From: Chthonomonas sp.
Lineage (GTDB): Bacteria > Armatimonadota > Fimbriimonadia > Fimbriimonadales > Fimbriimonadaceae
DNA length: 64,000 nt
Reading direction: 5' to 3'
Assembly (NCBI GenBank): GCA_016788585.1
Contig: JAEURP010000026.1
Span: 1 to 64,000 of the forward strand
Program-made: the position numbers and the translations under genes
Notes under the pieces: model-generated
Seen by the model: the letters and a program-made list of their open reading frames with translations, nothing else
The model's database searches: none
Told to the model about the DNA's origin: nothing
Shown: positions 1 to 64,000 of the stretch, one piece after another
How positions within the stretch are numbered: the stretch's first letter is position 1
How the letters are laid out: each line of letters starts with the position of its first letter

Positions 1-1307
1 TCGGCCGCATCTACTTCACCCGTGTTGTTCACGTCGCCGTTCTGCATCGTGGCCGTACCAATCGCTTGGTTCGAACCAGTAAGGTTTACCGCAACGATGC
101 GCTTCAGGAACGAAGAACCGTCCAGAATCAACGAAGCGCCACCCGTGTAGCTGGCAGGAACGCTAATGCTCAAAGCACTGCTGTTCGCTGATACCGTCAG
201 CGTGCCGCTCGCGATCGTCGTCACACCCTGCTTCACTTCGTAAGCAATGTTGCGATTGAACGCAAATGCTCCAACCGTATCACCCAAGGCAAGTGTGCCG
301 GAGAGCGTCTGGTTGGAAGGGCCAAGCGGCGTCGAGGAGAACAACTGAATGGACGGATTGATCAGGCTAGACTCTTGGGTGTCCACAAGGCCGTCGTCAT
401 TGTACTCATCACTAACTTCAACTCGGTAAATAGAACCTGTCGAAATCGCGGCGCCAACAAGTGGACCAAACAGAGTGATGTCCTTATTAACGGCTGGTGC
501 GACAGTTGTCGTTTCGCCCTCGAACGGCTGGAAATAAGCGTAGGAGCCTGGGAAACCATTGTTCTCGATAATGATGAACATGTCATCACCCCAAGTGCCG
601 GCAACAACCCCTGCCCACTCGCCGTTGAACACAACGTGATCCTTCAGCGTCGGGTTTGATGTGGCAGCAGCTGTAAACGAACCGTTTAACGCTGTATCAA
701 GATAAAAGTGGTAAGCAGGAAGCGTTCCGGTGAAGCTCAAGACCTGAGCCGGAACGTCAAGAATCGCGGTTCCTGGCAACGTGAATGTGACACTTCCAGA
801 TGCATCTGCGCCTGTGGTGCTGTCATCGTACTGCTCGTATGCTTCGCAAGTCCAAACTGACCCGCTCGGAATATTGACGCCAGCAAGTAGCGTGGCGTCA
901 GTTCCCCAAGTGTAATCAGTAAACGTGCTTCGATCAAGGGGTCGTGTGACACCACTTACTGAAAGAGTCGTGTAGGTGCCTCCAGTATCGGTAAAGCGGA
1001 AATAGGTAAAGAGCCCTGGGTGAGCGCTATTGCTCAGAGCAACACTAGGCTCGTTCTGCCAAGAAAGCGGGTCGATTGGCGTTATGTTAGCCGAGACGAT
1101 GTTGACAGCGTTCGTTAAAACGTAACCTGAAGTAACATTTGCCGTTACTACAGTATTTGTGCCGCCGCTGGGTGCACCTGTGCCAGGCCAGTTCGTGTTA
1201 CCAATGTAAGACGAAAAGTTGGCAGAGGGCATGTTGATAGTCTGAGCCGCGACCAAGCCAGAGAGGCCAGCCACCGCGCATGCGATAGTTAGGGTTCGAG
1301 TGATCAT
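1..1307 (-). CDS. Secreted dockerin-like protein, 3' end cut by the window
   Basis: The minus-strand frame is open from an ATG at 1307 to base 1, so 435 residues are visible and the C-terminus lies outside. It begins with a signal peptide (MITRTLTIACAVAGLSGLVA, then AQ). The body is rich in Thr, Ser, Gly and Asn and has few charges, as in secreted beta-sandwich proteins. Near the visible end it reads LDGSSFLKR and then NGDVNNTGEVDAAD, the first calcium-binding loop of a dockerin-type module. The same tail (DGSSFLKR, then NGDVDNSGEVDAAD) closes the secreted protein at 34483-35478, so the two share a C-terminal module. An AGGAG lies about 14 nt before the start. Function is unknown; a surface-anchored or secreted matrix protein is an inference. 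Confidence 0.8.
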   Translation of the reverse strand, partial: MITRTLTIACAVAGLSGLVAAQTINMPSANFSSYIGNTNWPGTGAPSGGTNTVVTANVTSGYVLTNAVNIVSANITPIDPLSWQNEPSVALSNSAHPGLFTYFRFTDTGGTYTTLSVSGVTRPLDRSTFTDYTWGTDATLLAGVNIPSGSVWTCEAYEQYDDSTTGADASGSVTFTLPGTAILDVPAQVLSFTGTLPAYHFYLDTALNGSFTAAATSNPTLKDHVVFNGEWAGVVAGTWGDDMFIIIENNGFPGSYAYFQPFEGETTTVAPAVNKDITLFGPLVGAAISTGSIYRVEVSDEYNDDGLVDTQESSLINPSIQLFSSTPLGPSNQTLSGTLALGDTVGAFAFNRNIAYEVKQGVTTIASGTLTVSANSSALSISVPASYTGGASLILDGSSFLKRIVAVNLTGSNQAIGTATMQNGDVNNTGEVDAA

Positions 1308-1449
1308 GATTGTTGTTTTGACTCCTGCAAAAGAGGGACACTGAACTGGAATCAGCCTTCAAGTGTATTAGCTTTGACTTGCAAACAACACGCCAAGTCC
1401 AGAAAAACCAGTAGAAATGCCTGTCAATAGACAGAGATGCAGTTGATCT

Positions 1450-1478
1450 TTGTCATCTGGTATCCTCTCGAATCTACT
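1450..1478 (+). promoter_or_regulatory. Candidate sigma-70-type promoter of rpsF
   Basis: TTGTCA at 1450-1455 and TCTACT at 1473-1478 are separated by 17 bp. Transcription would start near 1485, leaving rpsF with a leader of about 37-43 nt and a GAGGG ribosome binding site. This makes rpsF one of the few leadered genes here. Confidence 0.45.
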
Positions 1479-1480
1479 CT

Positions 1481-1499
1481 GCCCCGAATGAACCGGGGC
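1481..1499 (+). promoter_or_regulatory. GC-rich hairpin in the rpsF leader
   Basis: GCCCCG (1481-1486) can pair with CGGGGC (1494-1499) around a 7-nt loop, between the candidate promoter and the rpsF ribosome binding site. Many rpsF leaders carry a hairpin bound by the S6:S18 complex for autoregulation. Whether this one matches that motif was not established. The predicted transcription start falls within or just before the stem, which weakens the case. Confidence 0.3.
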
Positions 1500-1521
1500 T
1501 GAATGAGGCCAGAGGGTAGCA

Positions 1522-1848
1522 ATGAACACAAGAAAGTACGAAGCATTCTATATGGTGAGCGGCGCCTTGGACGACAGCGCTGTTCAAAAGGTCAGCGACC
1601 ACTTTAAAGCAGTTGTCGAGAAGGAAGGTGGAAGCGTGAGTTCAGCGGGAAAGTGGGATAAGCGGAAGCTTGCCTATGAAGTAAATGGGATGAAGGAAGC
1701 TAATTACATCCTGATGAACTTCGAGAGCGATGCCAAAGTTCCTGCTGAATTGAAGCGACAGATGCGCAACAGCGACGACGTCATTCGCCAAATCATTATC
1801 CGATTAGATCATGATGTGGTTGCTAATACCATTTCTGGTTTAGAATAG
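1522..1848 (+). CDS. rpsF: 30S ribosomal protein S6
   Basis: This 108-residue protein matches the S6 family in length and motifs: an N-terminal KYEAFYMVSG strand, the WDKRKLAYEVNGMKEANYIL core and a C-terminal VIRQIIIRLD strand. S6 binds 16S rRNA with S18 in the platform of the small subunit. The ATG has a good GAGGG site 5 nt upstream. It is followed after 5 nt by ssb, the usual partner, but rpsR (S18) and rplI (L9), which normally complete this operon, are not here. The promoter candidate at 1450-1478 and a leader hairpin precede it. Confidence 0.97.
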   Translation: MNTRKYEAFYMVSGALDDSAVQKVSDHFKAVVEKEGGSVSSAGKWDKRKLAYEVNGMKEANYILMNFESDAKVPAELKRQMRNSDDVIRQIIIRLDHDVVANTISGLE

Positions 1849-1853
1849 CGTTA

Positions 1854-2267
1854 ATGATAAATCGAGTTGTCCTTGTTGGTCGCCTTGTACGCGACCCTGA
1901 GCTCCGAACTACCCAGTCGGGCAAAAGTGTATGCGATATCACCATTGCGGTGGATAAGCGCATCAAGCCGACAGATGGTTCTCCAACCGCAGACTTCTTC
2001 CGCGTAAATTGCTGGGAGAAGACGGCAGATTTTGTCGCAAACTACCTGACGAAGGGCCGTCTGGTCGCTGTTGACGGCCGATTGACCAGCAGAAAGTTCA
2101 CGGCTAGCGATGGCACCAACCGAGAAGTAGTCGAGGTTGTTGCCGATAATGTCCAAGGATTGGATCGTCCGCGAGATGATGCCGCTCCTGCACAGGCCGC
2201 CGTTACAGCGGGAGCCCCGGGTACGGCAGCAAGCGAAGACGAATTCGACCCCTTCGCCGAAGACTGA
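1854..2267 (+). CDS. ssb: Single-stranded DNA-binding protein
   Basis: This 137-residue SSB has one OB fold (about residues 1-105, starting MINRVVLVGRLVRDPELR), a short Ala/Pro/Gly linker and an acidic tail. The tail reads DEFDPFAED, so the hydrophobic DPF that usually ends SSB and recruits partner proteins is followed by three more residues. It protects single-stranded DNA and recruits replication and repair enzymes. It lies 5 nt after rpsF. A TAGAAT box at 1841-1846 sits 7 nt before the ATG, inside the rpsF stop region, and could give a separate leaderless transcript. Confidence 0.95.
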   Translation: MINRVVLVGRLVRDPELRTTQSGKSVCDITIAVDKRIKPTDGSPTADFFRVNCWEKTADFVANYLTKGRLVAVDGRLTSRKFTASDGTNREVVEVVADNVQGLDRPRDDAAPAQAAVTAGAPGTAASEDEFDPFAED

Positions 2268-2277
2268 GGCTGACCGG

Positions 2278-2283
2278 TAAGCT
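2278..2283 (+). promoter_or_regulatory. Leaderless-type -10 box of the PGI/PMI gene
   Basis: TAAGCT, preceded by CGG, lies exactly 6 nt before the ATG at 2290, and the gap (GGGACT) has no clear ribosome binding site. Start of transcription would fall at or next to the start codon. Confidence 0.4.
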
Positions 2284-2289
2284 GGGACT

Positions 2290-3351
2290 ATGCCGTCCAG
2301 CCAGCTTGATTATCAGGACTTCGTCTTGCGCAACGACCCCAAGGGGATGTTTGCGCTCACTAAGGCCTTTCCTTCGCAATGCGCTGATGCACTTCGAATT
2401 GCAGCAACAGTCACGTTGCCGTCGATCGAGCCCAATTTGGTGGTCCTTACAGGCCTTGGAGGCTCGGCAGCGGGTGGAGACTTTACGAAGGCCCTGTTTG
2501 ATGAGTTCGGTAAGGTTTCGTTCCTAGTCAACCGGGATTACCAACTACCTTCTTTCGTCAATAGAGAGACTCTAGTTTTCGTTACCTCTTACTCCGGTAA
2601 TACAGAAGAAACGCTGAGCGCATACGCAGACGCCATGCGACGCGAGGCAATGTTGATTGCCGTAACAAGCGGCGGAACAATTGGCAAGCAGGCAGCCGTG
2701 GATGGGATTCCCATTATCACAATTCCCGGTGGGCAACCGCCTCGGACGGCTCTTGGATACATGCTGATGCCGGTGATCTATGCATGTGTGGAACTTGGCT
2801 TACTTCCAGCGCAAGACTGGGGTCGGGTTATTGAGGTCCTAGAGGCAACCGTTGATCTTTGTTGCAAACCGTTTGAGCAAAATCCGGCCAAGCAGATCGC
2901 TATATCACTTCACGGCAGGCTCGGCGTGCTTTATGGTCTTGGGAACTGGCAAGGGATTGTCGCCAATCGGTGGAAGGGACAACTCAATGAGAATTCAAAG
3001 AACCTCGCCCTCAGCGGAGTTTTTCCAGAACTCAATCACAACGAAATCCTGGGCTGGGTCAAGGCAAAGGAACAAGGGGTTAGCCAGTTTGTCGGTGTAC
3101 TCCTGAATGATGGCCATGAAAGCCCAAAAATGAAAAAGCGGTTCGAAGTCACGGCAAACTTAGTGAAAGATGTTTGCCCATTTACTTCGATCCAGCCTCT
3201 GGGAGAGACCTTGTTAGAAAAAATGCTGAGCTTGGCTCTCCTAGGCGACTTTGTTTCGCTTTACTTGGCAGCCCTGAACGATGTCGATCCAGAAAATATT
3301 GATTCAATAAACTTTCTAAAAAGTGAACTCTCGAATGTGGCGAGCGTTTGA
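2290..3351 (+). CDS. Bifunctional phosphoglucose/phosphomannose isomerase (SIS family)
   Basis: This 353-residue protein has the two SIS domains of the archaeal-type PGI/PMI family. The first shows GLGGSAAGG (55-63) and the phosphosugar-binding SGNTEET (102-108), followed by PPRTALGYMLMP. The second carries NHNEILGW (about 249-256), which supplies the catalytic His/Glu region. The enzyme interconverts glucose-6-P and fructose-6-P, and in most members mannose-6-P and fructose-6-P, in the cytosol. No classical Pgi is in the window, so this may be the glycolytic isomerase, consistent with pfkA at 59453. A -10-like box lies 6 nt before the start. Confidence 0.85.
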   Translation: MPSSQLDYQDFVLRNDPKGMFALTKAFPSQCADALRIAATVTLPSIEPNLVVLTGLGGSAAGGDFTKALFDEFGKVSFLVNRDYQLPSFVNRETLVFVTSYSGNTEETLSAYADAMRREAMLIAVTSGGTIGKQAAVDGIPIITIPGGQPPRTALGYMLMPVIYACVELGLLPAQDWGRVIEVLEATVDLCCKPFEQNPAKQIAISLHGRLGVLYGLGNWQGIVANRWKGQLNENSKNLALSGVFPELNHNEILGWVKAKEQGVSQFVGVLLNDGHESPKMKKRFEVTANLVKDVCPFTSIQPLGETLLEKMLSLALLGDFVSLYLAALNDVDPENIDSINFLKSELSNVASV

Positions 3352-3392
3352 ACGGATAGTGACGTGGCCTTGCCACCAGGAACACTAAGAAA

Positions 3393-3935
3393 ATGAAAGC
3401 ATTAACCTTCTTTGCCGTCTGCGCCGCTTCCATTGCCATCGCACAAACACCACCACTTGCAATGACCCGTGGCGAAGGCGTCGCCGTTTCCGCCAACGGA
3501 GTGCGAGCCCAATTCGATTTCGAAGTTGCACGCCGAGCTTCGACCACAAGCAATACGCCGCAGGTTCGTGGTCGCTTTGCCATGGCAATTGCATTGCCCA
3601 ATTCAACGCCGACGAACAACCTTGCGCGACGGATCCATATGCCGAACGCGATGGTTCTTGGAGTAAATGGACACAACGCCGAGTTTGGTGGCCCTGCAAC
3701 CATGACCATTCCAACACCTAATGGCTTGGAGACCATCAATGGACGAGTTCAAGTGAACGTTGCTGATCTGCGATTGCCGGACGCTCCTGCTACGGCGACC
3801 GCGCGAGACGCTATTCGCGTGCGCTTCTTTAGGCCCAGCAGCACCTCGCCAAACGGTCAAATGGTGTTTGATTACAGTGGAACGGTAGCCCGAGGCGACA
3901 TCGTCGTGCGCGTGGCAAACCCAACCACACCATAA
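3393..3935 (+). CDS. Secreted protein of unknown function
   Basis: This 180-residue protein has a clear signal peptide (MKALTFFAVCAASIAIAQ). The mature part is basic and Ala/Thr/Asn-rich with alternating hydrophobic residues, which suggests an all-beta domain. I recognise no family. It follows the PGI/PMI gene by 41 nt on the same strand and may be cotranscribed; AGGA lies about 11 nt before the ATG. It precedes the GH13 gene, which has its own -10 box, so a functional link to starch degradation is only possible. Confidence 0.75.
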   Translation: MKALTFFAVCAASIAIAQTPPLAMTRGEGVAVSANGVRAQFDFEVARRASTTSNTPQVRGRFAMAIALPNSTPTNNLARRIHMPNAMVLGVNGHNAEFGGPATMTIPTPNGLETINGRVQVNVADLRLPDAPATATARDAIRVRFFRPSSTSPNGQMVFDYSGTVARGDIVVRVANPTTP

Positions 3936-3993
3936 GTCATAAGAAAAACAGCTTTCGGTATCCGTACCAGAACACTTTTGAGGGTTTATCTCT

Positions 3994-3999
3994 TACAAT
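3994..3999 (+). promoter_or_regulatory. Leaderless-type -10 box of the GH13 gene
   Basis: TACAAT sits 6 nt before the ATG at 4006 with no Shine-Dalgarno in the gap. No convincing -35 is visible. Confidence 0.45.
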
Positions 4000-4005
4000 A
4001 GGTTA

Positions 4006-7000
4006 ATGGTTCGAACCGCACTGTACATCACTGGGGCATTGCTTTCGAGCAATGCCCTGGCGATCAATTGGGTTGGCAACACAAAGCTGACTCAATTAGG
4101 CGGTCAGTTGCCCAATCGAGGAGCTTTCCTCGAACCATGGCAAAGGCTGGACATCACAACGGAGACTTGGCCCATCGAAACTGGGCAAAGCGTAGTTGCA
4201 GTTGTTACAACTAACAACTTCAACACGACCCAGGAATACGTATTCTCGTGGCAGGCGAATGTTGGTAACAATAGCCGGTGGTGGTTGCAACTTCCCCCCT
4301 TCTATCAAGGGGCTCAGGTTCAGTTCTACATTCGGGCGCAGCGGACGGGCCAGGCAAACCCAGTTTATGATTCCCAAGGGGGCAGCAATTACGCGTTCCT
4401 CCAGCGATGGGCGCCCAGCCGGCGTCACGGAACGATCCTTCAGTGGTTCCAAACCGATTACCGCGACATCATGCGGCGATTGCCGGAGGTTGTGGAAGCG
4501 GGATACTCCGCAATCTACTTACCTGCTCCTGGCAAGGGGTCTGGCGGCGGCTTCAGCTCTGGCTACGACCCCTTGGACCGATTCGACCTGGGTGACCGCC
4601 TCCAAAAGGGGACAGTCCGAACAGCATTTGGCTCCACACAAGAGCTGATCGAACTCATTCGCGTCGCAAAACGCTTCGGCCTCGAAGTTTACTGTGACCT
4701 CATTACGAATCACAATTCGAATCGCGCGAGCCACCCGATCAATCAGTACCCTGACATGATTCCAGAGGACTTTCACATCAAGTCCTCTTCGAACACAACC
4801 AATACTGAACTTAACTTTAACAGTGAATCTGTATTTAGTTTTGGCATGCTAAACCATGATCTCTTGGGGCTCACAGATATCGCCCAAGAGGATGGTAACA
4901 ATACGCAAACTGGCACCTTCACATTGCCCAGCTACGCCACATTCAACGGCAATGGCAAGCCGTCATTCGTCCGGCAGCCAACATCACCCAAACTGTATTC
5001 CGGAAATGCTCCTGTTCCCGAAGATTCGCGCCAGTTTATCGATCGATGGGTTCGCTGGCTAGCTGGCGGAATTGGATTTGACGGTTTCCGCATCGACGCA
5101 GTAAAGCACACACCGCCTGGCTACTTTGGCTGGGCCCCTGATCAAGCCGCTTCTCAAGGATTTAGCAACGGGAACCTGATTCCGAACGCGTACTCAGCCT
5201 ATCCGGGTTTGACCTTCTTTGGCGAGGTCTATTCCAGCGATTCCTATGAATTGAGGGAATATGCGAAGACGGGAATGAATCTGCTCGACTTCCCTCTCTT
5301 CTTCAATGTCAAGGACTTTTTTGATCAGAACGGAACGGCGAACATTGGCGATAGCCTAGGAAACGAATATGCCAGTAGCGCGAGCACCGGCCTCTTCTAT
5401 CAGCAAGGCGGCCTCTCGCCCGATGTTGGCGTTTCCTTTATACAGAGTCACGATGATGGCCCCCCGACATCGAATAACTTGGCGGAGGCGTTTGTACTCG
5501 GACGGCCAGGCCGATCAATGGTCTATTACGATGGCAATAACATCACCCCGGGCGATTGGGGGCACTTTCCTCGGCCGGGCAGGTTTGATGCACTGGGCAA
5601 TGGGGGAGATACCGTCACCAAACTCGTGTCTACGGCTGCGCGGTTCGCCAGGGGATACGCGGTTAATCGGTGGCGTAGCGGAAATCTATATGTCTTCGAG
5701 CGCCAGTTGGATGGCAAGGGCACCCTTCTTGTAGGTCTGAATGATCGAGGAGACAACACGCCTGAATCAGCGGTTGTCCAAACGGCATTTGCTCCCGGTA
5801 CGATTTTACGAGACTACACTGGCCAACAGCCCGACCTAACCGTGGCGGCAAACGGTCAAGTCAATTTGACTGTCCCGCCAAATTACAGCGCCACCGAGTC
5901 GAACAATGGCAAGGGCTATGTCTTTTATGCCCCGCGGTCGCCACAGGCTGTTGCAGGAATCGAACCCGTACAAGTTTCTCAGACGGATCAGCCGGGCGGT
6001 CGCTGGACTCCATTGCCAACTCAGTCCAATGCGATGCCAAATGGGATTCATAGCTCAGCTCGTACTTTCAACTCGGTAACGGTCACCCAAGATCGCGTGA
6101 CATTGCGACTAAGGACGGATGCTATTGGTGATTCTGCATTTGTGAAAATCGACAACGGCGTAGGTGCAGCACCGTATACGCCGATAGGCTCTTCAGCCGA
6201 GGACCTAGTTACGGGATTCCTGCCTATGTCGAAGCTCGCAAATGGAACTTTTCAACTTGGAAATGCAGACATTTCCGGCCTAGAAGATGGGCTGCACCTA
6301 TTCAAGTTTAGAGTTTTTGCGAATACAGGAAACAACCCGGGCGTCTTCACAGATTTCAATCAGTTCGTCTATGTGCGGCGTGGACTGAAGACCGCCATTA
6401 GCGTAGACGGAAACCTGACGGACTTAGGCTCCCTCGTTGCGAATCAGACCCGAAATCCATCTTCAAACGCAAATCGAATCGACGGCTTATATGCCGCCAA
6501 CGACGATCGGTACTTGATCATCGGCTTGCCGGGCAGAACTGATGCCTCAGAAAACCTCACGAATGGAATGGTCTTGGCTGTCGATACCGCCGCTGGAACA
6601 GGCGTCTCCAATTTGGCAGCCCTTAACGATGACTCTGGTCCTGCTGCCCGGCTAGTTTCAAACACGAGCCTGACGCTACCACCAAATTTTGGCGCCGACT
6701 ACTTTGCCGCAATTTTTCGAAACTCTAGCAGCACAAGTGCCCCCGAGGCCCCATTCGCTGGCGGGCTCATCACTCCCCCTGAGTTCGGCGCTGAAGCCGC
6801 CTTGTTCAAGGTCGATATGGCAGACCTTAGGATTTTTCAGAGTTTGCGTGCGGCGATCGCCACTCAGGTCCGAGTGAACAAAACCGATCCAGCTAAGGGC
6901 GCGGAGATCGCTATTCCCCTCCGTACGATCTTCCCCTCGGGCCTACCGGCCGGGAATTCATTTAAGGTCATTGCCTGGTTGGGTTCGACTGGCGAGAAGA

Positions 7001-7497
7001 ATGACTTCTTGCTTGCGACAAACCCACTTCGGGCGACTCTCGGCGGGCGATCTGCACCAGAGAGTTGGATCTCCAACCAATTCATCCCGACTCAAAGCGG
7101 AGTAACCAATGACCCTGGCACAAGCGCACTCACATTGACCTCGTCTCAATCGGTCACATTAGTGACCGCTACCGTCAGGGCCGAACTCACGGTCGCAACG
7201 AAGGCTCCCATTTACGACGCGGCGAGACAAGTGTACGTGCAAGAGGTCTTTGTCGGTAATCCTGGATTTTCGAACTACGTCGGCCCAATCTCCCTTCGCT
7301 TATCTCTCCCTGCGGGAGTTACACTCACCAATCGGACCGAGATGAGCGTGGCGTATCCAAGCCGGCCGTACATTGTGCAACAGTTGAAATCGCTCTCAGC
7401 CAATTCGTCGGTGCGATTCCGCCTCGAATACAGCGCCCCCAGCGCCGCCGCGATTACGCCGACTTTTGAGGTGCTTACCGGAAGCGGTGCCCTTTAG
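4006..7497 (+). CDS. Secreted multidomain alpha-amylase family (GH13) enzyme
   Basis: This 1163-residue protein starts with a signal peptide (MVRTALYITGALLSSNALA). An N-terminal beta domain (about 25-125) precedes a GH13 (beta/alpha)8 barrel (about 145-600). Catalytic residues are visible: nucleophile D364 in GFRIDAVKH, acid/base E407 in FFGEVYSSD and the transition-state pair H482-D483 in QSHDDGPP; the CDLITNHN strand is region I. A domain C-like stretch follows, then a region at about 795-1000 reminiscent of CBM9/DOMON beta-sandwiches and a C-terminal beta domain. It should cleave or transglycosylate alpha-glucans outside the cytoplasm; exact specificity cannot be read. It overlaps sufE by 4 bp tail to tail. 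Confidence 0.9.
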   Translation: MVRTALYITGALLSSNALAINWVGNTKLTQLGGQLPNRGAFLEPWQRLDITTETWPIETGQSVVAVVTTNNFNTTQEYVFSWQANVGNNSRWWLQLPPFYQGAQVQFYIRAQRTGQANPVYDSQGGSNYAFLQRWAPSRRHGTILQWFQTDYRDIMRRLPEVVEAGYSAIYLPAPGKGSGGGFSSGYDPLDRFDLGDRLQKGTVRTAFGSTQELIELIRVAKRFGLEVYCDLITNHNSNRASHPINQYPDMIPEDFHIKSSSNTTNTELNFNSESVFSFGMLNHDLLGLTDIAQEDGNNTQTGTFTLPSYATFNGNGKPSFVRQPTSPKLYSGNAPVPEDSRQFIDRWVRWLAGGIGFDGFRIDAVKHTPPGYFGWAPDQAASQGFSNGNLIPNAYSAYPGLTFFGEVYSSDSYELREYAKTGMNLLDFPLFFNVKDFFDQNGTANIGDSLGNEYASSASTGLFYQQGGLSPDVGVSFIQSHDDGPPTSNNLAEAFVLGRPGRSMVYYDGNNITPGDWGHFPRPGRFDALGNGGDTVTKLVSTAARFARGYAVNRWRSGNLYVFERQLDGKGTLLVGLNDRGDNTPESAVVQTAFAPGTILRDYTGQQPDLTVAANGQVNLTVPPNYSATESNNGKGYVFYAPRSPQAVAGIEPVQVSQTDQPGGRWTPLPTQSNAMPNGIHSSARTFNSVTVTQDRVTLRLRTDAIGDSAFVKIDNGVGAAPYTPIGSSAEDLVTGFLPMSKLANGTFQLGNADISGLEDGLHLFKFRVFANTGNNPGVFTDFNQFVYVRRGLKTAISVDGNLTDLGSLVANQTRNPSSNANRIDGLYAANDDRYLIIGLPGRTDASENLTNGMVLAVDTAAGTGVSNLAALNDDSGPAARLVSNTSLTLPPNFGADYFAAIFRNSSSTSAPEAPFAGGLITPPEFGAEAALFKVDMADLRIFQSLRAAIATQVRVNKTDPAKGAEIAIPLRTIFPSGLPAGNSFKVIAWLGSTGEKNDFLLATNPLRATLGGRSAPESWISNQFIPTQSGVTNDPGTSALTLTSSQSVTLVTATVRAELTVATKAPIYDAARQVYVQEVFVGNPGFSNYVGPISLRLSLPAGVTLTNRTEMSVAYPSRPYIVQQLKSLSANSSVRFRLEYSAPSAAAITPTFEVLTGSGAL

Positions 7498-7907
7498 GCC
7501 GCGATGCGCTTGCACATTTGAAGCATGTTGATGAGCCCCATGCTTTTGCCCATGCTGAGCTCGCGACCAAACACCTCATAAACAAGATCGTCCGGCACCT
7601 GCCTGATTTCGTCACTGGTCAAGCCGTTGAGACCGTCTTGAAGAATCTTGGCGAATGCCATAGCAGATAGCCCTTGCGGATTGTCCACTGCGAATTCAAA
7701 GCTCCAGCCCCCCTCAAAATGCCTTCCCCAAACATAGACCTCGGACTCGCACCCTGGCACCCGACTCTCGACAGGGTACGGTTTCGGATGGCTCGGGGCC
7801 GAATAACTCTCAGCAATAGAGATGATTGCCTGGATTTTCTCACTGCGATCATCAAACAAGGCAAGCGTGTCGACCACGTCCTGCAATCTTGGTGGTAGGC
7901 CGGTCAT
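7494..7907 (-). CDS. sufE: SufE-family sulfur acceptor protein
   Basis: This 137-residue protein matches SufE throughout, with the sulfur-accepting C53 in [12 protein letters not shown] and the C-terminal [12 protein letters not shown] helix. SufE takes persulfide sulfur from cysteine desulfurase SufS and passes it to the Fe-S scaffold. No sufS or sufBCD is here. Instead it overlaps the upstream two-domain rhodanese by 4 bp (ATGA) and must be cotranslated with it, suggesting that the rhodanese supplies or uses the same sulfane sulfur. Its stop overlaps the GH13 stop by 4 bp. Confidence 0.92.
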
Positions 7908-8758
7908 TTTTCAATCGGTACGCCGACGAGGTTGCCCCATTCCGTCCAGCTTCCGTCGTAATTGCGCACGTTTGGGTGGCCCAGCAAATACTTCATCACG
8001 AACCACGTGTGGCTACTTCTCTCACCAATTCGGCAATAGACGATGGTCTCATTGTCCTTACTAAAACTTCCGTAAAGAGCATTGAGTTCGTCGAGGCTTA
8101 GGAATTCGCCGGTCTCGGGATTCACCGCCTTAGCCCATGGGATGCTCTTCGCTCCAGGAATGTGACCGCCGCGTAGCGCTCCCTCGTTGGGATAGCCCTC
8201 CATATGGGTTCGCTCACCACTAAATTCCATAGGCGACCGGACGTCAATTAATTGACCACTCTGCTTTTGGTGGGATAGGACTTCATCGCGAAAGGCGCGG
8301 ATGGTTGAGTCGTCGCGGGTCCAGTTCTGCTTCGGTGCCACAGCGACGTTTGGAATCTCCTTTGTGAGCTCTCGCCCTTCATTCTTCCACTTCAGCGAGC
8401 CGCCATCCATGATTTTGCTATTCGTAAAGCCAAAGAGCTCAAACACCCAAAGCGTATACGTCGCCCACCAGTTGTTCTTGTCGCCATAGAACACGACCGT
8501 CGTATCTGGCCCAATGCCAGCTTTGCTTAGGAGTTCCGAGAACGCTTCGTTCGAGAGGTAGTCGCGGCGGATTGCGTCGTTGAGGTCGCGAATCCAGTCG
8601 ATTTCGATCGCGCCCGGGATGTGGCCTTGGTGATAAACGAGCGGATCTTCGTTCGACTCGACAAGTCGAATATTCGAGTCTCCCATATTCTCGGCAACCC
8701 ATTCGGTGGAGACCAACTTGTCGGTCGTCACGTCGCTTCGATTGGCAGTGGCGTTCAT
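7904..8758 (-). CDS. Two-domain rhodanese (thiosulfate sulfurtransferase)
   Basis: This 284-residue protein has two rhodanese domains. The N-terminal one is the non-catalytic repeat, and the C-terminal one carries C242 in [15 protein letters not shown], the active-site loop typical of CysA/SseA-like thiosulfate sulfurtransferases. It moves sulfane sulfur from thiosulfate or a similar donor to a thiol acceptor, probably in the cytosol since no signal peptide is seen. It forms an overlapping pair with sufE. Its ATG lies 7 nt from a TACAAT box that overlaps the -10 box of the divergent MBL gene. Confidence 0.92.
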
Positions 8759-8765
8759 GTACTTT

Positions 8766-8775
8766 ATTGTACAGT
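8766..8775. promoter_or_regulatory. Overlapping divergent -10 boxes (rhodanese and MBL genes)
   Basis: On the minus strand TACAAT (8771-8766) lies 7 nt before the rhodanese ATG. On the plus strand TACAGT (8770-8775) lies 7 nt before the MBL ATG. The two boxes share bases 8770-8771. The whole gap between the two start codons is only 24 bp, so polymerase should not be able to open both promoters at once. Confidence 0.5.
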
Positions 8776-8782
8776 ATCTGAG

Positions 8783-9631
8783 ATGGACAACTACCTGATC
8801 GACACAGGATTATATGGGCCCAAGCGAACTGCGGCCTATCTACTGTTGCGCGAGGGCAAGGCGACCATATTCGATACCGGGGCACGGAGCTCGGTACCTG
8901 CGATTCTCGCTCGCATGCAGGAGCTTGGAGTCTTGCCCGAGGATGTAACGCAGATTGTGTTAAGCCACGTTCATCTCGACCACGCAGGCGGCGCGGGGGC
9001 CCTAATGGAGGTCTGCCCGAATGCGACTTTGATCGTGCATCCCCGTGGGGCCAGACACATGATTGATCCGAGCAAGCTTGAGGCCAGCGCTCGGCAAGTC
9101 TATGGGGACCAGGCTTTCGAAGGCATCTTTGGGAGCCTTGTCCCGGTTCCCGCGGAGAGAGTGCGAGTCGTCGAGGACCGAGAGGAAATTGGTCCCTTCA
9201 AGTTCTATGACTCGCCTGGCCACGCCTATCACCACTTTGTGATGCACGATCGGGACACCAACGAGTTGTTTGCCGGCGACGCGTTCGGACTCGCCTATCC
9301 CGAGTTCGCATTCGCCATGCCGAGCACAAGCCCCACACAATTTGATCCCGAGGCTGCACTCGCCACCTACGAAAGCATCATGGCCCTGAACCCTAGTCGG
9401 ATCGCAATTGCGCACTTCGGCTACGTCCAGATTGAGTTGAGCCGACATCACCTCATGCTGAAATTGGGGATAGAGGAGCACGTCAGTGTTGCCAGGGAAT
9501 TTCACGAAGCAAACCTCATCGAAACCGCGCTGCTTGATCGTGCTCCAAAGGAATGCAAATCTGTGTTGGCTTTGGACATCCATATGAATGCGCTCGGGCT
9601 CGCCCATTGGGTTACTCAGGCTCCCCGGTAA
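8783..9631 (+). CDS. Metallo-beta-lactamase-fold hydrolase
   Basis: From the ATG at 8783 this is a 282-residue MBL-fold protein. The zinc ligands are in [10 protein letters not shown] (H62, H64, D66, H67), with further ligands in DSPGHAYHH and LFAGDAFG. The start was chosen because the reading frame is conserved in character only from here and because a TACAGT box lies 7 nt upstream; upstream frame codons lie inside the rhodanese gene. Substrate is unknown. Divergence from the rhodanese-sufE pair makes a persulfide or thiol-ester substrate tempting, but nothing in the sequence proves it. Confidence 0.88.
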
Positions 9632-9642
9632 AATGGGAGCTT

Positions 9643-11040
9643 ATGGACTACCGGCGCGAGTATATTTCTGACCTTTTTGCCAAGGCGCCGGGGACGCAGG
9701 TGAGCGCGTTTGGTTGGGTCAAGACGCGCCGCGATAGCAAGGGCGTGACGTTTGTACAGCTTAGCGACGGTTCGTGCTTCAAAGATCTTCAGGTTGTAAT
9801 CGATGCTGGGGCTTTGCCAGACGATGAGCTCAAGCGGCTCACGACCGGGGCCAGTGTGCGCTTCGGCGGCGAGATTGTCGAGTCGCCAGCAGCTGGTCAG
9901 GCGGTCGAGCTGAAGGCGACTGAGGTCGAGGTCTTTGGCGATGCTGATCCGACCAACTATCCCCTTCAAAAGAAGGGCGCGACGATGGAGTTTCTTCGCG
10001 AGATCGCGCACTTGCGCGGTCGCGGCAACACCTTTGGCGCGGTTTGGCGGGTTCGTGCTCGAGCCAGCTATGCGATTCACAAGTTCTTTACAGAGCGTGG
10101 GTTCAAGAACATCCATACGCCGGTGATCACGGCGAGTGACTGCGAAGGCGCAGGCTCGATGTTTGCCGTTACTACCCTGCTGGAGCAGGGCCATCCGGAC
10201 TTCCCCGCAAAGCTGCGTCAAACCGATTTCAAGGAAGACTTCTTTGGCAAGCCAAGCTACCTGACGGTGAGCGGTCAGCTTGAGGCCGAGACACTCGCTC
10301 TTGGCTTGACTAATGTTTACACCTTTGGCCCGACCTTCCGTGCCGAGAACAGCAGCACCAGCCGACACCTCGCGGAGTTCTGGATGGTCGAGCCAGAGAT
10401 GGCTTTCTGTTCACTCGAGGGCGATATGAACCTTGCGGAGGAGTTCCTGAAGGTAGTTATCGCCGACATCATGGAGCACTGCGGGCCGGATATCGAGTTC
10501 TTCAACCAGCGCATCGAGCCAGAGCTGATCAAGACTTTGGAGCACGTTGTCAGTTCAGGTTTCGAGCGCATGACCTATACAGAAGCGATCAAGCACCTTG
10601 AGGGCAGCGGCGAGAGTTTCGAGTACCCGGTGAGTTGGGGCACCGACCTTCAGAGCGAGCACGAACGCTGGCTGACCGAGGTCAAGGTCGGTCGTCCGGT
10701 TATTCTCACCGACTATCCGAAAGATATCAAGGCCTTCTACATGCGCATGAACGATGACAACAAGACGGTTCGCGCGATGGACGTGCTCGCACCGCGCATT
10801 GGTGAGATCATCGGCGGCTCGCAGCGCGAAGAGCGCGAGGAAGTTCTCGAACGCCGGATCGTCGAGATGGGTCTACCGATCGAGGCGTACTGGTGGTATC
10901 TGGATCTGCGGCGATTTGGCTCGGTTCCTCATGCGGGGTTCGGGCTTGGATTCGAGCGTTTGCTCATGTATGTGACGGGTATGAAGAACATCCGAGACGT
11001 GATTCCCTATCACCGGACGCCAGGCAACGCGGAGTTTTAA
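9643..11040 (+). CDS. asnS: Asparaginyl-tRNA synthetase
   Basis: The 465-residue class II synthetase charges tRNA-Asn, and a tRNA-Asn is encoded at 29642. The N-terminal OB fold ([22 protein letters not shown]) binds the anticodon. Motif 2 is [21 protein letters not shown] and motif 3 is [15 protein letters not shown], ending with the AsnRS-specific [15 protein letters not shown]. Length equals the family norm. The ATG at 9643 is preferred over upstream in-frame codons inside the MBL gene. GGGAG lies 4-5 nt before it and TAAAAT (9629-9634, overlapping the MBL stop) 8 nt before it. Confidence 0.97.
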
Positions 11041-11055
11041 CCCGTCAAAGTAAAA

Positions 11056-11082
11056 TTCGCCGCCAGATAATCTGGCGGCGAA
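11056..11082 (-). terminator. Rho-independent terminator, minus strand
   Basis: A perfect 12-13 bp stem (TTCGCCGCCAGAT against ATCTGGCGGCGAA) lies between asnS and the convergent YtxH-like gene. On the minus strand it is followed by TTTTACTTT, so it terminates the mnmA operon. On the plus strand it has no T-run. Confidence 0.8.
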
Positions 11083-11099
11083 ACTCAGAACCGAAAAGG

Positions 11100-11378
11100 T
11101 TACGCGCCGACTTCTTCGGCTTCGACGCCAGCAGTGAGTCGCTTTGCTCGCTGCTCGTGAACCCACTCAGAGGTCTTGTCCTTCAGTTCGCGAGCCTTGG
11201 TGCCAATCACTTTGGCCTTTTCCCCGGCTTCGCGAGCCTTACCAGCGATGTCTTCACGGAGTTCTTTGCCTTCCTTAGGGGCAAAAAGTAGGCCAGCGGT
11301 TGCGCCGACGATGGCGCCTAATCCAAATCCAGCCAAGAGATAAAGCAGGCTATTGCCGCCATGGTTATTGTCACTCAT
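11100..11378 (-). CDS. YtxH-like small membrane protein
   Basis: This 92-residue protein has a glycine-rich membrane segment (LLYLLAGFGLGAIVGATAGLL), then FAPKEGKELREDI and a charged amphipathic helix. That is the layout of the YtxH family, found in general-stress and envelope contexts of unknown mechanism. It starts in a 4-bp overlap with the end of the upstream gene and ends before a strong terminator, so it is the last gene of the operon vkor-dsbA, mnmA, coiled-coil protein, ytxH. Confidence 0.8.
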   Translation of the reverse strand: MSDNNHGGNSLLYLLAGFGLGAIVGATAGLLFAPKEGKELREDIAGKAREAGEKAKVIGTKARELKDKTSEWVHEQRAKRLTAGVEAEEVGA

Positions 11379-11788
11379 AGTACTTGTCCTTCTATTTCAT
11401 CCGCGTTACAGCGGTTAACTTTCCCTACGTCGCCCTTTGGCAGAGCGTTGCGGCGGGAACGCCGCTTTCTAAAGTATGCCTCAAAAGCGCGGAAACCGAG
11501 CATGGCGACGGGCACCCATTGTCCGCCGCCACTCTTTTGCAATAGCGCCGGTATGAGTTCGATTACACTTGCCGACCCAAGCGCACCGGCTCGGGGTCGA
11601 TGATCCATGGTCGCCAACTGCCTCTGACTCTCCTGCAAGCGATCTTCGACATCAGCTAGCTTATCCACCGTGTTGGACAAGCTTACGCTGAGGTCTTCCA
11701 TGGCCCGCATCAGCTTATTCAATGTAACAATGGCGTAGGCACCTAGAATAATGGCTAGGCCGCTCAAGATCAAAGCTAGTTCTTGCAA
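11375..11788 (-). CDS. Membrane-anchored coiled-coil protein (DUF948-like)
   Basis: This 137-residue protein has one N-terminal membrane helix (about 4-26), then a heptad-like helix (VSLSNTVDKLADVEDRLQES) and a basic C-terminal part. The layout resembles DUF948 proteins, which often neighbour YtxH proteins, but I could not verify the family. The start overlaps the end of mnmA by 13 bp and the stop overlaps ytxH by 4 bp, so translation is probably coupled. Confidence 0.7.
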   Translation of the reverse strand: MQELALILSGLAIILGAYAIVTLNKLMRAMEDLSVSLSNTVDKLADVEDRLQESQRQLATMDHRPRAGALGSASVIELIPALLQKSGGGQWVPVAMLGFRAFEAYFRKRRSRRNALPKGDVGKVNRCNADEIEGQVL

Positions 11789-12846
11789 ATCACACCTCCA
11801 GCAACGACCGTCTCACCCCGATAGGCGACGGCAAATTGGCCCGGGGTCACGGCACGGACCGGCTCCCGAAAGACAAGTTTGGGTTCGTTCCCGGCATAAA
11901 GTCTAGCCGGCTGCGCACTCATGTTATATCGGATCTTTGCATCGACTCGCTCCGATTCCTTGATTGGCTGTGACCAAAAAACGTCTTCGATTCTCACTTC
12001 ATTTTGCTCGAGTTCGCCCGCTTCACCAACAATCACGCGATTCTCCTTTGGCTCTAACTTCAGCACGAAAAGTGGACGCCCGGTTGCCACGCCAAGGCCC
12101 CGACGCTGACCAACTGTGAATCCGGCGACGCCTCCATGCTTCCCAATCACTTTGCCACTCGAGTCCACGAGATCGCCCTCCTCGAACACCTCTGGGCGCT
12201 CTTTGCGCAAGAACTCAGAGTAGCCGCCTGCCTCACTGACAAAGCAGATCTCCTGACTATCGGGCTTGTTCGCCACCGGTAGACCCATTTCGCGGGCCAC
12301 TTCACGAGTTTCAGTCTTGCTCGGCAGCTCGCCCAATGGGAACATCACTTGACCGAGAGTTGCTTGTTCGAGCATGTACAACACGTAGCTTTGGTCCTTA
12401 CCACCCCTACTTCGCAGTAAGCGATACCGATCAGTTTCTTTATCGTGGCGGATACGCGCATAGTGGCCCGTCGCCAGTTTGCGGCAACCTAGCTCACGCA
12501 TGGACTCTAATAGCGACTCAAATTTAACCTTCTTGTTGCACTGCACGCACGGGTTTGGTGTTCTTCCGGCTACGTACTCGTCGACGAAGTTTTGGATCAC
12601 CGTCTCGCGAAATCGATCCTTGAAATTCAAAACATAGTGCGGGATGTCGAGAACGCGGGCAACTCGGCGGGCGTCTTCGACGGCGCCGAGGGAGCAGCAG
12701 CCCGAATGCCTGGGATCAGTTTGTGACTCTTGCCAGATCTGCAGAGTAACCCCCACGACATCGTAGCCTCGCCGCTTGAGCAAGCCCGCCACTACGGCGC
12801 TATCGACGCCGCCAGACATGGCCACCAATACGGGCTCTTGCTTCAC
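11776..12846 (-). CDS. mnmA: tRNA-specific 2-thiouridylase MnmA
   Basis: MnmA puts sulfur on U34 of tRNA-Lys, -Glu and -Gln. This 356-residue protein has the ATP-binding PP-loop SGGVDS (11-16), the catalytic Cys C103 in TPNPCVQCNKK and the second catalytic Cys C201 in SQEICFVSE. Length is normal for the family. The start overlaps the vkor-dsbA stop by 4 bp. Being cotranscribed with a disulfide enzyme is unusual but could be incidental. Confidence 0.96.
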   Translation of the reverse strand: MKQEPVLVAMSGGVDSAVVAGLLKRRGYDVVGVTLQIWQESQTDPRHSGCCSLGAVEDARRVARVLDIPHYVLNFKDRFRETVIQNFVDEYVAGRTPNPCVQCNKKVKFESLLESMRELGCRKLATGHYARIRHDKETDRYRLLRSRGGKDQSYVLYMLEQATLGQVMFPLGELPSKTETREVAREMGLPVANKPDSQEICFVSEAGGYSEFLRKERPEVFEEGDLVDSSGKVIGKHGGVAGFTVGQRRGLGVATGRPLFVLKLEPKENRVIVGEAGELEQNEVRIEDVFWSQPIKESERVDAKIRYNMSAQPARLYAGNEPKLVFREPVRAVTPGQFAVAYRGETVVAGGVICKN

Positions 12847-13967
12847 TTCCCTTCCAGAATCTCCCGATAGGGACTCGACGTGAGCACTGCCTCCAATCTT
12901 GGGGCATCGAGAACTACCGGGTCCTTCTTGTCTATGTAAACGATGAAAGTTGGTGTCGTACCAATCTGAGCCTCTTCAAAGACCTTCATGCCTTGGTCGA
13001 GGTCGAGAAACATCTGGTCGTTAGAATCTTGGTACTTAGACTTCCAGTCATCGCCATCGAGCCCGAGTTTGTCGAGCAATTCCGCCAAGGTGATGTCGCT
13101 TCTCAATTGCTGCTCGGCACCCTGACTATACATCGCGTGAATGAACTCAAAGTACTTGCCCTTTTGACGCGCATACTCGCCAGCCAACGCCGCATTTAGC
13201 GCGTTTTCATGACCCGGCAACTGATATAGCGGAAGCGTGCGGTAGGCAATATTAATCCGATCTCCATAGCTGTCCTTTATGCTCCTCACAATGGGTGCCA
13301 TCGACCGACATTGTGGGCAGTAGAAGTCGGCAATCTCAACCAAAGTCACCCGCCCGGTTCCTGGTCCGTCAATGTAACTTGGGCTAGGAACGAGCCTTTC
13401 ATAGGCCAGCGCGCTGGTATTTGCCTGAGTCGGTGGGGCCAAGGCGGGTTGACCCTGCAGATTCGCTACTGCGATTCCAATGGCTCCTGCCATTGCAAAC
13501 GGCACTAGGACAGCGTCGAACATCGCAGGCTCGCCTTCGGGAGCCTTTGCCTTCTGTAAGAGCAAATGAAAGATAAAGGTGAGCGTCATTGTAATCGCCG
13601 AAGCAAAGCACCATTCACACTTCATCTGAAGCTTCTGCGTCAACATGGATACCAAGTAGAGCGACGTGAAGAAGCCGAAGCCAGAGACGTAGAGTCCGAG
13701 CTTGCTGGCCAATACTCCGTATTTGGGCCACGCGTAAGCCCTCATTGCAGCTAGCGCCAGCAAAACGGCATACCCAACAAAGCCATAGTAGGCTATTGGC
13801 TGACCCATCACTTTTGACTCAGCCCTCATAAACAGGGCTTCGCATTGATTGCCTGCACCACACGGCACCATCGTTGAGTTGAGATGGGCGTAGACCAGCG
13901 TGGTAGTGATAAAAAGGCCGATCGCCGCCAGGACGATCAAAATTCTGTTCACAAGGGTTACCGGCAT
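12843..13967 (-). CDS. VKOR-DsbA fusion, disulfide-forming membrane protein
   Basis: The first half (about 1-140) is a VKOR domain with several membrane helices, loop cysteines C36 and C42 and the redox pair C117-x-x-C120 (KCEWCFAS). The second half is a thioredoxin-fold DsbA-like domain with C217-P-Q-C220 (DFYCPQCRSM) and a GTTPTF cis-Pro loop. Such fusions oxidise protein thiols in the periplasm and pass electrons to quinone, replacing DsbA plus DsbB. It heads the operon; TATACT at 13976-13981 lies 8 nt before its ATG. Confidence 0.92.
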   Translation of the reverse strand: MPVTLVNRILIVLAAIGLFITTTLVYAHLNSTMVPCGAGNQCEALFMRAESKVMGQPIAYYGFVGYAVLLALAAMRAYAWPKYGVLASKLGLYVSGFGFFTSLYLVSMLTQKLQMKCEWCFASAITMTLTFIFHLLLQKAKAPEGEPAMFDAVLVPFAMAGAIGIAVANLQGQPALAPPTQANTSALAYERLVPSPSYIDGPGTGRVTLVEIADFYCPQCRSMAPIVRSIKDSYGDRINIAYRTLPLYQLPGHENALNAALAGEYARQKGKYFEFIHAMYSQGAEQQLRSDITLAELLDKLGLDGDDWKSKYQDSNDQMFLDLDQGMKVFEEAQIGTTPTFIVYIDKKDPVVLDAPRLEAVLTSSPYREILEGK

Positions 13968-13975
13968 TGCTTGAA

Positions 13976-13981
13976 AGTATA
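13976..13981 (-). promoter_or_regulatory. Leaderless-type -10 box of the vkor-dsbA operon
   Basis: TATACT on the minus strand lies 8 nt before the ATG at 13967, with no ribosome binding site in the gap. Confidence 0.45.
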
Positions 13982-14013
13982 GCTCCGATTAGGTTCAAAC
14001 TAGGACTGACGGG

Positions 14014-14019
14014 TATAGT
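14014..14019 (+). promoter_or_regulatory. Candidate -10 box of miaB
   Basis: TATAGT preceded by GGG. The first in-frame start-like codon, TTG at 14031, is 11 nt away and the conserved-length ATG is at 14088, so miaB has either a very short or a roughly 60-nt leader. Confidence 0.35.
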
Positions 14020-14087
14020 TCCCAACGGCCTTGGCTTCGTTGATTCGCACTGATTCGCTTATCCGACCAGCTCCCACGACTTTGGAG

Positions 14088-15413
14088 ATGGGAACGTATT
14101 TCGTGCAGACCTGGGGCTGCCAGATGAACGAAGAAGATAGCGAGCAGATCGCGCTCTATCTCGACGGGCTGGGGTTGCACGCGGCAGGGTCATATGAGTC
14201 GGCGCAGGTTGTGATCTTGAACACCTGCAGCGTTCGGAGAAAGCCTGAGGACAAGGCGTTTTCGTTCTTGGGGCAACTCGCTATTCGGAAGCAGAAGAAC
14301 CCAGAAATGATTATCGGGGTGGCTGGGTGCATGGCGCAATTGCGGTCGAGCGAGATTCGGCAACGAGCGCCGCACGTGAACTTTGTCGTTGGGACAGCGC
14401 AGATTTCCTTGGTGCCAGGGCTGGTCGAGGGGGCGCTTCAGGGACAAAGGTTTCAGCGGGAGATGGCGTTGCCGGAGAGGCGCGGTGCTGTTGTCACGGA
14501 TATTCCTTTGCGCGCGGTGAGTCGGTCGCCGAAGCTGAAGGCGTATGTGCCGATTCAGTACGGATGCGATAAGTTCTGCTCGTTTTGCATCGTGCCGACC
14601 ACGCGGGGGCGGGAGCGATCTCGACCGACGGCGGAGATTGTTGAGGAGGTCGCTGAGTTGTGTCGGAACGGGACGAAGGAAGTGACGTTGCTCGGTCAGA
14701 CGGTGAACTCCTACGGGAAGAACCTTGCTGAAGGGCGCGTTTCATTTGGGCAGCTACTTGAGCAATTGGACGAAGTCGAGGGTCTGGAGCGGATTCGCTT
14801 TACCTCGCCCTATCCGCGTGACTTTAAGACTGATTTGATAGAGGTCATTCGCGATCGGCCGAAGGTGATGGAGCACTTGCACATGCCTCTGCAGAGCGGT
14901 TCCGATGAGATTCTGCGGAAGATGAAGCGGCTTTACTCGACCGATGAGTTTCGGCAGATCGTAGCCGAGACCAGGGCGATGATGCCGAATGCTGGAATCA
15001 CGACGGATGTCATTGTGGGCTTCCCTGGTGAGACGGAGGAGCACTTTCAGCAAACCATGAAGTTTATGGCTGAGATGGAGTTTGATGGGGCGTACATGTT
15101 CCACTACTCGACCCGGCCCGGGACGCCGGCGGCGACGATGGAGCAAGTGCCGCACGACGTGAAAATGGATCGACTGCACCGACTCATGTCCCAGCAGGAT
15201 GAAATCACTCTTCGGCAAAATGAGACCCAGATCGGGTTGATTCATGAGGTTTTGGTCGAGGGCGAGTCGCCTCGTCAGGCGGGAATGCTAAAGGGGTATT
15301 CGCGGGAGTTTCGGATGGTGCATTTCCCTGGCGATGCTTCGCTGACTGGGCAATTGGTGAAGGTCCGCGGGGAATCGGCCCATCATTGGGGAATCGGCGG
15401 AACAGCGATCTAG
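14088..15413 (+). CDS. miaB: tRNA-2-methylthio-N6-dimethylallyladenosine synthase MiaB
   Basis: MiaB adds a methylthio group to i6A37 in tRNAs reading UNN codons. From ATG 14088 the protein has 441 residues. The N-terminal cluster ligands begin at C11 in FVQTWGCQMN, and the radical-SAM motif is C160-x3-C164-x2-C167 (GCDKFCSFCIVP), followed by a C-terminal TRAM domain. Starts are uncertain: a TTG at 14031 in the same frame would add 19 residues, but family members begin close to the FVQTWGC strand. It is divergent from the vkor-dsbA operon. Confidence 0.95.
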   Translation: MGTYFVQTWGCQMNEEDSEQIALYLDGLGLHAAGSYESAQVVILNTCSVRRKPEDKAFSFLGQLAIRKQKNPEMIIGVAGCMAQLRSSEIRQRAPHVNFVVGTAQISLVPGLVEGALQGQRFQREMALPERRGAVVTDIPLRAVSRSPKLKAYVPIQYGCDKFCSFCIVPTTRGRERSRPTAEIVEEVAELCRNGTKEVTLLGQTVNSYGKNLAEGRVSFGQLLEQLDEVEGLERIRFTSPYPRDFKTDLIEVIRDRPKVMEHLHMPLQSGSDEILRKMKRLYSTDEFRQIVAETRAMMPNAGITTDVIVGFPGETEEHFQQTMKFMAEMEFDGAYMFHYSTRPGTPAATMEQVPHDVKMDRLHRLMSQQDEITLRQNETQIGLIHEVLVEGESPRQAGMLKGYSREFRMVHFPGDASLTGQLVKVRGESAHHWGIGGTAI

Positions 15414-15422
15414 GCTACGCGG

Positions 15423-15428
15423 TACCCT
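15423..15428 (+). promoter_or_regulatory. Leaderless-type -10 box of ppa
   Basis: TACCCT preceded by GG lies 6 nt before the ATG at 15435. The identical GGTACCCT octamer precedes the esterase gene at 36039. Confidence 0.4.
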
Positions 15429-15434
15429 CTGGGC

Positions 15435-15941
15435 ATGCCTCCCAATATCCGCATTGGCGACAATGCCCCGGAAGTCTTCAACACGATCATCGAAATTCCG
15501 AGAGGCAGTACAAATAAGTACGAATGGGATCCAGAGTCCGGCTACTTCAAGCTTGACCGCGTGCTGTATTCACCGTTGTTTTATCCGTTTGATTACGGCT
15601 TTATTCCGCAGACGCACTACCTAGATGGTGACCCAATGGACGTGCTGGTGATGGTCTATCACCCGACGTTTTCGGGCTGCATCGTCGAGGCGCGGGCGAT
15701 TGGCGTTCTGGAGATGCGCGACGAGAAGGGGCCGGACGAGAAACTGCTTTGCGTGGCGACCAAGGACCCGCACTACGGGACGCGGAAGCATTACGAGGAC
15801 ATCAGCCCCCACACGCTGAAAGAGGTGATGCACTTCTTCCAGGTCTACAAGGACCTTGAAGAGAAGTTTGTTGAGGTCGTTGGCTGGCACGGGCCGGAAT
15901 TGGCGTTGGAACTGATCGAGAAGTATCGGACTGACCGGTGA
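15435..15941 (+). CDS. ppa: Inorganic pyrophosphatase (family I)
   Basis: The 168-residue enzyme hydrolyses pyrophosphate to phosphate and pulls biosynthetic reactions forward. It has EIPRGSTNKYEWD near the N-terminus and the metal-binding DGDPMDVLVM signature, as in soluble hexameric PPases. It follows miaB by 21 nt but has its own -10-like box 6 nt upstream and no ribosome binding site. The stop overlaps the next GTG start (GTGA). Confidence 0.96.
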   Translation: MPPNIRIGDNAPEVFNTIIEIPRGSTNKYEWDPESGYFKLDRVLYSPLFYPFDYGFIPQTHYLDGDPMDVLVMVYHPTFSGCIVEARAIGVLEMRDEKGPDEKLLCVATKDPHYGTRKHYEDISPHTLKEVMHFFQVYKDLEEKFVEVVGWHGPELALELIEKYRTDR

Positions 15942-16255
15942 AACTCTCTGGGCCTGCGATAATGGCCGTTGCTGGGCTGCTCGCTGGAGTACTGGCCGCC
16001 GCTACGATGCAGATCAAAGCAATTTCCATCGCATTGGGAGTCGTTGCGATTGGTCTGCTGGTAGGCGCTAGATTCTGCGCAGCCGGTAGAGATCGTTACT
16101 CTCTCTCAGCCTTGAACCGGCTGGAGGAGCAGATGGCATTTCACGAAGCCGACTCACTCGACACTTCATCGGCTGCCGAAATCGTTTGCCCGAACTGCTT
16201 CGAAGCATATGATGCGGCTCGTCCCGCCTGCCCGCGATGCGGGAAACTGACCTAA
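15938..16255 (+). CDS. Small membrane protein with C-terminal zinc ribbon
   Basis: This 105-residue protein from GTG 15938 has two hydrophobic segments (about 6-28 and 29-46) and ends in a zinc ribbon, CPNCFEAYDAARPACPRCGK. The GTG overlaps the ppa stop codon, so it is probably translationally coupled to ppa. No family name is recognised; similar short zinc-ribbon membrane proteins are widespread. It meets the M20 peptidase gene in a 4-bp tail-to-tail overlap (CTAA). Confidence 0.75.
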   Translation: MKLSGPAIMAVAGLLAGVLAAATMQIKAISIALGVVAIGLLVGARFCAAGRDRYSLSALNRLEEQMAFHEADSLDTSSAAEIVCPNCFEAYDAARPACPRCGKLT

Positions 16256-17637
16256 GCGTGCGCGAGTCGCCAAATGATGTGCGCATAGATTCGGCTCATC
16301 TTGAATAGGTGCTCGATCTTGAGGCGCTCATCGGTTTGGTGGGCTTCGCCGTCTCCTTGCCAACCAGTGCCAATGGCAACGCTGTTCGGGATGGCGCGCG
16401 CATAGGTGCCTCCTCCCATGACGCCAGGCTTCTTGCGCTCGCCGGTTTCCTCTTCGTAAACGTCACACACTGTTTTGACCAGCGGGTGATCGAGTGGGAA
16501 GTAGAGTGGCTTGCTGTCGTTGAACTTGTCAACGGAGTAGGGGCCGAGATCGGCTAGGAAGGCGTTGAGGCGGCTTTCGAGGTCTTCGCCCTTCCATGTG
16601 ACTGGGTAGCGGACATTGAAGGTCATTCGGAGCGAATCGCCATCGATGCCGATGATTCCGAGGTTGTTGGTGAGTTCGCTGATCTCGTCGCGGCCATCAA
16701 TGCCGAGGCCGCTGCCGCCGATGTGGGTGGTTTCGAATAGGTCTTCGTACTCCTTCTTCTGGTTTGCGGGCGAGATTTCCATGAGGAACCGCAGAATCCT
16801 GATGGCGGCATTGTCGCCACCCCATGGCCAGCTGCCGTGAGCGGCCTTGCCGGTTGCGGTGAGTTTAAGGTTCACACCGTCGAACTCGACATGGAGGTTC
16901 TTGTCCCATTGCTTGGCGAGTTTTTCTTCGATCTCGGGTCGGGCTTCGGCTGAGACTGTGGCTGTGCCTACCGCGGAGTCTATGACGATATTAGGGCGTT
17001 GGCCGCCAGTGAGGCCGGTCATGGTCAATCCACCGACGGGCATCTTGGCTAGGACTTCGAACGTGGCGATGCCCTTTTCGGCTTGGATGAGGGGCCAGCC
17101 AGCGTCGGGAGCAATGCCGTAGGTTGGCGCCTCTTCGGTCTGGACATAGCGTTCAATGCACTTAAAGCCCGACTCTTCATTGCATCCGAAGACGGTTCGG
17201 ATACGTGCGCCAACTTCCGGGGCGACCTCTTGAATGGCGCGAGCGGCAAAGAAAGCGGCAATCGTCGGGCCCTTATCGTCCGTGGCGCCGCGAGAATAGA
17301 CATAGCCATTGTCGATGGTCGCGCTGAACGGATCAAACTTCCAGCCTGGGCCGACGGGAACAACGTCTAGGTGGCCCAAGATGGTGACCAAGGTGTCGCC
17401 TTGGCCGAACTCGGCGTAGCCGCAGTATCCCTCAAGGTCGGTGGTCATCATGCCCCACTCGCTCGCCAGATTCAGCATCATGTCGAGCGCTCGGCGGTTT
17501 TCAATGCCAAAAGGAGCGTTGGGCTCAGCATCGGCCTCGATGGACGGGATGCGAAGAAGAGCTTGATACTGTTCGAGGAGTTCTGTCTCGTGGCTTCGTA
17601 GCCAGTCTTGGATCTTCGAGACGGTTGCGTCGGGCAT
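16252..17637 (-). CDS. M20 family metallopeptidase, PepV-like
   Basis: From ATG 17637 the protein has 461 residues. Zinc ligands are visible in LGHLDVVPVG, the GATDDKGP loop and GCNEESGFKC, with the lid/dimerisation domain between. The overall pattern is closest to the PepV dipeptidase group, which releases amino acids from short peptides in the cytosol. A longer frame exists upstream from a GTG at 17688, but TACACT at 17644-17649 lies exactly 6 nt before this ATG, matching the start pattern in this window, and the extra residues look non-conserved. Confidence 0.9.
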   Translation of the reverse strand: MPDATVSKIQDWLRSHETELLEQYQALLRIPSIEADAEPNAPFGIENRRALDMMLNLASEWGMMTTDLEGYCGYAEFGQGDTLVTILGHLDVVPVGPGWKFDPFSATIDNGYVYSRGATDDKGPTIAAFFAARAIQEVAPEVGARIRTVFGCNEESGFKCIERYVQTEEAPTYGIAPDAGWPLIQAEKGIATFEVLAKMPVGGLTMTGLTGGQRPNIVIDSAVGTATVSAEARPEIEEKLAKQWDKNLHVEFDGVNLKLTATGKAAHGSWPWGGDNAAIRILRFLMEISPANQKKEYEDLFETTHIGGSGLGIDGRDEISELTNNLGIIGIDGDSLRMTFNVRYPVTWKGEDLESRLNAFLADLGPYSVDKFNDSKPLYFPLDHPLVKTVCDVYEEETGERKKPGVMGGGTYARAIPNSVAIGTGWQGDGEAHQTDERLKIEHLFKMSRIYAHIIWRLAHA

Positions 17638-17643
17638 TTCTGA

Positions 17644-17649
17644 AGTGTA
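17644..17649 (-). promoter_or_regulatory. Leaderless-type -10 box of the M20 peptidase gene
   Basis: TACACT on the minus strand lies 6 nt before the ATG at 17637. It sits about 12 bp beyond the T-tract of the terminator at 17661-17719. Confidence 0.45.
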
Positions 17650-17660
17650 CTCAGGGGCCA

Positions 17661-17719
17661 CAAACAAAAAAGCGAGGCCCGTAGCCACTAATGGCGGCGG
17701 CGTGACCCGGGCACTCGCT
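17661..17719 (-). terminator. Strong minus-strand terminator with no gene behind it
   Basis: On the minus strand AGCGAGTGCCCG (17719-17708) pairs with CGGGCCTCGCT (17681-17671) with one bulged base. An inner hairpin GCCA/TGGC sits at 17684-17695, and TTTTTTGTTTG follows. This is a good intrinsic terminator. It stands between the M20 promoter and about 300 bp with no convincing coding sequence, so what it terminates is unknown. Confidence 0.65.
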
Positions 17720-18022
17720 GAGACGTAGTTTCCACAGCGACTGCAAGTGAGGACTTCGCAACGTTACGGGGATTGAACAAACTGTGGCCGGGAGACGTAG
17801 GATCAATTTGTGGCATGCCCGGATTAATTACTGGGAACTTAGTCGGATATTTGGAACAGTTACGGCCCCAAGCGCGACTACGAAAGTGGAGGACGTACCC
17901 ATTCGGAACGCCGTTCGACCGTAGGATTTCTGACAAAAATTCTGCGGGCATGTTAAAAGCGGGAGCAGAGGTGGAAAGAAGACACTGGCGGCAACGATCA
18001 CAAAGGGGTTGGAAACAAAAAC
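17720..18022. other. About 300 bp without a convincing gene
   Basis: Short frames exist on both strands (plus 17773-18036, minus 17951-17688) but neither looks like a protein family or has a plausible start signal. A weak plus-strand promoter candidate is CTGACA (17930-17935) with TGTTAA (17951-17956), 15 bp apart, which would give the LuxR-type gene a leader of about 60 nt. The terminator at 17661-17719 suggests a minus-strand RNA, possibly a small RNA. I recognised no 6S, SRP, tmRNA or RNase P signature on either strand. Confidence 0.35.
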
Positions 18023-18295
18023 ATGGCCATGCCTAGTACAGCACGAATAGAAATGGGTCCTCGCGGCGTCCGGCTGACGCCCACCGAGATTAAGGTCCTG
18101 AGCCTAATCGCTCAGGGTCACAGCAGCAAGGAGGCTGCTGAGAAGCTCGTCGTTTCGAAGCGCACAGTGGACTTCCACTTGGCGAACATTTACGATAAGC
18201 TTCAGGTCAACAATCGAGTACAAGCGCTTCGAGCGGCGACGCGCTACGGCTTGATTCCGTTTGACCCGGTCTTCGGTGGCGGAAGCGACGCTTAA
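18023..18295 (+). CDS. Stand-alone LuxR/GerE-type helix-turn-helix regulator
   Basis: This 90-residue protein is almost only a GerE-type DNA-binding domain: LTPTEIKVLSLIAQGHSSKE, then SKRTVDFHLANIYDKLQV (recognition helix) and NNRVQALRAATRYGLI. There is no receiver or ligand domain, so activity may be set by expression level or by a partner. GGGG/GGA stretches precede the ATG. It is followed by a terminator and therefore forms its own transcription unit. A second in-frame ATG two codons on is equally possible. Confidence 0.88.
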   Translation: MAMPSTARIEMGPRGVRLTPTEIKVLSLIAQGHSSKEAAEKLVVSKRTVDFHLANIYDKLQVNNRVQALRAATRYGLIPFDPVFGGGSDA

Positions 18296-18319
18296 GAGTA
18301 TCGCGAATTGAAGTGATTT

Positions 18320-18344
18320 GCCTCACCCTTCGGGTGGGGCTTTT
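18320..18344 (+). terminator. Rho-independent terminator after the LuxR-type gene
   Basis: GCCTCACCC pairs with GGGTGGGGC (one G-U pair) around a TTC loop and is followed by TTTT. It ends 14 bp before the comF start, so the comF -10 box must lie directly behind it. Confidence 0.75.
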
Positions 18345-18347
18345 CGC

Positions 18348-18353
18348 TATATT
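18348..18353 (+). promoter_or_regulatory. Leaderless-type -10 box of comF
   Basis: TATATT lies 5 nt before the GTG at 18359, immediately after the preceding terminator. Confidence 0.4.
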
Positions 18354-18358
18354 AGGCT

Positions 18359-18982
18359 GTGCTTAACGCGCTTTTCCCCGTACGGTGCGGCTTGTGTGGT
18401 CTGATGGCCAGCAGTGGACTCTGCGAGGAGTGCCGAGAGGCGTTTGAGCCGGCGCAGAACGCGGTGGAAAGGCTCGATTCGGGTTCGCTGAGCATCGCCA
18501 TTGGGCTCTACAAGTACGAAGGACGGGTGGCTCAGGCCGTTCAGAGGTTGAAGTACGAAAGAGTCACATCGCTGGCCGACCCGCTGGCCAACCTGATCGA
18601 AATTGGATTTCGCGAATATGGGGGCGACTCTTGGGACATGATTGCGCCGGTGCCTATTCATTGGCGGCGGCTTTGCTGGCGCGGTTTCAACCAGGCCGAG
18701 CTGTTGGCGAGGAATCTACCTCACATGATTCAAGGAAAAGGGTTGCTGAGAATCCGAGCCACGCGGCCTCAGGTGAGGCTCTCGCCCGAAGAGCGACGCA
18801 CCAACTTGCTGGGCGCGTTTCGGTCGGACGCTTCTGTTCGAGGCAAGGCAGTTTTGCTCGTGGATGATGTACTCACGAGCGGAAGCACTGCGCGAGCCTG
18901 CGCCGACGCATTGGTAGCTGCGGGCGCGAGCCGGGTTGGCATATTGGCCCTAGCCCGCGGATTTGATCTTAACGTGGACTAA
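18359..18982 (+). CDS. comF: ComF family protein (phosphoribosyltransferase fold)
   Basis: This 207-residue protein starts at GTG 18359. It has the N-terminal four-cysteine zinc site of ComF (C-x2-C, then C-x2-C in LCEECRE) and a C-terminal PRTase domain with the PRPP loop VDDVLTSGSTARACADAL (about 165-182). In competent bacteria ComF is a cytosolic protein that helps import single-stranded DNA; in others its role is unclear. No other competence pilus genes are here, though a TfoX-like protein is at 54252. Confidence 0.93.
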   Translation: MLNALFPVRCGLCGLMASSGLCEECREAFEPAQNAVERLDSGSLSIAIGLYKYEGRVAQAVQRLKYERVTSLADPLANLIEIGFREYGGDSWDMIAPVPIHWRRLCWRGFNQAELLARNLPHMIQGKGLLRIRATRPQVRLSPEERRTNLLGAFRSDASVRGKAVLLVDDVLTSGSTARACADALVAAGASRVGILALARGFDLNVD

Positions 18983-18987
18983 TGACT

Positions 18988-19128
18988 TTACGGCCGGACC
19001 CGCTTGCCCAAGAAACTGATCTCATGCTCTGTCCCGCACTCGCAGCACTGCCTAACTCTAGAATTTCTCTTCGTATGCCAAAGCAACCAGAACACAGGAA
19101 GTAGCATATCCATGATCGATATGAGCAT
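18988..19128 (-). CDS. Possible small zinc-ribbon protein, or remnant interrupted by TGA
   Basis: From ATG 19128 a 46-residue frame reads MLISIMDMLLPVFWLLWHTK and ends CCECGTEHEISFLGKRVRP. Upstream in the same frame, 15 codons of open sequence read DNCQEKTKHICSEPP, directly preceded by TGA at 19174-19176. The TGA sits exactly where the first Cys of a C-x-x-C zinc ribbon would be. Beyond it the frame stays open back to a TTG at 19221 that overlaps the hpf stop. So this is either a 46-residue protein downstream of hpf, a zinc-ribbon gene broken by a TGC/TGT-to-TGA change, or a TGA-readthrough gene. No selenocysteine insertion hairpin was evident. Confidence 0.35.
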   Translation of the reverse strand: MLISIMDMLLPVFWLLWHTKRNSRVRQCCECGTEHEISFLGKRVRP

Positions 19129-19223
19129 AGGAGGCTCGGAACAAATGTGCTTAGTTTTCTCTTGGCAATTGTCTCAGAAGGCCCTCGGGTAGAAGGTCGA
19201 CCAAGGCTCATGCCAGCTCAACT

Positions 19224-19775
19224 TTAAACTTCCGGCTCGAGCAAGCCGTACTTCCCATCCTTTCGGCGGTAGAGCACCTCAACTCGGTTGGTTATCTCGT
19301 TCTTGAAAACGAAGAACGGATAGCCGAGTAACTCCATCTCGAGTGCGGCTTCATCGATCGTTTGCGGCTTGACCAGGAACTGCTTGCGTTCCTTGATCAC
19401 GACATGCTCGTCGTGATCGTCCTCTTCGTGAGGCTCCTCGAAGCCTTTCGGCACGGCCTGACCGTTGTGGCGGTACTTGTTGACCATGCGCTTCTTGATT
19501 CGACGCAGACGGTTTTCGAGTTTGTCGGCCACCAGGTCGACAGCAGCGCGAAGGTTGGCGTCCTCTTCTTCGCCTCGGATGGTGAGGCCATCGGCGAAGA
19601 TGGTCACTTCGAGTTTGTGGAGTTCGCGCTTGCCTCGGTGGACCTCGCGATGGACGAGTTCCACCCGCGATGCTTTGTTGAAGTACCTATCTAAGCGACC
19701 CAGCTTTTCGGCGGCAAAGTCTTTGTCACGATCGGTCAAATTTCCGACGGCATTACGAACGAGTACTTCCATCAT
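19224..19775 (-). CDS. hpf: Ribosome hibernation promoting factor, long form
   Basis: This 183-residue protein has the N-terminal S30AE fold (about 1-100, EVLVRNAVGNLTDRDKDFA) and the C-terminal domain of long HPF (IDEAALEMELLGYPFFVFKN), joined by an acidic, His-rich linker. Long HPF dimerises 70S ribosomes into inactive 100S particles in stationary phase. It has a strong AAGGAG site about 10 nt before the ATG, which makes it one of the clearly leadered genes. It is the last complete gene of the run transglutaminase, PIN/TRAM, ispDF, hpf. Confidence 0.95.
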   Translation of the reverse strand: MMEVLVRNAVGNLTDRDKDFAAEKLGRLDRYFNKASRVELVHREVHRGKRELHKLEVTIFADGLTIRGEEEDANLRAAVDLVADKLENRLRRIKKRMVNKYRHNGQAVPKGFEEPHEEDDHDEHVVIKERKQFLVKPQTIDEAALEMELLGYPFFVFKNEITNRVEVLYRRKDGKYGLLEPEV

Positions 19776-19790
19776 TCTTTTGGTTCTCCT

Positions 19791-20885
19791 TTAAGGGCTC
19801 CGGCGCAACGTGGCCACGGCCATGGCGGCAATGCCTTCTTTGCGCCCGATCGCTCCCAAACCTTCATTGGTTGTCGCCTTTACGTTCACTCTCGTGGGGT
19901 CTATCCCCAAGGCATTTGCGATCACTTCCCTTATCTCATTGCTACGAGACATGATCTTTGGGGTTTCAGCGAGCAGTGTGGCGTCCACGTTTTCAATGGT
20001 CCAGCCCTGTGCCACTAAGCGCTGACCCGTTTCTTCGACAAATCGAATCGAAGGACAATTCTTCCACTGAGGATCACTTGGCGGATAGTGAACACCGATG
20101 TCTCCAAGTCCACCCGCGCCTAAAAGGGCATCGACTACGGCGTGGAGGAGGGCATCGGCATCGGAGTGACCATCCAGCGCTGGCCCGTCAAACTTCACGC
20201 CTCCCAGCATCATGGGCCTTGAAGGGTCGGCTGAAAATGCGTGTACGTCGTATCCGAACCCGGTTCGAATCTCGACCGCAGATCCCACCAATGCTCTCGC
20301 AATTTCCATGTCTTCTGGCGAAGTGATTTTCATATTAATCCTGTTGCCACTGACATACGCGACATTTATTCCAATCTTTTGTAAGAGTGCCGCGTCGTCA
20401 GTCGCCTCGACTTCACCAGCATGAGCACGATGTAGATCGGATAGGCGGGCACATTGGGGAGTTTGAATGGCAAATACCTGATTACGGTCGACCGTAACAC
20501 CATCTTTTTGTCGCAAAGTGTCCGCCATAGCCACAGCCGCCGTTGCAGCGCCGTGCTCTTGGGCACCCACAAGCACTGCCCGGATGAGATCAGGCGTGAC
20601 CAGCGGTCGAGCCCCGTCGTGAATGAGCACGAACTCGTAGCCTTCTGGTACGGCTTCGAGGCCAGCGCGAACGCTTTCAGAACGAGTTGCCCCTCCGGAA
20701 ACGACGGTCGCTTCAGACGAGGCGATCCCACGACCATTGTCGACCACGATCAACAGGTCTACCACTTCTCGAAATGCGTCAATCGACCACTTCCAAACTG
20801 GTTTCCCGCCAAGCGGTTCGATGAGTTTGTCCCCGCCAAAGCGTGTGCCGCTGCCGCCGCAGAGAATGATCGCGGCGACTTTCAA
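19791..20885 (-). CDS. ispDF: Bifunctional IspD-IspF isoprenoid enzyme
   Basis: One 364-residue chain carries two MEP-pathway enzymes. Residues about 1-210 are IspD, with the nucleotide-binding LCGGSGTRFGG and HDGARPLV, making CDP-methylerythritol. Residues about 208-364 are IspF, with the zinc motif GYDVHAF, HSDADALLHAVVDAL and a C-terminal TNEGLGAIGR, making the cyclodiphosphate. The IspE kinase that acts between them is not in the window. It overlaps the PIN/TRAM gene by 4 bp. Fusions occur in alpha- and epsilonproteobacteria; elsewhere ispD and ispF are usually separate. Confidence 0.95.
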   Translation of the reverse strand: MKVAAIILCGGSGTRFGGDKLIEPLGGKPVWKWSIDAFREVVDLLIVVDNGRGIASSEATVVSGGATRSESVRAGLEAVPEGYEFVLIHDGARPLVTPDLIRAVLVGAQEHGAATAAVAMADTLRQKDGVTVDRNQVFAIQTPQCARLSDLHRAHAGEVEATDDAALLQKIGINVAYVSGNRINMKITSPEDMEIARALVGSAVEIRTGFGYDVHAFSADPSRPMMLGGVKFDGPALDGHSDADALLHAVVDALLGAGGLGDIGVHYPPSDPQWKNCPSIRFVEETGQRLVAQGWTIENVDATLLAETPKIMSRSNEIREVIANALGIDPTRVNVKATTNEGLGAIGRKEGIAAMAVATLRRSP

Positions 20886-21982
20886 CGGGCGCGCCTACGT
20901 TGGGCCGACTCGTCGTCGATTCCATCATCTGGCAATTCGGCGAAGATCATCTTGCCGCGCTCAGTCTGGTGAACTTGGGTTACGACGACCGAAACGTCAT
21001 GACCGAGCGCTCGAGCCGCGTTTTCGACGACTACCATCGTGCCGTCGTCGAGGTAGCCAACCCCTTGGCCAGGGTGTGAGCCTTCGCGGCTGATCGTGAG
21101 TTCCAGCGGTTCGCCAGGCAAAACCATTGGTTTCACGGCGAGGGCAAGGTCGTTGATGTTTAGAACCACAACTTCTTGCAAGCTCGCGACGCGGTTAAGG
21201 TTGTGGTCGTTCGTGACGAGGTCGGCACCGAGGGCCCGAGCGAGGCGCACCAGCCGACCGTCGACACCATCGCTCCCTTCGCTCGCGAGCCTATCGTGCG
21301 TCCCAATCTCAAGCGTGACTTTGGCTTGCAATTGGCGAAGCACTTCCAGACCGCGCCGGCCGCGTTGGCGTTTCAGGCCATCGCTGTTGTCAGCAATGTA
21401 TTGGAGCTCATTGAGGACAAACTTCGGGACATAAAGCTGACCGTCTAGAAAACCGGTTAAGATGATGTCGTAGATTCGGCCATCGATGATGACGTTGGTG
21501 TCGAGAATCTTGTATTCAGAGCGTCGCCCCTTCCCTCGGTTTTTCGACCAAGGCAGAACATCCTCAACCTGTCGTATCACGTACAGGGCTACCGAGGACA
21601 CGAGGAACATCATTGCAACCGAAACCAAAGTCGCCGTGAAAGCCCCGAGCGTGGTGAAAAGCACCATGAAAGGAACGGTCAGGATGACGCCGAACAAGAT
21701 GCTGAGGAAGATATTGACCTTGTCGCCTGGGTGAGCCCGTTCCCACGCGCCAAACGTACGCTCAAAGACCTGGAACAGGGCGTTTCCGCCCGCCAGACCG
21801 AGGACCGCACCGAGAACACAGAGCGCCGCCAGTGGCAATGGGTTGTTAGCGTATGAAGTCCCCTCGGGAAATCTCTGGTAGAAGAAAGTTAGAAGTGTCG
21901 CCCCATGCTGATAGGTAATGAAGGCGAGCCCCAGGGCGCCGGCCGCAAGGAACAAGTATCGAACAGAGTTGAGTCGCATCAT
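20882..21982 (-). CDS. YacL-like membrane protein with PIN and TRAM domains
   Basis: The 366-residue protein has several N-terminal membrane helices (about 7-26, 45-65, 88-112 and 115-135). A PIN nuclease domain follows (LDTNVIIDGRIYDI with acidic residues D and D, later LVTNDHNLNR), and then a C-terminal TRAM domain (HPGQGVGYLDDGTMVVVENA). In Firmicutes the orthologue YacL sits directly before ispD and ispF, and the same order holds here. It may be a membrane-bound RNase; the substrate is unknown. It overlaps both neighbours by 4 bp. Confidence 0.9.
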   Translation of the reverse strand: MMRLNSVRYLFLAAGALGLAFITYQHGATLLTFFYQRFPEGTSYANNPLPLAALCVLGAVLGLAGGNALFQVFERTFGAWERAHPGDKVNIFLSILFGVILTVPFMVLFTTLGAFTATLVSVAMMFLVSSVALYVIRQVEDVLPWSKNRGKGRRSEYKILDTNVIIDGRIYDIILTGFLDGQLYVPKFVLNELQYIADNSDGLKRQRGRRGLEVLRQLQAKVTLEIGTHDRLASEGSDGVDGRLVRLARALGADLVTNDHNLNRVASLQEVVVLNINDLALAVKPMVLPGEPLELTISREGSHPGQGVGYLDDGTMVVVENAARALGHDVSVVVTQVHQTERGKMIFAELPDDGIDDESAQRRRAR

Positions 21983-23370
21983 GAGCGGTACTTCGTTGAA
22001 ATTGTCTTAAATGAGCTTCCTTGCAGAACCGTGAAGGTAAATGCTTCCTCCACATTGCCGTGCGCTAACTTGAATCTTGTCGCATTTGTGGGGTGGCTTG
22101 CCCGAGTTGGATCGAACAAAACCCATTGATCCCCGCTCCAGACCTCGTTCCAAGCGTGATAGTACATCTGGCCATTCTCATAAATCAGGCCACTGGCGAC
22201 CCGACTGGGAATACCAGCATTTCGCATCAGCGTCGCACCGAGAATCGCATAGTCTCGGCAGACGCCTTCTTTGCTGGCCAACACTTCGGTAGCATCTCGG
22301 AGTACGCCGATTCCCGCATTTGGCCTCATTGAACGCTCGATCCACAGGCTAATCTTCTCGCTAGCTTTCAGGACCCGGCGTTCCCCGCCAAGAATTTGCT
22401 TAGTCAAGTTCTGAAATTGCGAGGTTCCGACTGGGATGTGCAGGCTTGAGACAATCCACTTTTTGGCATACCGGTTTGCTTCTGAGATTGGCCGATCTTT
22501 CACCGCCATTCGATCCACCGGATGAATAGTAACCATCCAACGATCGCCTAGCCGGGTGACGGTCTGGTACGAGTCGCTTGGGCATCGAGACAGATCCGCT
22601 CCGGTGACCTCGAACCGCGCCTCAAGGAGATCGAGCGAACGGTCAATCGGCGGATTGACTTTGATCGCCGCGGACTCACCCAAGTCAGTTCTTGGACCAT
22701 CTAGGGAGATCGCGACCTCCTTAGAAACGGGCAGCATCACCATGCCAAGGGCTGCTTCAATTTTGATCACATCGCCTTTCGATGAGAAGTAGATCTTGCT
22801 GGCCGCCCGAGGATCGGTCACGGTGACGAGAGTCGCGTCAACAATGCGGCCGCCGACCTCGACCTTTGCCGAACCGTTGACTTTAACTTCATTCTCAATC
22901 AGCGTTACGGTTGTCGGGTCGAGGACGTGGACCTTGAAGGACTTTTGTGCGCCGGCTCCGCTAAGCACCAGGTTGGAAGTAGCATCGTCCACCACGCGCG
23001 CTCCAGGGGGGATGGGGATTGTCCTCTCGGATTTGACCCCGCCATTGTCGATTGTTGCCCTAATCTCCGTTTGCGAAAACTTCGCCAGTACGACCTGAGT
23101 ACGGCCACCGCTTTCGGTTGAGTAACGCATCTCAATGGGACGACCATCCGAACCGGTGCGTGTCCGGCTGACAATGCGCATTTCTAGGTCTTGGCCCATC
23201 AAGGCTGACCGGAACACCGTCTCGCTCTCTGACCATCCTGCGTCCAATTCGCGTGTCACGGAATAGCCGACTTTGCCGCCGTTCAAATAAATGGCAAAGT
23301 AGGTCTCGGTCGCCCATGCGGATTTGCCAAACATGACCATCGCGGCCAGCATTCCGAATCGATTTATCAT
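21979..23370 (-). CDS. Secreted transglutaminase-like protease-fold protein
   Basis: From ATG 23370 the protein has 463 residues with a signal peptide (MINRFGMLAAMVMFGKSAWA). The C-terminal transglutaminase-like domain has a full catalytic triad: C371 in KEGVCRDYAILG, H405 in YYHAWNEVW and D420 in LFDPTRAS. The first 250 residues are beta-rich and unassigned. Such proteins are often periplasmic cysteine peptidases. A TTG at 23406 in the same frame would add 12 residues; TATAGA/TAGACT near 23421-23428 is a plausible -10 box for the operon. Confidence 0.85.
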   Translation of the reverse strand: MINRFGMLAAMVMFGKSAWATETYFAIYLNGGKVGYSVTRELDAGWSESETVFRSALMGQDLEMRIVSRTRTGSDGRPIEMRYSTESGGRTQVVLAKFSQTEIRATIDNGGVKSERTIPIPPGARVVDDATSNLVLSGAGAQKSFKVHVLDPTTVTLIENEVKVNGSAKVEVGGRIVDATLVTVTDPRAASKIYFSSKGDVIKIEAALGMVMLPVSKEVAISLDGPRTDLGESAAIKVNPPIDRSLDLLEARFEVTGADLSRCPSDSYQTVTRLGDRWMVTIHPVDRMAVKDRPISEANRYAKKWIVSSLHIPVGTSQFQNLTKQILGGERRVLKASEKISLWIERSMRPNAGIGVLRDATEVLASKEGVCRDYAILGATLMRNAGIPSRVASGLIYENGQMYYHAWNEVWSGDQWVLFDPTRASHPTNATRFKLAHGNVEEAFTFTVLQGSSFKTISTKYRS

Positions 23371-23485
23371 CTTGTGTACAGCAAAGGATACATTCTCCGA
23401 ACCCAAATGGGTGTGCCTTTAGTCTATAGACGCGTGGCAAAGGAGCCACAATTTCTAACGCGAAAGGTACGCTTCTAATTCCGTC

Positions 23486-26077
23486 ATGTCCAAGCTGGTC
23501 ATTGTAGAGTCTCCCGCCAAAGCCAAAACTATCAGTCGTTTTCTGGGAGGAGGCTATATTGTCGAGGCAAGCTTTGGGCACGTGCGCGATCTACCCAATA
23601 GCGCGACAGAGGTCCCCGCAGAGTACAAAAAACTCAAATGGGGCAAGCTGGGCGTGAATGTCGACGACAAGTTCCAGCCGCTCTACGTCGTGCCAGCAGA
23701 CAAGAAGCGGCACGTCGATAACCTGAAGAAAGCTGCCAAGGGAGCGGACGAAATCCTACTCGCGACTGATGAAGACCGAGAGGGTGAAAGCATTTCGTGG
23801 CACATCCTTGAATTGCTTAAGCTCCCAAAGAGCGCGAAAGTGTCGCGAATTGTGTTTCATGAGGTAACACCGGAGGCGATCAAGGCGGCCCTTGCGAATC
23901 CGCGCCAGCTTGACGACAGCTTGGTACGGGCTCAAGAAACACGCAGGATTCTCGATAGGCTGTATGGGTATACGCTGTCGCCTTTGCTTTGGAAAAAGGT
24001 CGCGCCAAAGCTGAGCGCGGGGCGAGTTCAAAGCGTGGCGGTAAGGCTATTAGTGGATCGTGAACGGGAGCGGCGCGACTTCATTCCGGCGCAATACTGG
24101 GACCTGTCGGCCTTGTTTGGAGCTAAGGACGGGGAGTTTGATGCCCAACTAGTTCGGTTAGGCGACCAGAAGATTGCAACTGGCAAGTCCTTTAGCGATC
24201 GAGGACTTCTGATCGACAAGTCAGTCTGGCTAAAAGAAGAGGATGCCCGCACCCTTGGGTCGACCGCGAAGGCAATTCAGGAATGGAAGGTCAGTAAGGT
24301 TGAGGCTAAGCCGGGACAAGAGTCGCCGCCGAAGCCGTTTCAAACATCAACTTTGCAGCAGGAAGCGAACCGCAAGCTTCGCTTAAGTTCCAAGCGCACG
24401 ATGCAAATTGCCCAAAACCTTTACGAAGGCGTCGACTTGGGCGGCGAGCGCGTTGGCCTGATCACTTACATGCGAACAGACAGCATGACCTTGAGCGAGC
24501 GTGCGCTTCAGCAGGCGCGAGAGGTGATCAAGGACTTGTACGGCGCCAACTATCTGCCGCCGCAGGCCGTTCAGTACAAGACCAAATCCAAAGGGGCCCA
24601 AGAAGCTCACGAGGCGATTCGCCCGACTGACCTAAGTCGCCGTCCGCAGGACATCAAGCAGTATTTGAGTCCCGAGCAATACGACCTCTATGAGCTGATT
24701 TGGAAGCGGACGATTGCCTGTCAGATGGTGGCGGCGCGGGTTCTTCGCACATCGGCTGAGGTGGAAGGGGCGGGTGACGGCAAGACGTTTACCTTCTCGG
24801 CGAGCGGCAAGTCGATTGAGTTTCCCGGGTTCCTTCGGGCATATGTTGAGGGTTCGGATGATCCGGACTCGGAGCTCGGCGACCGAGAGCGGATTCTGCC
24901 GGTGCTCACCCAAGGGCAAAGCGTTGACCTTCGCAAGTTGGAAGTCGAAGATCATGCGACGCGACCACCGGCCCGCTATACGGAAGCCTCGCTGGTGGGC
25001 AAGTTAGAAGAAGAAGGCATTGGAAGGCCTAGCACCTATGCCAGCATCATCAGCACAATTCAAGATCGTGGATACACGTTTAAGAGGGGTAACGAGCTTG
25101 TTCCGACGTTTACTGCCTTTGCCGTTACTGACCTGCTTGCTGAGAATTTCGAAGAACTTGTCGATCTGAAGTTCACCGCGCGGATGGAGGACGAACTTGA
25201 CGAAATTGCCGAAGGCAAGCGCGATTCTGTTAAGCACCTTCGAAACTTCTATTCCGGCGATCACGGGTTGGATCATCAGGTGAGCGCAAAGTCTGAGGAT
25301 ATTCCCTATCCAGCCATACCCATTGGGAACGACATCACCCTAAAGGTGGGTCGTTTCGGAACCTACATTCAGCGAGGTGATCAGAGGGCATCCGTTCCCG
25401 AAGGCACGATCCCTGCTGACTTCGATGTTGAGAAGGCAGAGGCGCTCCTTGGCGGCCCCGCCGCTGTCGGCGTCGATGCAAAGAGCGGGCAAAAGGTCCT
25501 CGTTAAGTCCGGACGATTTGGCACTTATCTTGAAGTTGCGCAAACGGAAGAGGAGAAGGAAAGCGGGGAGAAACCGCGGCGGGCAAGTTTGCCAAATGGA
25601 GTTCGCGCAGAAGACCTCACCGAAGAGGATATGCAGATTCTTCTTAGTTTTCCAAGGGAGTTAGGAGCTAAGGACGGTGCTCCGGTCACCGTTCTCATTG
25701 GAAGGTACGGACCGTTTGTTAAGTCCGGCGATGAGATCCGTAACATTGCTGATTGGCGGGTAGCGGGCCGAGTGACACTGCAGGAGGCGATCGAAATACT
25801 AGCCCAACCAAAGGCGTTTGGGAAAAGATCGACCTCTCGGGAGCCGGCCGCAGCGCTCCAAGAGTTTGGCAAGCTTGAAGGCGCCCAGGGGAATGTGCGA
25901 GTGCTCAGTGGACGCTATGGCCCGTACGTCACCGACGGCAAAACCAATGCAACATTGCCCAAACATCTCTCGCCCGAATCCATCACGGCAGATCAGGCGC
26001 TCGAATTGTTGAAAGCCAAAGCCGCCGCTGGACCGTCAAAAAAGAAGCCATTTCGCCGTGGACGAAAATCGGCGTAG
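23486..26077 (+). CDS. topA: DNA topoisomerase I
   Basis: This 863-residue type IA topoisomerase relaxes negative supercoils. It has the Toprim domain (LVIVESPAKAKTISRFLG and ATDEDREGE) and the active-site Tyr in GLITYMRTDSM. The C-terminal part lacks the four-cysteine zinc fingers of the E. coli enzyme. Instead it has four short repeats centred on GRFGTYIQRG, GRFGTYLEV, GRYGPFVKSG and GRYGPYVTDG, as in the actinobacterial/cyanobacterial type, and a basic KKKPFRRGRKSA end. It is divergent from the transglutaminase operon across 115 bp. Confidence 0.97.
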   Translation: MSKLVIVESPAKAKTISRFLGGGYIVEASFGHVRDLPNSATEVPAEYKKLKWGKLGVNVDDKFQPLYVVPADKKRHVDNLKKAAKGADEILLATDEDREGESISWHILELLKLPKSAKVSRIVFHEVTPEAIKAALANPRQLDDSLVRAQETRRILDRLYGYTLSPLLWKKVAPKLSAGRVQSVAVRLLVDRERERRDFIPAQYWDLSALFGAKDGEFDAQLVRLGDQKIATGKSFSDRGLLIDKSVWLKEEDARTLGSTAKAIQEWKVSKVEAKPGQESPPKPFQTSTLQQEANRKLRLSSKRTMQIAQNLYEGVDLGGERVGLITYMRTDSMTLSERALQQAREVIKDLYGANYLPPQAVQYKTKSKGAQEAHEAIRPTDLSRRPQDIKQYLSPEQYDLYELIWKRTIACQMVAARVLRTSAEVEGAGDGKTFTFSASGKSIEFPGFLRAYVEGSDDPDSELGDRERILPVLTQGQSVDLRKLEVEDHATRPPARYTEASLVGKLEEEGIGRPSTYASIISTIQDRGYTFKRGNELVPTFTAFAVTDLLAENFEELVDLKFTARMEDELDEIAEGKRDSVKHLRNFYSGDHGLDHQVSAKSEDIPYPAIPIGNDITLKVGRFGTYIQRGDQRASVPEGTIPADFDVEKAEALLGGPAAVGVDAKSGQKVLVKSGRFGTYLEVAQTEEEKESGEKPRRASLPNGVRAEDLTEEDMQILLSFPRELGAKDGAPVTVLIGRYGPFVKSGDEIRNIADWRVAGRVTLQEAIEILAQPKAFGKRSTSREPAAALQEFGKLEGAQGNVRVLSGRYGPYVTDGKTNATLPKHLSPESITADQALELLKAKAAAGPSKKKPFRRGRKSA

Positions 26078-26080
26078 AAT
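26075..26080 (+). promoter_or_regulatory. Leaderless-type -10 box of gpx
   Basis: TAGAAT, overlapping the topA stop codon, lies 6 nt before the ATG at 26087. The gap AAGAAG could also serve as a weak ribosome binding site. Confidence 0.3.
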
Positions 26081-26086
26081 AAGAAG

Positions 26087-26665
26087 ATGATCACCGCCCT
26101 TTCATTTGCTATCCTTACTCAGACTAGCGTTGCTCCCCTGCCGCCGGTGAAAGACTTTTACTCGACAGTCGTAGCCGATATTGACGGCAAGAGCTATGCC
26201 TTCAAGCAGCTCAAAGGCAAGGTCGTTATTCTAGTAAACACGGCATCATTCTGCGGGCTGACACCTCAATACGGCAGCCTGCAAGCGCTTTACCAGGAGC
26301 ACGAGAAGCAAGGACTTGTAATCTTAGGCTTCCCGGCTAACAACTTTAGAAACCAAGAGCCCCACTCCAACCAAGAGATTAAGGAGATGTGCAAGCGGGA
26401 TTACAAGGTCACCTTTCCGATGATGTCGAAGATATCTGTCAAAGGCGAAGACATCCACCCACTTTACAAGTGGCTGATCGCACAATCGGACCGACCAAAG
26501 GACGAGATCGAGTGGAACTTTAGCAAGTTCCTTATTGACCGCCAAGGAAAAGTACGGTATCGGGTCTTGCCGAAGGTCGACCCGTCTCAGCCAGAGTTCA
26601 AGAAGCTAGTCGTGGAACTACTTAATGATGGCTCTACCGATTCCGTGGATCCGTCGCGGCTCTGA
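26087..26665 (+). CDS. Glutathione peroxidase family protein (Cys type)
   Basis: This 192-residue thiol peroxidase has catalytic C56 in NTASFCGLTPQY, the FPANNFRNQEP segment and the WNFSKFLID motif that completes the catalytic tetrad. It uses cysteine, not selenocysteine. A weak hydrophobic N-terminus (about 1-16) may direct export. Members with Cys mostly use thioredoxin rather than glutathione as reductant. It follows topA by 9 bp. The 3' end overlaps the convergent permease gene by 32 bp, and the last 10 residues are therefore also read on the other strand. Confidence 0.92.
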   Translation: MITALSFAILTQTSVAPLPPVKDFYSTVVADIDGKSYAFKQLKGKVVILVNTASFCGLTPQYGSLQALYQEHEKQGLVILGFPANNFRNQEPHSNQEIKEMCKRDYKVTFPMMSKISVKGEDIHPLYKWLIAQSDRPKDEIEWNFSKFLIDRQGKVRYRVLPKVDPSQPEFKKLVVELLNDGSTDSVDPSRL

Positions 26666-27428
26666 GCCCATCCCCAACAAAGTTCAAGGCAAAAATTGTA
26701 AGACTCAGGATCGCGCACGGCCACACGAGCAGAAGTGGTTGCGTGTTGATGTATGCGCGTGCGTCGTTGATCATGCTGCCCCAGCTGGGGGTCGGAGGCG
26801 TGACACCGATCCCGAGAAAACTAAGAGCAGATTCAGCGAGGATGGTTCCCGCCAGATCGACCATCGCGACCGCGAGCAAGATGCTTGTTAGGTGCGGTAG
26901 CACATGCTTGAAAACCACGTAGGTGGTCGGCGCACCTAGCGCTCTGGCCGAGACCACAAACTCGCGATCCTTCAAGGTAGCAACTTGGGTCTTGACGAGC
27001 CGCGCCACTCCCGGCCAGGCAGTAATGCTCAAAGCAACGATGACTGGGACGAGGCCCGTGCTCCAAACACCGATGATGAGTATGGCGAGAAGGATGTCGG
27101 GAAAGGCAAACATGCCATCGGTGAGGCGCATGAGCGGATCGCGCGCCCAACGCTTGCCAAAAACACCGATGATGCCAACGAGGGTGCCAAAAACGAGAGC
27201 AATCAATTGGACTGAGAAGCCGACGATGAGCGACATCCGAGCTCCGTATGCCACTCGTGCAAAAACATCGCGACCCTGTTCATCGGTGCCAAACCAGTTG
27301 GCTCCGCTCGGAGGCTGGAGTGGTGAAGCGACGGGATTGAGGTAGTCGTGACGAATGGTCGGGCCAAAGACCGCAAAGAAGAGCAGAAGGATGAGGTATC
27401 CAACACCAACCCAAAAGAGCCCTTTCAA
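26634..27428 (-). CDS. Peptide ABC transporter permease, DppC/OppC type
   Basis: This 264-residue inner membrane permease has about six membrane helices, an N-terminal OppC-type TM, the FGTDEQGRDVFARV entry signature and the EAA loop ARALGAPTTYVVFKHVLPH that contacts the ATPase. It is the second gene of a two-permease operon, starting in a 4-bp overlap. The substrate-binding protein and the ATPases are not in the window, so they must be encoded elsewhere. It imports short peptides or a related solute. Confidence 0.9.
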   Translation of the reverse strand: MKGLFWVGVGYLILLLFFAVFGPTIRHDYLNPVASPLQPPSGANWFGTDEQGRDVFARVAYGARMSLIVGFSVQLIALVFGTLVGIIGVFGKRWARDPLMRLTDGMFAFPDILLAILIIGVWSTGLVPVIVALSITAWPGVARLVKTQVATLKDREFVVSARALGAPTTYVVFKHVLPHLTSILLAVAMVDLAGTILAESALSFLGIGVTPPTPSWGSMINDARAYINTQPLLLVWPCAILSLTIFALNFVGDGLRAATDPRNR

Positions 27429-28381
27429 ACTTGAGCCTCCCGGATGCGTGGATCCAGCGTGGGTTGGATCAGATCAACGAGCAAGTTGATTAAGACAAAG
27501 AGTGCCCCGGCGATAAGCACCGTGGCTTGAATGACTGGCGTGTCGCCTTTCTTGATCGCTTCAATCGCGGTGGCGCCGATTCCAGGTAAGCGAAAAGCCG
27601 TCTCGATGATAAACGAGCCCGTGAGCAGGAATCCGAAGTTGGTTCCTATGGCCGTAATCACTGGCAGGATCGCATTTCTAAGACCGTGCCTTAGGTAGAG
27701 CCTAGCGGGCGGCACACCCTTCGCGCGGGCAAGCTTGATGAATTCTTGTTGTAATGTCTCGATCATGCTGGCTCGGCACAATCTCGTGATCTGCGCGGTC
27801 GGTCGTGCGGCAAGAATGACGACGGGCATGAGGAGATACATCCACACCGGGCCAGCCAATTGGCTCGACCACCCGCTGGGCAATATGTCCATGTTTACGG
27901 CAAATATTTTTACAAATACTGGCGCTAAGACGAAAGTTGGAATGGTGACACCGAGGGTGCTTAAGATGAGAATCGTTCGGTCTGCTACCCGATTCTGTTT
28001 GATAGCGGCAATCGTTCCCAAGGCAATTCCAATGAGAGCCGCAAGAAGGATGGCACACGTTGCCACAGTCACAGTCATCGGCAGGGTGCGGTTTACGATA
28101 ACTGAAACAGGCTCGCGAGTTCCATGAAAGCTATTGCCAAGGTTTCCGTTGGCCAATCCGCCTAGGTACTCACCATATCGAACGCCCCAAGGGCGGTTCA
28201 AGCCCAATTGTTCTCGAAGCCTTAGAACGGCTTCCGGCGTGGCCTTCTCACCAGCCAACAATGTAGCCTGGTCGCCAGGTGAAATCTCATCTGCAACAAA
28301 GGTGACAAACGAAATGAACAGGAGGCTAAGGAGCGCATAGAGCAGCCGAAGTCCCAGGTTCTTGGCGAGCGTTGCGGACAC
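27425..28381 (-). CDS. Peptide ABC transporter permease, DppB/OppB type
   Basis: This 318-residue permease has the GDQATLLAGEKATPEAVLRL periplasmic region typical of DppB/OppB, six membrane helices and the EAA loop ARAKGVPPARLYLRHGLRN. It begins with GTG 28381 and carries a TAATCT box 8 nt upstream (28390-28395), so it heads the permease pair. A D-aminopeptidase of the DppA family is at 36773 and alanine racemase at 40452, but linkage is too loose to claim a shared pathway. Confidence 0.9.
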   Translation of the reverse strand: MSATLAKNLGLRLLYALLSLLFISFVTFVADEISPGDQATLLAGEKATPEAVLRLREQLGLNRPWGVRYGEYLGGLANGNLGNSFHGTREPVSVIVNRTLPMTVTVATCAILLAALIGIALGTIAAIKQNRVADRTILILSTLGVTIPTFVLAPVFVKIFAVNMDILPSGWSSQLAGPVWMYLLMPVVILAARPTAQITRLCRASMIETLQQEFIKLARAKGVPPARLYLRHGLRNAILPVITAIGTNFGFLLTGSFIIETAFRLPGIGATAIEAIKKGDTPVIQATVLIAGALFVLINLLVDLIQPTLDPRIREAQV

Positions 28382-28389
28382 GGGGCGGG

Positions 28390-28395
28390 AGATTA
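28390..28395 (-). promoter_or_regulatory. Leaderless-type -10 box of the permease operon
   Basis: TAATCT preceded by GGG lies 8 nt before the GTG at 28381 on the minus strand. Confidence 0.4.
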
Positions 28396-28448
28396 CCCTT
28401 AGCTTCTCCGACTTGCTGAACGCCTAAATTCGAATTGGCCTGTGGGTA

Positions 28449-28476
28449 TTAACCTCTCAAGCCGAAAAGGTATAGT
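28449..28476 (+). promoter_or_regulatory. Candidate promoter of tRNA-Ser
   Basis: TTAACC (28449-28454) and TATAGT (28471-28476) are 16 bp apart. The tRNA begins 9 nt after the -10 box. Confidence 0.5.
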
Positions 28477-28485
28477 AACAGGAAC

Positions 28486-28573
28486 GGAAAGGTGGCTGAG
28501 TGGACGAAAGCGCCCGCCTGCTAAGTGGGTATACCAATAGGTATCGCGGGTTCGAATCCCGCCCTTTCCGCCA
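28486..28573 (+). tRNA. tRNA-Ser (anticodon GCT)
   Basis: An 88-nt class II tRNA: acceptor stem GGAAAGG/CCTTTCC, anticodon stem CCCGC/GTGGG around loop CTGCTAA (anticodon GCT, reading AGC/AGT), a long variable arm and T arm GCGGG-TTCGAAT-CCCGC. CCA is encoded at the 3' end. The promoter candidate lies directly upstream. Confidence 0.96.
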
Positions 28574-28638
28574 CTATTTCTCTCGTAATGAGGTGATGGT
28601 GCCGAACCTTTCCGGTAGGCTTTGACAGTCTGGTGTTT

Positions 28639-29631
28639 ATGAGATTCACTACGTTGCTTGTGTGTCTTTTGGCAGGATCAGCCTACGCGTCTGATCTGAA
28701 GTCCTTCTTGCAGCAACGATCCAAGCTCGGAATCACGCAAGCCACTTCGGTTGCTGCGCTCGAAACCTTTGTCGGCCAGAGAACAACCGAAATTAAGGGC
28801 CACGTGAAGGGCACCATTCGAATTGGCGATGGCGGCATGATCATGATCGAGACCCTGTCGGGCAAGCCTATTTCGATCAATGCCGACCCTATTCCTGGGT
28901 GGCTCCAGAGCGGCAATGTGTTCGCCCGTCTCATCGTTAAGGCTAGCCGAGACCACGAAGCCGCGCCCCTCAAGGCAGAATTGGTCACGGCCGTGCTTGA
29001 TTCTGAGATCACGAATTGGGAAAAACAAGCCGCCGCCAAGGCGGTTCCAGCAAAGAATCCAACTGAGCTGACCGGTCGTATCGGAAGCAAGGCGCCATCG
29101 CGATCAGGTTCTCGACCAGCCGTCCAACCGAAAACTTGGAACGTCCCCGCTAGCGACGCTCTACCTTATTACCGAGATTTCATCCTTCAGCAGAACAAGC
29201 GTCTCTCTCAACAAGAAGCCGAGAGGATTGCCCGCGGAGTGATCGGCTTTAGCCTTCAGTACGGTGTCGATGCCCGTCTCGTCATGGCGATGATCATGGT
29301 GGAGAGCGGCTTCAAGCCCAACGTCACCTCTAGAGCAGGGGCGATGGGGCTAGGGCAACTGATGCCGAGCACCGCGCGTGGGCTGGGCGTGAACAATGCC
29401 TATGACACGATGGAGAACCTCTACGGGATGGTGAAGCTCATCCGTGGCCACATCGATAAGTACACGGCGCAAACAAATGGAGACCAATACCAGTCGCTTG
29501 TTTTGACCCTAGCGGCCTACAATGCTGGTTCCGGTGCGGTTCGCCGGCACGGAGGCGTCCCTCCTTATCGGGAGACGCAGAATTACGTGGTAAAGGTCAC
29601 GACCCTCTATCGCCAATTGTGCGGCGAATAG
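28639..29631 (+). CDS. Secreted lytic transglycosylase (SLT domain)
   Basis: From ATG 28639 the protein has 330 residues with a signal peptide (MRFTTLLVCLLAGSAYA). The C-terminal Slt70-type domain has the catalytic Glu in MIMVESGFKPN, then GAMGLGQLMPSTA and LTLAAYNAGSGAVRRHGG. It cleaves peptidoglycan glycan strands with formation of 1,6-anhydro-MurNAc. The N-terminal 150 residues are not assigned. A GTG two codons upstream is an alternative start. It lies between tRNA-Ser and a convergent tRNA-Asn. Confidence 0.92.
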   Translation: MRFTTLLVCLLAGSAYASDLKSFLQQRSKLGITQATSVAALETFVGQRTTEIKGHVKGTIRIGDGGMIMIETLSGKPISINADPIPGWLQSGNVFARLIVKASRDHEAAPLKAELVTAVLDSEITNWEKQAAAKAVPAKNPTELTGRIGSKAPSRSGSRPAVQPKTWNVPASDALPYYRDFILQQNKRLSQQEAERIARGVIGFSLQYGVDARLVMAMIMVESGFKPNVTSRAGAMGLGQLMPSTARGLGVNNAYDTMENLYGMVKLIRGHIDKYTAQTNGDQYQSLVLTLAAYNAGSGAVRRHGGVPPYRETQNYVVKVTTLYRQLCGE

Positions 29632-29641
29632 CTTAGAGAAG

Positions 29642-29717
29642 TGGCTGCCGCAGCAGGACTCGAACCTGCGACCCGCTGATTAACAGTCAGCTGCTCTACC
29701 AACTGAGCTATGCGGCA
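29642..29717 (-). tRNA. tRNA-Asn (anticodon GTT)
   Basis: A 76-nt tRNA on the minus strand: acceptor TGCCGCA/TGCGGCA, D arm GCTCAGTTGGTAGAGC, anticodon stem GCTGA/TCAGC around CTGTTAA (anticodon GTT) and T arm GCAGG-TTCGAGT-CCTGC, with CCA encoded. A TATAAC box at 29729-29734 lies about 11 nt upstream. The 3' end stops 10 bp from the transglycosylase stop. Confidence 0.96.
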
Positions 29718-29787
29718 ACGCGAAGGACGTTATACCCCAAGTACCGGGGTTAACGAAATCAATCATCGGAACAGCTTGGCGAATTGA

Positions 29788-30498
29788 TTAGGCCCGTCCG
29801 CGCAACTTCGCAATTAATCGCCGCAATTTCAGCCAAACCGGGTCAGGGATCCCGCTGTCCCTAAGCCACTTGTCTTGATCCTTTCGGCTTGCTTGTACTT
29901 GGGCATCTCGCCATTGAAGATAATCGGGTGGGTCGTTGTAGTCGATAAACTCCGGCTGAGCACCTTCGATGAATGCGAGGTCATAACCGAGGGATTGCAC
30001 GCGTCTTCCGCGCCAGGCATCCTCCCAAACTTGGTATTTTTCAGCCGTGACGGGTTGCGGACCAACCCGCCGAGCCACGTCGGTACGATAGACATGGAGG
30101 GCACCAGCAATGTGGTGCCCACGATCGACATTCCGGAACGTAGTCTTCCCAAGTACTTTGGGGGGCCCAATTCGGTGCGCGCCAACAACCTCTTGTAGAA
30201 CTGGAGCTTGACCAACCCAGAGACTGGCCAAGCCAAGATTTGGTAGATCGTCAAAGGCCTGCTCGATAAGATCCTGCCAGTTAGGGCCCGGCACGTAGTC
30301 ATCGTCCATGGTCGCATATAGATCATGATCTTTCAGCAATGTCTCAAGTGCACGATTGAGAGCCACAGGCTTGCCGCCTTGCCCATCTAAGATATGGAAC
30401 TCGGTGGGCTGCGTAAAGCTCGCCCGTACTCGGTCCATCACCGATGCAAAGCCGGGGCGATCTTGACGAATGCTGGGAATCACGACCAACCATTTCAT
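29788..30498 (-). CDS. Glycosyltransferase (GT-A fold)
   Basis: The 236-residue protein begins MKWLVVIPSIRQDRPG, a typical GT-A start, and has a metal-binding acidic motif in LYATMDDDYVPGPNW. GHHIAGALHVYRTDV and EDAWRGRRV fit the acceptor and catalytic loops of family-2-like transferases. Donor and acceptor sugars cannot be read. The ATG at 30498 overlaps the upstream stop as ATGA, which makes it preferable to an in-frame start at 30516. It pairs with the DinB-like gene. Confidence 0.75.
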   Translation of the reverse strand: MKWLVVIPSIRQDRPGFASVMDRVRASFTQPTEFHILDGQGGKPVALNRALETLLKDHDLYATMDDDYVPGPNWQDLIEQAFDDLPNLGLASLWVGQAPVLQEVVGAHRIGPPKVLGKTTFRNVDRGHHIAGALHVYRTDVARRVGPQPVTAEKYQVWEDAWRGRRVQSLGYDLAFIEGAQPEFIDYNDPPDYLQWRDAQVQASRKDQDKWLRDSGIPDPVWLKLRRLIAKLRGRA

Positions 30499-30953
30499 CG
30501 CACTCCCCATTCCCAAAGCCCGTAGGCAATCTTGTCAGAGATGGGATGACCAACTTGCCGCAAGACTAACTCGGCCTGTGATCGGTGGAAAGCCTCGTGG
30601 GCAATGAGATAGCCTACAAATGCCACAGGGTGCGGCTTGAACCCCTTGATCCGCTCCTCCTTGAGTCCAAGCGCGATTAGTTGCGCGATGGCTCCTGCTG
30701 AACGGCCAAGGGCTTCGCTCAAATCGGCGCGGCTAGTGGCGCCTTCGAGCTTGGTCAGGTCGCCTAGAAGCACCGGAGCGCTTGCTTTGAGCCACATCAA
30801 GCGGACATTGTGAATATGCAGAAAGTGGCCGCAAGGCGTCTTGGACTTTTCGGCCTTAGATTCCCAGGCTTCGTCAGCGATGTCCTCGATCATAAACAGG
30901 TTCAAGCGAGCGCTGATTTGCCAGGTTTCTATAAGTTCAGCAGCCAATGCCAT
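30495..30953 (-). CDS. DinB/YfiT-like four-helix protein
   Basis: From ATG 30953 it has 152 residues, with His residues placed as in the DinB metal site: one in FLHIHNVRLMW and the pair in IAHEAFHRSQAE. DinB-like proteins are metal-binding four-helix bundles; several are thiol transferases, most are uncharacterised. TATCCT at 30960-30965 lies 6 nt before this ATG. A longer frame from TTG 30998 is less likely. It is translationally coupled to the glycosyltransferase gene. Confidence 0.82.
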   Translation of the reverse strand: MALAAELIETWQISARLNLFMIEDIADEAWESKAEKSKTPCGHFLHIHNVRLMWLKASAPVLLGDLTKLEGATSRADLSEALGRSAGAIAQLIALGLKEERIKGFKPHPVAFVGYLIAHEAFHRSQAELVLRQVGHPISDKIAYGLWEWGVR

Positions 30954-30959
30954 AGCTTC

Positions 30960-30965
30960 AGGATA
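30960..30965 (-). promoter_or_regulatory. Leaderless-type -10 box of the DinB-like gene
   Basis: TATCCT on the minus strand lies 6 nt before the ATG at 30953. A plus-strand TATCCT also occurs in the same gap at about 30979-30984, 23 nt before tig. Confidence 0.4.
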
Positions 30966-31006
30966 ACCCAAGCCGGGTATCCTGAGCACTCTTTCCAATT
31001 TAGCTC

Positions 31007-32431
31007 ATGGCGACCACGATCAAATTCAAGCGCGAGGACCTGAACCCTTGCACAGTCAAAATCAGCGTAACCGCTACTCCAGACCAAGTCACCACCGGGT
31101 TCGACAAGGCCTACAAGAAGTTCTCGAAGCGGCTGCGCGTCCCTGGTTTTCGACCGGGTCATGCACCAAAGGCGATGGTTGCACAGGCTGTCGATCCCAA
31201 TGAGATTTTGAATGCGGCCGCCGACGAAATCGTCCGCACAACCTTGAACCAAGTCTTAAATGACGAGAAGATTCGACCCCACGACCGTCCGTCGGTAGAA
31301 CTCACCAAGATCGACGAAATCGAGAAAGCATGCGAATATGTGGCCAAGGTGCCGCTTGAGCCCATCGTAAAGCTGGGCGATTATCGCGGCCTTAAAGTGG
31401 CTGGGCCAAAGGTCGAAGTCAGCGATGCTGAAGTCGATGCTCAGCTGGAGGAAATGCGCAAGCGTTCCGGCAAGCGCGAAGCCGTGACCGATCGAGGAAT
31501 CACCGAAGGCGATATCGCAGTGGTCAACATCCGCGGTAGCAAGGGAGACGACGAAGGTCGCAGCTTCATGATCGTTGCCGGGCAGACGTTCGCTGCGCTC
31601 GACAAGGCCATCAAGGGAATGCATGTAGAGGAGATGAAGAAGGCAGAGCTTTCTTTCCCTGCCGATTTCCAGGAGAAAGCCTGGGCGGGCAAGAAGCAAG
31701 AAGTGCAAATTACCATTCGAAGCGTGAATTCAGTGGTTTTGCCCGAACTCGACGACGAGTTTGCAAAGTCTGGCAAGGAATTGAAGGCCAAGGACTTGGG
31801 TGACCTCAAGGCCAAGCTGAAGGAAGGCATTCTCGAGGCCAAGAGGGCCCTCGGAGAGGACTTCATCAACGAAGCCTTGCTTGAGGAAATTGTTAAAAGT
31901 AGTGAAGTCCATGTCCCGGACACCATGTGGGAAGCTGTCGCTCACCAGCGCCTGAGCGAAGAAGCTCAAGCCGCTCAAAAGGAAGGCAAGAACCTTGAAG
32001 AGGTGGCGAAAGAGCACGGCATGAAGTTTGAGGAGTACGTTGAGAAGTGGCAGGCCGAGGCCAAGACGCAAGTTCAGCGAGCCGTGATTGCCAACACGAT
32101 CTTCCGTGCCGAGAAAATGCGCCTTGAGAACGACGACCTTAGCCAATCGCTTAATGAGATGGCTTACGAGTACGGCGTTCAGCCAGGGCAGCTTTTCGAA
32201 GCGATGAAGAAGAATAAGAACTTCACCGAATTGGAAGTGCGCTCTGTCTATCGAAAGGTCATGAAGTTCCTCAAGGATCATGCGACCGTCGAAGAGGGTG
32301 GCAAGGCTAAGGCCGGCAAGAGCGAAGCCAAAGCTGAAGCAAAACCTAAGGTCGAGGCTAAGCCGAAACCGGAAGCTAAGGCAAAAGCCCCGGCTAAGGC
32401 CGCTGAAAAGAAACCCACGAAGAAGAAATAG
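31007..32431 (+). CDS. tig: Trigger factor, ribosome-bound chaperone
   Basis: This 474-residue protein has the N-terminal ribosome-binding domain with GFRPGHAPKAMV, the FKBP-type PPIase domain (about 150-240) and the helical C-terminal arms. It binds the 50S exit tunnel and holds nascent chains. After about residue 425 it carries an unusual tail of some 45 residues made almost only of Lys, Ala, Glu and Pro, ending KKPTKKK. It opens the canonical tig-clpP-clpX cluster. Confidence 0.97.
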   Translation: MATTIKFKREDLNPCTVKISVTATPDQVTTGFDKAYKKFSKRLRVPGFRPGHAPKAMVAQAVDPNEILNAAADEIVRTTLNQVLNDEKIRPHDRPSVELTKIDEIEKACEYVAKVPLEPIVKLGDYRGLKVAGPKVEVSDAEVDAQLEEMRKRSGKREAVTDRGITEGDIAVVNIRGSKGDDEGRSFMIVAGQTFAALDKAIKGMHVEEMKKAELSFPADFQEKAWAGKKQEVQITIRSVNSVVLPELDDEFAKSGKELKAKDLGDLKAKLKEGILEAKRALGEDFINEALLEEIVKSSEVHVPDTMWEAVAHQRLSEEAQAAQKEGKNLEEVAKEHGMKFEEYVEKWQAEAKTQVQRAVIANTIFRAEKMRLENDDLSQSLNEMAYEYGVQPGQLFEAMKKNKNFTELEVRSVYRKVMKFLKDHATVEEGGKAKAGKSEAKAEAKPKVEAKPKPEAKAKAPAKAAEKKPTKKK

Positions 32432-32504
32432 CCTTCACCTCGTAAAGGTACAGTAAGGGCAGGCCGGATTCGTTCCGACCATGTCATGGAGGACATTGAT
32501 CAAG

Positions 32505-33089
32505 ATGGGAATTCCTTACGTCATTGAGCAGACTGCGCGAGGAGAGCGCACATACGACATTTGGTCCAGGCTACTAAAGGACCGCATTATCTTTCTGGGC
32601 ACAGAGGTGGACGATTACATCGCGAACCTACTGATCGCTCAGCTCCTATTCCTCGAGCTGGAAGATCCGGATCGTGATGTTCACTTCTACATCAATAGTC
32701 CTGGCGGAAGCGTTGCCGCTGGCTTGGCCATTTACGATACGATGCAGCTTGTAAAGTGCGATGTCAGCACCTACTGCGTTGGCATGGCCGCTTCAATGGG
32801 AGCTGTGCTTCTGGCTGGTGGCGCGGATGGCAAGCGATTTGTTCTTAAGAACTCGAGGGTCATGATTCACCAAGTTAGTGGTGGCTTCCGGGGAACGGCT
32901 GCTGATATTCAAGTTCAAGTTCGAGAAATCGATCGCTACATGGATACCCTTATGGGAATACTCGGTAAGCACTGTAAGAAGGACCCAGCACAAGTTCGCA
33001 AGGACTGCGATCGGGACTACTTCATGGGTGCCGATGAGGCGTTGAAATACGGGATTGTTGACAAAGTTCTCGAGTCAGGGGCACGATAG
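32505..33089 (+). CDS. clpP: ATP-dependent Clp protease proteolytic subunit
   Basis: From ATG 32505 the protease has 194 residues, the family norm, starting [10 protein letters not shown]. The catalytic Ser is S97 in [11 protein letters not shown], the His is in MIHQVSGGF and the Asp in [11 protein letters not shown]. It assembles into a tetradecameric barrel fed by ClpX, encoded next. An in-frame ATG at 32481 would add eight residues; a GGAGG lies between the two. TACAGT with AAAGG before it, about 32448-32453, is a possible -10 box of its own. Confidence 0.95.
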
Positions 33090-33131
33090 GCTGAGGATTA
33101 GGGCAAAAACTGACGATAATCAGGAGCGAAG

Positions 33132-34439
33132 ATGGCAAAGACACCCGAGCGTCGCGACCAATGCAGCCTTTGTGGCAAATCAAAGGAACAGGTCCGGAAA
33201 CTCATCGTGGGCCTACATGGAGCCGTTTGCTCGGACTGTATAGACCTTTGCAACGATATTCTCAACAACGAGGCTGAGAAGACCCCGCAGGCTGCGCCCG
33301 CAACGCGATCGTCAGGTCGCCAATCAGGCATCGCGGCCGCAACGGACTTCAAAGGGAGCAAGATTCCCAAGCCAAAGGAAATCGTTGGGTTCTTGGACCA
33401 ATATGTCATTGGTCAGGAGCATGCAAAGCGATCGCTTAGCGTGGCGGTTTACAACCACTACAAGCGCGTAACCGCTCCGCAGGCCGATGTCGAACTCCAA
33501 AAGTCCAACATTCTCATGATCGGGCCCACCGGCTCGGGCAAGACTCTCCTTGCCCAGACCTTGGCACGAATGCTGAATGTTCCATTCGCGATCGCGGATG
33601 CCACAGCGCTTACAGAAGCCGGTTATGTGGGAGAAGACGTTGAAAATATCATTCTCAAGCTTTGGCAATCCGCTGATTCAATGGACTCGCGAAACGCTAA
33701 GGAGCTTTGCGAGCGAGGCATCATTTACGTGGACGAAATCGACAAAATCTCTCGAAAGAGCGATAACCCGTCGATCACTCGAGACGTTAGCGGTGAAGGT
33801 GTCCAGCAGGCCCTACTCAAGATCCTAGAAGGCACGGTGGCCAATATTCCTCCGCAAGGGGGTCGAAAGCACCCACAGCAGGAGTATCTGCAGATCGATA
33901 CTAGCAATGTGCTTTTCATCTGTGGTGGCGCATTCGAGGGCCTGGAAGAGGCTATTCTGCGACGCCAGAAAGGTGGAGTTATGGGACTAGGTGCTTCGCC
34001 GACCAGTAAGAAAGAGAAGACCAAAGACATCCTTCGCCACGTCTTGCCCGAAGATCTCCTTCACTATGGTTTGATCCCAGAATTTATCGGCCGGCTTCCG
34101 GTCTGCACTACCCTCGACCAGTTGGACGAGGCGGCGATGATGCAGATTCTCACGGAGCCGAAGAATTCGCTCGTAAAACAATACACTCGGTTGTTCCAGC
34201 TGGACGATGTCGAGCTTGAGATCGAGCCAGGCGCACTTCATGAGATTGCGGCCGAAGCCCTTCGTCGCAAGACTGGTGCGCGAGCCTTGCGGTCGATCTT
34301 CGAGCAGATCATGCTAGAAGTAATGTACGAAGTACCCTCTAGCGAGGGCATTCGAAAAGTCCTTGTTCCCGAGGGCGTGATCTCGAAGAAGATCAAACCA
34401 TCCCTGCTCACCGAAGCAGAGATCAAAAAGGCGAGCTAA
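33132..34439 (+). CDS. clpX: Clp protease ATP-binding subunit ClpX
   Basis: This 435-residue AAA+ unfoldase has the N-terminal zinc-binding dimerisation domain (C11, C14, C33, C36), Walker [13 protein letters not shown], Walker [11 protein letters not shown], and the IGF-loop equivalent that docks on ClpP near GGVMGLG. It unfolds tagged substrates and feeds ClpP. GGAG lies about 6 nt before the ATG. The gap to clpP is 42 bp, so they are probably cotranscribed. Confidence 0.98.
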
Positions 34440-34445
34440 ATCTGC

Positions 34446-34474
34446 TTGGAATTCGCTGAAGAACAAGTTATACT
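34446..34474 (+). promoter_or_regulatory. Promoter of the cohesin/dockerin gene
   Basis: TTGGAA (34446-34451), a 17-bp spacer and TATACT (34469-34474). Transcription would start about 34481, next to the GTG at 34483, so this is the best example of a leaderless start with both promoter elements visible. Confidence 0.55.
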
Positions 34475-34482
34475 GTCCTTCA

Positions 34483-35478
34483 GTGATTCATGCTAAGGGG
34501 ATATCAATACTGGCCGCTACTGGCCTCACGGTGCTTGGCCTAGGCACGGTAGCATCTGCGACCGTCAGTCTGGTCTTCTCGCCACCGGCTCAGACCGTTG
34601 CCGTGGGCGACGTTGTCAGCATAGAGGTTTATGCCGTCTCGAGCAGTAGCAGCCAGCCCTTTGCCGCTACAGACGTTCTGGTGTCTTGGGATTCCTCCTT
34701 TCTTAATCCGATTTCGTATTCCAATGCCGGTGCAGGCTATTCTTGGGGCAACAGCGGATTCCTCTTCCCTACCCTCAACGGAAGCCTCTACGATGGCAAC
34801 GCTGAATGGTCAGGTGAACGGCAATTGAGTGGCCCATTTCCAATTGCGACGTCTAGTGGTCTGAAATTGACCACGCTCAAGATGACGGCGGTTGCGCCTA
34901 CAACAGGCACTTCGGTCAGCATGCCACTTACCCTATCTGGACGCAGTACTCGGGTGTTCGACTCGGTTCTGCCTAATACGAATATCCTTGGTTCGGTTAG
35001 TGCGGACGCCATCGTCACCATTTTGTTGCCGACCACCCACGTCTTAGGAACACTTGATTTGCAAGACACCCTCTTTGGAGGTGCATTTACTCGGAACATC
35101 AGCGGATGGGTGAAGCAAGGGACTACCACTGTTTCATCATTTACGGTCAGTGGTATCAGCGGCTCGACGGTTGCCTTTTCTAACTCGATTCCGGGCAACT
35201 TTACCGGGGCCGCGACGTTGGAATTCGACGGTTCTTCATTCTTGAAGCGGCGGATAGATATCGTGCTAAACAATGGCACGATGAATGTGGGAACGGTAAA
35301 CCTGACCAATGGAGACGTCGACAACTCGGGAGAGGTCGATGCCGCCGACATCGATCAGGCGATTTTTGAGTTCGGATCTACTAGTGATACAACCGCTGAC
35401 GCTGACGTGAACGGCGAAGTTGATGCCGCAGACATCGACATTGTGATCGCAAATTTTGGAGCTGAGGACGATTCATAA
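34483..35478 (+). CDS. Secreted cohesin-like protein with C-terminal dockerin module
   Basis: The 331-residue protein starts at GTG 34483 with a signal peptide (about 1-26). Residues about 27-185 resemble a cohesin-type beta-sandwich (PAQTVAVGDVVSIEVYA, VSWDSSFLNP). Residues about 280-328 form a dockerin-like module with both calcium loops, DVDNSGEVDAAD and DADVNGEVDAAD. Between them lies a module ending DGSSFLKR that is shared with the gene at 1-1307. Cohesin and dockerin parts in one chain suggest self-association or a role on the cell surface; this is inference. Confidence 0.82.
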   Translation: MIHAKGISILAATGLTVLGLGTVASATVSLVFSPPAQTVAVGDVVSIEVYAVSSSSSQPFAATDVLVSWDSSFLNPISYSNAGAGYSWGNSGFLFPTLNGSLYDGNAEWSGERQLSGPFPIATSSGLKLTTLKMTAVAPTTGTSVSMPLTLSGRSTRVFDSVLPNTNILGSVSADAIVTILLPTTHVLGTLDLQDTLFGGAFTRNISGWVKQGTTTVSSFTVSGISGSTVAFSNSIPGNFTGAATLEFDGSSFLKRRIDIVLNNGTMNVGTVNLTNGDVDNSGEVDAADIDQAIFEFGSTSDTTADADVNGEVDAADIDIVIANFGAEDDS

Positions 35479-35482
35479 AAGC

Positions 35483-35513
35483 GTTCGGGCGAGCCATTTT
35501 GGCTCGCCCGAAC
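35483..35513. terminator. Terminator hairpin between convergent genes
   Basis: A perfect 13-bp stem (GTTCGGGCGAGCC/GGCTCGCCCGAAC) with a 5-nt loop lies 5 bp after the dockerin gene stop and 23 bp from the end of the convergent STAS-like gene. On the minus strand it is followed by GCTTTT, on the plus strand by TGTT, so it may serve both directions. Confidence 0.75.
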
Positions 35514-35535
35514 TGTTCCGACGCCACTACTGTGA

Positions 35536-35871
35536 CTAGCTAGCGACGCGGAACTCCGATGAGTGAACGTGCCCCTCGAGAATCGCGCGAACATCGGCGC
35601 TCATGGCGGTCTCACGTTCGTCGGTGATGAGACTGAGGATTGCTCCCCGACCCGCGCAGAGGCCCCGGAGCTTCTCCAATTCCTCGAACGCGCCAGCAGC
35701 AAAGCGGGTCGCTCGAAAGGCATCAAGCTCAACGGTTGGCGAATGAGCTCCGATCTTGTCCAATAATTCGGTAATTTCATCAGTCAGGACGCAACCTTCG
35801 GCGTGCGTCACAACTCCTCCTAGGCCCGCGTAGACCGTGTTGTGTTCTTCATTCCAAGTCAAGATATACAT
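35536..35871 (-). CDS. Small STAS-like protein of unknown function
   Basis: From ATG 35871 it has 111 residues: MYILTWNEEHNTVYAGLGG, then ELDAFRATRFAAGAFEELEKL and ILSLITDER. The alternation of strands and helices resembles STAS/SpoIIAA-like or similar small alpha/beta proteins, but no key residue confirms this. GGGGG lies about 10 nt before this ATG. Starts further upstream (ATG 35925, TTG 35994) are possible. It is monocistronic between a terminator and a divergent esterase. Confidence 0.6.
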   Translation of the reverse strand: MYILTWNEEHNTVYAGLGGVVTHAEGCVLTDEITELLDKIGAHSPTVELDAFRATRFAAGAFEELEKLRGLCAGRGAILSLITDERETAMSADVRAILEGHVHSSEFRVAS

Positions 35872-36038
35872 GTTCTTTGGCTTCCCCCGGAGGACAATTT
35901 CCCCCCGCTGGGCAGAAGATTCCATCGCTGACGCACACCCCGAGACCACAGGTTTACTGGGCAACGAGAAAACGCGGAAGATGACTAGCGGCAAGCTTAC
36001 GGTTAGCTAGATTACGAGGCGGGTACCCTTTGGCCCGG

Positions 36039-36776
36039 ATGGTCGTGGCAGAGAATTACCGAAAGTGGCACAGCCCAAACCTTGGGTTTGAGACTCAAAT
36101 GATGAGTTTTGGAGATGCGGGAGTTCCGCTCATCCTATTCCCCACTTCGATGGGCGGATACAACCAAAACATTGACTTTGGGCTGGTTGGGGCGATTTAT
36201 CCGTTCATTGCCACTGGAAAGGTCAAGGTCTATTGCGTGGATGGCATCGACAAGCAGAGCTTCTACGCCTACGACATTCATCCTGCTCATCGCATCCATA
36301 ACCACATTTGCTACGACAAGATGATCCTGGAAGAGGTGCTGGGCATGGCTTACGAGGAGACCGGGCACTCGCGCGTAATGGTTGGAGGCTGTAGCTTTGG
36401 TGGCTACCATGCCGTTAACTTTGGGTTCCGTCACCCCGACCGGGTCCGTGAGGTCATCAGCATGGGCGGCGCCTTTGACATTAAGCAATTCTTTTACGGC
36501 TACTACAGCGAAGACGTGTACTTCAATAACCCCGTCGACTACATGTCCAACATGAGCGACCCCGGGCTTCTGGAGCTATTTCATCAAATGGGGATCATCT
36601 TAGGAACTGGGCACGAAGATATCTGCCGCCAAGACAACCACCGTCTGGCCCACATTCTGGGTTCGAAAGGCATTCCCCACTGGTGCGACGATCGTCCAGG
36701 CACTGGGCACGATTGGCCCTGGTGGCGCGTCATGCTGTTCGAGTACCTCGACCTCATTGTCCGCCGCATGGGCTAG
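36039..36776 (+). CDS. Alpha/beta-hydrolase, esterase family
   Basis: The 245-residue protein has the nucleophile elbow GGCSFGGYHAVN, a preceding strand PLILFPTSMGG and a late catalytic His in GTGHDWPWWRVM, as in the esterase D/antigen 85-type group. No signal peptide is seen. It hydrolyses an unknown ester. TACCCT preceded by GG (36024-36029) lies 9 nt before this ATG; the TTG at 36030 is too close to that box to be the start. It meets the D-aminopeptidase gene in a CTAG overlap. Confidence 0.8.
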   Translation: MVVAENYRKWHSPNLGFETQMMSFGDAGVPLILFPTSMGGYNQNIDFGLVGAIYPFIATGKVKVYCVDGIDKQSFYAYDIHPAHRIHNHICYDKMILEEVLGMAYEETGHSRVMVGGCSFGGYHAVNFGFRHPDRVREVISMGGAFDIKQFFYGYYSEDVYFNNPVDYMSNMSDPGLLELFHQMGIILGTGHEDICRQDNHRLAHILGSKGIPHWCDDRPGTGHDWPWWRVMLFEYLDLIVRRMG

Positions 36777-37618
36777 TCGTGACTCGACCGGCCCAACGAT
36801 CCGAGGCTAAAGACTGCCCAAGCCATTTGATGGGCTTGGGCATACGAATCTGCCGTGACCTCGACCGTATAGGAATCCGCACGAACGCAATTGGGCAAGC
36901 GAACCGCGACCAAGTCGGCTTCCTCGCTTCGGTTAAGCTCGATTGTAATCGTGGTCGGTGAATCGGGGAGCCAAGGATCCAATGTGCTGGCGGCGTTAAG
37001 GCCATCGAAGGCAGTCTTCTCGATCAGAGCTTCCGCATCGGAGGGATGCAAGCATTCGGCCATGTACCTTCCCATACCGGTCTTGACGCTCGCAGTGCGA
37101 ACCCCCGGCAACAATTCAAGCGCTTCCGCGCAGCCGGCAGCATCGCTAGAGACCGCGACCACGGGAACGTCGTAGCAACCTGCAACGCCCGCGCTCAGTG
37201 CGATTTCGCCCGCTGGCTTACCGTTGATTTTAAGCCGGTGCACGAATCCTGTAACCGTGTGTTCCATCACCGCGCCTTGCGTACCAGCCATAGCGTGATA
37301 ACCAATCAGCATTGCAGCGGCAAATGACCGATCGATTCCCGCCATCATTCCCTGCGAGCTGGCGCCATGCCCCGTGATAAGTCTGGTCCCTGGCTCTAAT
37401 TGATCAGCAAGGAGGTTTTTGCTGTTTCCATGGCTGTCCTTAACGACTATCTCGGTAGCACCGGCCTTTTTGGCTCCACGAATGGCGGAATTAACGTCTG
37501 CTGTCATCCGTTGACGGGCCCAAGCATAGTCGTAGTGCTCGCCATTGGGCCTCCCGCATTGTGACCAGCTAATAATTCCTGAAACTCCCTCAATATCTGC
37601 CGAGATATAGACCTTCAC
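36773..37618 (-). CDS. D-aminopeptidase of the DppA/M55 family
   Basis: The 281-residue enzyme starts MKVYISADIEGVSGI, the zinc-binding Asp/Glu motif of M55. It has VKDSHGNSKNL, ITGHGASSQGMM and IGYHAMAGTQGAVMEHT, which match the DppA decamer active site. DppA cleaves D-amino-acid peptides such as D-Ala-D-Ala, allowing peptidoglycan fragments to be reused. The start is GTG 37618, with TAAACT 6 nt upstream (37625-37630). It ends in a 4-bp overlap with the esterase. Confidence 0.93.
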   Translation of the reverse strand: MKVYISADIEGVSGIISWSQCGRPNGEHYDYAWARQRMTADVNSAIRGAKKAGATEIVVKDSHGNSKNLLADQLEPGTRLITGHGASSQGMMAGIDRSFAAAMLIGYHAMAGTQGAVMEHTVTGFVHRLKINGKPAGEIALSAGVAGCYDVPVVAVSSDAAGCAEALELLPGVRTASVKTGMGRYMAECLHPSDAEALIEKTAFDGLNAASTLDPWLPDSPTTITIELNRSEEADLVAVRLPNCVRADSYTVEVTADSYAQAHQMAWAVFSLGSLGRSSHD

Positions 37619-37624
37619 TTTACG

Positions 37625-37630
37625 AGTTTA
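37625..37630 (-). promoter_or_regulatory. Leaderless-type -10 box of the D-aminopeptidase gene
   Basis: TAAACT on the minus strand lies 6 nt before the GTG at 37618. TTGACG at 37650-37655 is a possible -35 with a long 19-bp spacer. Confidence 0.4.
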
Positions 37631-37667
37631 CGCCTCTGCTTCAATTCGGCGTCAAAAAGGGTAGCTT

Positions 37668-38852
37668 TTGAGGCAGTCCGGGCTTCATAATCTTCCCTTA
37701 GCAGTGGTCAGTTTGTACGAAATTCTCGGAGTCGCACCAAAAGCCAAATCGCAACAATTGCGCAACGCTTACCGCAAGCTGGCCCGAGCCTACCATCCCG
37801 ACATCAACCCAGACCCCAAAGCGCATGAAAAAATGGCGCTTATCAACACGGCGTTTGAGACATTGAGCGATCCGGCGCGCCGTATGGAGTACGACGCGTC
37901 GCTATTTGGAACCCCAGGTGCGGCTATTGTAACAACGACGAATGTCGCGGTGAAGGAGTCCGTGAGCGTTCGGCTTGCCCATCGGCTCAAGGACCACCGT
38001 ACTCCGATCTACTCGATTTCTTTTGAGCCCGACACTAACCGGTTGGTCAGCAGTTCCTTCGACAATCAGATTCTCTGGTGGAACGATGATTATTCGGTAC
38101 GCCGCTCTCTTCGGTTAGAGGGTGGTGTGGTAAATGTGGTCCACCCGGTCGGCGAAGACAATATTGTGGCGGCAGGCTGCTCTGAGAGCCTCATTTCGGT
38201 GTGGCAAATCAATAGCGGCGAAGTAGTAAGTTGGCGAAACAGCCCACTCGAGTGGATTTGCTGCGTCAGCGTCGCCCAAGATGGCAAGAACGTTGCCTTG
38301 GGATCAATTCACAACATCGTTCAGGTCTGCAAGACGGCAACCGGCGATGCGGCGTTTGTTGGGAACCAACACACGCAATCGGTTACGGCCGTGCAATGGT
38401 CGGCTGACGGAAAGTTCCTTGCAACGGGGTCGGCCGATGCCACTGTTAAGATATGGAGCGCCGTTACCGGCAAGTTGCTTCACAGTTTCAACTCAGTGCG
38501 CTCAACCGTAACCGCGCTCGCTTTCAGCTCCGATTCGCGAATGCTCGCGGTAGCATCGGTTGACCGATCGGTTCGTATTTTCCGCATGGGAGACTACGAT
38601 TTGGTCAAGACTTTCTTTGGTCACGATAAGCCCATCGAGTCGATTGCGTTTCACCCCGAGGGCCAACTATTGGCCAGCGCTGGTCGCGATGGAGTTGTCT
38701 ACCTTTGGAACGTCATGCAGGGCCGCGGGCACGGCAAAATCGAAGCATCGCCCCAACCCCTCAGCACCGTGACCTTCAGTCCTGACGGTCGGCGCCTCGC
38801 CACCGGTGGCTTGGATAAGATCATTCGAATCTACGAGCTGGCGTTTCAGTGA
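37668..38852 (+). CDS. J-domain protein fused to a seven-bladed WD40 propeller
   Basis: The 394-residue protein begins with a J domain (about 17-80: YEILGVAPKAKSQQLRNAYR, the HPD motif in AYHPDINPD, then DPARRMEYDASL). Residues about 105-394 form seven WD40 repeats that I can delimit one by one (for example FLATGSADATVKIWS and LLASAGRDGVVYLWN), enough for a closed propeller. The J domain would recruit and stimulate DnaK, while the propeller would choose the client. The start is uncertain: TTG 37668 has AAGGG upstream, GTG 37704 would also keep the J domain. It overlaps the next gene by 4 bp. Confidence 0.9.
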   Translation: MRQSGLHNLPLAVVSLYEILGVAPKAKSQQLRNAYRKLARAYHPDINPDPKAHEKMALINTAFETLSDPARRMEYDASLFGTPGAAIVTTTNVAVKESVSVRLAHRLKDHRTPIYSISFEPDTNRLVSSSFDNQILWWNDDYSVRRSLRLEGGVVNVVHPVGEDNIVAAGCSESLISVWQINSGEVVSWRNSPLEWICCVSVAQDGKNVALGSIHNIVQVCKTATGDAAFVGNQHTQSVTAVQWSADGKFLATGSADATVKIWSAVTGKLLHSFNSVRSTVTALAFSSDSRMLAVASVDRSVRIFRMGDYDLVKTFFGHDKPIESIAFHPEGQLLASAGRDGVVYLWNVMQGRGHGKIEASPQPLSTVTFSPDGRRLATGGLDKIIRIYELAFQ

Positions 38853-40450
38853 TCGCCCTCCTCCTTTCGACCTTAGACCACTTCATCGATTCAGGTAGCG
38901 TCGAGCGCCATATCAGGATTCTCGCCTCACCGCAGATGGAGGGACGAATGACGCTTTCCAGCGGGATGCTCGAATCATCTCGATACATTGCGTCGGAGAT
39001 GAGTCGCATCGGATTGAAGCCCGGTGGATCCGATGGTTACTTCGACCCCTTCACTGTAACCGTAGGTCAGCGCCCAGGAAAGCTCAATACGGCCCGATTT
39101 TGGGGTGAGAATTTCTCATTGCCACTCTCTCTCGGTCGGGACTTCACCCCAGTTTATGGAAGCAAGACTCAAACGTTGTTGACAGCGCCCGTCGTATGGT
39201 TGGAAGACTCGAAGGGCGTCGAGGGCAAATGGGTCGCCCTACCTCGCACTTCGACGGGAGAGCTTCCGCGACTCCGGAAAGAGGGCGCACGCGGATTTGT
39301 TTTGGTGGGTCAAACTCAGCCCAATGGTCTCGAACTCCCGCTTCCGACCCGCACTCACGGCGTCTCGTCCAGCATCGACGCGCCGGTCCTCGCCATAACT
39401 CAATCCGTTTGGGAGCTGGTCAAACCCCACCTCAGTGGGCTTCGGTTGCGGGCCAGCACAGACCTTCAGCCGAATGAAGGCCAAGCGCGAAACGTCATTG
39501 GCGTTTTGCCTGGAAATGATCCGATCTTGAGGGATGAAGTGATCATTGTCGGCGCCCACTATGATCACCTCGGCTACGGCGAAGTGGGTTCGAGAACCGG
39601 ACATCCCCTCCCTCACCTCGGGGCCGATGATAATGCCAGCGGGACTGGGGGCGTGATCGCCCTTGCCGAGACGTTTGCGCGGTCGAAGGCCAACCGACGA
39701 ACCATCATCTTTCAGGCCTACAGCGGAGAAGAACTCGGGTTGCTTGGCTCCCGCGCATGGGTGGCTGCCAATTCCAATACGATTGCAAGAACCCATTTCA
39801 TGGTTAACATGGACATGATTGGTCGGTTGCGGGATTCTGAAGGACTGACTGTTTTTAGCGTCGATACCGCCGCGCCATTTTCGCAGATTCTAGCCAGTGT
39901 CCAAGTGCCTGGGCTTCACCTGAAACCTGTTCTTTCAACACCCGGCAATAGCGATCATGCATCCTTTGTCGCAGCTCGGGTACCCAGCCTGTTCTTCAAT
40001 ACGGGTTTGCATGCCGAGTACCACACCGAAGCCGATGTTTCAGCGACGATCAATTTTAAGGGCGTCGGTCTGGTGCTCGAGGCCGTAAGCCAAACAATTC
40101 TGAAGGTCGATGCGCTGAATGGTCGTCTTGTTTTTGTTGGCAAGCCCGTTCAAGGCGGCGGCGATCCAGGCACTTCTCGACGCGTGCGAGTCGGGTTCAT
40201 CCCTGATATGGGGGCCGAGGACCCGCGAGGATTGCGGCTATCGGGTGCAAGTCCGGGTTCACCTGCCGAAGTGGCAGGAATCAAAGCAGGAGATATTCTC
40301 GTTGCTTTCGACGGTAAGCCAATCATGGACATCAACGACTTGCAGGACGCGTTGGTTGGTGCCAAAGCTGGATTTACGGTCAAGGTTAAGATCATCCGGG
40401 GCGATGTCACTCTCGAATTAGACGTCACACCATCTGCGCCACAATCTTAG
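38849..40450 (+). CDS. M28 family metallopeptidase with C-terminal PDZ domain
   Basis: The 533-residue protein starts at GTG 38849. The M28 domain has zinc ligands in VGAHYDHLGYG, LGADDNASGTGG and YSGEELGLLGS, and later VNMDMIGR and NSDHASF. A PDZ domain closes the chain (about 440-530: SPAEVAGIKAGDILVAFDGK). A protease-associated insert lies around 120-210. The short hydrophobic N-terminus is at most a weak export signal. M28 enzymes are aminopeptidases. GTGA overlap couples it to the J-domain protein, hinting at a protein quality-control pair. Confidence 0.9.
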   Translation: MIALLLSTLDHFIDSGSVERHIRILASPQMEGRMTLSSGMLESSRYIASEMSRIGLKPGGSDGYFDPFTVTVGQRPGKLNTARFWGENFSLPLSLGRDFTPVYGSKTQTLLTAPVVWLEDSKGVEGKWVALPRTSTGELPRLRKEGARGFVLVGQTQPNGLELPLPTRTHGVSSSIDAPVLAITQSVWELVKPHLSGLRLRASTDLQPNEGQARNVIGVLPGNDPILRDEVIIVGAHYDHLGYGEVGSRTGHPLPHLGADDNASGTGGVIALAETFARSKANRRTIIFQAYSGEELGLLGSRAWVAANSNTIARTHFMVNMDMIGRLRDSEGLTVFSVDTAAPFSQILASVQVPGLHLKPVLSTPGNSDHASFVAARVPSLFFNTGLHAEYHTEADVSATINFKGVGLVLEAVSQTILKVDALNGRLVFVGKPVQGGGDPGTSRRVRVGFIPDMGAEDPRGLRLSGASPGSPAEVAGIKAGDILVAFDGKPIMDINDLQDALVGAKAGFTVKVKIIRGDVTLELDVTPSAPQS

Positions 40451-40451
40451 T

Positions 40452-41543
40452 GTGAATCCGTACCCGCGAACTTGGATAGAAATCGACCTCGCGGCGCTGG
40501 GTCACAATCTCGACCACGTCCGTCATTTGCTTCCGGCGGGTTGTCGATTGGCACTGGTGGCGAAGGCCGATGCTTATGGCCATGGTCTCATACCCATCGC
40601 CAGAACCGCCGCGCATGGACATGCCGATTGGCTCTGTGTGGCTACGATTCAGGAAGGATTAGCTGTAAGAGAGGCTGGGATCGATATTCCTGTTCTCGTC
40701 ATTTCCCCAATTCTGGCCATTGAAGCCGAACAGGCGGTTTACTATGATCTTCGGGTCGTTGTGGAGTCATTGGAGGTGGCAGCCGCTCTGTCGAAAGCAG
40801 CCGCAGGCCAAGGCAAGAGGGCAATAATTCACCTCGAAGTTGATACCGGGCTGAGCCGATTTGGTTGCAATCCCGAGGAACTATGCGCCCTTGCCGACAC
40901 CATTAGGGCCCTGCCATCTGTCGAATTGGAGGGCCTGTGCCAACATTTCGTGGATTCTGGGCTCAACCCAGAACGAACCCAGGCCCAGGCACGGGAATTT
41001 GATGAACTCGCCCAGAGGGTAGGTCCTGTGAAATTGACACATGCTTGCAATAGCGCCGGAATCTTCGCCGCACCTCGAGAGTGTCGAGACATGGTACGGA
41101 TCGGCATCCTGGCTTATGGTATTGACCCTAATGACCTGACCCAAAGCCGCCTCGCGCCGGTTCTTGCCTGGAATGCCAGAGTAACGGCCCTCCGAACGGT
41201 GCCTTCGGGCGCAACCGTAAGCTACAGCGAGACTTATGCTTGCAAACGAGAAACGGTCATTGCAACTCTAGGGGTCGGGTACGGCGACGGTTATCCTCGC
41301 GCGCTTTCAAACAAGGGCATCGTCAGCATTCACGGAGAGCTCGCACCCGTCATTGGCTTGGTCTGCATGGACCAGCTTCTTATCGATGTCACGGATGTTC
41401 CAAAGACTAAGATTGGAGATGTTGCCCAGTTGATCGGGCCCGATGTTTCCGTAGAGAAGCTGGCCCAACTTGCCAATACGAATTGCCACGAGATCACCAC
41501 TCGAATCATGGGGCGGGTACCCCGGCGCTACTCAGGATTCTGA
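40452..41543 (+). CDS. alr: Alanine racemase
   Basis: This 363-residue PLP enzyme converts L-Ala to D-Ala for peptidoglycan. The PLP lysine is K38 in VAKADAYGHG and the second catalytic residue is the Tyr in VSYSETYACKRE. CMDQLLIDVTD and the C-terminal beta domain are present. It starts at GTG 40452, one base after the M28 peptidase stop, so the three genes from 37668 form one operon. Its 3' end overlaps mntR by 16 bp tail to tail. Confidence 0.96.
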   Translation: MNPYPRTWIEIDLAALGHNLDHVRHLLPAGCRLALVAKADAYGHGLIPIARTAAHGHADWLCVATIQEGLAVREAGIDIPVLVISPILAIEAEQAVYYDLRVVVESLEVAAALSKAAAGQGKRAIIHLEVDTGLSRFGCNPEELCALADTIRALPSVELEGLCQHFVDSGLNPERTQAQAREFDELAQRVGPVKLTHACNSAGIFAAPRECRDMVRIGILAYGIDPNDLTQSRLAPVLAWNARVTALRTVPSGATVSYSETYACKRETVIATLGVGYGDGYPRALSNKGIVSIHGELAPVIGLVCMDQLLIDVTDVPKTKIGDVAQLIGPDVSVEKLAQLANTNCHEITTRIMGRVPRRYSGF

Positions 41544-41941
41544 GCCAAGCGATCACGTATTGCGTTGATTGTTGCTTCACTAACGTGATGCTCGATGCCT
41601 TCAGCATCAAGTTCTGCTTGCTCTTGAGGAACCCCCATAGCTACCAAGAAACGCACGACAGCTTCATGACGGACGCGGCAGGACTCGGCTAGTGTCCGCC
41701 CCTTCTCTGTGAGCTGTACAGGACGATAGGGCGTGAGCTTAACAAGGCCTTCCGCCTCCAATCGGCGTAACGATTTGAAGGCAGTGGGATGAGCGACGCC
41801 CAGGCGCCTGGCGATTTCGGTCAACTTGGCATCTCCATCCTCATCAATGAGATCCAAGATGGCCTCAACGTAGTCCTCTACCAACTCAGCGCGGTGAGCA
41901 TCGCGAGTTTGAATATATCTTGCCGACTCCTTATCGCGCAT
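41528..41941 (-). CDS. mntR: DtxR/MntR family metal-dependent repressor
   Basis: The 137-residue protein has the winged helix (LTEIARRLGVAHPTAFKSLRRLEAEGLV) and the metal-binding, dimerisation helix (VRHEAVVRFLVAMGV, AEGIEHHVSE). It lacks the SH3-like third domain, as MntR does. With Mn(II) bound it should repress mntH, which is divergent across 81 bp containing two operator-like repeats. TATGAT at 41947-41952 lies 5 nt before its ATG, so mntR is probably leaderless and autoregulated from the repeat at 41953-41968. Confidence 0.92.
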   Translation of the reverse strand: MRDKESARYIQTRDAHRAELVEDYVEAILDLIDEDGDAKLTEIARRLGVAHPTAFKSLRRLEAEGLVKLTPYRPVQLTEKGRTLAESCRVRHEAVVRFLVAMGVPQEQAELDAEGIEHHVSEATINAIRDRLAQNPE

Positions 41942-41952
41942 TTATTATCATA

Positions 41953-41968
41953 TTAGCCTTGGCTACAA
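41953..41968. promoter_or_regulatory. Operator-like repeat 1, probable MntR site
   Basis: TTAGCCTTGGCTACAA contains the palindrome TAGCC-TT-GGCTA and is repeated 50 bp downstream. It lies directly behind the mntR -10 box and upstream of the mntH -10, where bound repressor would block both. Confidence 0.6.
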
Positions 41969-41984
41969 CAAAGTTGCAAATCTG

Positions 41985-41993
41985 TGCTAGAAT
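41985..41993 (+). promoter_or_regulatory. Extended -10 promoter of mntH
   Basis: TGCTAGAAT is an extended -10 (TG-N-TAGAAT) between the two operator-like repeats. Transcription would start near 42000, just before repeat 2. Confidence 0.5.
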
Positions 41994-42002
41994 ATCATAA
42001 AT

Positions 42003-42018
42003 TTAGCCAAGACTACAA
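42003..42018. promoter_or_regulatory. Operator-like repeat 2, probable MntR site
   Basis: TTAGCCAAGACTACAA differs from repeat 1 at three of 16 positions. It ends 4 bp before the mntH ATG and covers the predicted start of transcription. Confidence 0.55.
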
Positions 42019-42022
42019 AACT

Positions 42023-43417
42023 ATGCCTGAACCAGCCGCTGAACAGTTCCGCTCTCTGCCTGAAGCATTTCGGTCAGTACCTATTCCAAAGTCTGGGTCT
42101 TGGCTACGCCGATTTCTCGCCTTTGCGGGGCCGGGATATCTGGTCAGCGTCGGCTACATGGACCCTGGAAACTGGGGCACGGATTTGGCCGGAGGCTCAA
42201 AGTTCGGCTATGCGCTTCTTTGGGTGATCCTCGCCTCGAATTTGATGGCGCAATTCCTTCAGGTCCTGTGCGCCCGGCTCGGATTGGTCACTGGCAAAGA
42301 CCTTGCGATGGCTTGCCGTGACTACTTCCCTAAGCCGGTTGCGGGTGTTCTCTGGTTTCTATGCGAGATTGCGATCATCGCTTGCGACTTGGCTGAGGTG
42401 ATCGGCGCGGCCATTGCCTTGAACCTGCTCTTTGGCATACCGCTGATGGCAGGCGTCCTCATAACCGCCGCTGACGTTCTGCTCCTGCTCGCCCTGATGC
42501 AGTTCGGATTCCGGAAGATCGAGGCCATTGTGATCGCGTTGGTCGCCACGGTTTTTGGTTGCTTTGTTGTGCAAATGTACATGGCAAAGCCCGATATGCC
42601 GAGCGTGTTTCGCGGCATGCTGATCCCATCGATGCCGAACAATGAGGCCCTCTTGATTTCATTGGGAATCCTTGGGGCCACGGTGATGCCGCACAATTTG
42701 TACCTCCACAGCAGCATCGTGCAGACGCGCCGCACTGAAGAAGGCGAGGCGGGGCTCAAGGACTCGATTCGATTTAACACGACTGACACGATCGTTGCTC
42801 TCAGCCTAGCCTTCTTCGTCAACGCCGCAATCCTCATGCTCGCGGCCGCCGTGTTTTGGCAAAACGGGGTCCAGATCGAAAAGATGGAAGACGCTCACAT
42901 GCTGCTCTCTGGTGTCCTCGGCGGGGCCAGCGCTACTGTTTTTGCAGTTGCGCTCCTCGCCTCGGGACAGAGTAGTACGATCACCGGGACCTTGGCCGGC
43001 CAGATCGTCATGGAAGGGTTCCTAAGGATCAAGATCAAACCATGGGTGCGCCGGATTCTCACCAGAGGAATCGCGATCGTTCCGGCCCTCATCCTGATCA
43101 GGGCCACTGGCGGACAAGAGACCATTCAACTTCTTGTTCTCTCTCAGGTCGTGCTTTCCATGCAATTGCCTTTCGCCATCTTCCCTCTCGTTGCCTTTAC
43201 GAGCAACCGCGAGAAGATGGGAGCGTATGTCAATGCTCCATGGGCAAAGTGGGTCGGCTATACCATCGCAACAATGATCTCAGGGCTTAACATATGGCTT
43301 CTCGACCAGACCGTCGGCCGACCTTGGGTCGTCGGTGGACTCATCGCCATGGGGGTCTTTGCCGCCTGGGTTAAGTTTGTGTACTTACCTAAGCAACGCT
43401 CTATTGAGGCGTCGTAA
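42023..43417 (+). CDS. mntH: NRAMP-family manganese transporter
   Basis: From ATG 42023 it is a 464-residue proton-coupled Mn(II) importer with about eleven membrane helices. The metal-binding DPGN is at 47-50 ([11 protein letters not shown]) and the second metal motif is in [11 protein letters not shown]. The Met 13 codons earlier in the frame lies upstream of the predicted transcript start, so it was rejected. Regulation by MntR through the two 16-bp repeats is strongly suggested by position. Its 3' end overlaps serS by 17 bp tail to tail. Confidence 0.95.
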
Positions 43418-44681
43418 GCAGGTCGGTTCCTAGGTAGCGTTTCAATGGGTCCGGGATCGAAACCGAGCCATCCGCGTGCTGATACGTCTCGACAAGGGCG
43501 CTGAAGAGCCTCGGGGTCGCCAGCCCAGAGCCATTGAGAATATGAACAAACTCGGTTGGGCCTCCTTGCTCGCGCTTAAACCTAATCTTGGCACGTCGTG
43601 CCTGGTAGGCTTCGAAATTCGTAACGCTGCTAATCTCCAAGTACCGACCGACGCCCGGCGACCAGACCTCGAGGTCATAGCACTTGCAACCCTTTTCGCC
43701 CATATCGCCGGTGCAAAGGAGCACTACCCTGTAGTGCAATCCAAGGTCTCGCAATACTTGTTCCGCGTCGGCAAGCATCGATTCGTGCTCGTCATAACTT
43801 AGCTCTGGCAAGCAGAACTTAACCAATTCGACCTTATCGAATTGGTGGATGCGTAGCAACCCGCGAGTGTCCTTGCCGGCTGCCCCAGCTTCCCGTCTGA
43901 AGCACCCCGAGTAAGCGGCGTACTTGATCGGCAATTGCCACATCTCCAAGATTTCATCTCGGTGAACATTGGTCACGGGCACTTCCGCGGTTGGAACGAG
44001 GTAAAGATTGTCCTGGGTTTTGTAAAGGTCCTCTTCGAACTTCGGAAGATTCCCCGTCCCGATCAACGATTCGGCATTGACGAGATAGGGTGGATAGACT
44101 TCCGAGTACCCGCGACTTTCGGTCTGAAAGTCGATCATGTAACTAATCAAAGCCCGTTGAAGCTTTGCGCCCATGCCAACGTACACTGGAAAGCCGCTTC
44201 CGCTGATCTTGGCTCCTGCCGGAAAGTCGAGAAGCTTGAGACTCTCTCCCAGTTCCCAGTGCGGCTTTGGCTCAAAAGCAAACTCCGGCTTTTCCCCCCA
44301 AGTCCTGACGACAACATTGTCGTTCTCATCCTTCCCATCCGGAACCGACTCATGCGGCAGATTGGGGAACAGCAACTCTAGGTTTGTAATGTGAGCTTCT
44401 AAATCCCGCTCGCGCCCTTCGAGGTCCTGAATCTGTTGTTTGAGTTCTCCTGTTTCGGCTTTGGCGGATTCAGCTTCTTCCTTCTTGCCCTGTCCCATCA
44501 GCATGCCAATGGCCTTACTCTTCTCATTCATCGCCTTTCTGAGATCGTCGAGTTGGGTCTTAAGAGATCGAAATTCGGAGTCAGCGGCGAGAAACTCCTG
44601 GGCCGGAACCTCTACTCCCTTTCGGCGAGCCTGGGCAACAACAAAGTCCATCTGCTCGCGGAGCAGTTTTCGATCAAGCAT
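43401..44681 (-). CDS. serS: Seryl-tRNA synthetase
   Basis: This 426-residue class II synthetase charges tRNA-Ser, one of which is at 28486. The N-terminal coiled-coil arm (about 30-100) recognises the long variable arm. Motif 2 ([20 protein letters not shown]) and motif 3 ([16 protein letters not shown]) are intact. TACAAT at 44689-44694 lies 7 nt before the ATG, so there is no room for a T-box leader. Confidence 0.97.
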
Positions 44682-44688
44682 TTCGGAG

Positions 44689-44694
44689 ATTGTA
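44689..44694 (-). promoter_or_regulatory. Leaderless-type -10 box of serS
   Basis: TACAAT on the minus strand lies 7 nt before the ATG at 44681. The gap CTCCGAA has no ribosome binding site. Confidence 0.45.
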
Positions 44695-44705
44695 CTCGGC
44701 AGACC

Positions 44706-45131
44706 CTACTGAGGGGCTCTGCCTGTGAAGCCGCCGTACTTCTTTCCATGCCTCACAATCACCCAATCAGCGATCATATCGGTCGTAGTTTGCACAGTAC
44801 CGCCCCGCGGAACCCCGCGAAGAACGATCGGTCGCTCAGCAAGCGATCCGGTGATTTTGCTACCCCGCAAGGTGGGACCATTGAGCCAGAGGAGTTCGGC
44901 TTCATCGTTTCCGCATGGAACATAGGCACGAACCCGGAACCTCTCTCCACGCCCGGCTCGAAGCTCTTCGAGAAAATACTCGCGGCTCATCGAAACGGCT
45001 TCTTGGGCTGCTTTCGCTTCGCTAATCAGCATGACCTCTGGCGGAGGAGGCGGATCATTGAGGTGCATCAACATGCAGCCCCCTTGCGTAAACGCGAGCC
45101 CAAGAACGACCAACCACTTACCAGAACCCAT
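44706..45131 (-). CDS. Putative lipoprotein, DUF2314-like
   Basis: The 141-residue protein has an N-terminal hydrophobic segment ending in a cysteine (LGLAFTQGGC), an acceptable but not ideal lipobox, followed by a proline run. The remainder (YFLEELRAGRGERFRVRAYV, ELLWLNGPTLRG, DWVIVRHGKKYGGFT) resembles DUF2314 proteins, whose role is unknown. GAAGGG lies about 6 nt before the ATG. It stands alone between lon and serS. Confidence 0.7.
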   Translation of the reverse strand: MGSGKWLVVLGLAFTQGGCMLMHLNDPPPPPEVMLISEAKAAQEAVSMSREYFLEELRAGRGERFRVRAYVPCGNDEAELLWLNGPTLRGSKITGSLAERPIVLRGVPRGGTVQTTTDMIADWVIVRHGKKYGGFTGRAPQ

Positions 45132-45168
45132 AAATGCCCTTCTATGAGAGCTATTCCATGGGAATCAG

Positions 45169-47589
45169 CTAGGAAAATGCCAGTTTCACGACCTCTTCGG
45201 CCCGGGAGACAAAGTGCATCTCGAGATCACGTCGAATCTCGGCTGGAATGTCATGTATGGCGTCCCGCTCGTTGTCCTTTGGCAAAATTAAGACTCTAAC
45301 ACCCGCACGGTGTGCTGCGAGCACCTTCTCCTTGATCCCGCCAACCGCAAGCACCTGACCCGTCAGGGTCATCTCGCCCGTCATGGCGAGGAATGGGCGC
45401 GGCATCGAGTTGCGCATTAATCCGAGCAAAGCAACGAACATGGCGAGTCCGGCGCTCGGCCCATCCTTGGGCACGGCGCCCGCAGGAACGTGGACATGAA
45501 TCTCTTGGCTATCAAGAATGCCTGCATCCACCCTAAGCGTCTGGCCATGGGAACGGATAAAGCTGAGGGCAGCGGTGATACTCTCCTTCATGACTTCCCC
45601 AAGTTGACCCGTCACAGTAAGGCCCTTCCCCGGCATTATCGCGGCCTCGACAAACAGGATGTCGCCGCCAACCGGAGTCCAGGCTAGACCAATCGCCATC
45701 CCGGGGCGAAGAGGTCGTTCAGACACCTCATCCAGCAAGTACTTCGGAGGGCCGAGCGCTTCTTCGATCACGCGCGAAGTCACGGTGATTTTGGCCTTCC
45801 TACCCTCGGCGAAGTGCCGGGTCACCTTTCTGACAATGCTACCGATCGCCCGCTCGAGATTTCGCACACCCGCCTCCCGAGTGTAGGAAGCAATCACTTG
45901 ATGAACTGCCTGATCCGGAATCTCGACCTTGCCTTTGGTCAGGCCGTGCTCCGAAATCTGTTTTGGAACGAGATGCCGGCGACAAATCTCGAACTTTTCG
46001 GCCTCGGTGTAACCCTCGATTTCAATCACCTCCATTCGATCGCGAAGTGCCGGCGGGATTGTGTCCACTCGATTCGCGGTCGCAATGAACATCGCCTTTC
46101 CAAGGTCGAACGGGACATCGAGGTAGTGATCGCGGAAGGACGAATTCTGCTCAGGATCGAGGACTTCTAACAGCGCACTCGACGGATCGCCGCGAAAGTC
46201 GCTCGCCAATTTATCGATCTCATCCAAAACGATGACCGGGTTGTTTGATTCGCAACGCCGCAAGTTCTGGATGATCTGCCCCGGCATAGCCCCAATGTAT
46301 GTCTTTCGGTGACCACGAATCTCAGCCTCATCGCGGAGGCCACCTAGCGAGATCCTTACGAACTTTCGACCCATGGCATCCGCGATCGACCTTCCGAGAG
46401 AGGTCTTGCCAACTCCGGGAGGGCCGACGAAGCAGAGAATGGGTTGACGAATTCGACCATCTTTCTTGACCTTGCGGACAGCAAGGAACTCAAGAATTCG
46501 TTCTTTCACCTGTGCCAATCCAAAGTGGTCACGGCTGAGAGTTTCTTGAACACTCGCCAAGTCGAGCTTGTCTTCGGTGCACTTGTCCCATGGCAAGGCA
46601 GCCATGGTCTCAAGATAGGTACGCGTCACCGTGTACTCTGGAGAGTTGGGACTGATTCTCCGAAGCCGCTCAAGTTCTCGATTTACTTCGGGCCAGGCGC
46701 TTTCAGGCAATCCCGAGGCCGCCATTCGATCGCGAAGATTGTCGATCTCCTCTTCCCAATCACCAAACTCCCCGAGTTCGCGCTGAATGGCCTTCATCTG
46801 CTCGCGCAAGTAGTGTTCGCGCTGCATTTTGCTGAGTTCGGAAGACACTTCTTCTTGAACCTTGGTACTCAGTTCAAGAACACGAACTTCCCTATTCAAA
46901 GTCTCCAAAAGAGCCTTTTGACGAGCTAATAGAGGGACAGTCTCAAGGATCTCCTGCTTCTCTTCGCATGTTAGTTGGAGGTGGGCGGCCACTAAGTCCG
47001 CCATGGTGTTCGGCTCCGCGACCGCTTGCGACAGGTTACGAAGCTCGTCGGGAAGAGTAGGCGTCAACAAAACCGCTTGCTCGAACATCGAGGCGATGGA
47101 CCGGCGCATGGCTTCTGCCTCATCTGCCATGTCCTTTGTAATCTCCGGTTCGTCGATCACCTCGATCCTCACTTTAAGATAGGGCTCTGTTTGCAAAGTC
47201 TCGACCACCCGAAAGCGAGATAAGCCCTGGACAATAAGGCGGGTCGCATCCGACATCTTGACCATCGTTCGGATGATGCCCACGCAACCAAAATCGTATA
47301 AATCGTCGCTGGTCAGGTCTTCGGTGTACGAAGACCGCTGGGTGAGGATGGCGACCAGCCGATCTTCGTCTCGAACGCTAGCCTCAATGGCTTCCACACT
47401 TGCGAGCCTCGAAACGCTCAGCGGGGCAATGAGGGTCGGAAAGATTACCGACTCCCGAAGAGGTAGTACGGCGAGCACGGAGGGAATATGCGGCTTCGCT
47501 TCAACCAACGAGCCTTCGGGGTCGCGGTCTTCGGCGACTGCAGACTTCGGATGATAGGAGACGTTTTCGGGCATCGGGGAACAGTCCAT
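45169..47589 (-). CDS. lon: ATP-dependent Lon protease
   Basis: This 806-residue protease has the N-terminal LON substrate-binding domain (VLPLRESVIFPTLIAPLSVS), a long coiled coil (QREHYLREQMKAIQRELGE), Walker A GPPGVGKTSLG with VIVLDEIDKL, and the C-terminal Ser-Lys protease domain (PKDGPSAGLAMF with Ser, LAVGGIKEKVLAAHRAG with Lys). It degrades damaged and regulatory proteins in the cytosol. A second in-frame ATG five codons later is possible. No heat-shock type hairpin is visible upstream. Confidence 0.97.
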   Translation of the reverse strand: MDCSPMPENVSYHPKSAVAEDRDPEGSLVEAKPHIPSVLAVLPLRESVIFPTLIAPLSVSRLASVEAIEASVRDEDRLVAILTQRSSYTEDLTSDDLYDFGCVGIIRTMVKMSDATRLIVQGLSRFRVVETLQTEPYLKVRIEVIDEPEITKDMADEAEAMRRSIASMFEQAVLLTPTLPDELRNLSQAVAEPNTMADLVAAHLQLTCEEKQEILETVPLLARQKALLETLNREVRVLELSTKVQEEVSSELSKMQREHYLREQMKAIQRELGEFGDWEEEIDNLRDRMAASGLPESAWPEVNRELERLRRISPNSPEYTVTRTYLETMAALPWDKCTEDKLDLASVQETLSRDHFGLAQVKERILEFLAVRKVKKDGRIRQPILCFVGPPGVGKTSLGRSIADAMGRKFVRISLGGLRDEAEIRGHRKTYIGAMPGQIIQNLRRCESNNPVIVLDEIDKLASDFRGDPSSALLEVLDPEQNSSFRDHYLDVPFDLGKAMFIATANRVDTIPPALRDRMEVIEIEGYTEAEKFEICRRHLVPKQISEHGLTKGKVEIPDQAVHQVIASYTREAGVRNLERAIGSIVRKVTRHFAEGRKAKITVTSRVIEEALGPPKYLLDEVSERPLRPGMAIGLAWTPVGGDILFVEAAIMPGKGLTVTGQLGEVMKESITAALSFIRSHGQTLRVDAGILDSQEIHVHVPAGAVPKDGPSAGLAMFVALLGLMRNSMPRPFLAMTGEMTLTGQVLAVGGIKEKVLAAHRAGVRVLILPKDNERDAIHDIPAEIRRDLEMHFVSRAEEVVKLAFS

Positions 47590-47659
47590 TTTAGCTCATG
47601 GCCATCAAAAGTCCTTCAGTCCGACCCAATTCGATCGTGTCACGCGTCTAGGACTCGAC

Positions 47660-48124
47660 ATGAAAACGATGACCGCCCTCTTTGGACTATTGATGACCGG
47701 CACACTGATTGCCTGGACCCCTTCGCATAAGGCGGACGAACCGAAAACGATTGACGCAAAAGAATTGCGCGAAGTACTCAATTCGATGGAAGCCAAGGTC
47801 TCGGAAGAAAAGGACGGCGAAGGAAAGACCTATTGGTTGGCTAATTCGAAAGACGACGTCACCTTCCTCGTTTTCCAGTACGGGGGCAAAGGGGATGTCG
47901 CTACCAGTATTAGCGCGAGCGCACCATTCAAGGCAGAGGTCAACCTGGCCGAACTAAACGAATGGAATTCCAGCCACCGGTTCGTCAAAGCATTCGGAAG
48001 CGACAAGGGCGTAATGCTCGAAGCCGATCTCGATGTGAGCGTTGCTCCAAGCAAGGCGGTCGTCAAGAAGTTCTTAACCGATTTTCTTAAGGTCGCCAAG
48101 CAGTACAAGGGTGACGGCGAATAA
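47660..48124 (+). CDS. Secreted YbjN-like protein, copy 1
   Basis: This 154-residue protein has a signal peptide (MKTMTALFGLLMTGTLIAW) and a YbjN-type domain: LREVLNSMEAKVSEEKDGE, then FLVFQYGGKGDVATSISASA, LNEWNSSHRFVKAFG and LEADLDVSVAP. YbjN-like domains occur in type III secretion chaperone-like folds and in uncharacterised sensory proteins. The gene at 48208 is a tandem copy with the same layout. It is divergent from lon across 70 bp. Confidence 0.82.
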   Translation: MKTMTALFGLLMTGTLIAWTPSHKADEPKTIDAKELREVLNSMEAKVSEEKDGEGKTYWLANSKDDVTFLVFQYGGKGDVATSISASAPFKAEVNLAELNEWNSSHRFVKAFGSDKGVMLEADLDVSVAPSKAVVKKFLTDFLKVAKQYKGDGE

Positions 48125-48172
48125 CTAGCCCATTCTGAAGATTTCAGAAACAAAGCAGGGGGTGTGAACGTT

Positions 48173-48198
48173 CCATGATCATGGGTCATACTTGACCC
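48173..48198. promoter_or_regulatory. Two abutting palindromes over the promoter of YbjN-like copy 2
   Basis: CCATGATCATGG (48173-48184) is a perfect 12-bp palindrome. It overlaps GGGTCA-TACT-TGACCC (48183-48198), a perfect inverted repeat that contains CATACT (48187-48192), a candidate -10. TGATCATG recurs at the start codon. The arrangement looks like an operator. Confidence 0.4.
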
Positions 48199-48207
48199 CG
48201 AGTGATC

Positions 48208-48681
48208 ATGAAAACCTATTGGCTCGCGCCCCTTCTTGCTGTTTCTCTTCTTGCGAATCTTGCTTGGATTCCAAGCGTCCGAGCCGATGACGAAAAGACC
48301 ATCTCGGCTGGCGACATCACTTCGGTCATCAAAGATCTTGGCCTCAAAGCCGAAGAAGACAAGGACGACGAAGAAAAGACCTTCTGGACTATTGAAGGCG
48401 AGGGTTACAGCATCCTCCTTTTCCAGTATGGTGGCGAGGGTGATGTAGCGACTAGCCTAGGAATCAGCGCGTTCTTTGATGAGGAAGCATCGCTTGAAAC
48501 CTTGGACGCTTGGAACCGAGACGAGCGATTTACAAAGGCCTATTCAGCCGATGAGCAGTGCGCTCTAGAGGCCGACCTCGATCAAAGCGTGGTGCCTAGC
48601 AAAGCGGGCGTGAAGCAATTCTTGCAAATGTTCACGAAGGCCATTCCAAGCTTCAAAGAGCACCTAAGCTCTGACGAATAA
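48208..48681 (+). CDS. Secreted YbjN-like protein, copy 2
   Basis: From ATG 48208 (or GTG 48202, 9 nt after CATACT) this 157-residue protein has a signal peptide (MKTYWLAPLLAVSLLANLAW) and the same domain as copy 1: LFQYGGEGDVATSLGISAFF, LDAWNRDERFTKAYS and LEADLDQSVVPSKAGVKQFL. The copies are clearly homologous but well diverged, so the duplication is old. The intervening 80 bp hold palindromes that may give copy 2 separate control. It ends 2 bp from the convergent pdxS. Confidence 0.82.
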   Translation: MKTYWLAPLLAVSLLANLAWIPSVRADDEKTISAGDITSVIKDLGLKAEEDKDDEEKTFWTIEGEGYSILLFQYGGEGDVATSLGISAFFDEEASLETLDAWNRDERFTKAYSADEQCALEADLDQSVVPSKAGVKQFLQMFTKAIPSFKEHLSSDE

Positions 48682-48683
48682 GC

Positions 48684-49592
48684 CTACCAACCGCGAACGG
48701 AAAGTAGCTCTTTTTCAGTAAGGGAGTCGCAGTTGATGCCGGTCATCGGCTCACCGAGTCCCTTACTGATTTCTGCCAACTTCTTGGCATCCTTGTAGAA
48801 CAACACCGACTCGACAATTGCCTTCGCGCGCTTCGCCGGTTCGGAGCTCTTGAAAATGCCCGATCCAACAAACACGGTCTCCGCACCCAGCTGCATCATG
48901 AGTGCCGCGTCAGCCGGGGTGGCAATGCCGCCCGCGCTGAAATTCGGCACCGGCAGTTTCCCGGTCTTGTGAACGTGTTGAATCAGCTCTAATGGGGCCT
49001 GATGCTCCTTGGCGAGCACATACAGTTCGTCTTCTCGCGCGTTTTGAACGATGCGGATTTCCGAGAGGATGGCACGCATGTGTCGCACCGCCTCAACAAC
49101 GTCGCCGGTTCCGGCCTCACCCTTGGTTCGAATCATGGCTGCTCCCTCTGCGCAGCGCCGTAGTGCTTCACCGAGGTTTCTGGCTCCGCAGACGAACGGT
49201 ACGGTGAACGCGTGCTTATCCACGTGGTTGGCGACATCAGCCGGCGTGAGCACTTCGCTCTCGTCGATGAAGTCAACTTCCAAAGCTTCCAAGATTTGGG
49301 CTTCGACAAAGTGGCCGATTCGGCACTTTGCCATGACTGGAATAGTCACGCTGGCTTGAATCTGTTGGATGAGCTCAGGGTCGCTCATTCGCGCCACGCC
49401 ACCGTCACGGCGTATATCGGCAGGAACGCGCTCTAGGGCCATCACCGCGACCGCGCCGGCCTCTTCTGCGATTTTTGCATGGTCAGCGTTCACCACGTCC
49501 ATGATCACGCCGCCCTTCAGCATCTCGGCTAAGCCGACTTTTTCACGCCAAGTCTTTGCTCTGTCCAAGTTCAAAATTGTACCCGCTGGCAT
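48684..49592 (-). CDS. pdxS: Pyridoxal 5'-phosphate synthase subunit PdxS
   Basis: From ATG 49592 the protein has 302 residues, the family norm. PdxS builds PLP from ribose-5-P, glyceraldehyde-3-P and ammonia. It has [39 protein letters not shown] with the first catalytic Lys region nearby, [14 protein letters not shown] and [17 protein letters not shown]. The glutaminase partner PdxT, usually adjacent, is absent from the window. A 12-residue upstream extension to 49628 is unlikely. Confidence 0.96.
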
Positions 49593-49681
49593 GCTAAAAC
49601 CCCAAGGACTTGGGCCCAAGGGGAACATCGAGCATCGCCGCGCGTCCTATGGTCAACCCGGTATATTTCGGGCACAAATTC

Positions 49682-50536
49682 ATGAAGCGAACTTTCATAT
49701 TCCTCCCAATTGCGATCGTATCTTTTGCCCTGGCTCAAGACGCAATCACCCTCCGGCGCACCTTTACAGATGATCAGATTGAAAAATTCAAGGTCAAAGG
49801 AGAACACCTCATCAAAGTTGAATCTGATGGTGAGGAATTCGAAACATCGTTATCCCTAACGAATAATCGGATTTTCACCTTTAACAAGGTGGATAAGGAC
49901 GGCAACGCCTCAATAAGAGTCGAAGATGTCGATTATGAAGGGACTGAATCGGCAGAAGGTGAGACGACCAAAATAGACAACCCAGAGTTTTATGAGGAGA
50001 CCTTTACGGCAAAGGTAAATCCGTTTATGGAATTGACGGAAATCGTGGTTAAGGAAGCGATGCCATCAGAAGATGAGAGTGCGGACGAAGTCGACCCAAT
50101 TAGCGATGTGCTGGAATCAGGGAATCTTTCAAAGTACTACCTCACCCTGCCCAGCAAAGGGGTAAAGCCAGGAGATGGATGGACTATCCCTCTCAAAAAT
50201 GAGAAGATTTTTAAGCCAAATCAGTCCATGAAGGGCAAGTTTCGCGGTCGAGAAAAGTGGGAGGACCAAGATGTCATCGTTCTTGAATTCACCGCAGCAG
50301 TCGAGATTAATGTGAACCTGGATGAATATGATAATGGCAAGCCAGCGTTCCCCGATGTCAGCGGAGCGAAACTGACTGGACAGATCGACGACAAGGCCAC
50401 AGTCTATTTGAATCCCAAGGACTACTCAATTCTCTTCTGCACTGATAAACTAGCGATGACGGTTGAATTCAAGAGTACCGACGCTAACCTCTCCATGAAG
50501 ATTAAGGGGGAGGAAGAGATGCGTCGCACGAAATGA
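49682..50536 (+). CDS. Secreted acidic/lysine-rich protein of unknown function
   Basis: From ATG 49682 it has 284 residues with a signal peptide (MKRTFIFLPIAIVSFALAQ). The mature protein is rich in Glu, Asp, Lys and Asn and predicted mainly beta (GDGWTIPLKNEKIF, GQIDDKATVYLNPKD). No family was recognised. TATATT about 14 nt before the ATG is a possible -10 box. The end overlaps the next gene by 4 bp. Confidence 0.72.
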   Translation: MKRTFIFLPIAIVSFALAQDAITLRRTFTDDQIEKFKVKGEHLIKVESDGEEFETSLSLTNNRIFTFNKVDKDGNASIRVEDVDYEGTESAEGETTKIDNPEFYEETFTAKVNPFMELTEIVVKEAMPSEDESADEVDPISDVLESGNLSKYYLTLPSKGVKPGDGWTIPLKNEKIFKPNQSMKGKFRGREKWEDQDVIVLEFTAAVEINVNLDEYDNGKPAFPDVSGAKLTGQIDDKATVYLNPKDYSILFCTDKLAMTVEFKSTDANLSMKIKGEEEMRRTK

Positions 50537-50946
50537 ACCTGAACGCCTACGCGGCAGACAGAAAACGAGCCCTCTACGACGAACTCCAACGCGGAGAACT
50601 GCCGTCATTTGGCTCGTTTGACGAAGCCCTCTTGTGCGATGCAAAAGCCAAAGGCGCTCCTCAAATGGGAAGCACCGTTTACGCGCCGAACAGCATCACC
50701 ATCGAGTTCATTTATAGCGATGCACAAGGCGCGATAGTCGTTCCGATCAGCTTAGAGCCACCTGAGCGGATCGTATTCATGCCAGTCCCAGACTGGGTCA
50801 TCGAGTCCATCTGGCAGGGCGACATTGACGGAAGCTATCACTTCGAAAGCGACGCTAGCGTACAAATGGCGAAGTTTCAAGGGCAGCTCGAACCCGAGGC
50901 CAACGCCCAACTCTTTGGTGTTAACAAGGTCGTGGGCAAGGCCTAG
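50533..50946 (+). CDS. Conserved-looking protein of unknown function
   Basis: The 137-residue protein starts in an ATGA overlap with the secreted protein before it. It has no signal peptide or membrane segment. A middle part (TIEFIYSDAQGAIVVPISLE) suggests a beta domain and there is an N-terminal helix (RKRALYDELQRGE). Codon use and the tight coupling support a real gene. Its stop overlaps that of pdxH as CTAG. Confidence 0.65.
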   Translation: MNLNAYAADRKRALYDELQRGELPSFGSFDEALLCDAKAKGAPQMGSTVYAPNSITIEFIYSDAQGAIVVPISLEPPERIVFMPVPDWVIESIWQGDIDGSYHFESDASVQMAKFQGQLEPEANAQLFGVNKVVGKA

Positions 50947-51539
50947 GGCGCGAGTCTTTCGATAACCCACGCGGGGCCGCCTGAATACCGAAACCGGTCG
51001 TGCAACCTTGCCGCCCGCCCCTGCCAAAACTCGAACGCATCGGGCTTAAGTCGGTACCCACCCCAATGCTCTGGTCGTGAAGTATCTGTAATCTGACTCG
51101 CCGCCAATTCCAAGTCTTCCCGGTTCGCAATGACCTGACTTTGCGGACTCACGATCGACGAAACCTGACTTTCACGAGGCCGACTAGCAAAGTATGCGTC
51201 TGACTCTTCTTCGTCGACCCGATAGACTGTTCCTTCAACTCGCACCTGCCGCTCCAATCCCCTCCACCAGAAGCAAACCGAGGCATGCGGATTCACCTCC
51301 AACTCCAAACCTTTCCGACTCAGATAGTTGGTGTAAAAGACCAATCCCCATCGATTTAGATCGCGCAACAGAACCATTCGGCAACTCGGTCGCCCATCTA
51401 GGCTGGTCGCCAGGCACATTGCAGACGGCTCGATCTCCCCAGCAGAGGTTGCGTCGTCAAGCCATTGCGCTAATTGCAAAATTGGATCTGGATCAAGATC
51501 ACTCACCGTAAGCGAATCGCGCGTGTATTCAATTCTCAT
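50943..51539 (-). CDS. pdxH: Pyridoxamine 5'-phosphate oxidase
   Basis: This 198-residue FMN enzyme oxidises PNP or PMP to PLP. It has CLATSLDGRPSCRMVLLRDL, GLVFYTNYLSRKGLELE, the VEGTVYRVDEEESDAYFASR substrate region and the C-terminal WGGYRLKPDAFEFWQGRAARLHD. It is cotranscribed with polA upstream (4-bp overlap). With PdxS 1.4 kb away, both de novo and salvage routes to PLP are served here. Confidence 0.96.
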   Translation of the reverse strand: MRIEYTRDSLTVSDLDPDPILQLAQWLDDATSAGEIEPSAMCLATSLDGRPSCRMVLLRDLNRWGLVFYTNYLSRKGLELEVNPHASVCFWWRGLERQVRVEGTVYRVDEEESDAYFASRPRESQVSSIVSPQSQVIANREDLELAASQITDTSRPEHWGGYRLKPDAFEFWQGRAARLHDRFRYSGGPAWVIERLAP

Positions 51540-54127
51540 CGCATCACGGGAGTCATGTCACCCCAATTCGCGCCAACCTTGGCGTCCACCTCAATCGGCA
51601 CGCTGACCGGCATCGCGTTCTCCATGAGTTGACGAATCGGCTCGACCAGTTCCTTCTCATTCGGCACCATTTCGAAGACCAGTTCGTCGTGTACTTGCAG
51701 CAGCATCTTCGTCGCCGACGTGCCCAGCTTCTTGCGTACATCGATCATCGCAAGCTTAATCATGTCCGCCGCGGCTCCTTGGATCGGCGCATTCATCGCC
51801 TGCCTCTCGCTATAAAGCCGCTCGTTGCGATTGGCCGCATGAATATCTGGGAAATACCTCCGCCGCCCACGAAGAGTCGTCGTAAATCCCTTGCTACGAG
51901 CCTCGGCCACCGAGGCTTCGGTGTACGCCTTCACGGTCGGGAAGCGCTCGAAGTACTTTGTGATCAGTTCGCGAGATTCCGATACGCCAAACCCTTCACC
52001 CAACTGCTGCGCCAACCCAAAGTCCGTCACGCCGTACAGCACCGCGTAGTTCAGCATCTTGGCCAGCCGCCGCTGTTCCTTCGTCACGTCTTCATTCGAC
52101 AAGTGGAACATCAGCGCCGCGGTGACGGTGTGAACATCCACCCGATCCTCAAACGCCCTCACGAGGTTTTCGTCGTGGCAAAGGTGTGCCAGTAACCTCA
52201 GTTCGATCTGCGAGTAATCAAACGAGGCCAGCTCCATCCCGTCCTCGGCGATGAAAGCATGACGGATCTTTCGCCCAAGCTCGGTACGAATCGGGATATT
52301 CTGCAGGTTAGGATCGTTCGAACTCAACCTGCCTGTCGCCGCCACGGCCTGCGAATAAGTCGTGTGAACACGGCCATCCTCCCTCACCATTCTGGGCAAG
52401 GAATCTGCGTAAGTGCTCTTGAGTTTTGAGAGCTCTCGAAACTGCAGAATCGCCCGGACAATCGGATGCTCAATCTCTGTCAAGATTTCGACGCCAGTCG
52501 CCCAACCCGTCTTCGTCTTCTTGCCGCCCTGGAGGCCCATCTTTTCGAACAGAACTTCGCCGAGCTGCTTTGGCGACGAAATCAAAAACTCCTGCCCTGC
52601 TTCCTTGAAAACTTCCTGCTGAGCCGTCGCAATGTCTGCTTCCAAGGTCTTTGAGAAGTCTTGCAGCATTGAACTGCTGAGCTTGATTCCGGTGCGTTCC
52701 ATCTCAGCCAGAATCGGTACGAGCGGCAGCTCAATCTCCATTAGAACTGGCGTCTGCTGCTCCAAGGCTAAACGATCGGTCATCACCTTCTCAAGGTGAT
52801 AGAGGCCAACCGCCGCCTGCTCCGGCGTCTCGGGCGGTGCCACGTCCAGATAGCCCTGAATCAAGTCGCGCAGGGTGTAATTGCTCCGCCCACTTTGCAA
52901 CACGTAGCCCGCGAGCATGGAATCAAACCTAGGTGGAGTTAGCGCCGCGTCCCCATTCCGATACAGCGGCTTCACGTCGTGACCAATCGCGAGTTCAGGA
53001 TGAGCTAAAAAGAACTTACTTGCGACGTCTGCCGGGCCATGCAAAACGTCCCCTCCAATCGCCAACCACGCGATGCTTTTCTGCTCTTCATCGAACATCG
53101 ACTGCTGGGGCGCTGCCATAACAAAAGTCGCGGCGAACGGCCGGCCCTGCACCCACTTTTGAATGTCCTCGTAAGATCGAAATTCACTCTTCGACCGAAC
53201 ATCGAGTGACTCCGTAGACTCCGAAACCACTACCGCACCACCTGCCCCCGCATACCGCGCCATCACTTGCCGCAAGCGGCGCGCATGGGTCTTAAACTCA
53301 AGAGTCATGAGCATGGCCTCCGCGCGCTCCAGGTTCTCTTCCCCAACCTTGTACGGCGCAAACTCAAACGTGAGCGGTGCATCGCGAACAATCGTCGCCA
53401 GCCATTTGCTCTTCGGCATTTGCTCCAAGGAGGGCACAAGTTTCTTGCGAAACTTCTCCTCGATAGCATCCAAATTCTGGATGATCATCTCCACGGTTCC
53501 GTGGTCTTGAATCAGCTTGCTCGCCGTCTTTTCGCCCACGCCCGGAACACCAGGGATATTGTCGCTAGAGTCACCCACCAAGGCTTTGTAGTCTGGAATC
53601 AGCTCCGGCCCAAATCCATAGCGCTCAATGACTGCCTTAGTGTCATAAATCGCCACATCGGTCACCCCCGTTTTCGGCGTGATCACGGTCACGTGCTCAT
53701 CTACAAGCTGCAACGAATCCAAATCGCCGCTCACGATGATCGTGTCGTAGCCATTGGCTTCCGCCTGCTTGCTAATCGTTCCGACTACATCATCCGCCTC
53801 ATAACCTTGCAATTCCAGAATTGGAATACCTAGCGCAGTGATCATGTCGCGCGAGCCTTTGAGTTGCTCGACTAGCTCATTCGGGGTCTCTCGTCTGGTC
53901 CCTTTGTACTCGGCATACTCCTCGTGGCGAAAGGTTGGGCCCACGGCATCTAAGGCAACCAATATGCAATCCGGCTGTTGATCTTCGATGAGTCGAAAGA
54001 GCATCGAAGTGAACCCGTAGAGGGCATTGGTCGGGCGCCCCGCGGCGGTGCTCATATATCGCATCGAAAAGAACGCGCGAAAGAGCAACGAGTACCCATC
54101 GACGATGAGTAGGCGCTTTGAGGGCAT
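51536..54127 (-). CDS. polA: DNA polymerase I
   Basis: This 863-residue protein has the 5'-3' exonuclease domain (1-290: LLIVDGYSLLFRAFF, GDLDSLQLV, YKALVGDSSDNIPGVPGVG) and the family-A polymerase (motif A ELASFDYSQIELRLLAHL, motif B RRLAKMLNYAVLYGV, motif C LLQVHDELVFE). The middle 3'-5' exonuclease-like domain lacks the acidic DxE-type motif expected near residue 335-345, so proofreading is probably lost, as in Thermus and Bacillus enzymes. TAGGCT lies 6 nt before the ATG. Confidence 0.97.
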   Translation of the reverse strand: MPSKRLLIVDGYSLLFRAFFSMRYMSTAAGRPTNALYGFTSMLFRLIEDQQPDCILVALDAVGPTFRHEEYAEYKGTRRETPNELVEQLKGSRDMITALGIPILELQGYEADDVVGTISKQAEANGYDTIIVSGDLDSLQLVDEHVTVITPKTGVTDVAIYDTKAVIERYGFGPELIPDYKALVGDSSDNIPGVPGVGEKTASKLIQDHGTVEMIIQNLDAIEEKFRKKLVPSLEQMPKSKWLATIVRDAPLTFEFAPYKVGEENLERAEAMLMTLEFKTHARRLRQVMARYAGAGGAVVVSESTESLDVRSKSEFRSYEDIQKWVQGRPFAATFVMAAPQQSMFDEEQKSIAWLAIGGDVLHGPADVASKFFLAHPELAIGHDVKPLYRNGDAALTPPRFDSMLAGYVLQSGRSNYTLRDLIQGYLDVAPPETPEQAAVGLYHLEKVMTDRLALEQQTPVLMEIELPLVPILAEMERTGIKLSSSMLQDFSKTLEADIATAQQEVFKEAGQEFLISSPKQLGEVLFEKMGLQGGKKTKTGWATGVEILTEIEHPIVRAILQFRELSKLKSTYADSLPRMVREDGRVHTTYSQAVAATGRLSSNDPNLQNIPIRTELGRKIRHAFIAEDGMELASFDYSQIELRLLAHLCHDENLVRAFEDRVDVHTVTAALMFHLSNEDVTKEQRRLAKMLNYAVLYGVTDFGLAQQLGEGFGVSESRELITKYFERFPTVKAYTEASVAEARSKGFTTTLRGRRRYFPDIHAANRNERLYSERQAMNAPIQGAAADMIKLAMIDVRKKLGTSATKMLLQVHDELVFEMVPNEKELVEPIRQLMENAMPVSVPIEVDAKVGANWGDMTPVMR

Positions 54128-54133
54128 TTCGAG

Positions 54134-54139
54134 AGCCTA
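54134..54139 (-). promoter_or_regulatory. Leaderless-type -10 box of polA
   Basis: TAGGCT preceded by GGG on the minus strand lies 6 nt before the ATG at 54127. Confidence 0.4.
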
Positions 54140-54169
54140 CCCAATGCTCTGGGAACAGCAGGTTCAAGG

Positions 54170-54175
54170 TATAAT
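54170..54175 (+). promoter_or_regulatory. -10 box upstream of the TfoX-like gene
   Basis: A consensus TATAAT preceded by AAGG. The start would be near 54182, giving a leader of about 70 nt to the chosen ATG. No good -35 is visible. Confidence 0.4.
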
Positions 54176-54251
54176 CTCGGGGCGGCGCGTCGCTGGACAC
54201 GCCTTTTATTGGCCTTCTGCGCCACACAATTTCGGTTGGATCAGTTTGCCG

Positions 54252-54584
54252 ATGGTTTATCGCCCGTTGCGCTACGAACAAGTTATGAAAGCCGCCGAGG
54301 CTTTTGATGTTCGCGCACGCCGGATGTTCAATGGAATGGGCGTTTATACGGGTGAAAAGATGTTTGCTTTTCTCCATGGCGAGGATGTCGGCCTAAAGCT
54401 TTGCCCTGAAGATCGCGAGAGTGCCCTAGCCCTGCCGGGGGCAGAACTCATGCGTACCGAACCAGATGCGGAACCGATGCGCGAATATGTTCGAATGCCC
54501 AAGGATGTCCTCGACAGCTTCGAGAAGTTTCAATTTTGGGTTAACAAGAGCGCAGAGTATGCGCAGAGCACTCGGGTCAATTAG
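54252..54584 (+). CDS. TfoX N-terminal domain protein
   Basis: From ATG 54252 this is a 110-residue single-domain protein with the TfoX_N pattern: ARRMFNGMGVYTGEKMFAFL, VGLKLCPEDRESAL and YVRMPKDVLDSFEKFQFWV. TfoX/Sxy proteins promote competence gene expression in gammaproteobacteria, but stand-alone N-terminal domains elsewhere have no known role. The frame is open further upstream into polA, so the start is a choice. It ends in a TTAG overlap with the response regulator gene. Confidence 0.82.
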   Translation: MVYRPLRYEQVMKAAEAFDVRARRMFNGMGVYTGEKMFAFLHGEDVGLKLCPEDRESALALPGAELMRTEPDAEPMREYVRMPKDVLDSFEKFQFWVNKSAEYAQSTRVN

Positions 54585-55747
54585 GCCGCCGCGCGAAGCA
54601 CGCTCGGCAAGTGGTGCAAATCGAGCTCGATGTCATCCTTGTTCGCCAAGACAGTTGCTCGTTCGATCGCATTGCTTAGCTCCCGTGCATTGCCGGGCCA
54701 GCGATAAGTCTCCAACTGCTTCAAGGCCTTTGGCGAAATCGAGGCTAGGCTCCGGCCATTTTCTGCCGCAAACTTCGCCAGAAAGTGCATCGCCAATGCG
54801 CCAACATCTTCGCGTCGCTCCCGCAATGGCGGCAAGTGAATCTCCACCACTTGCAGCCGATAAAGGAGGTCGAGTCGATAAGTTCCATCTTCGACCATCT
54901 GATGGAGGTCTCGATTAGTGGCTGTGATCAGGCGGACATCGACCTTAGTCGGCGAAGTTGCACCAAGCCTTTCGAATTCTCGTTCCTGAAGGACGCGGAG
55001 CAACTTCACTTGGATCAGTGGGGGCACGTCGCCAATTTCGTCCAGGAAAAGGGTCCCCTTATCAGCGAGCTCAAATCGGCCTGGCTTCGAGCCCTGAGCA
55101 CCAGTAAAGGCTCCCTTTTCGTAGCCGAAGAGTTCGCTCTCCATGAGGCTCTCTGGAATGGCGGCGCAGGAGGCCGCGATAAACGCTTGAGCAGACCGAG
55201 GAGAAAGCTCATGCAGGAGCTTCGCGACGACTTCTTTCCCAGTACCACTCTCACCAGTGATCAAGACGGTCGCACGCGTATCGGCAACCTGCTTCACCAG
55301 AATCTCGACCTCTTGCATCACTGGACTCGACGCGATGAATGTGGTGGAGGCCTTCTTCGAACCGCGTTTAGCACGCGGCGCCGGCGTTTCACCCAGTGCG
55401 CTCTTGACGATCTTCTTGAGTGAGTCGAGGTCGAAGGGCTTGGTAATAAACTCGTAGGCACCCTTGCGAATGGCGGCGACCGCTTGGGGAATGGTTCCAT
55501 AAGCCGTCATGATGATGACGGGCAAGTCGGGCCATCGGGCCAGAATCTGGTCGTGAAGTTCGAAGCCAGACATCTCTGGCATCGTCACGTCGGTCAAGAC
55601 ACCAGAAACAGAACCGCTTTCCAGGATCTTTAGTGCTTGAAGACCATTTTCAGCAACGACCGTTTCGATTCCGATCTTCTCAAATGCCACCTGCAGAATG
55701 CGTCGGATGTTTTGCTCATCATCGACGATTAGAAGAGGACCATTCAC
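54581..55747 (-). CDS. NtrC-type sigma-54 response regulator without DNA-binding domain
   Basis: The 388-residue protein has a receiver domain (phosphorylation site D53 in VLTDVTMPEMSG), then a sigma-54 AAA+ domain with Walker A TGESGTGKEVVAK, the GAFTGA loop in GYEKGAFTGAQ and LFLDEIGDVPP. It ends about 35 residues after RWPGNARELSNAIERA, so the Fis-type helix-turn-helix of NtrC is missing. Such regulators (FlgR type) activate sigma-54 polymerase from solution. It forms an operon with the sensor kinase (4-bp overlap). Confidence 0.92.
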   Translation of the reverse strand: MNGPLLIVDDEQNIRRILQVAFEKIGIETVVAENGLQALKILESGSVSGVLTDVTMPEMSGFELHDQILARWPDLPVIIMTAYGTIPQAVAAIRKGAYEFITKPFDLDSLKKIVKSALGETPAPRAKRGSKKASTTFIASSPVMQEVEILVKQVADTRATVLITGESGTGKEVVAKLLHELSPRSAQAFIAASCAAIPESLMESELFGYEKGAFTGAQGSKPGRFELADKGTLFLDEIGDVPPLIQVKLLRVLQEREFERLGATSPTKVDVRLITATNRDLHQMVEDGTYRLDLLYRLQVVEIHLPPLRERREDVGALAMHFLAKFAAENGRSLASISPKALKQLETYRWPGNARELSNAIERATVLANKDDIELDLHHLPSVLRAAA

Positions 55748-56859
55748 GGCAGGTGCACCTCAAATGTTGTCCCAACGCCTTCCTGGGATTGCACCGAAAT
55801 GAACCCGCCATGAGCCTGGACGACCTTTTGCACGATGCTAAGCCCGAGCCCAGTCCCACTTGGCTTCGTCGTAAAGAAAGGAGAAAAGAGTTTCTGTTGC
55901 GCTTCTTCGCTCATTCCTGCCCCCGTGTCGTGAACTGAAAATCCCCAATCGAAAACATTCACACTTACTGTTCCACCTTTTGGCGTGGCCTGAAGGCCGT
56001 TCAAGACGAGATTGCGGACAACTTGCTCGATGCGTCGCCGATCAATGCACTTGGTTTGGTTCTCGTTTGTAACCGTTAGCGCCACTTCAGAATCACTAAA
56101 ACTAGATTCTAACAAAGAACACGTGGCTCGAACGACATCGCCCAAATTCTGATCCTCTGGATCGAGCCGAATTGGCCTTGAGAAGTCTAAGAACTCATCG
56201 CATAGCAAATTCAGTTTCATCGTCTCAAGCTCGATGATGTTCGCCATTTCCTCAGTGAGTTCCGGTGCTTCTTGAATCATCTTTGCTGCCCCAAGAATTC
56301 CCGTGAGTGGGTTTCGAATCTCGTGAGCGATCGCCGCCGTCATTTGCCCGACTTCGGCCAGTCGCTTCAATCGGTCGTACTCGCGAGCTGAGGCGAAGAG
56401 CTTGGCGTTATGTACCGCAAGGGCGATCTGACCGGCGACGCCACCTGCATACCGCAGATCCTCTTCGCCAAAGACAGGTTCATCGTGGCCGCGAGCCATG
56501 TTAAGGACACCAATACAAGTTCCCCCATCCATGAGCGGCACGATCAGCGAACTTCCAATATCGGCTCGTTCGCCGTCGGTCACAATCTTCGGCTCTGCCA
56601 GCTCAATGGCCTCGCCCGCCAATCCAATTCCCTTCTGGATCACCGCCCCATCCGGTGTGCGTACAGCCGGCCCAAGCTTTGCCGCAAGATGGTAAACCCC
56701 ACCCTCTTCCAAGAAGATTGAGGCGCCGCTTGTCCTAAAGCACTGAGAGGTCACTTGGAGCACGCGCTTCAGGTACGACTGAAGGCCGTTTTCGTCCTGA
56801 ACCGAGTCCACCACAAACAGCGATAGGAGGTCGTCTTGCAATGCGCGAGCCGCTGACAT
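55744..56859 (-). CDS. GAF-domain sensor histidine kinase, NtrB-like
   Basis: From ATG 56859 it has 371 residues. A GAF domain (about 20-155) is followed by HisKA with H179 in AAIAHEIRNPLTG and an ATPase domain with HDTGAGMSEEA and SGTGLGLSIVQ. There is no membrane segment, so it senses something in the cytosol. It phosphorylates the partner regulator encoded next. The gene starts 28 bp after glnE, so the three are probably cotranscribed, which points to nitrogen or glutamine status. TTG 56877 is an alternative start. Confidence 0.92.
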   Translation of the reverse strand: MSAARALQDDLLSLFVVDSVQDENGLQSYLKRVLQVTSQCFRTSGASIFLEEGGVYHLAAKLGPAVRTPDGAVIQKGIGLAGEAIELAEPKIVTDGERADIGSSLIVPLMDGGTCIGVLNMARGHDEPVFGEEDLRYAGGVAGQIALAVHNAKLFASAREYDRLKRLAEVGQMTAAIAHEIRNPLTGILGAAKMIQEAPELTEEMANIIELETMKLNLLCDEFLDFSRPIRLDPEDQNLGDVVRATCSLLESSFSDSEVALTVTNENQTKCIDRRRIEQVVRNLVLNGLQATPKGGTVSVNVFDWGFSVHDTGAGMSEEAQQKLFSPFFTTKPSGTGLGLSIVQKVVQAHGGFISVQSQEGVGTTFEVHLP

Positions 56860-56887
56860 CAAAAAGATTATCGGCAAAACTTGGCGT

Positions 56888-59383
56888 TCAAAGAGGGCCT
56901 TGCAGGTCAGTAACCTTCCTTTCGTACAAGTCGCGTACGGCCATCCGGCTCGCCACGACCTGCAGGCCGAGTTGGTCGACCTTCATCGCCGCCTCGATCC
57001 GCGTCCAGTCCTCAGGAACCCGGTCCTTGGTCAAACCTGAGAGTTCAAGCCACCATCGAACCTGAAGCAACAAACGATGGGCGAGGATCAGCACCTCCGA
57101 CTCTTCGTCGCTAAGAATCCCAGCTTTTCGAAGGTCGTTAAGGCGGTTCGGCGTTGTGACGCTGTACAGATTTCGAACTGAGGGGTTCGCTAGGGTGAGG
57201 AGTTGTACTAGCCAGTTCAGATCATCAAAACCACCCGGCCCGTGTTTTAAGTCGCCCGGGCTGCCCAACTCAGTTTCAAGGCGACACTTCACTGCTAAGA
57301 GCTCACCAAGCGACTCTTCGTTCAAGCCACCTGCAATCTCGTGCAAGGTCTCCAGCGCCTTCGAGGAGCCAATAATGAGTCGCGATTGGCCGCACGCGAG
57401 CCGCTCCCACGGCTCCATGTCAGTCAAAGCATAGCTATGAAAGCCCTCATAGGTACGGGCCAGCATCCCCTTTTTGCCGTCTGGCCGAAGTCGTAGGTCG
57501 ACACTTAATGGATAACCCTGATTGCGCATCGCTTGGATTTCCTGAAGGAACCCATGCGCAGCCTGCTCGGCATCCAAGTGCCGCACTCCAGCCGGGCAAA
57601 ACAGAACTAAGTCGGCATCGCTCGAAAGCGTTGAGTCGTGGGTCGCATAGCTCCCCAAGGCGACACACTCCAATGGAAGGCCCCCGAGTAGCGTCTGAAG
57701 AACGGCATCCGTGACTTCATCGAGGGCATCGCCCAGTGAACCGTTTTGGGTCAGCACCCACCGAGCAATCACCTTGACTCTCGCCAATCTTGCTCCTTTG
57801 GCAAGCGACGGCGCGTTAGCGATCGCGGCTTTCGTATCAAATGCCTCAAGGATCTCGCCGGAGATCAACTGCTCCGCCAAAGCCGGTTCGTTCTGAATCT
57901 CCTCGATCAAGACTGGCGCATTGGAAGCGATCTTTGAGATGCGTTCACGGCTTTCGATGCTCTCGACAGCACTTGAGTACTCTCCAATCCAATGAGGGGC
58001 GGGTGCACCATCGACGACTTTGCCGTCGTGGACGAGTGGTTCCATGATCTCCGAATAGATTCTGCGAACCCGCTTTCGCATGTCCTCCAGGTAAGAATGA
58101 AATTCGGAAGGACCCATAAAGCCAAGTGACCGTGCCAATCGAGAGAGCTGCCCATGGTCTTCAGGAACATTGTGTGTTTGCACATTCGCTTCCAACTGAA
58201 TGCGATGCTCGGTTGCCCTTAGGAAGGCATAGGCGTTGGCAAGGAAGGTTGCCGTTTCGGGTTCCAAAAGTCCGTCCTTGGCGAGAAGGGGCAAAACACT
58301 CAGCGTGCGCCGCTCCCCAAGATGTGGCAATGAGCCGCCGTGCACGAGCTGAAGGGACTGCGATAAAAATTCGATGTCGCGGATGCCGCCTGGTCCTCGC
58401 TTCAGGTCGTCTCCCGTTTGCAGCTTTTCGAGCTTTGCCCGCTGACTCACGAGTTCCTCAATCTGCCAGGAACCGCGCGCCGATCCAAATGCGACTCTCT
58501 TTCTCAGGCTTTCCCACTCCGCCTGCAAACTGGGTGTAATTGCTCGGCTGCGAATCAGCGCAAGGTGCTCCCAAACCTCGGCGTAACGATCATAGTAGGC
58601 TTCAACGGCGCCAATCCTATTGACAATCGCTCCGGAGCCTCCGTATGGCCGTAAGCGAAGGTCGACTCGGTAGAGCATCCCACGGCCCATCTGATTCTCG
58701 AGGGCACGGCCAAACTGGGTGCAGAACCGCTCAATGGCACCGAGATCTTCCACGTCATTATCGACAACATAGGCTAAGTCCACGTCGCTTGAGTAATTGA
58801 GCTCGTATCCTCCGAGCTTTCCAAAGCCAATCACTTCAACCGGACATGATAGACCCAGTCCCTTTTCAGAAGCAAAGGCGGCCCAGCTGACTTCCAAAGT
58901 GAGCAAAATTACCGCCTCGGCAAGATCGGAAATTGCTTGAAGAATGACTGCAGGCTCCCAGAGCGAATTGACTTCGATGTAGGCAATTCTAAGCGTCCAC
59001 TTTTGCTTGAGGAGCCGAAGCCGATCCAGACGGTGTTGGGTCGAGTGAGCAACCGCCAGCATTCGCTGCCCTTCTTGGATCAAGCTACTGACGTGAGGGG
59101 GCTGCCAAGGCTCAAAAAATATTGCCCCGAGTTCGGGGTTCTGAACGAGAATATCCGCGACCTGTCCACTGCAGGACAGCAGGTTCATCAACCCTGACGG
59201 GTCAGCGTCATTGATCAGGCCAACATATGTCGCGGGTGAGGCGCATGCAGCGAGCCATCTTTCCAAGTGAATCGCAGCCCGAATGGGATCGGGTGATGCC
59301 GCAACTGACTGACGAGCGACTTGCCCGAGCTTGGCAAGAGCCCGGGCCTCAATCTGATCCATGATCACCGAGAGATCACTCAT
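56888..59383 (-). CDS. glnE: Glutamine synthetase adenylyltransferase/deadenylase
   Basis: The 831-residue protein has two nucleotidyltransferase-type domains. The N-terminal site is GFGKLGGYELNYSSDVDLAYV (deadenylating half) and the C-terminal site ALGSYATHDSTLSSDADLVLF (adenylylating half), each with the G-x11-DxD pattern, joined by helical regulatory parts. GlnE switches glutamine synthetase off and on by adenylylation. It is somewhat shorter than the roughly 950 residues of E. coli GlnE. CATACT lies 8 nt before the ATG. No glnA or glnB is in the window. Confidence 0.93.
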   Translation of the reverse strand: MSDLSVIMDQIEARALAKLGQVARQSVAASPDPIRAAIHLERWLAACASPATYVGLINDADPSGLMNLLSCSGQVADILVQNPELGAIFFEPWQPPHVSSLIQEGQRMLAVAHSTQHRLDRLRLLKQKWTLRIAYIEVNSLWEPAVILQAISDLAEAVILLTLEVSWAAFASEKGLGLSCPVEVIGFGKLGGYELNYSSDVDLAYVVDNDVEDLGAIERFCTQFGRALENQMGRGMLYRVDLRLRPYGGSGAIVNRIGAVEAYYDRYAEVWEHLALIRSRAITPSLQAEWESLRKRVAFGSARGSWQIEELVSQRAKLEKLQTGDDLKRGPGGIRDIEFLSQSLQLVHGGSLPHLGERRTLSVLPLLAKDGLLEPETATFLANAYAFLRATEHRIQLEANVQTHNVPEDHGQLSRLARSLGFMGPSEFHSYLEDMRKRVRRIYSEIMEPLVHDGKVVDGAPAPHWIGEYSSAVESIESRERISKIASNAPVLIEEIQNEPALAEQLISGEILEAFDTKAAIANAPSLAKGARLARVKVIARWVLTQNGSLGDALDEVTDAVLQTLLGGLPLECVALGSYATHDSTLSSDADLVLFCPAGVRHLDAEQAAHGFLQEIQAMRNQGYPLSVDLRLRPDGKKGMLARTYEGFHSYALTDMEPWERLACGQSRLIIGSSKALETLHEIAGGLNEESLGELLAVKCRLETELGSPGDLKHGPGGFDDLNWLVQLLTLANPSVRNLYSVTTPNRLNDLRKAGILSDEESEVLILAHRLLLQVRWWLELSGLTKDRVPEDWTRIEAAMKVDQLGLQVVASRMAVRDLYERKVTDLQGPL

Positions 59384-59391
59384 CGTTCTTC

Positions 59392-59445
59392 AGTATGCCA
59401 CCGAGGAGAAACGACCCTGCATGGCTATTGGCGTAGGGCCATAAT
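59392..59445. promoter_or_regulatory. Divergent -10 boxes of glnE and pfkA
   Basis: On the minus strand CATACT (59397-59392) lies 8 nt before the glnE ATG. On the plus strand CATAAT (59440-59445) lies 7 nt before the pfkA ATG. Both predict leaderless transcripts; about 42 bp separate the boxes. Confidence 0.35.
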
Positions 59446-59452
59446 TGAGTTA

Positions 59453-60415
59453 ATGAGGCGGATCGGAATCATAACGAGCGGAGGCGACTCCCCCGGAATG
59501 AACGCAGCGATTCGCGGGGCGGCAAGGGCGGCGCTCGGGCGAGGCGCGCAAGTCGTGGGGTTCTACCACGGCTATGAAGGGATAATCAACAACGAAGTCA
59601 TCGAGATGGAGAGCCGGACGGTCGGTGGCATCATCGCGAAGGGCGGTACTTTGCTTCATACCGCCAGAAGCAAGGAGTTTAGGACGCCGGAAGGCCGCAA
59701 ACTCGCGATCGAAAACCTAAAGAAGAACGGCGTCGAAGGGCTTGTCGTGATTGGCGGAGACGGCTCGCTCACGGGCGCGAGGGCTCTCCACGAAGAATTC
59801 GGATACCCCGTGATGGGCGTTCCCGGTTCAATTGACAATGACATCAATGGCACGGACTTTTCGGTTGGGTTTGACACAGCGGTGAATACTGCCCTCGGCG
59901 CGATCGACCGGGTCAGAGACACTGCCTATTCCCATGAGCGCGTGTTTGTAATCGAAGTCATGGGCCGACACAATGGCTTCATCGCTCTGGAAGCCGGCTT
60001 GGCCGGCGGTGCCGAAGCCGTAATCATCCCCGAAATCCCTTTCTCGCTTCTCGAAATCTGCGATGACCTCCGAGCGATGCATGCGCGAGGAAAGAAATCG
60101 AGCTTGATTGTGGTCGCCGAAGGAGCTCTGCGAGCCGTAGATGTCCGTGATTTCATTGAAAAGAATACGGGCTACGAGGCGAGATACATCGTGCTTGGTC
60201 ATATGCAACGGGGCGGTAGCCCCACGGCGTTTGACCGTGTTCTGGCCCTCCAACTGGGAGCGCATGCGGCCAATCGCTTGATTAGTGGCCACCATGGCGA
60301 AATGGTTGGAGTAGATGGCACCAAACTCGTGAGCCATCCATTGAGCTACGTACTTAGCACCGAGCGCCAAATCGACCCCGAAAAGTTGCTCCTCGTCGAG
60401 GTTATGGCGAGTTGA
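59453..60415 (+). CDS. pfkA: ATP-dependent 6-phosphofructokinase
   Basis: From ATG 59453 it has 320 residues, exactly the bacterial PfkA size. It has ITSGGDSPGMNAAIRG, GGDGSLTGA (Gly after GGD, the ATP-type signature), PGSIDNDINGTD with the catalytic Asp, MGRHNGFIALEAGL and GHMQRGGSPTAFDR. It commits fructose-6-P to glycolysis. The frame extends upstream into glnE but those codons are antisense to it. The stop overlaps the next start as TTGA. Confidence 0.95.
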   Translation: MRRIGIITSGGDSPGMNAAIRGAARAALGRGAQVVGFYHGYEGIINNEVIEMESRTVGGIIAKGGTLLHTARSKEFRTPEGRKLAIENLKKNGVEGLVVIGGDGSLTGARALHEEFGYPVMGVPGSIDNDINGTDFSVGFDTAVNTALGAIDRVRDTAYSHERVFVIEVMGRHNGFIALEAGLAGGAEAVIIPEIPFSLLEICDDLRAMHARGKKSSLIVVAEGALRAVDVRDFIEKNTGYEARYIVLGHMQRGGSPTAFDRVLALQLGAHAANRLISGHHGEMVGVDGTKLVSHPLSYVLSTERQIDPEKLLLVEVMAS

Positions 60416-61332
60416 TCCTAACGGTCACCCTTAACACTAGCCTCGATCAAACCCTGTTCGTCAATTGCCTCCAGCCAGGCGATACCAACCGCGTTTCACA
60501 CAGCGAGATGGACGCCGGAGGAAAGGGAATCAATTTGAGCCGGGTTGCTCATTCTCTGGGGGCATCGACTGTTGCACTAGGGTTTGCGGGCGGCCCGACG
60601 GGCGAGTTTCTGAGATCCCTGCTCCACCAAGACGGTGTACAGCACCGGCTGACGCAAACCACCGAATCGACACGGACCAATATCAACATCGAAAACGAGG
60701 ATGGGTCCCCGCCGACGACTCTGAATGCTAGGGGACCACTAGTCTCTCCTCGAGAGTGGGAAGAATTCCTTCAGGTCTTTCAGGAAGAAGTCTGCGGGGC
60801 ACAATGGGTCTGCCTTTGCGGATCAATTCCTCCGGGGCTCGAACGAACTGCTTATCTAGAGTTGGCGAAACTAGCCAATGGCAAGAGCATCCTGATCGAT
60901 ACCGACGGCGAACCTCTTGTCGCCGCCCTCACTGCAAAGCCTGACTTGATCAAGCCTAATCGAAAGGAAGCTGAGCGCTTGCTAGGGCGCCCAGTTTCCG
61001 ATGCTGCGACCGATGTGGTTTCCCTGCGCGAGATAACGGGCGGCAGATTCGCCATCATCAGCCTTGGGAAAGAGGGGGCAGTTTTAGCAAGCGATGAGGG
61101 TGTATTCAAAGGAATATCGCCATCTGTTGAGGCGGTTAGTTCGATTGGAAGTGGCGATTCGATGCTTGGCGCATTCCTCTCCCGAGTCGAGGCCGGCGAC
61201 CCGCCTGCGCTGGCCTTTCAATGGGGGCTGGCCGCGGGGGCTGCCACAGCCACCACCGACGGCAAGCAGATTGGGCATCCAAGTGTCATCGAGCTCCTCT
61301 TTGACCGGGCCATAGTCCGACAGGTTGGATAG
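60412..61332 (+). CDS. PfkB-family sugar kinase (1-phosphofructokinase or tagatose-6-P kinase)
   Basis: This 306-residue ribokinase-fold enzyme starts at TTG 60412, overlapping the pfkA stop. It has LTVTLNTSLDQTLFV and DAGGKGINLSRVAHSLGAS at the N-terminus and the catalytic GSGDSMLGAFL with the anion hole near the end. The LNTSLDQT and GGKGIN pattern is typical of the FruK/LacC/PfkB group. Whether it takes fructose-1-P, tagatose-6-P or fructose-6-P cannot be read. Strict coupling to pfkA implies a role in the same step or entry route. Confidence 0.85.
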   Translation: MILTVTLNTSLDQTLFVNCLQPGDTNRVSHSEMDAGGKGINLSRVAHSLGASTVALGFAGGPTGEFLRSLLHQDGVQHRLTQTTESTRTNINIENEDGSPPTTLNARGPLVSPREWEEFLQVFQEEVCGAQWVCLCGSIPPGLERTAYLELAKLANGKSILIDTDGEPLVAALTAKPDLIKPNRKEAERLLGRPVSDAATDVVSLREITGGRFAIISLGKEGAVLASDEGVFKGISPSVEAVSSIGSGDSMLGAFLSRVEAGDPPALAFQWGLAAGAATATTDGKQIGHPSVIELLFDRAIVRQVG

Positions 61333-61344
61333 ACTAGAGGCCCG

Positions 61345-61824
61345 ATGACTGACCCGTCAAGCGACAAGCGATTTGCCCTCAAATTCCGTCAATGGGAGAA
61401 GGTCTCCGATGACCTAAGGAGTGGGGAGCGGGGGCAATCCGTTTGGTGTCGCTTGCGAAGGCGTGAAACCCTCGACCAACCATCTGAAGAAGCCGATCTT
61501 CTGTGCGAAGAACTAGGAATCAACCGCCTCGGCGAAAAGTGGTCCGAGATCGACGCCTACGGTGCCGAAAATCTGCTGGTGCGAATCTTGGGCAAATCCC
61601 TTATTACCGACTATTGGCTGATGGAGCCAATCGAAGCCCGAGCCGTAGCTGAACACCTTTTCGACACATTTCAAATGCCGCGACTCTATTTGACCAACGT
61701 TCTCTCGTACGACGACGAAGGCATTACGGCATGGACTCCCCTAAGCAATAGCACCTTTGATGCCTGCGTGACTATCATGGATGACCAGTGGGTCGGCATT
61801 CTCGCGATTGGCGAGCGCGGTTAG
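61345..61824 (+). CDS. Protein of unknown function
   Basis: The 159-residue protein has no signal peptide or membrane helix. It is acidic, with an alpha/beta composition (AENLLVRILGKSLITDYWLM, TIMDDQWVGILAIGERG). I recognise no family. TAGACT lies 9 nt before the ATG. It follows the pfkB-type gene by 12 bp and could be a third member of that operon. It ends in a TTAG overlap with the YqgF-like gene. Confidence 0.65.
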   Translation: MTDPSSDKRFALKFRQWEKVSDDLRSGERGQSVWCRLRRRETLDQPSEEADLLCEELGINRLGEKWSEIDAYGAENLLVRILGKSLITDYWLMEPIEARAVAEHLFDTFQMPRLYLTNVLSYDDEGITAWTPLSNSTFDACVTIMDDQWVGILAIGERG

Positions 61825-62240
61825 TCGTCTGACAAGACGCGCTCCGCCAAAATCAAGCCGACAAAGTCGTCTACCGGCTCGGGAGGAACTTGCATCGACG
61901 CAGGCAAAAGGCGTCTCCAGCCCTTGCGCTTGTTGTATTCCCAGTACCGTTCCCGCGCCTGCAAGGTGGTATCCGTTTCATCAACGAGTAAGACACCCAG
62001 GCTCGGTGAATGAGCATTGATGCGATCAACGGTTGCTCTGGAGCGAGTTCCGGAGCCCACGATCACCATTCCAAACGGTCGCAGGGCACGTGCCTCATCG
62101 ATCTTTTCTTCTAAGTCGGCATCTGGACAAACGAATCGCCAGAGCAGATGAATTTTCCCCTCGTGGTCACGGCGCACGAGAGCCATGCCGTGCTTTGAGC
62201 TGCCCGGATCGATGGCAAGTACGGTCTTGTCGAGAACCAT
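61821..62240 (-). CDS. RNase H-fold protein, YqgF/RuvX-like
   Basis: This 139-residue protein begins TVLAIDPGSSKHGMALV, the DPG strand of the YqgF/RuvC-like fold. A second conserved region is MVIVGSGTRSRATVDRI and the end carries DDFVGLILAERVL with acidic residues for metal binding. It probably acts on nucleic acid as a nuclease or resolvase-like protein, but it differs enough from RuvX that the exact role is open. It is the third gene of the run lptF/G, DUF3084, yqgF. Confidence 0.78.
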   Translation of the reverse strand: MVLDKTVLAIDPGSSKHGMALVRRDHEGKIHLLWRFVCPDADLEEKIDEARALRPFGMVIVGSGTRSRATVDRINAHSPSLGVLLVDETDTTLQARERYWEYNKRKGWRRLLPASMQVPPEPVDDFVGLILAERVLSDD

Positions 62241-63736
62241 TATCTCAGCCTGAACTCCAGCATTAAACGATCTGCTCGTCGGGTTTCTCCGGCGGCGAGC
62301 GCTTGGACACGAACAGCGCGCCCGGTATCTCTAATGAGTTGCATCAACGAAACAATCTGATTGTCGTCCACTTCGCCAAGGGGGGCATCGGCGCCAATGA
62401 TCGGCAACATCCTGTCTTCCAGTGCTTTTGGTCCTACTACTTCAATGATGAATCGACTAATGGCTTCCAGCACTCTCTTTTCATCTTGCGTGCCATCAAT
62501 TCGCGTCTCTCCGATTACTTGCCCGCGTTGATACACGACGGTATTTCGCTCGACCCGGACTTGATAGTAAATCGGTTCTCCGGCAAAGTGGTTGTAAATC
62601 GCGCCGGCAATAAGCACCATCGGGTCACCTTGCGAAGTGACATCTCGCAAGATATTGTTGATCTGTTGCTCAGTAGTGAAATCACCATTGAAAAGACTGG
62701 CTGCCTCAAGTTCTGCGCTCGGCTTTGCGCCGCGCGATTCTGCGCGGACCCGTGCTGTCCTCATGAGCGAACTCAATCCCAATTGAGCCTCTGATCGCGA
62801 AGAGTTCGCGTCGATGGTCCATCGAGCCAGTTCATTGCCACGGGCGATAATCATCGGCTGCGTCCGTGGGACATTGACCCCTTGTGTGATGAGGTTAGTA
62901 AGAACCCGCTCCAACTGAGCCTGCTCCTCCTGAAGCTGCTTTAGCTTAGATTCGGCGAGGGCCAGGTCATTGCGGAATTGCTGGTCCAAGTCTATCGCAA
63001 CCTTCTTCTGAACTTCGATTTGTTCCTGAAGGTCTTTGCGCTGCTTTTCAAGGTCTTGTAATTCCCTCTCAATTTCAAGATTGCGAACTTGAATCTCGCG
63101 GAGCTGATTCGCGGCATTACTGGCCTGTGCCTGATTGGTTCTGGCCGAATCTTGCGCGGCTTTTGCTTCTTGACGCAAGCTCGCCAATTGCGTAACATTG
63201 CGCGAAACTTCGGCCGTCAGTTGACTCACGCGACCCGCGAGGTGTTGAGTCCTCTTGTTGATGACAGCAAGTTGGGCAGTGCGGCTCGAAAGCAGGCCCT
63301 GTGCCTTATCCAAGAGGCTTCGCGTTGAACTGAGCTTAAGAGAAGTTTGGTTATTGGTAGTTTTGAGCCTTTCTCCCTCTCGAACCAGGGACCGCTGAGT
63401 CTTCTCGAGGTCATCGACTTCGACGGCCCGTCGGTCGAGATTCTTCTGGTTCACTCTAAGCTTGCCTTCGACCTGCCTGAGTTCCTCTTTGATTGCCTCC
63501 GTTCGGAACAGCATTTCACGAACGTCGGCAAACAACATGGACATCAATCCGATCGTCGCAATGGGAATTAGAACGCCAGCGCCCGTTGTCAAAAGCGCAG
63601 CTGTATGCTTCGGGCGCATGTGCCCGAGCGTCAGCCTCTTTTTGCCAAGCTTACGCCCGAGGAGATCTGCACTATACGCAATCAGCCCGCCCATAAGGCA
63701 GAGAACTAAGATGAGCGTAAGCGAACTCGTTTGCAT
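62240..63736 (-). CDS. DUF3084 membrane protein with long coiled coil
   Basis: This 498-residue protein has two N-terminal membrane segments (about 5-25 and 47-68), then DVREMLFRTEAIKEELRQVE and a coiled coil of about 230 residues rich in Glu, Gln, Lys and Ala. A globular C-terminal domain follows (IAGAIYNHFAGEPIYYQVRV, PLGEVDDNQIVSLM). This is the DUF3084 layout, known from cyanobacteria, Deinococcus and relatives; function is unknown. Coupling to an LptF/G permease (TGATG overlap) suggests an envelope role. Confidence 0.88.
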   Translation of the reverse strand: MQTSSLTLILVLCLMGGLIAYSADLLGRKLGKKRLTLGHMRPKHTAALLTTGAGVLIPIATIGLMSMLFADVREMLFRTEAIKEELRQVEGKLRVNQKNLDRRAVEVDDLEKTQRSLVREGERLKTTNNQTSLKLSSTRSLLDKAQGLLSSRTAQLAVINKRTQHLAGRVSQLTAEVSRNVTQLASLRQEAKAAQDSARTNQAQASNAANQLREIQVRNLEIERELQDLEKQRKDLQEQIEVQKKVAIDLDQQFRNDLALAESKLKQLQEEQAQLERVLTNLITQGVNVPRTQPMIIARGNELARWTIDANSSRSEAQLGLSSLMRTARVRAESRGAKPSAELEAASLFNGDFTTEQQINNILRDVTSQGDPMVLIAGAIYNHFAGEPIYYQVRVERNTVVYQRGQVIGETRIDGTQDEKRVLEAISRFIIEVVGPKALEDRMLPIIGADAPLGEVDDNQIVSLMQLIRDTGRAVRVQALAAGETRRADRLMLEFRLR

Positions 63737-64000
63737 CAGCGATTCTTATAGTGGATAGCGGCCATCGCCCCGATGACCCCCAGAACGACGGGAAAGAAGC
63801 TCGCAAACCACGCTGGGAACGCGCCTCCTTGACCCGTAATGAATAGGACGTTGCTTAGCATGAAATAGGCGAAGATGATGATGACAGCGAAGAGAAAGCC
63901 GGTCGCGCCGCCGGAGCGCTGATTCCTGATTCCAAGAGGCGCCCCCATGAGGGCATACACCACAGCGGCCAGCGGAATCGCGATCTTGTCCCAGTAACCT
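63736..64000 (-). CDS. LptF/LptG-family permease, C-terminal part only
   Basis: The minus-strand frame is open from the right edge to the stop at 63736-63738, giving the last 87 residues or so. They read YWDKIAIPLAAVVYALMGAP, LGIRNQRSGGATGFLFAVII and FASFFPVVLGVIGAMAA, which is the end of YjgP/YjgQ (LptF/G) permeases. These proteins extract lipopolysaccharide from the inner membrane with LptB, which would mean the organism has an outer membrane. The stop codon overlaps the DUF3084 start by one base. Confidence 0.85.
   Translation of the reverse strand, partial: GYWDKIAIPLAAVVYALMGAPLGIRNQRSGGATGFLFAVIIIFAYFMLSNVLFITGQGGAFPAWFASFFPVVLGVIGAMAAIHYKNR

Follow-up and report, generated by a model that had tools for sequence, protein, structure and literature searches.

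A bulged hairpin on the minus strand of a 64,000-nucleotide stretch of Chthonomonas sp. DNA (hereafter the window) is best explained, with a probability of about 0.6, as the intrinsic terminator of a stand-alone small RNA (sRNA) of ~90 nt, whose terminator loop would pair with the leader of a LuxR-type regulator gene and most likely lower its translation. Transcription of the sRNA, its start site and its pairing in the cell are what we infer from the sequences of the window and its relatives. An initial annotation had proposed an unannotated minus-strand sRNA at this place; that proposal is supported by comparison with related genomes and remains the best explanation, while the length of about 300 bp given there is replaced by an inferred RNA of ~90 nt (17664-17754).

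The hairpin and its surroundings

The nearest named relatives of the window genome belong to the Fimbriimonadaceae, in the phylum Armatimonadota. The hairpin lies in the gap between an M20 peptidase gene (16252-17637, minus strand; Pfam PF01546, 3.4e-27), which is the usual neighbour of the RNA, and a plus-strand gene (18023-18295; Pfam PF00196, 1.1e-18) for a 90-aa LuxR-type regulator with a GerE domain, the proposed target gene. Two 87-aa ORFs in the gap gave no Pfam match, in agreement with the initial annotation, which had recognised no protein behind the terminator. Outside the gap, a single ORF at 19791-20885 (minus strand) resembles an IspD-IspF fusion by eye.

The bulged minus-strand stem with a T tail that had been described at 17661-17719 was confirmed. 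Read on the minus strand from 17719 to 17671, stem A (6 bp, AGCGAG with CTCGCT) is followed by a 1-nt bulge, stem B (5 bp, GCCCG with CGGGC) and an apical GCCGCC loop; a run of six T follows at 17671-17666, and the T-rich tail reaches 17661. The hairpin is real: the 62-nt fold has a free energy of -28.2 kcal/mol as compared to a shuffle mean of -18.8 (z -3.3), none of 200 shuffles was equally stable, and the U-run comes directly after the stable stem, as in an intrinsic terminator. The fold of the whole gap gave no signal (z 0.27). For the inferred 91-nt RNA in full, stability is modest (z -1.5), with 13 of 200 shuffles folding at least as well. A consensus terminator scanner did not list the window hairpin because it disallows bulges and limits loops to 3-8; by the same scanner, terminator-like sites in 14000-22000 are not in excess (6 found vs 8.2 in shuffles).

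In 464 kb of the genome (the window and 20 other stretches), GCCGCC occurs in 11 of 115 intergenic terminator-like hairpins, the hairpin at 17671-17719 included. That it represents a generic terminator type of the Chthonomonas sp. genome was rejected, the other 10 GCCGCC hairpins differing in architecture by eye. The search against RNA covariance models suggested earlier was run with Rfam 15, and no family matches the hairpin: the window contains two tRNAs elsewhere, the best E-value at the hairpin locus is 0.2, the best among 13 loci of relatives is 0.14, and five further loci gave nothing at E ≤ 1; all hairpin scores are far below the gathering threshold.

Conservation and covariation in Fimbriimonadaceae

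A common architecture of stem A, a 1-2-nt 5' bulge, stem B and a CCGCC loop was found upstream of the M20 gene in many relatives, and a GGAA element ~10 nt before the hairpin (17730-17733, minus strand, in the window) recurs in the alignments of the family. When an automatic rule was applied to 84 distinct M20 upstream regions, a hairpin with GCCGCC was found in 28 and one with a variant loop in 10; by eye, the calls at loci L201, L235 and L237 are spurious, and the cut-offs missed L031, L032, L043, L061, L216, L218 and L219. Upstream of M20, L031 and L032 carry tandem hairpins: the conserved one is followed, closer to the start, by another that looks like a terminator.

Covariation in related genomes, another check proposed at the outset, is strong. 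Over all 32 rows of an alignment that leans towards the structure, as it was fitted to a model (R1) built from 15 relatives, 79.2% of the cells are paired vs 61.9% when shuffled, 82 cells changed on both sides vs 33, and the covariation score is 0.492 vs 0.227, or at most 0.138 when slid. In the 27 rows left after five chance-match rows had been dropped (two in L113 and one each in L193, L104 and L211), 256 Watson-Crick cells compare with a shuffle mean of 176 and a maximum of 200 in 2000 shuffles. In these rows G-U pairs exceed A-C pairs by 42 to 14, which places the RNA on the minus strand. RNAalifold predicted zero pairs on the MAFFT alignment A1, because the stems are misaligned there. The U-run is unconserved, being weak or absent in, e.g., L105, L036, L107, L040, L039, L120 and L126 as well as in genomes G001 and G003. 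Since the stems stay paired despite changes on both sides, conservation in relatives is stronger evidence for the hairpin than the window sequence.

Model R1 gives the window locus a score of 18.4 bits, with E 0.36 in a search of 567 kb, and did not report it at E ≤ 1 in a search of the genome. A second model, R2, from which the window's own sequence was left out while that of its sister L002 was included, has its best match in the 2.38-Mb genome at this locus, with 25.7 bits and E 0.05 (the runner-up scores 18.9 bits); both models match at 17670-17734. At E ≤ 0.1, R2 has matches in 25 of 85 family genomes, a count from which strict filters lose weak ones, and 24 of these 25 have a single match, the exception being G001 with two contigs of the same region. 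Across the order, 22 of the 113 genomes have a match at E ≤ 0.01, and all 22 are Fimbriimonadaceae. R1 gives weaker second matches in some genomes, e.g., G011 at E 0.012. In G002, a 99% complete genome of the same genus, the leader motif described below is present and the hairpin was not found. G063 showed neither a hairpin beside M20 nor this leader motif.

A probable gene independent of its neighbours

The M20 gene is probably leaderless, judging from its upstream sequence. A candidate -10 element (TACACT, 17644-17649, minus strand) lies 6 nt before its ATG, and TANNNT at 5 to 9 nt before a laxly defined start occurs in 64 of 68 distinct M20 upstream regions (mean 8.4 and maximum 18 in 200 shuffles); when the start was defined strictly, leaderless spacing was seen in 62 of 68 vs 3.3 in shuffles. 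As this leaderless-type promoter is downstream of the hairpin, the hairpin would lie upstream of the predicted M20 transcript. Leaderless transcription seems common in the window genome, where the same 464 kb show a peak of TANNNT at 6 nt upstream of candidate ATGs (32 cases, as against 13 at 7 nt, 19 at 9 nt and mostly fewer than 12 at other distances); a literature search found no Fimbriimonas paper on leaderless transcription.

A cis-acting leader element of M20, i.e., a riboswitch or attenuator, is very improbable and was set aside, for although the hairpin shares the strand of M20 and in most cases precedes its start by 14-63 nt, it falls outside the predicted 5' UTR, with the leaderless-spaced -10 lying between hairpin and start in 64 of 68 cases, it persists without M20 in G044 and G083, and it has no Rfam riboswitch match.

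In G044, M20 is on another contig, and the hairpin (27.6 bits with R1, G044 being outside the R1 training set) adjoins galK and a DNA polymerase III alpha gene (3' end). In G083 (locus L037), an unbroken hairpin (30.4 bits with R2, G083 being outside the R2 training set) and TTAATTTTT have a galK-like ORF on one side and three convergent ORFs on the other (products guessed by eye), and there is no M20 gene within the 3.5 kb of sequence covered. The hairpin, kept without an adjoining M20 in both, therefore looks like a gene in its own right. The gap is without galK in the window and in G003, and the hairpin is present in both; LuxR is on another contig in G023, G073 and G075. This independence of neighbours is what is expected of the gene of a trans-acting sRNA.

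Alternatively, the hairpin could serve purely as an insulator: with no regulatory RNA role, it would terminate divergent or stray transcripts ahead of the leaderless M20 promoter. This explanation is consistent with the window hairpin, which carries a U-run and ends just upstream of the M20 -10, and with its genomic context, since, of 30 hairpin loci, 27 have a recognisable galK or LuxR upstream, each time divergent; of the other three, the sequence of L102 stops too soon, and in L118 and L126 the place of galK or LuxR is taken by unnamed co-oriented ORFs 602 and 376 nt upstream of the hairpin. However, terminator function needs no particular loop sequence, and yet the loop is conserved and tracks the LuxR leader across genomes, while several members have not kept the U-run and the hairpin is retained without M20 in G044 and G083. 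We consider the insulator unlikely. That the hairpin is the terminator of a lost co-oriented gene was rejected, as galK, the gap gene in many relatives, is divergent.

The stand-alone sRNA would occupy 17664-17754 (~91 nt, minus strand), on the grounds of the conservation and covariation of the hairpin, with the 3' end taken from the T-run and the 5' end guessed from a candidate -10 element, TAACGT, at 17761-17766 (minus strand; TATCCT in G001 and G003), which belongs to an upstream block conserved in these two genomes. In the two contigs of the sister G001, the hairpin is 75% and 74% identical to that of the window, the short block at 17755-17772 is 83% and 89% identical, and the LuxR leader is 86% identical; identity amounts to 59-63% in the middle (17773-17949) and 50-53% in the inferred 5' part of the RNA. 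An RNA of ~300 bp is unsupported because the middle is so little conserved and the conserved blocks lie elsewhere. Read as the sRNA promoter, the short block has no clean TANNNT counterpart in many other genera.

Complementarity of the loop to the LuxR leader

A motif consisting of GGAA, 10 or 11 nt (once 12) and GGCGG was found in 48 of 62 distinct LuxR-type upstream regions, 27-43 nt before the start, and is followed by a G-rich, ribosome-site-like stretch. Its GGCGG is complementary to the CCGCC of the hairpin loop. In the window, the loop segment GCCGCCA (17692-17698, minus strand), which would be the pairing seed, faces TGGCGGC at 17986-17992 (plus strand), the proposed target, 36 nt from the start codon and preceded by GGAA at 17973-17976; this match is only 7 nt long.

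Scored without gaps, hairpins match their own leaders better (20.8) than those of other genera (18.5) in 41 leader-hairpin pairs from 40 genomes and 17 genera. Permutation of genus representatives gave a median p of 0.003 and a maximum of 0.027, and p was 0.008 within genus g20. Ungapped scoring replaced RNAduplex energies, which allow long bulges and gave p 0.02-0.23 for genus representatives and 0.004 within g20, and it was chosen after the RNAduplex result was known. When the whole 180 nt upstream of M20 were scored, without picking hairpins, the own leader again scored higher (19.6 vs 18.3; 58 entries, 26 genera), with a median p of 0.0017 (range 0.0005-0.012) and p 0.97 on the opposite strand. 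These entries are the genomes with both an M20 upstream and a LuxR leader sequence, rather than all 85; one of an initial 59 was dropped as it had no leader core, and 18 of the 59 were added from genomes without a pair in the 41-pair set. Relatedness is controlled at the genus level only in all these p values, which are non-independent as the genera are themselves related.

Both cores are present in 38 of the 41 pairs. In these, with the register chosen to favour matches, the base after GGCGG and the base before CCGCC are C:G in 26, T:A in 8 and T:G in 4 cases and never mismatched. On the other flank (the base before GGCGG and the base after CCGCC), 20 of 38 are pairable and A:C is the commonest combination (15). 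With the opposite strand as control, with relatedness controlled at the genus level and with this weaker second flank, the co-varying complementarity is of the kind expected between a trans-acting sRNA and its target.

The initial annotation had suggested that the RNA acts in cis on the LuxR-type gene, its upstream part overlapping the leader. The link to this regulator survives; the overlap does not, and the connection is instead the complementarity of loop and leader, which is also seen across contigs. M20 is on one contig and LuxR on another in G023, G073, G075, G066, G068 and G080, and the two are ~120 kb apart in G067. The longest loop matches in unlinked cases are 10 nt in G023 and 12 nt in G073. 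G078 has a 10-nt match, although the model predicts most of its loop to be paired, with the CCGCC 0.2 open as compared to 0.55 in the window hairpin. Nor is the leader motif predicted to be unusually open (0.44 unpaired, the same as other G/C bases; 35 leaders). A diverged loop in G007/G052 has a 12-nt leader match that includes three G-U pairs; the loops of G067, G068 and G080 are diverged too, with weaker, interrupted matches.

More unlikely still than the insulator is a conserved sRNA with another partner, be it mRNAs or a protein, for which the LuxR match would be a by-product of GC-rich sequence. GGCGGC is indeed common in the window genome, a weak point of the LuxR pairing as well: 19 of 414 sampled leaders outscore the LuxR leader and 27 score at least as high, and TGGAAN{9,12}GGCGGC has 17 occurrences vs 13 for the reversed control. 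The GGAA present at similar spacing in both RNAs could be a protein site. A by-product of base composition would, however, hardly account for genome-specific matches of up to 12 nt between unlinked loci, with none on the opposite strand, or for the joint occurrence of leader motif and hairpin. Among 68 entries, 43 have both, 11 the leader motif only (no hairpin beside M20, G002 among them), one the hairpin only and 13 neither (Fisher 9e-7, with relatedness uncorrected and hairpin absence assigned by hand).

Proposed mechanism and known systems

For the stand-alone sRNA that pairs with the LuxR leader, we propose that a -10 such as TAACGT would direct transcription from about 17754 to the T-run after the bulged hairpin. 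The terminator loop, with its CCGCC core, would then pair with GGCGG in the 5' leader of the LuxR-type mRNA, upstream of the ribosome site, and the paired loop would cover the ribosome binding region at its upstream edge, which may reduce translation initiation. Repression seems somewhat more probable than activation or stabilisation, a direction taken from the analogy with the C-rich loops of sX13 discussed below.

C-rich hairpin loops are also found in the 6C RNA of Actinobacteria, which has two hairpins with runs of six C; the hairpin described here shares such a loop and has no Rfam match. LhrC of Listeria reportedly pairs with its targets through loops that include the terminator loop. 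LhrC is multicopy in Listeria (PMC4132741), whereas the Fimbriimonadaceae RNA has one R2 match per genome in 24 of 25. Another analogy is sX13 of Xanthomonas, a structured sRNA whose C-rich apical loops act on mRNAs that carry G-rich motifs close to the translation start, with repression shown (PMC3771888); the Fimbriimonadaceae RNA would likewise set a C-rich loop against a G-rich mRNA motif. In contrast to sX13, which has three loops, with CCCC or CCCCC, and a large number of targets (PMC3771888), the Fimbriimonadaceae RNA has a single CCGCC loop, within the terminator hairpin, and a single conserved candidate target. Its core is CCGCC rather than CCCC or longer, and it may work like sX13 without being classed as a member; the sequence relation of the two was assessed through Rfam searches alone.

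A search of open-licence papers, with subscription journals mostly outside its scope, found nothing relevant on small or noncoding RNAs or riboswitches in Armatimonadota. If the proposed reading is true, this would be a first sRNA with a predicted, co-varying target in the phylum, and it would offer one RNA-mRNA pair open to direct test, for which compensatory changes that arose naturally are already visible in genomes. A bolder extension, which we consider rather unlikely, is a dedicated circuit across much of the Fimbriimonadaceae, in which the leader of a GerE-type regulator keeps a fixed pairing site with which the sRNA terminator loop has co-evolved.

Two further sequence elements were noted. 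The LuxR leader (17973-17991, plus strand) and the sRNA (17733-17714, minus strand) have in common a GGAA followed 10-11 nt on by GG, with similar neighbours, an element that is perhaps a common protein site; its use as a shared GGAA-N10-GG promoter is thought unlikely on argument only, as it would place the start inside the conserved hairpin. A palindrome resembling CCTGGTANNNNTACCAGG lies ~36 nt upstream of the sRNA's GGAA in L109, L126, L031, L110 and others; in genomes with galK it is close to the start of that gene, and it could be an operator or a two-way -10. CCTGGTANNNNTACCAGG fits the LuxR box, NNCT-N12-AGNN; if the palindrome upstream of the RNA is such a box, the regulator would control its own antagonist in a feedback loop.
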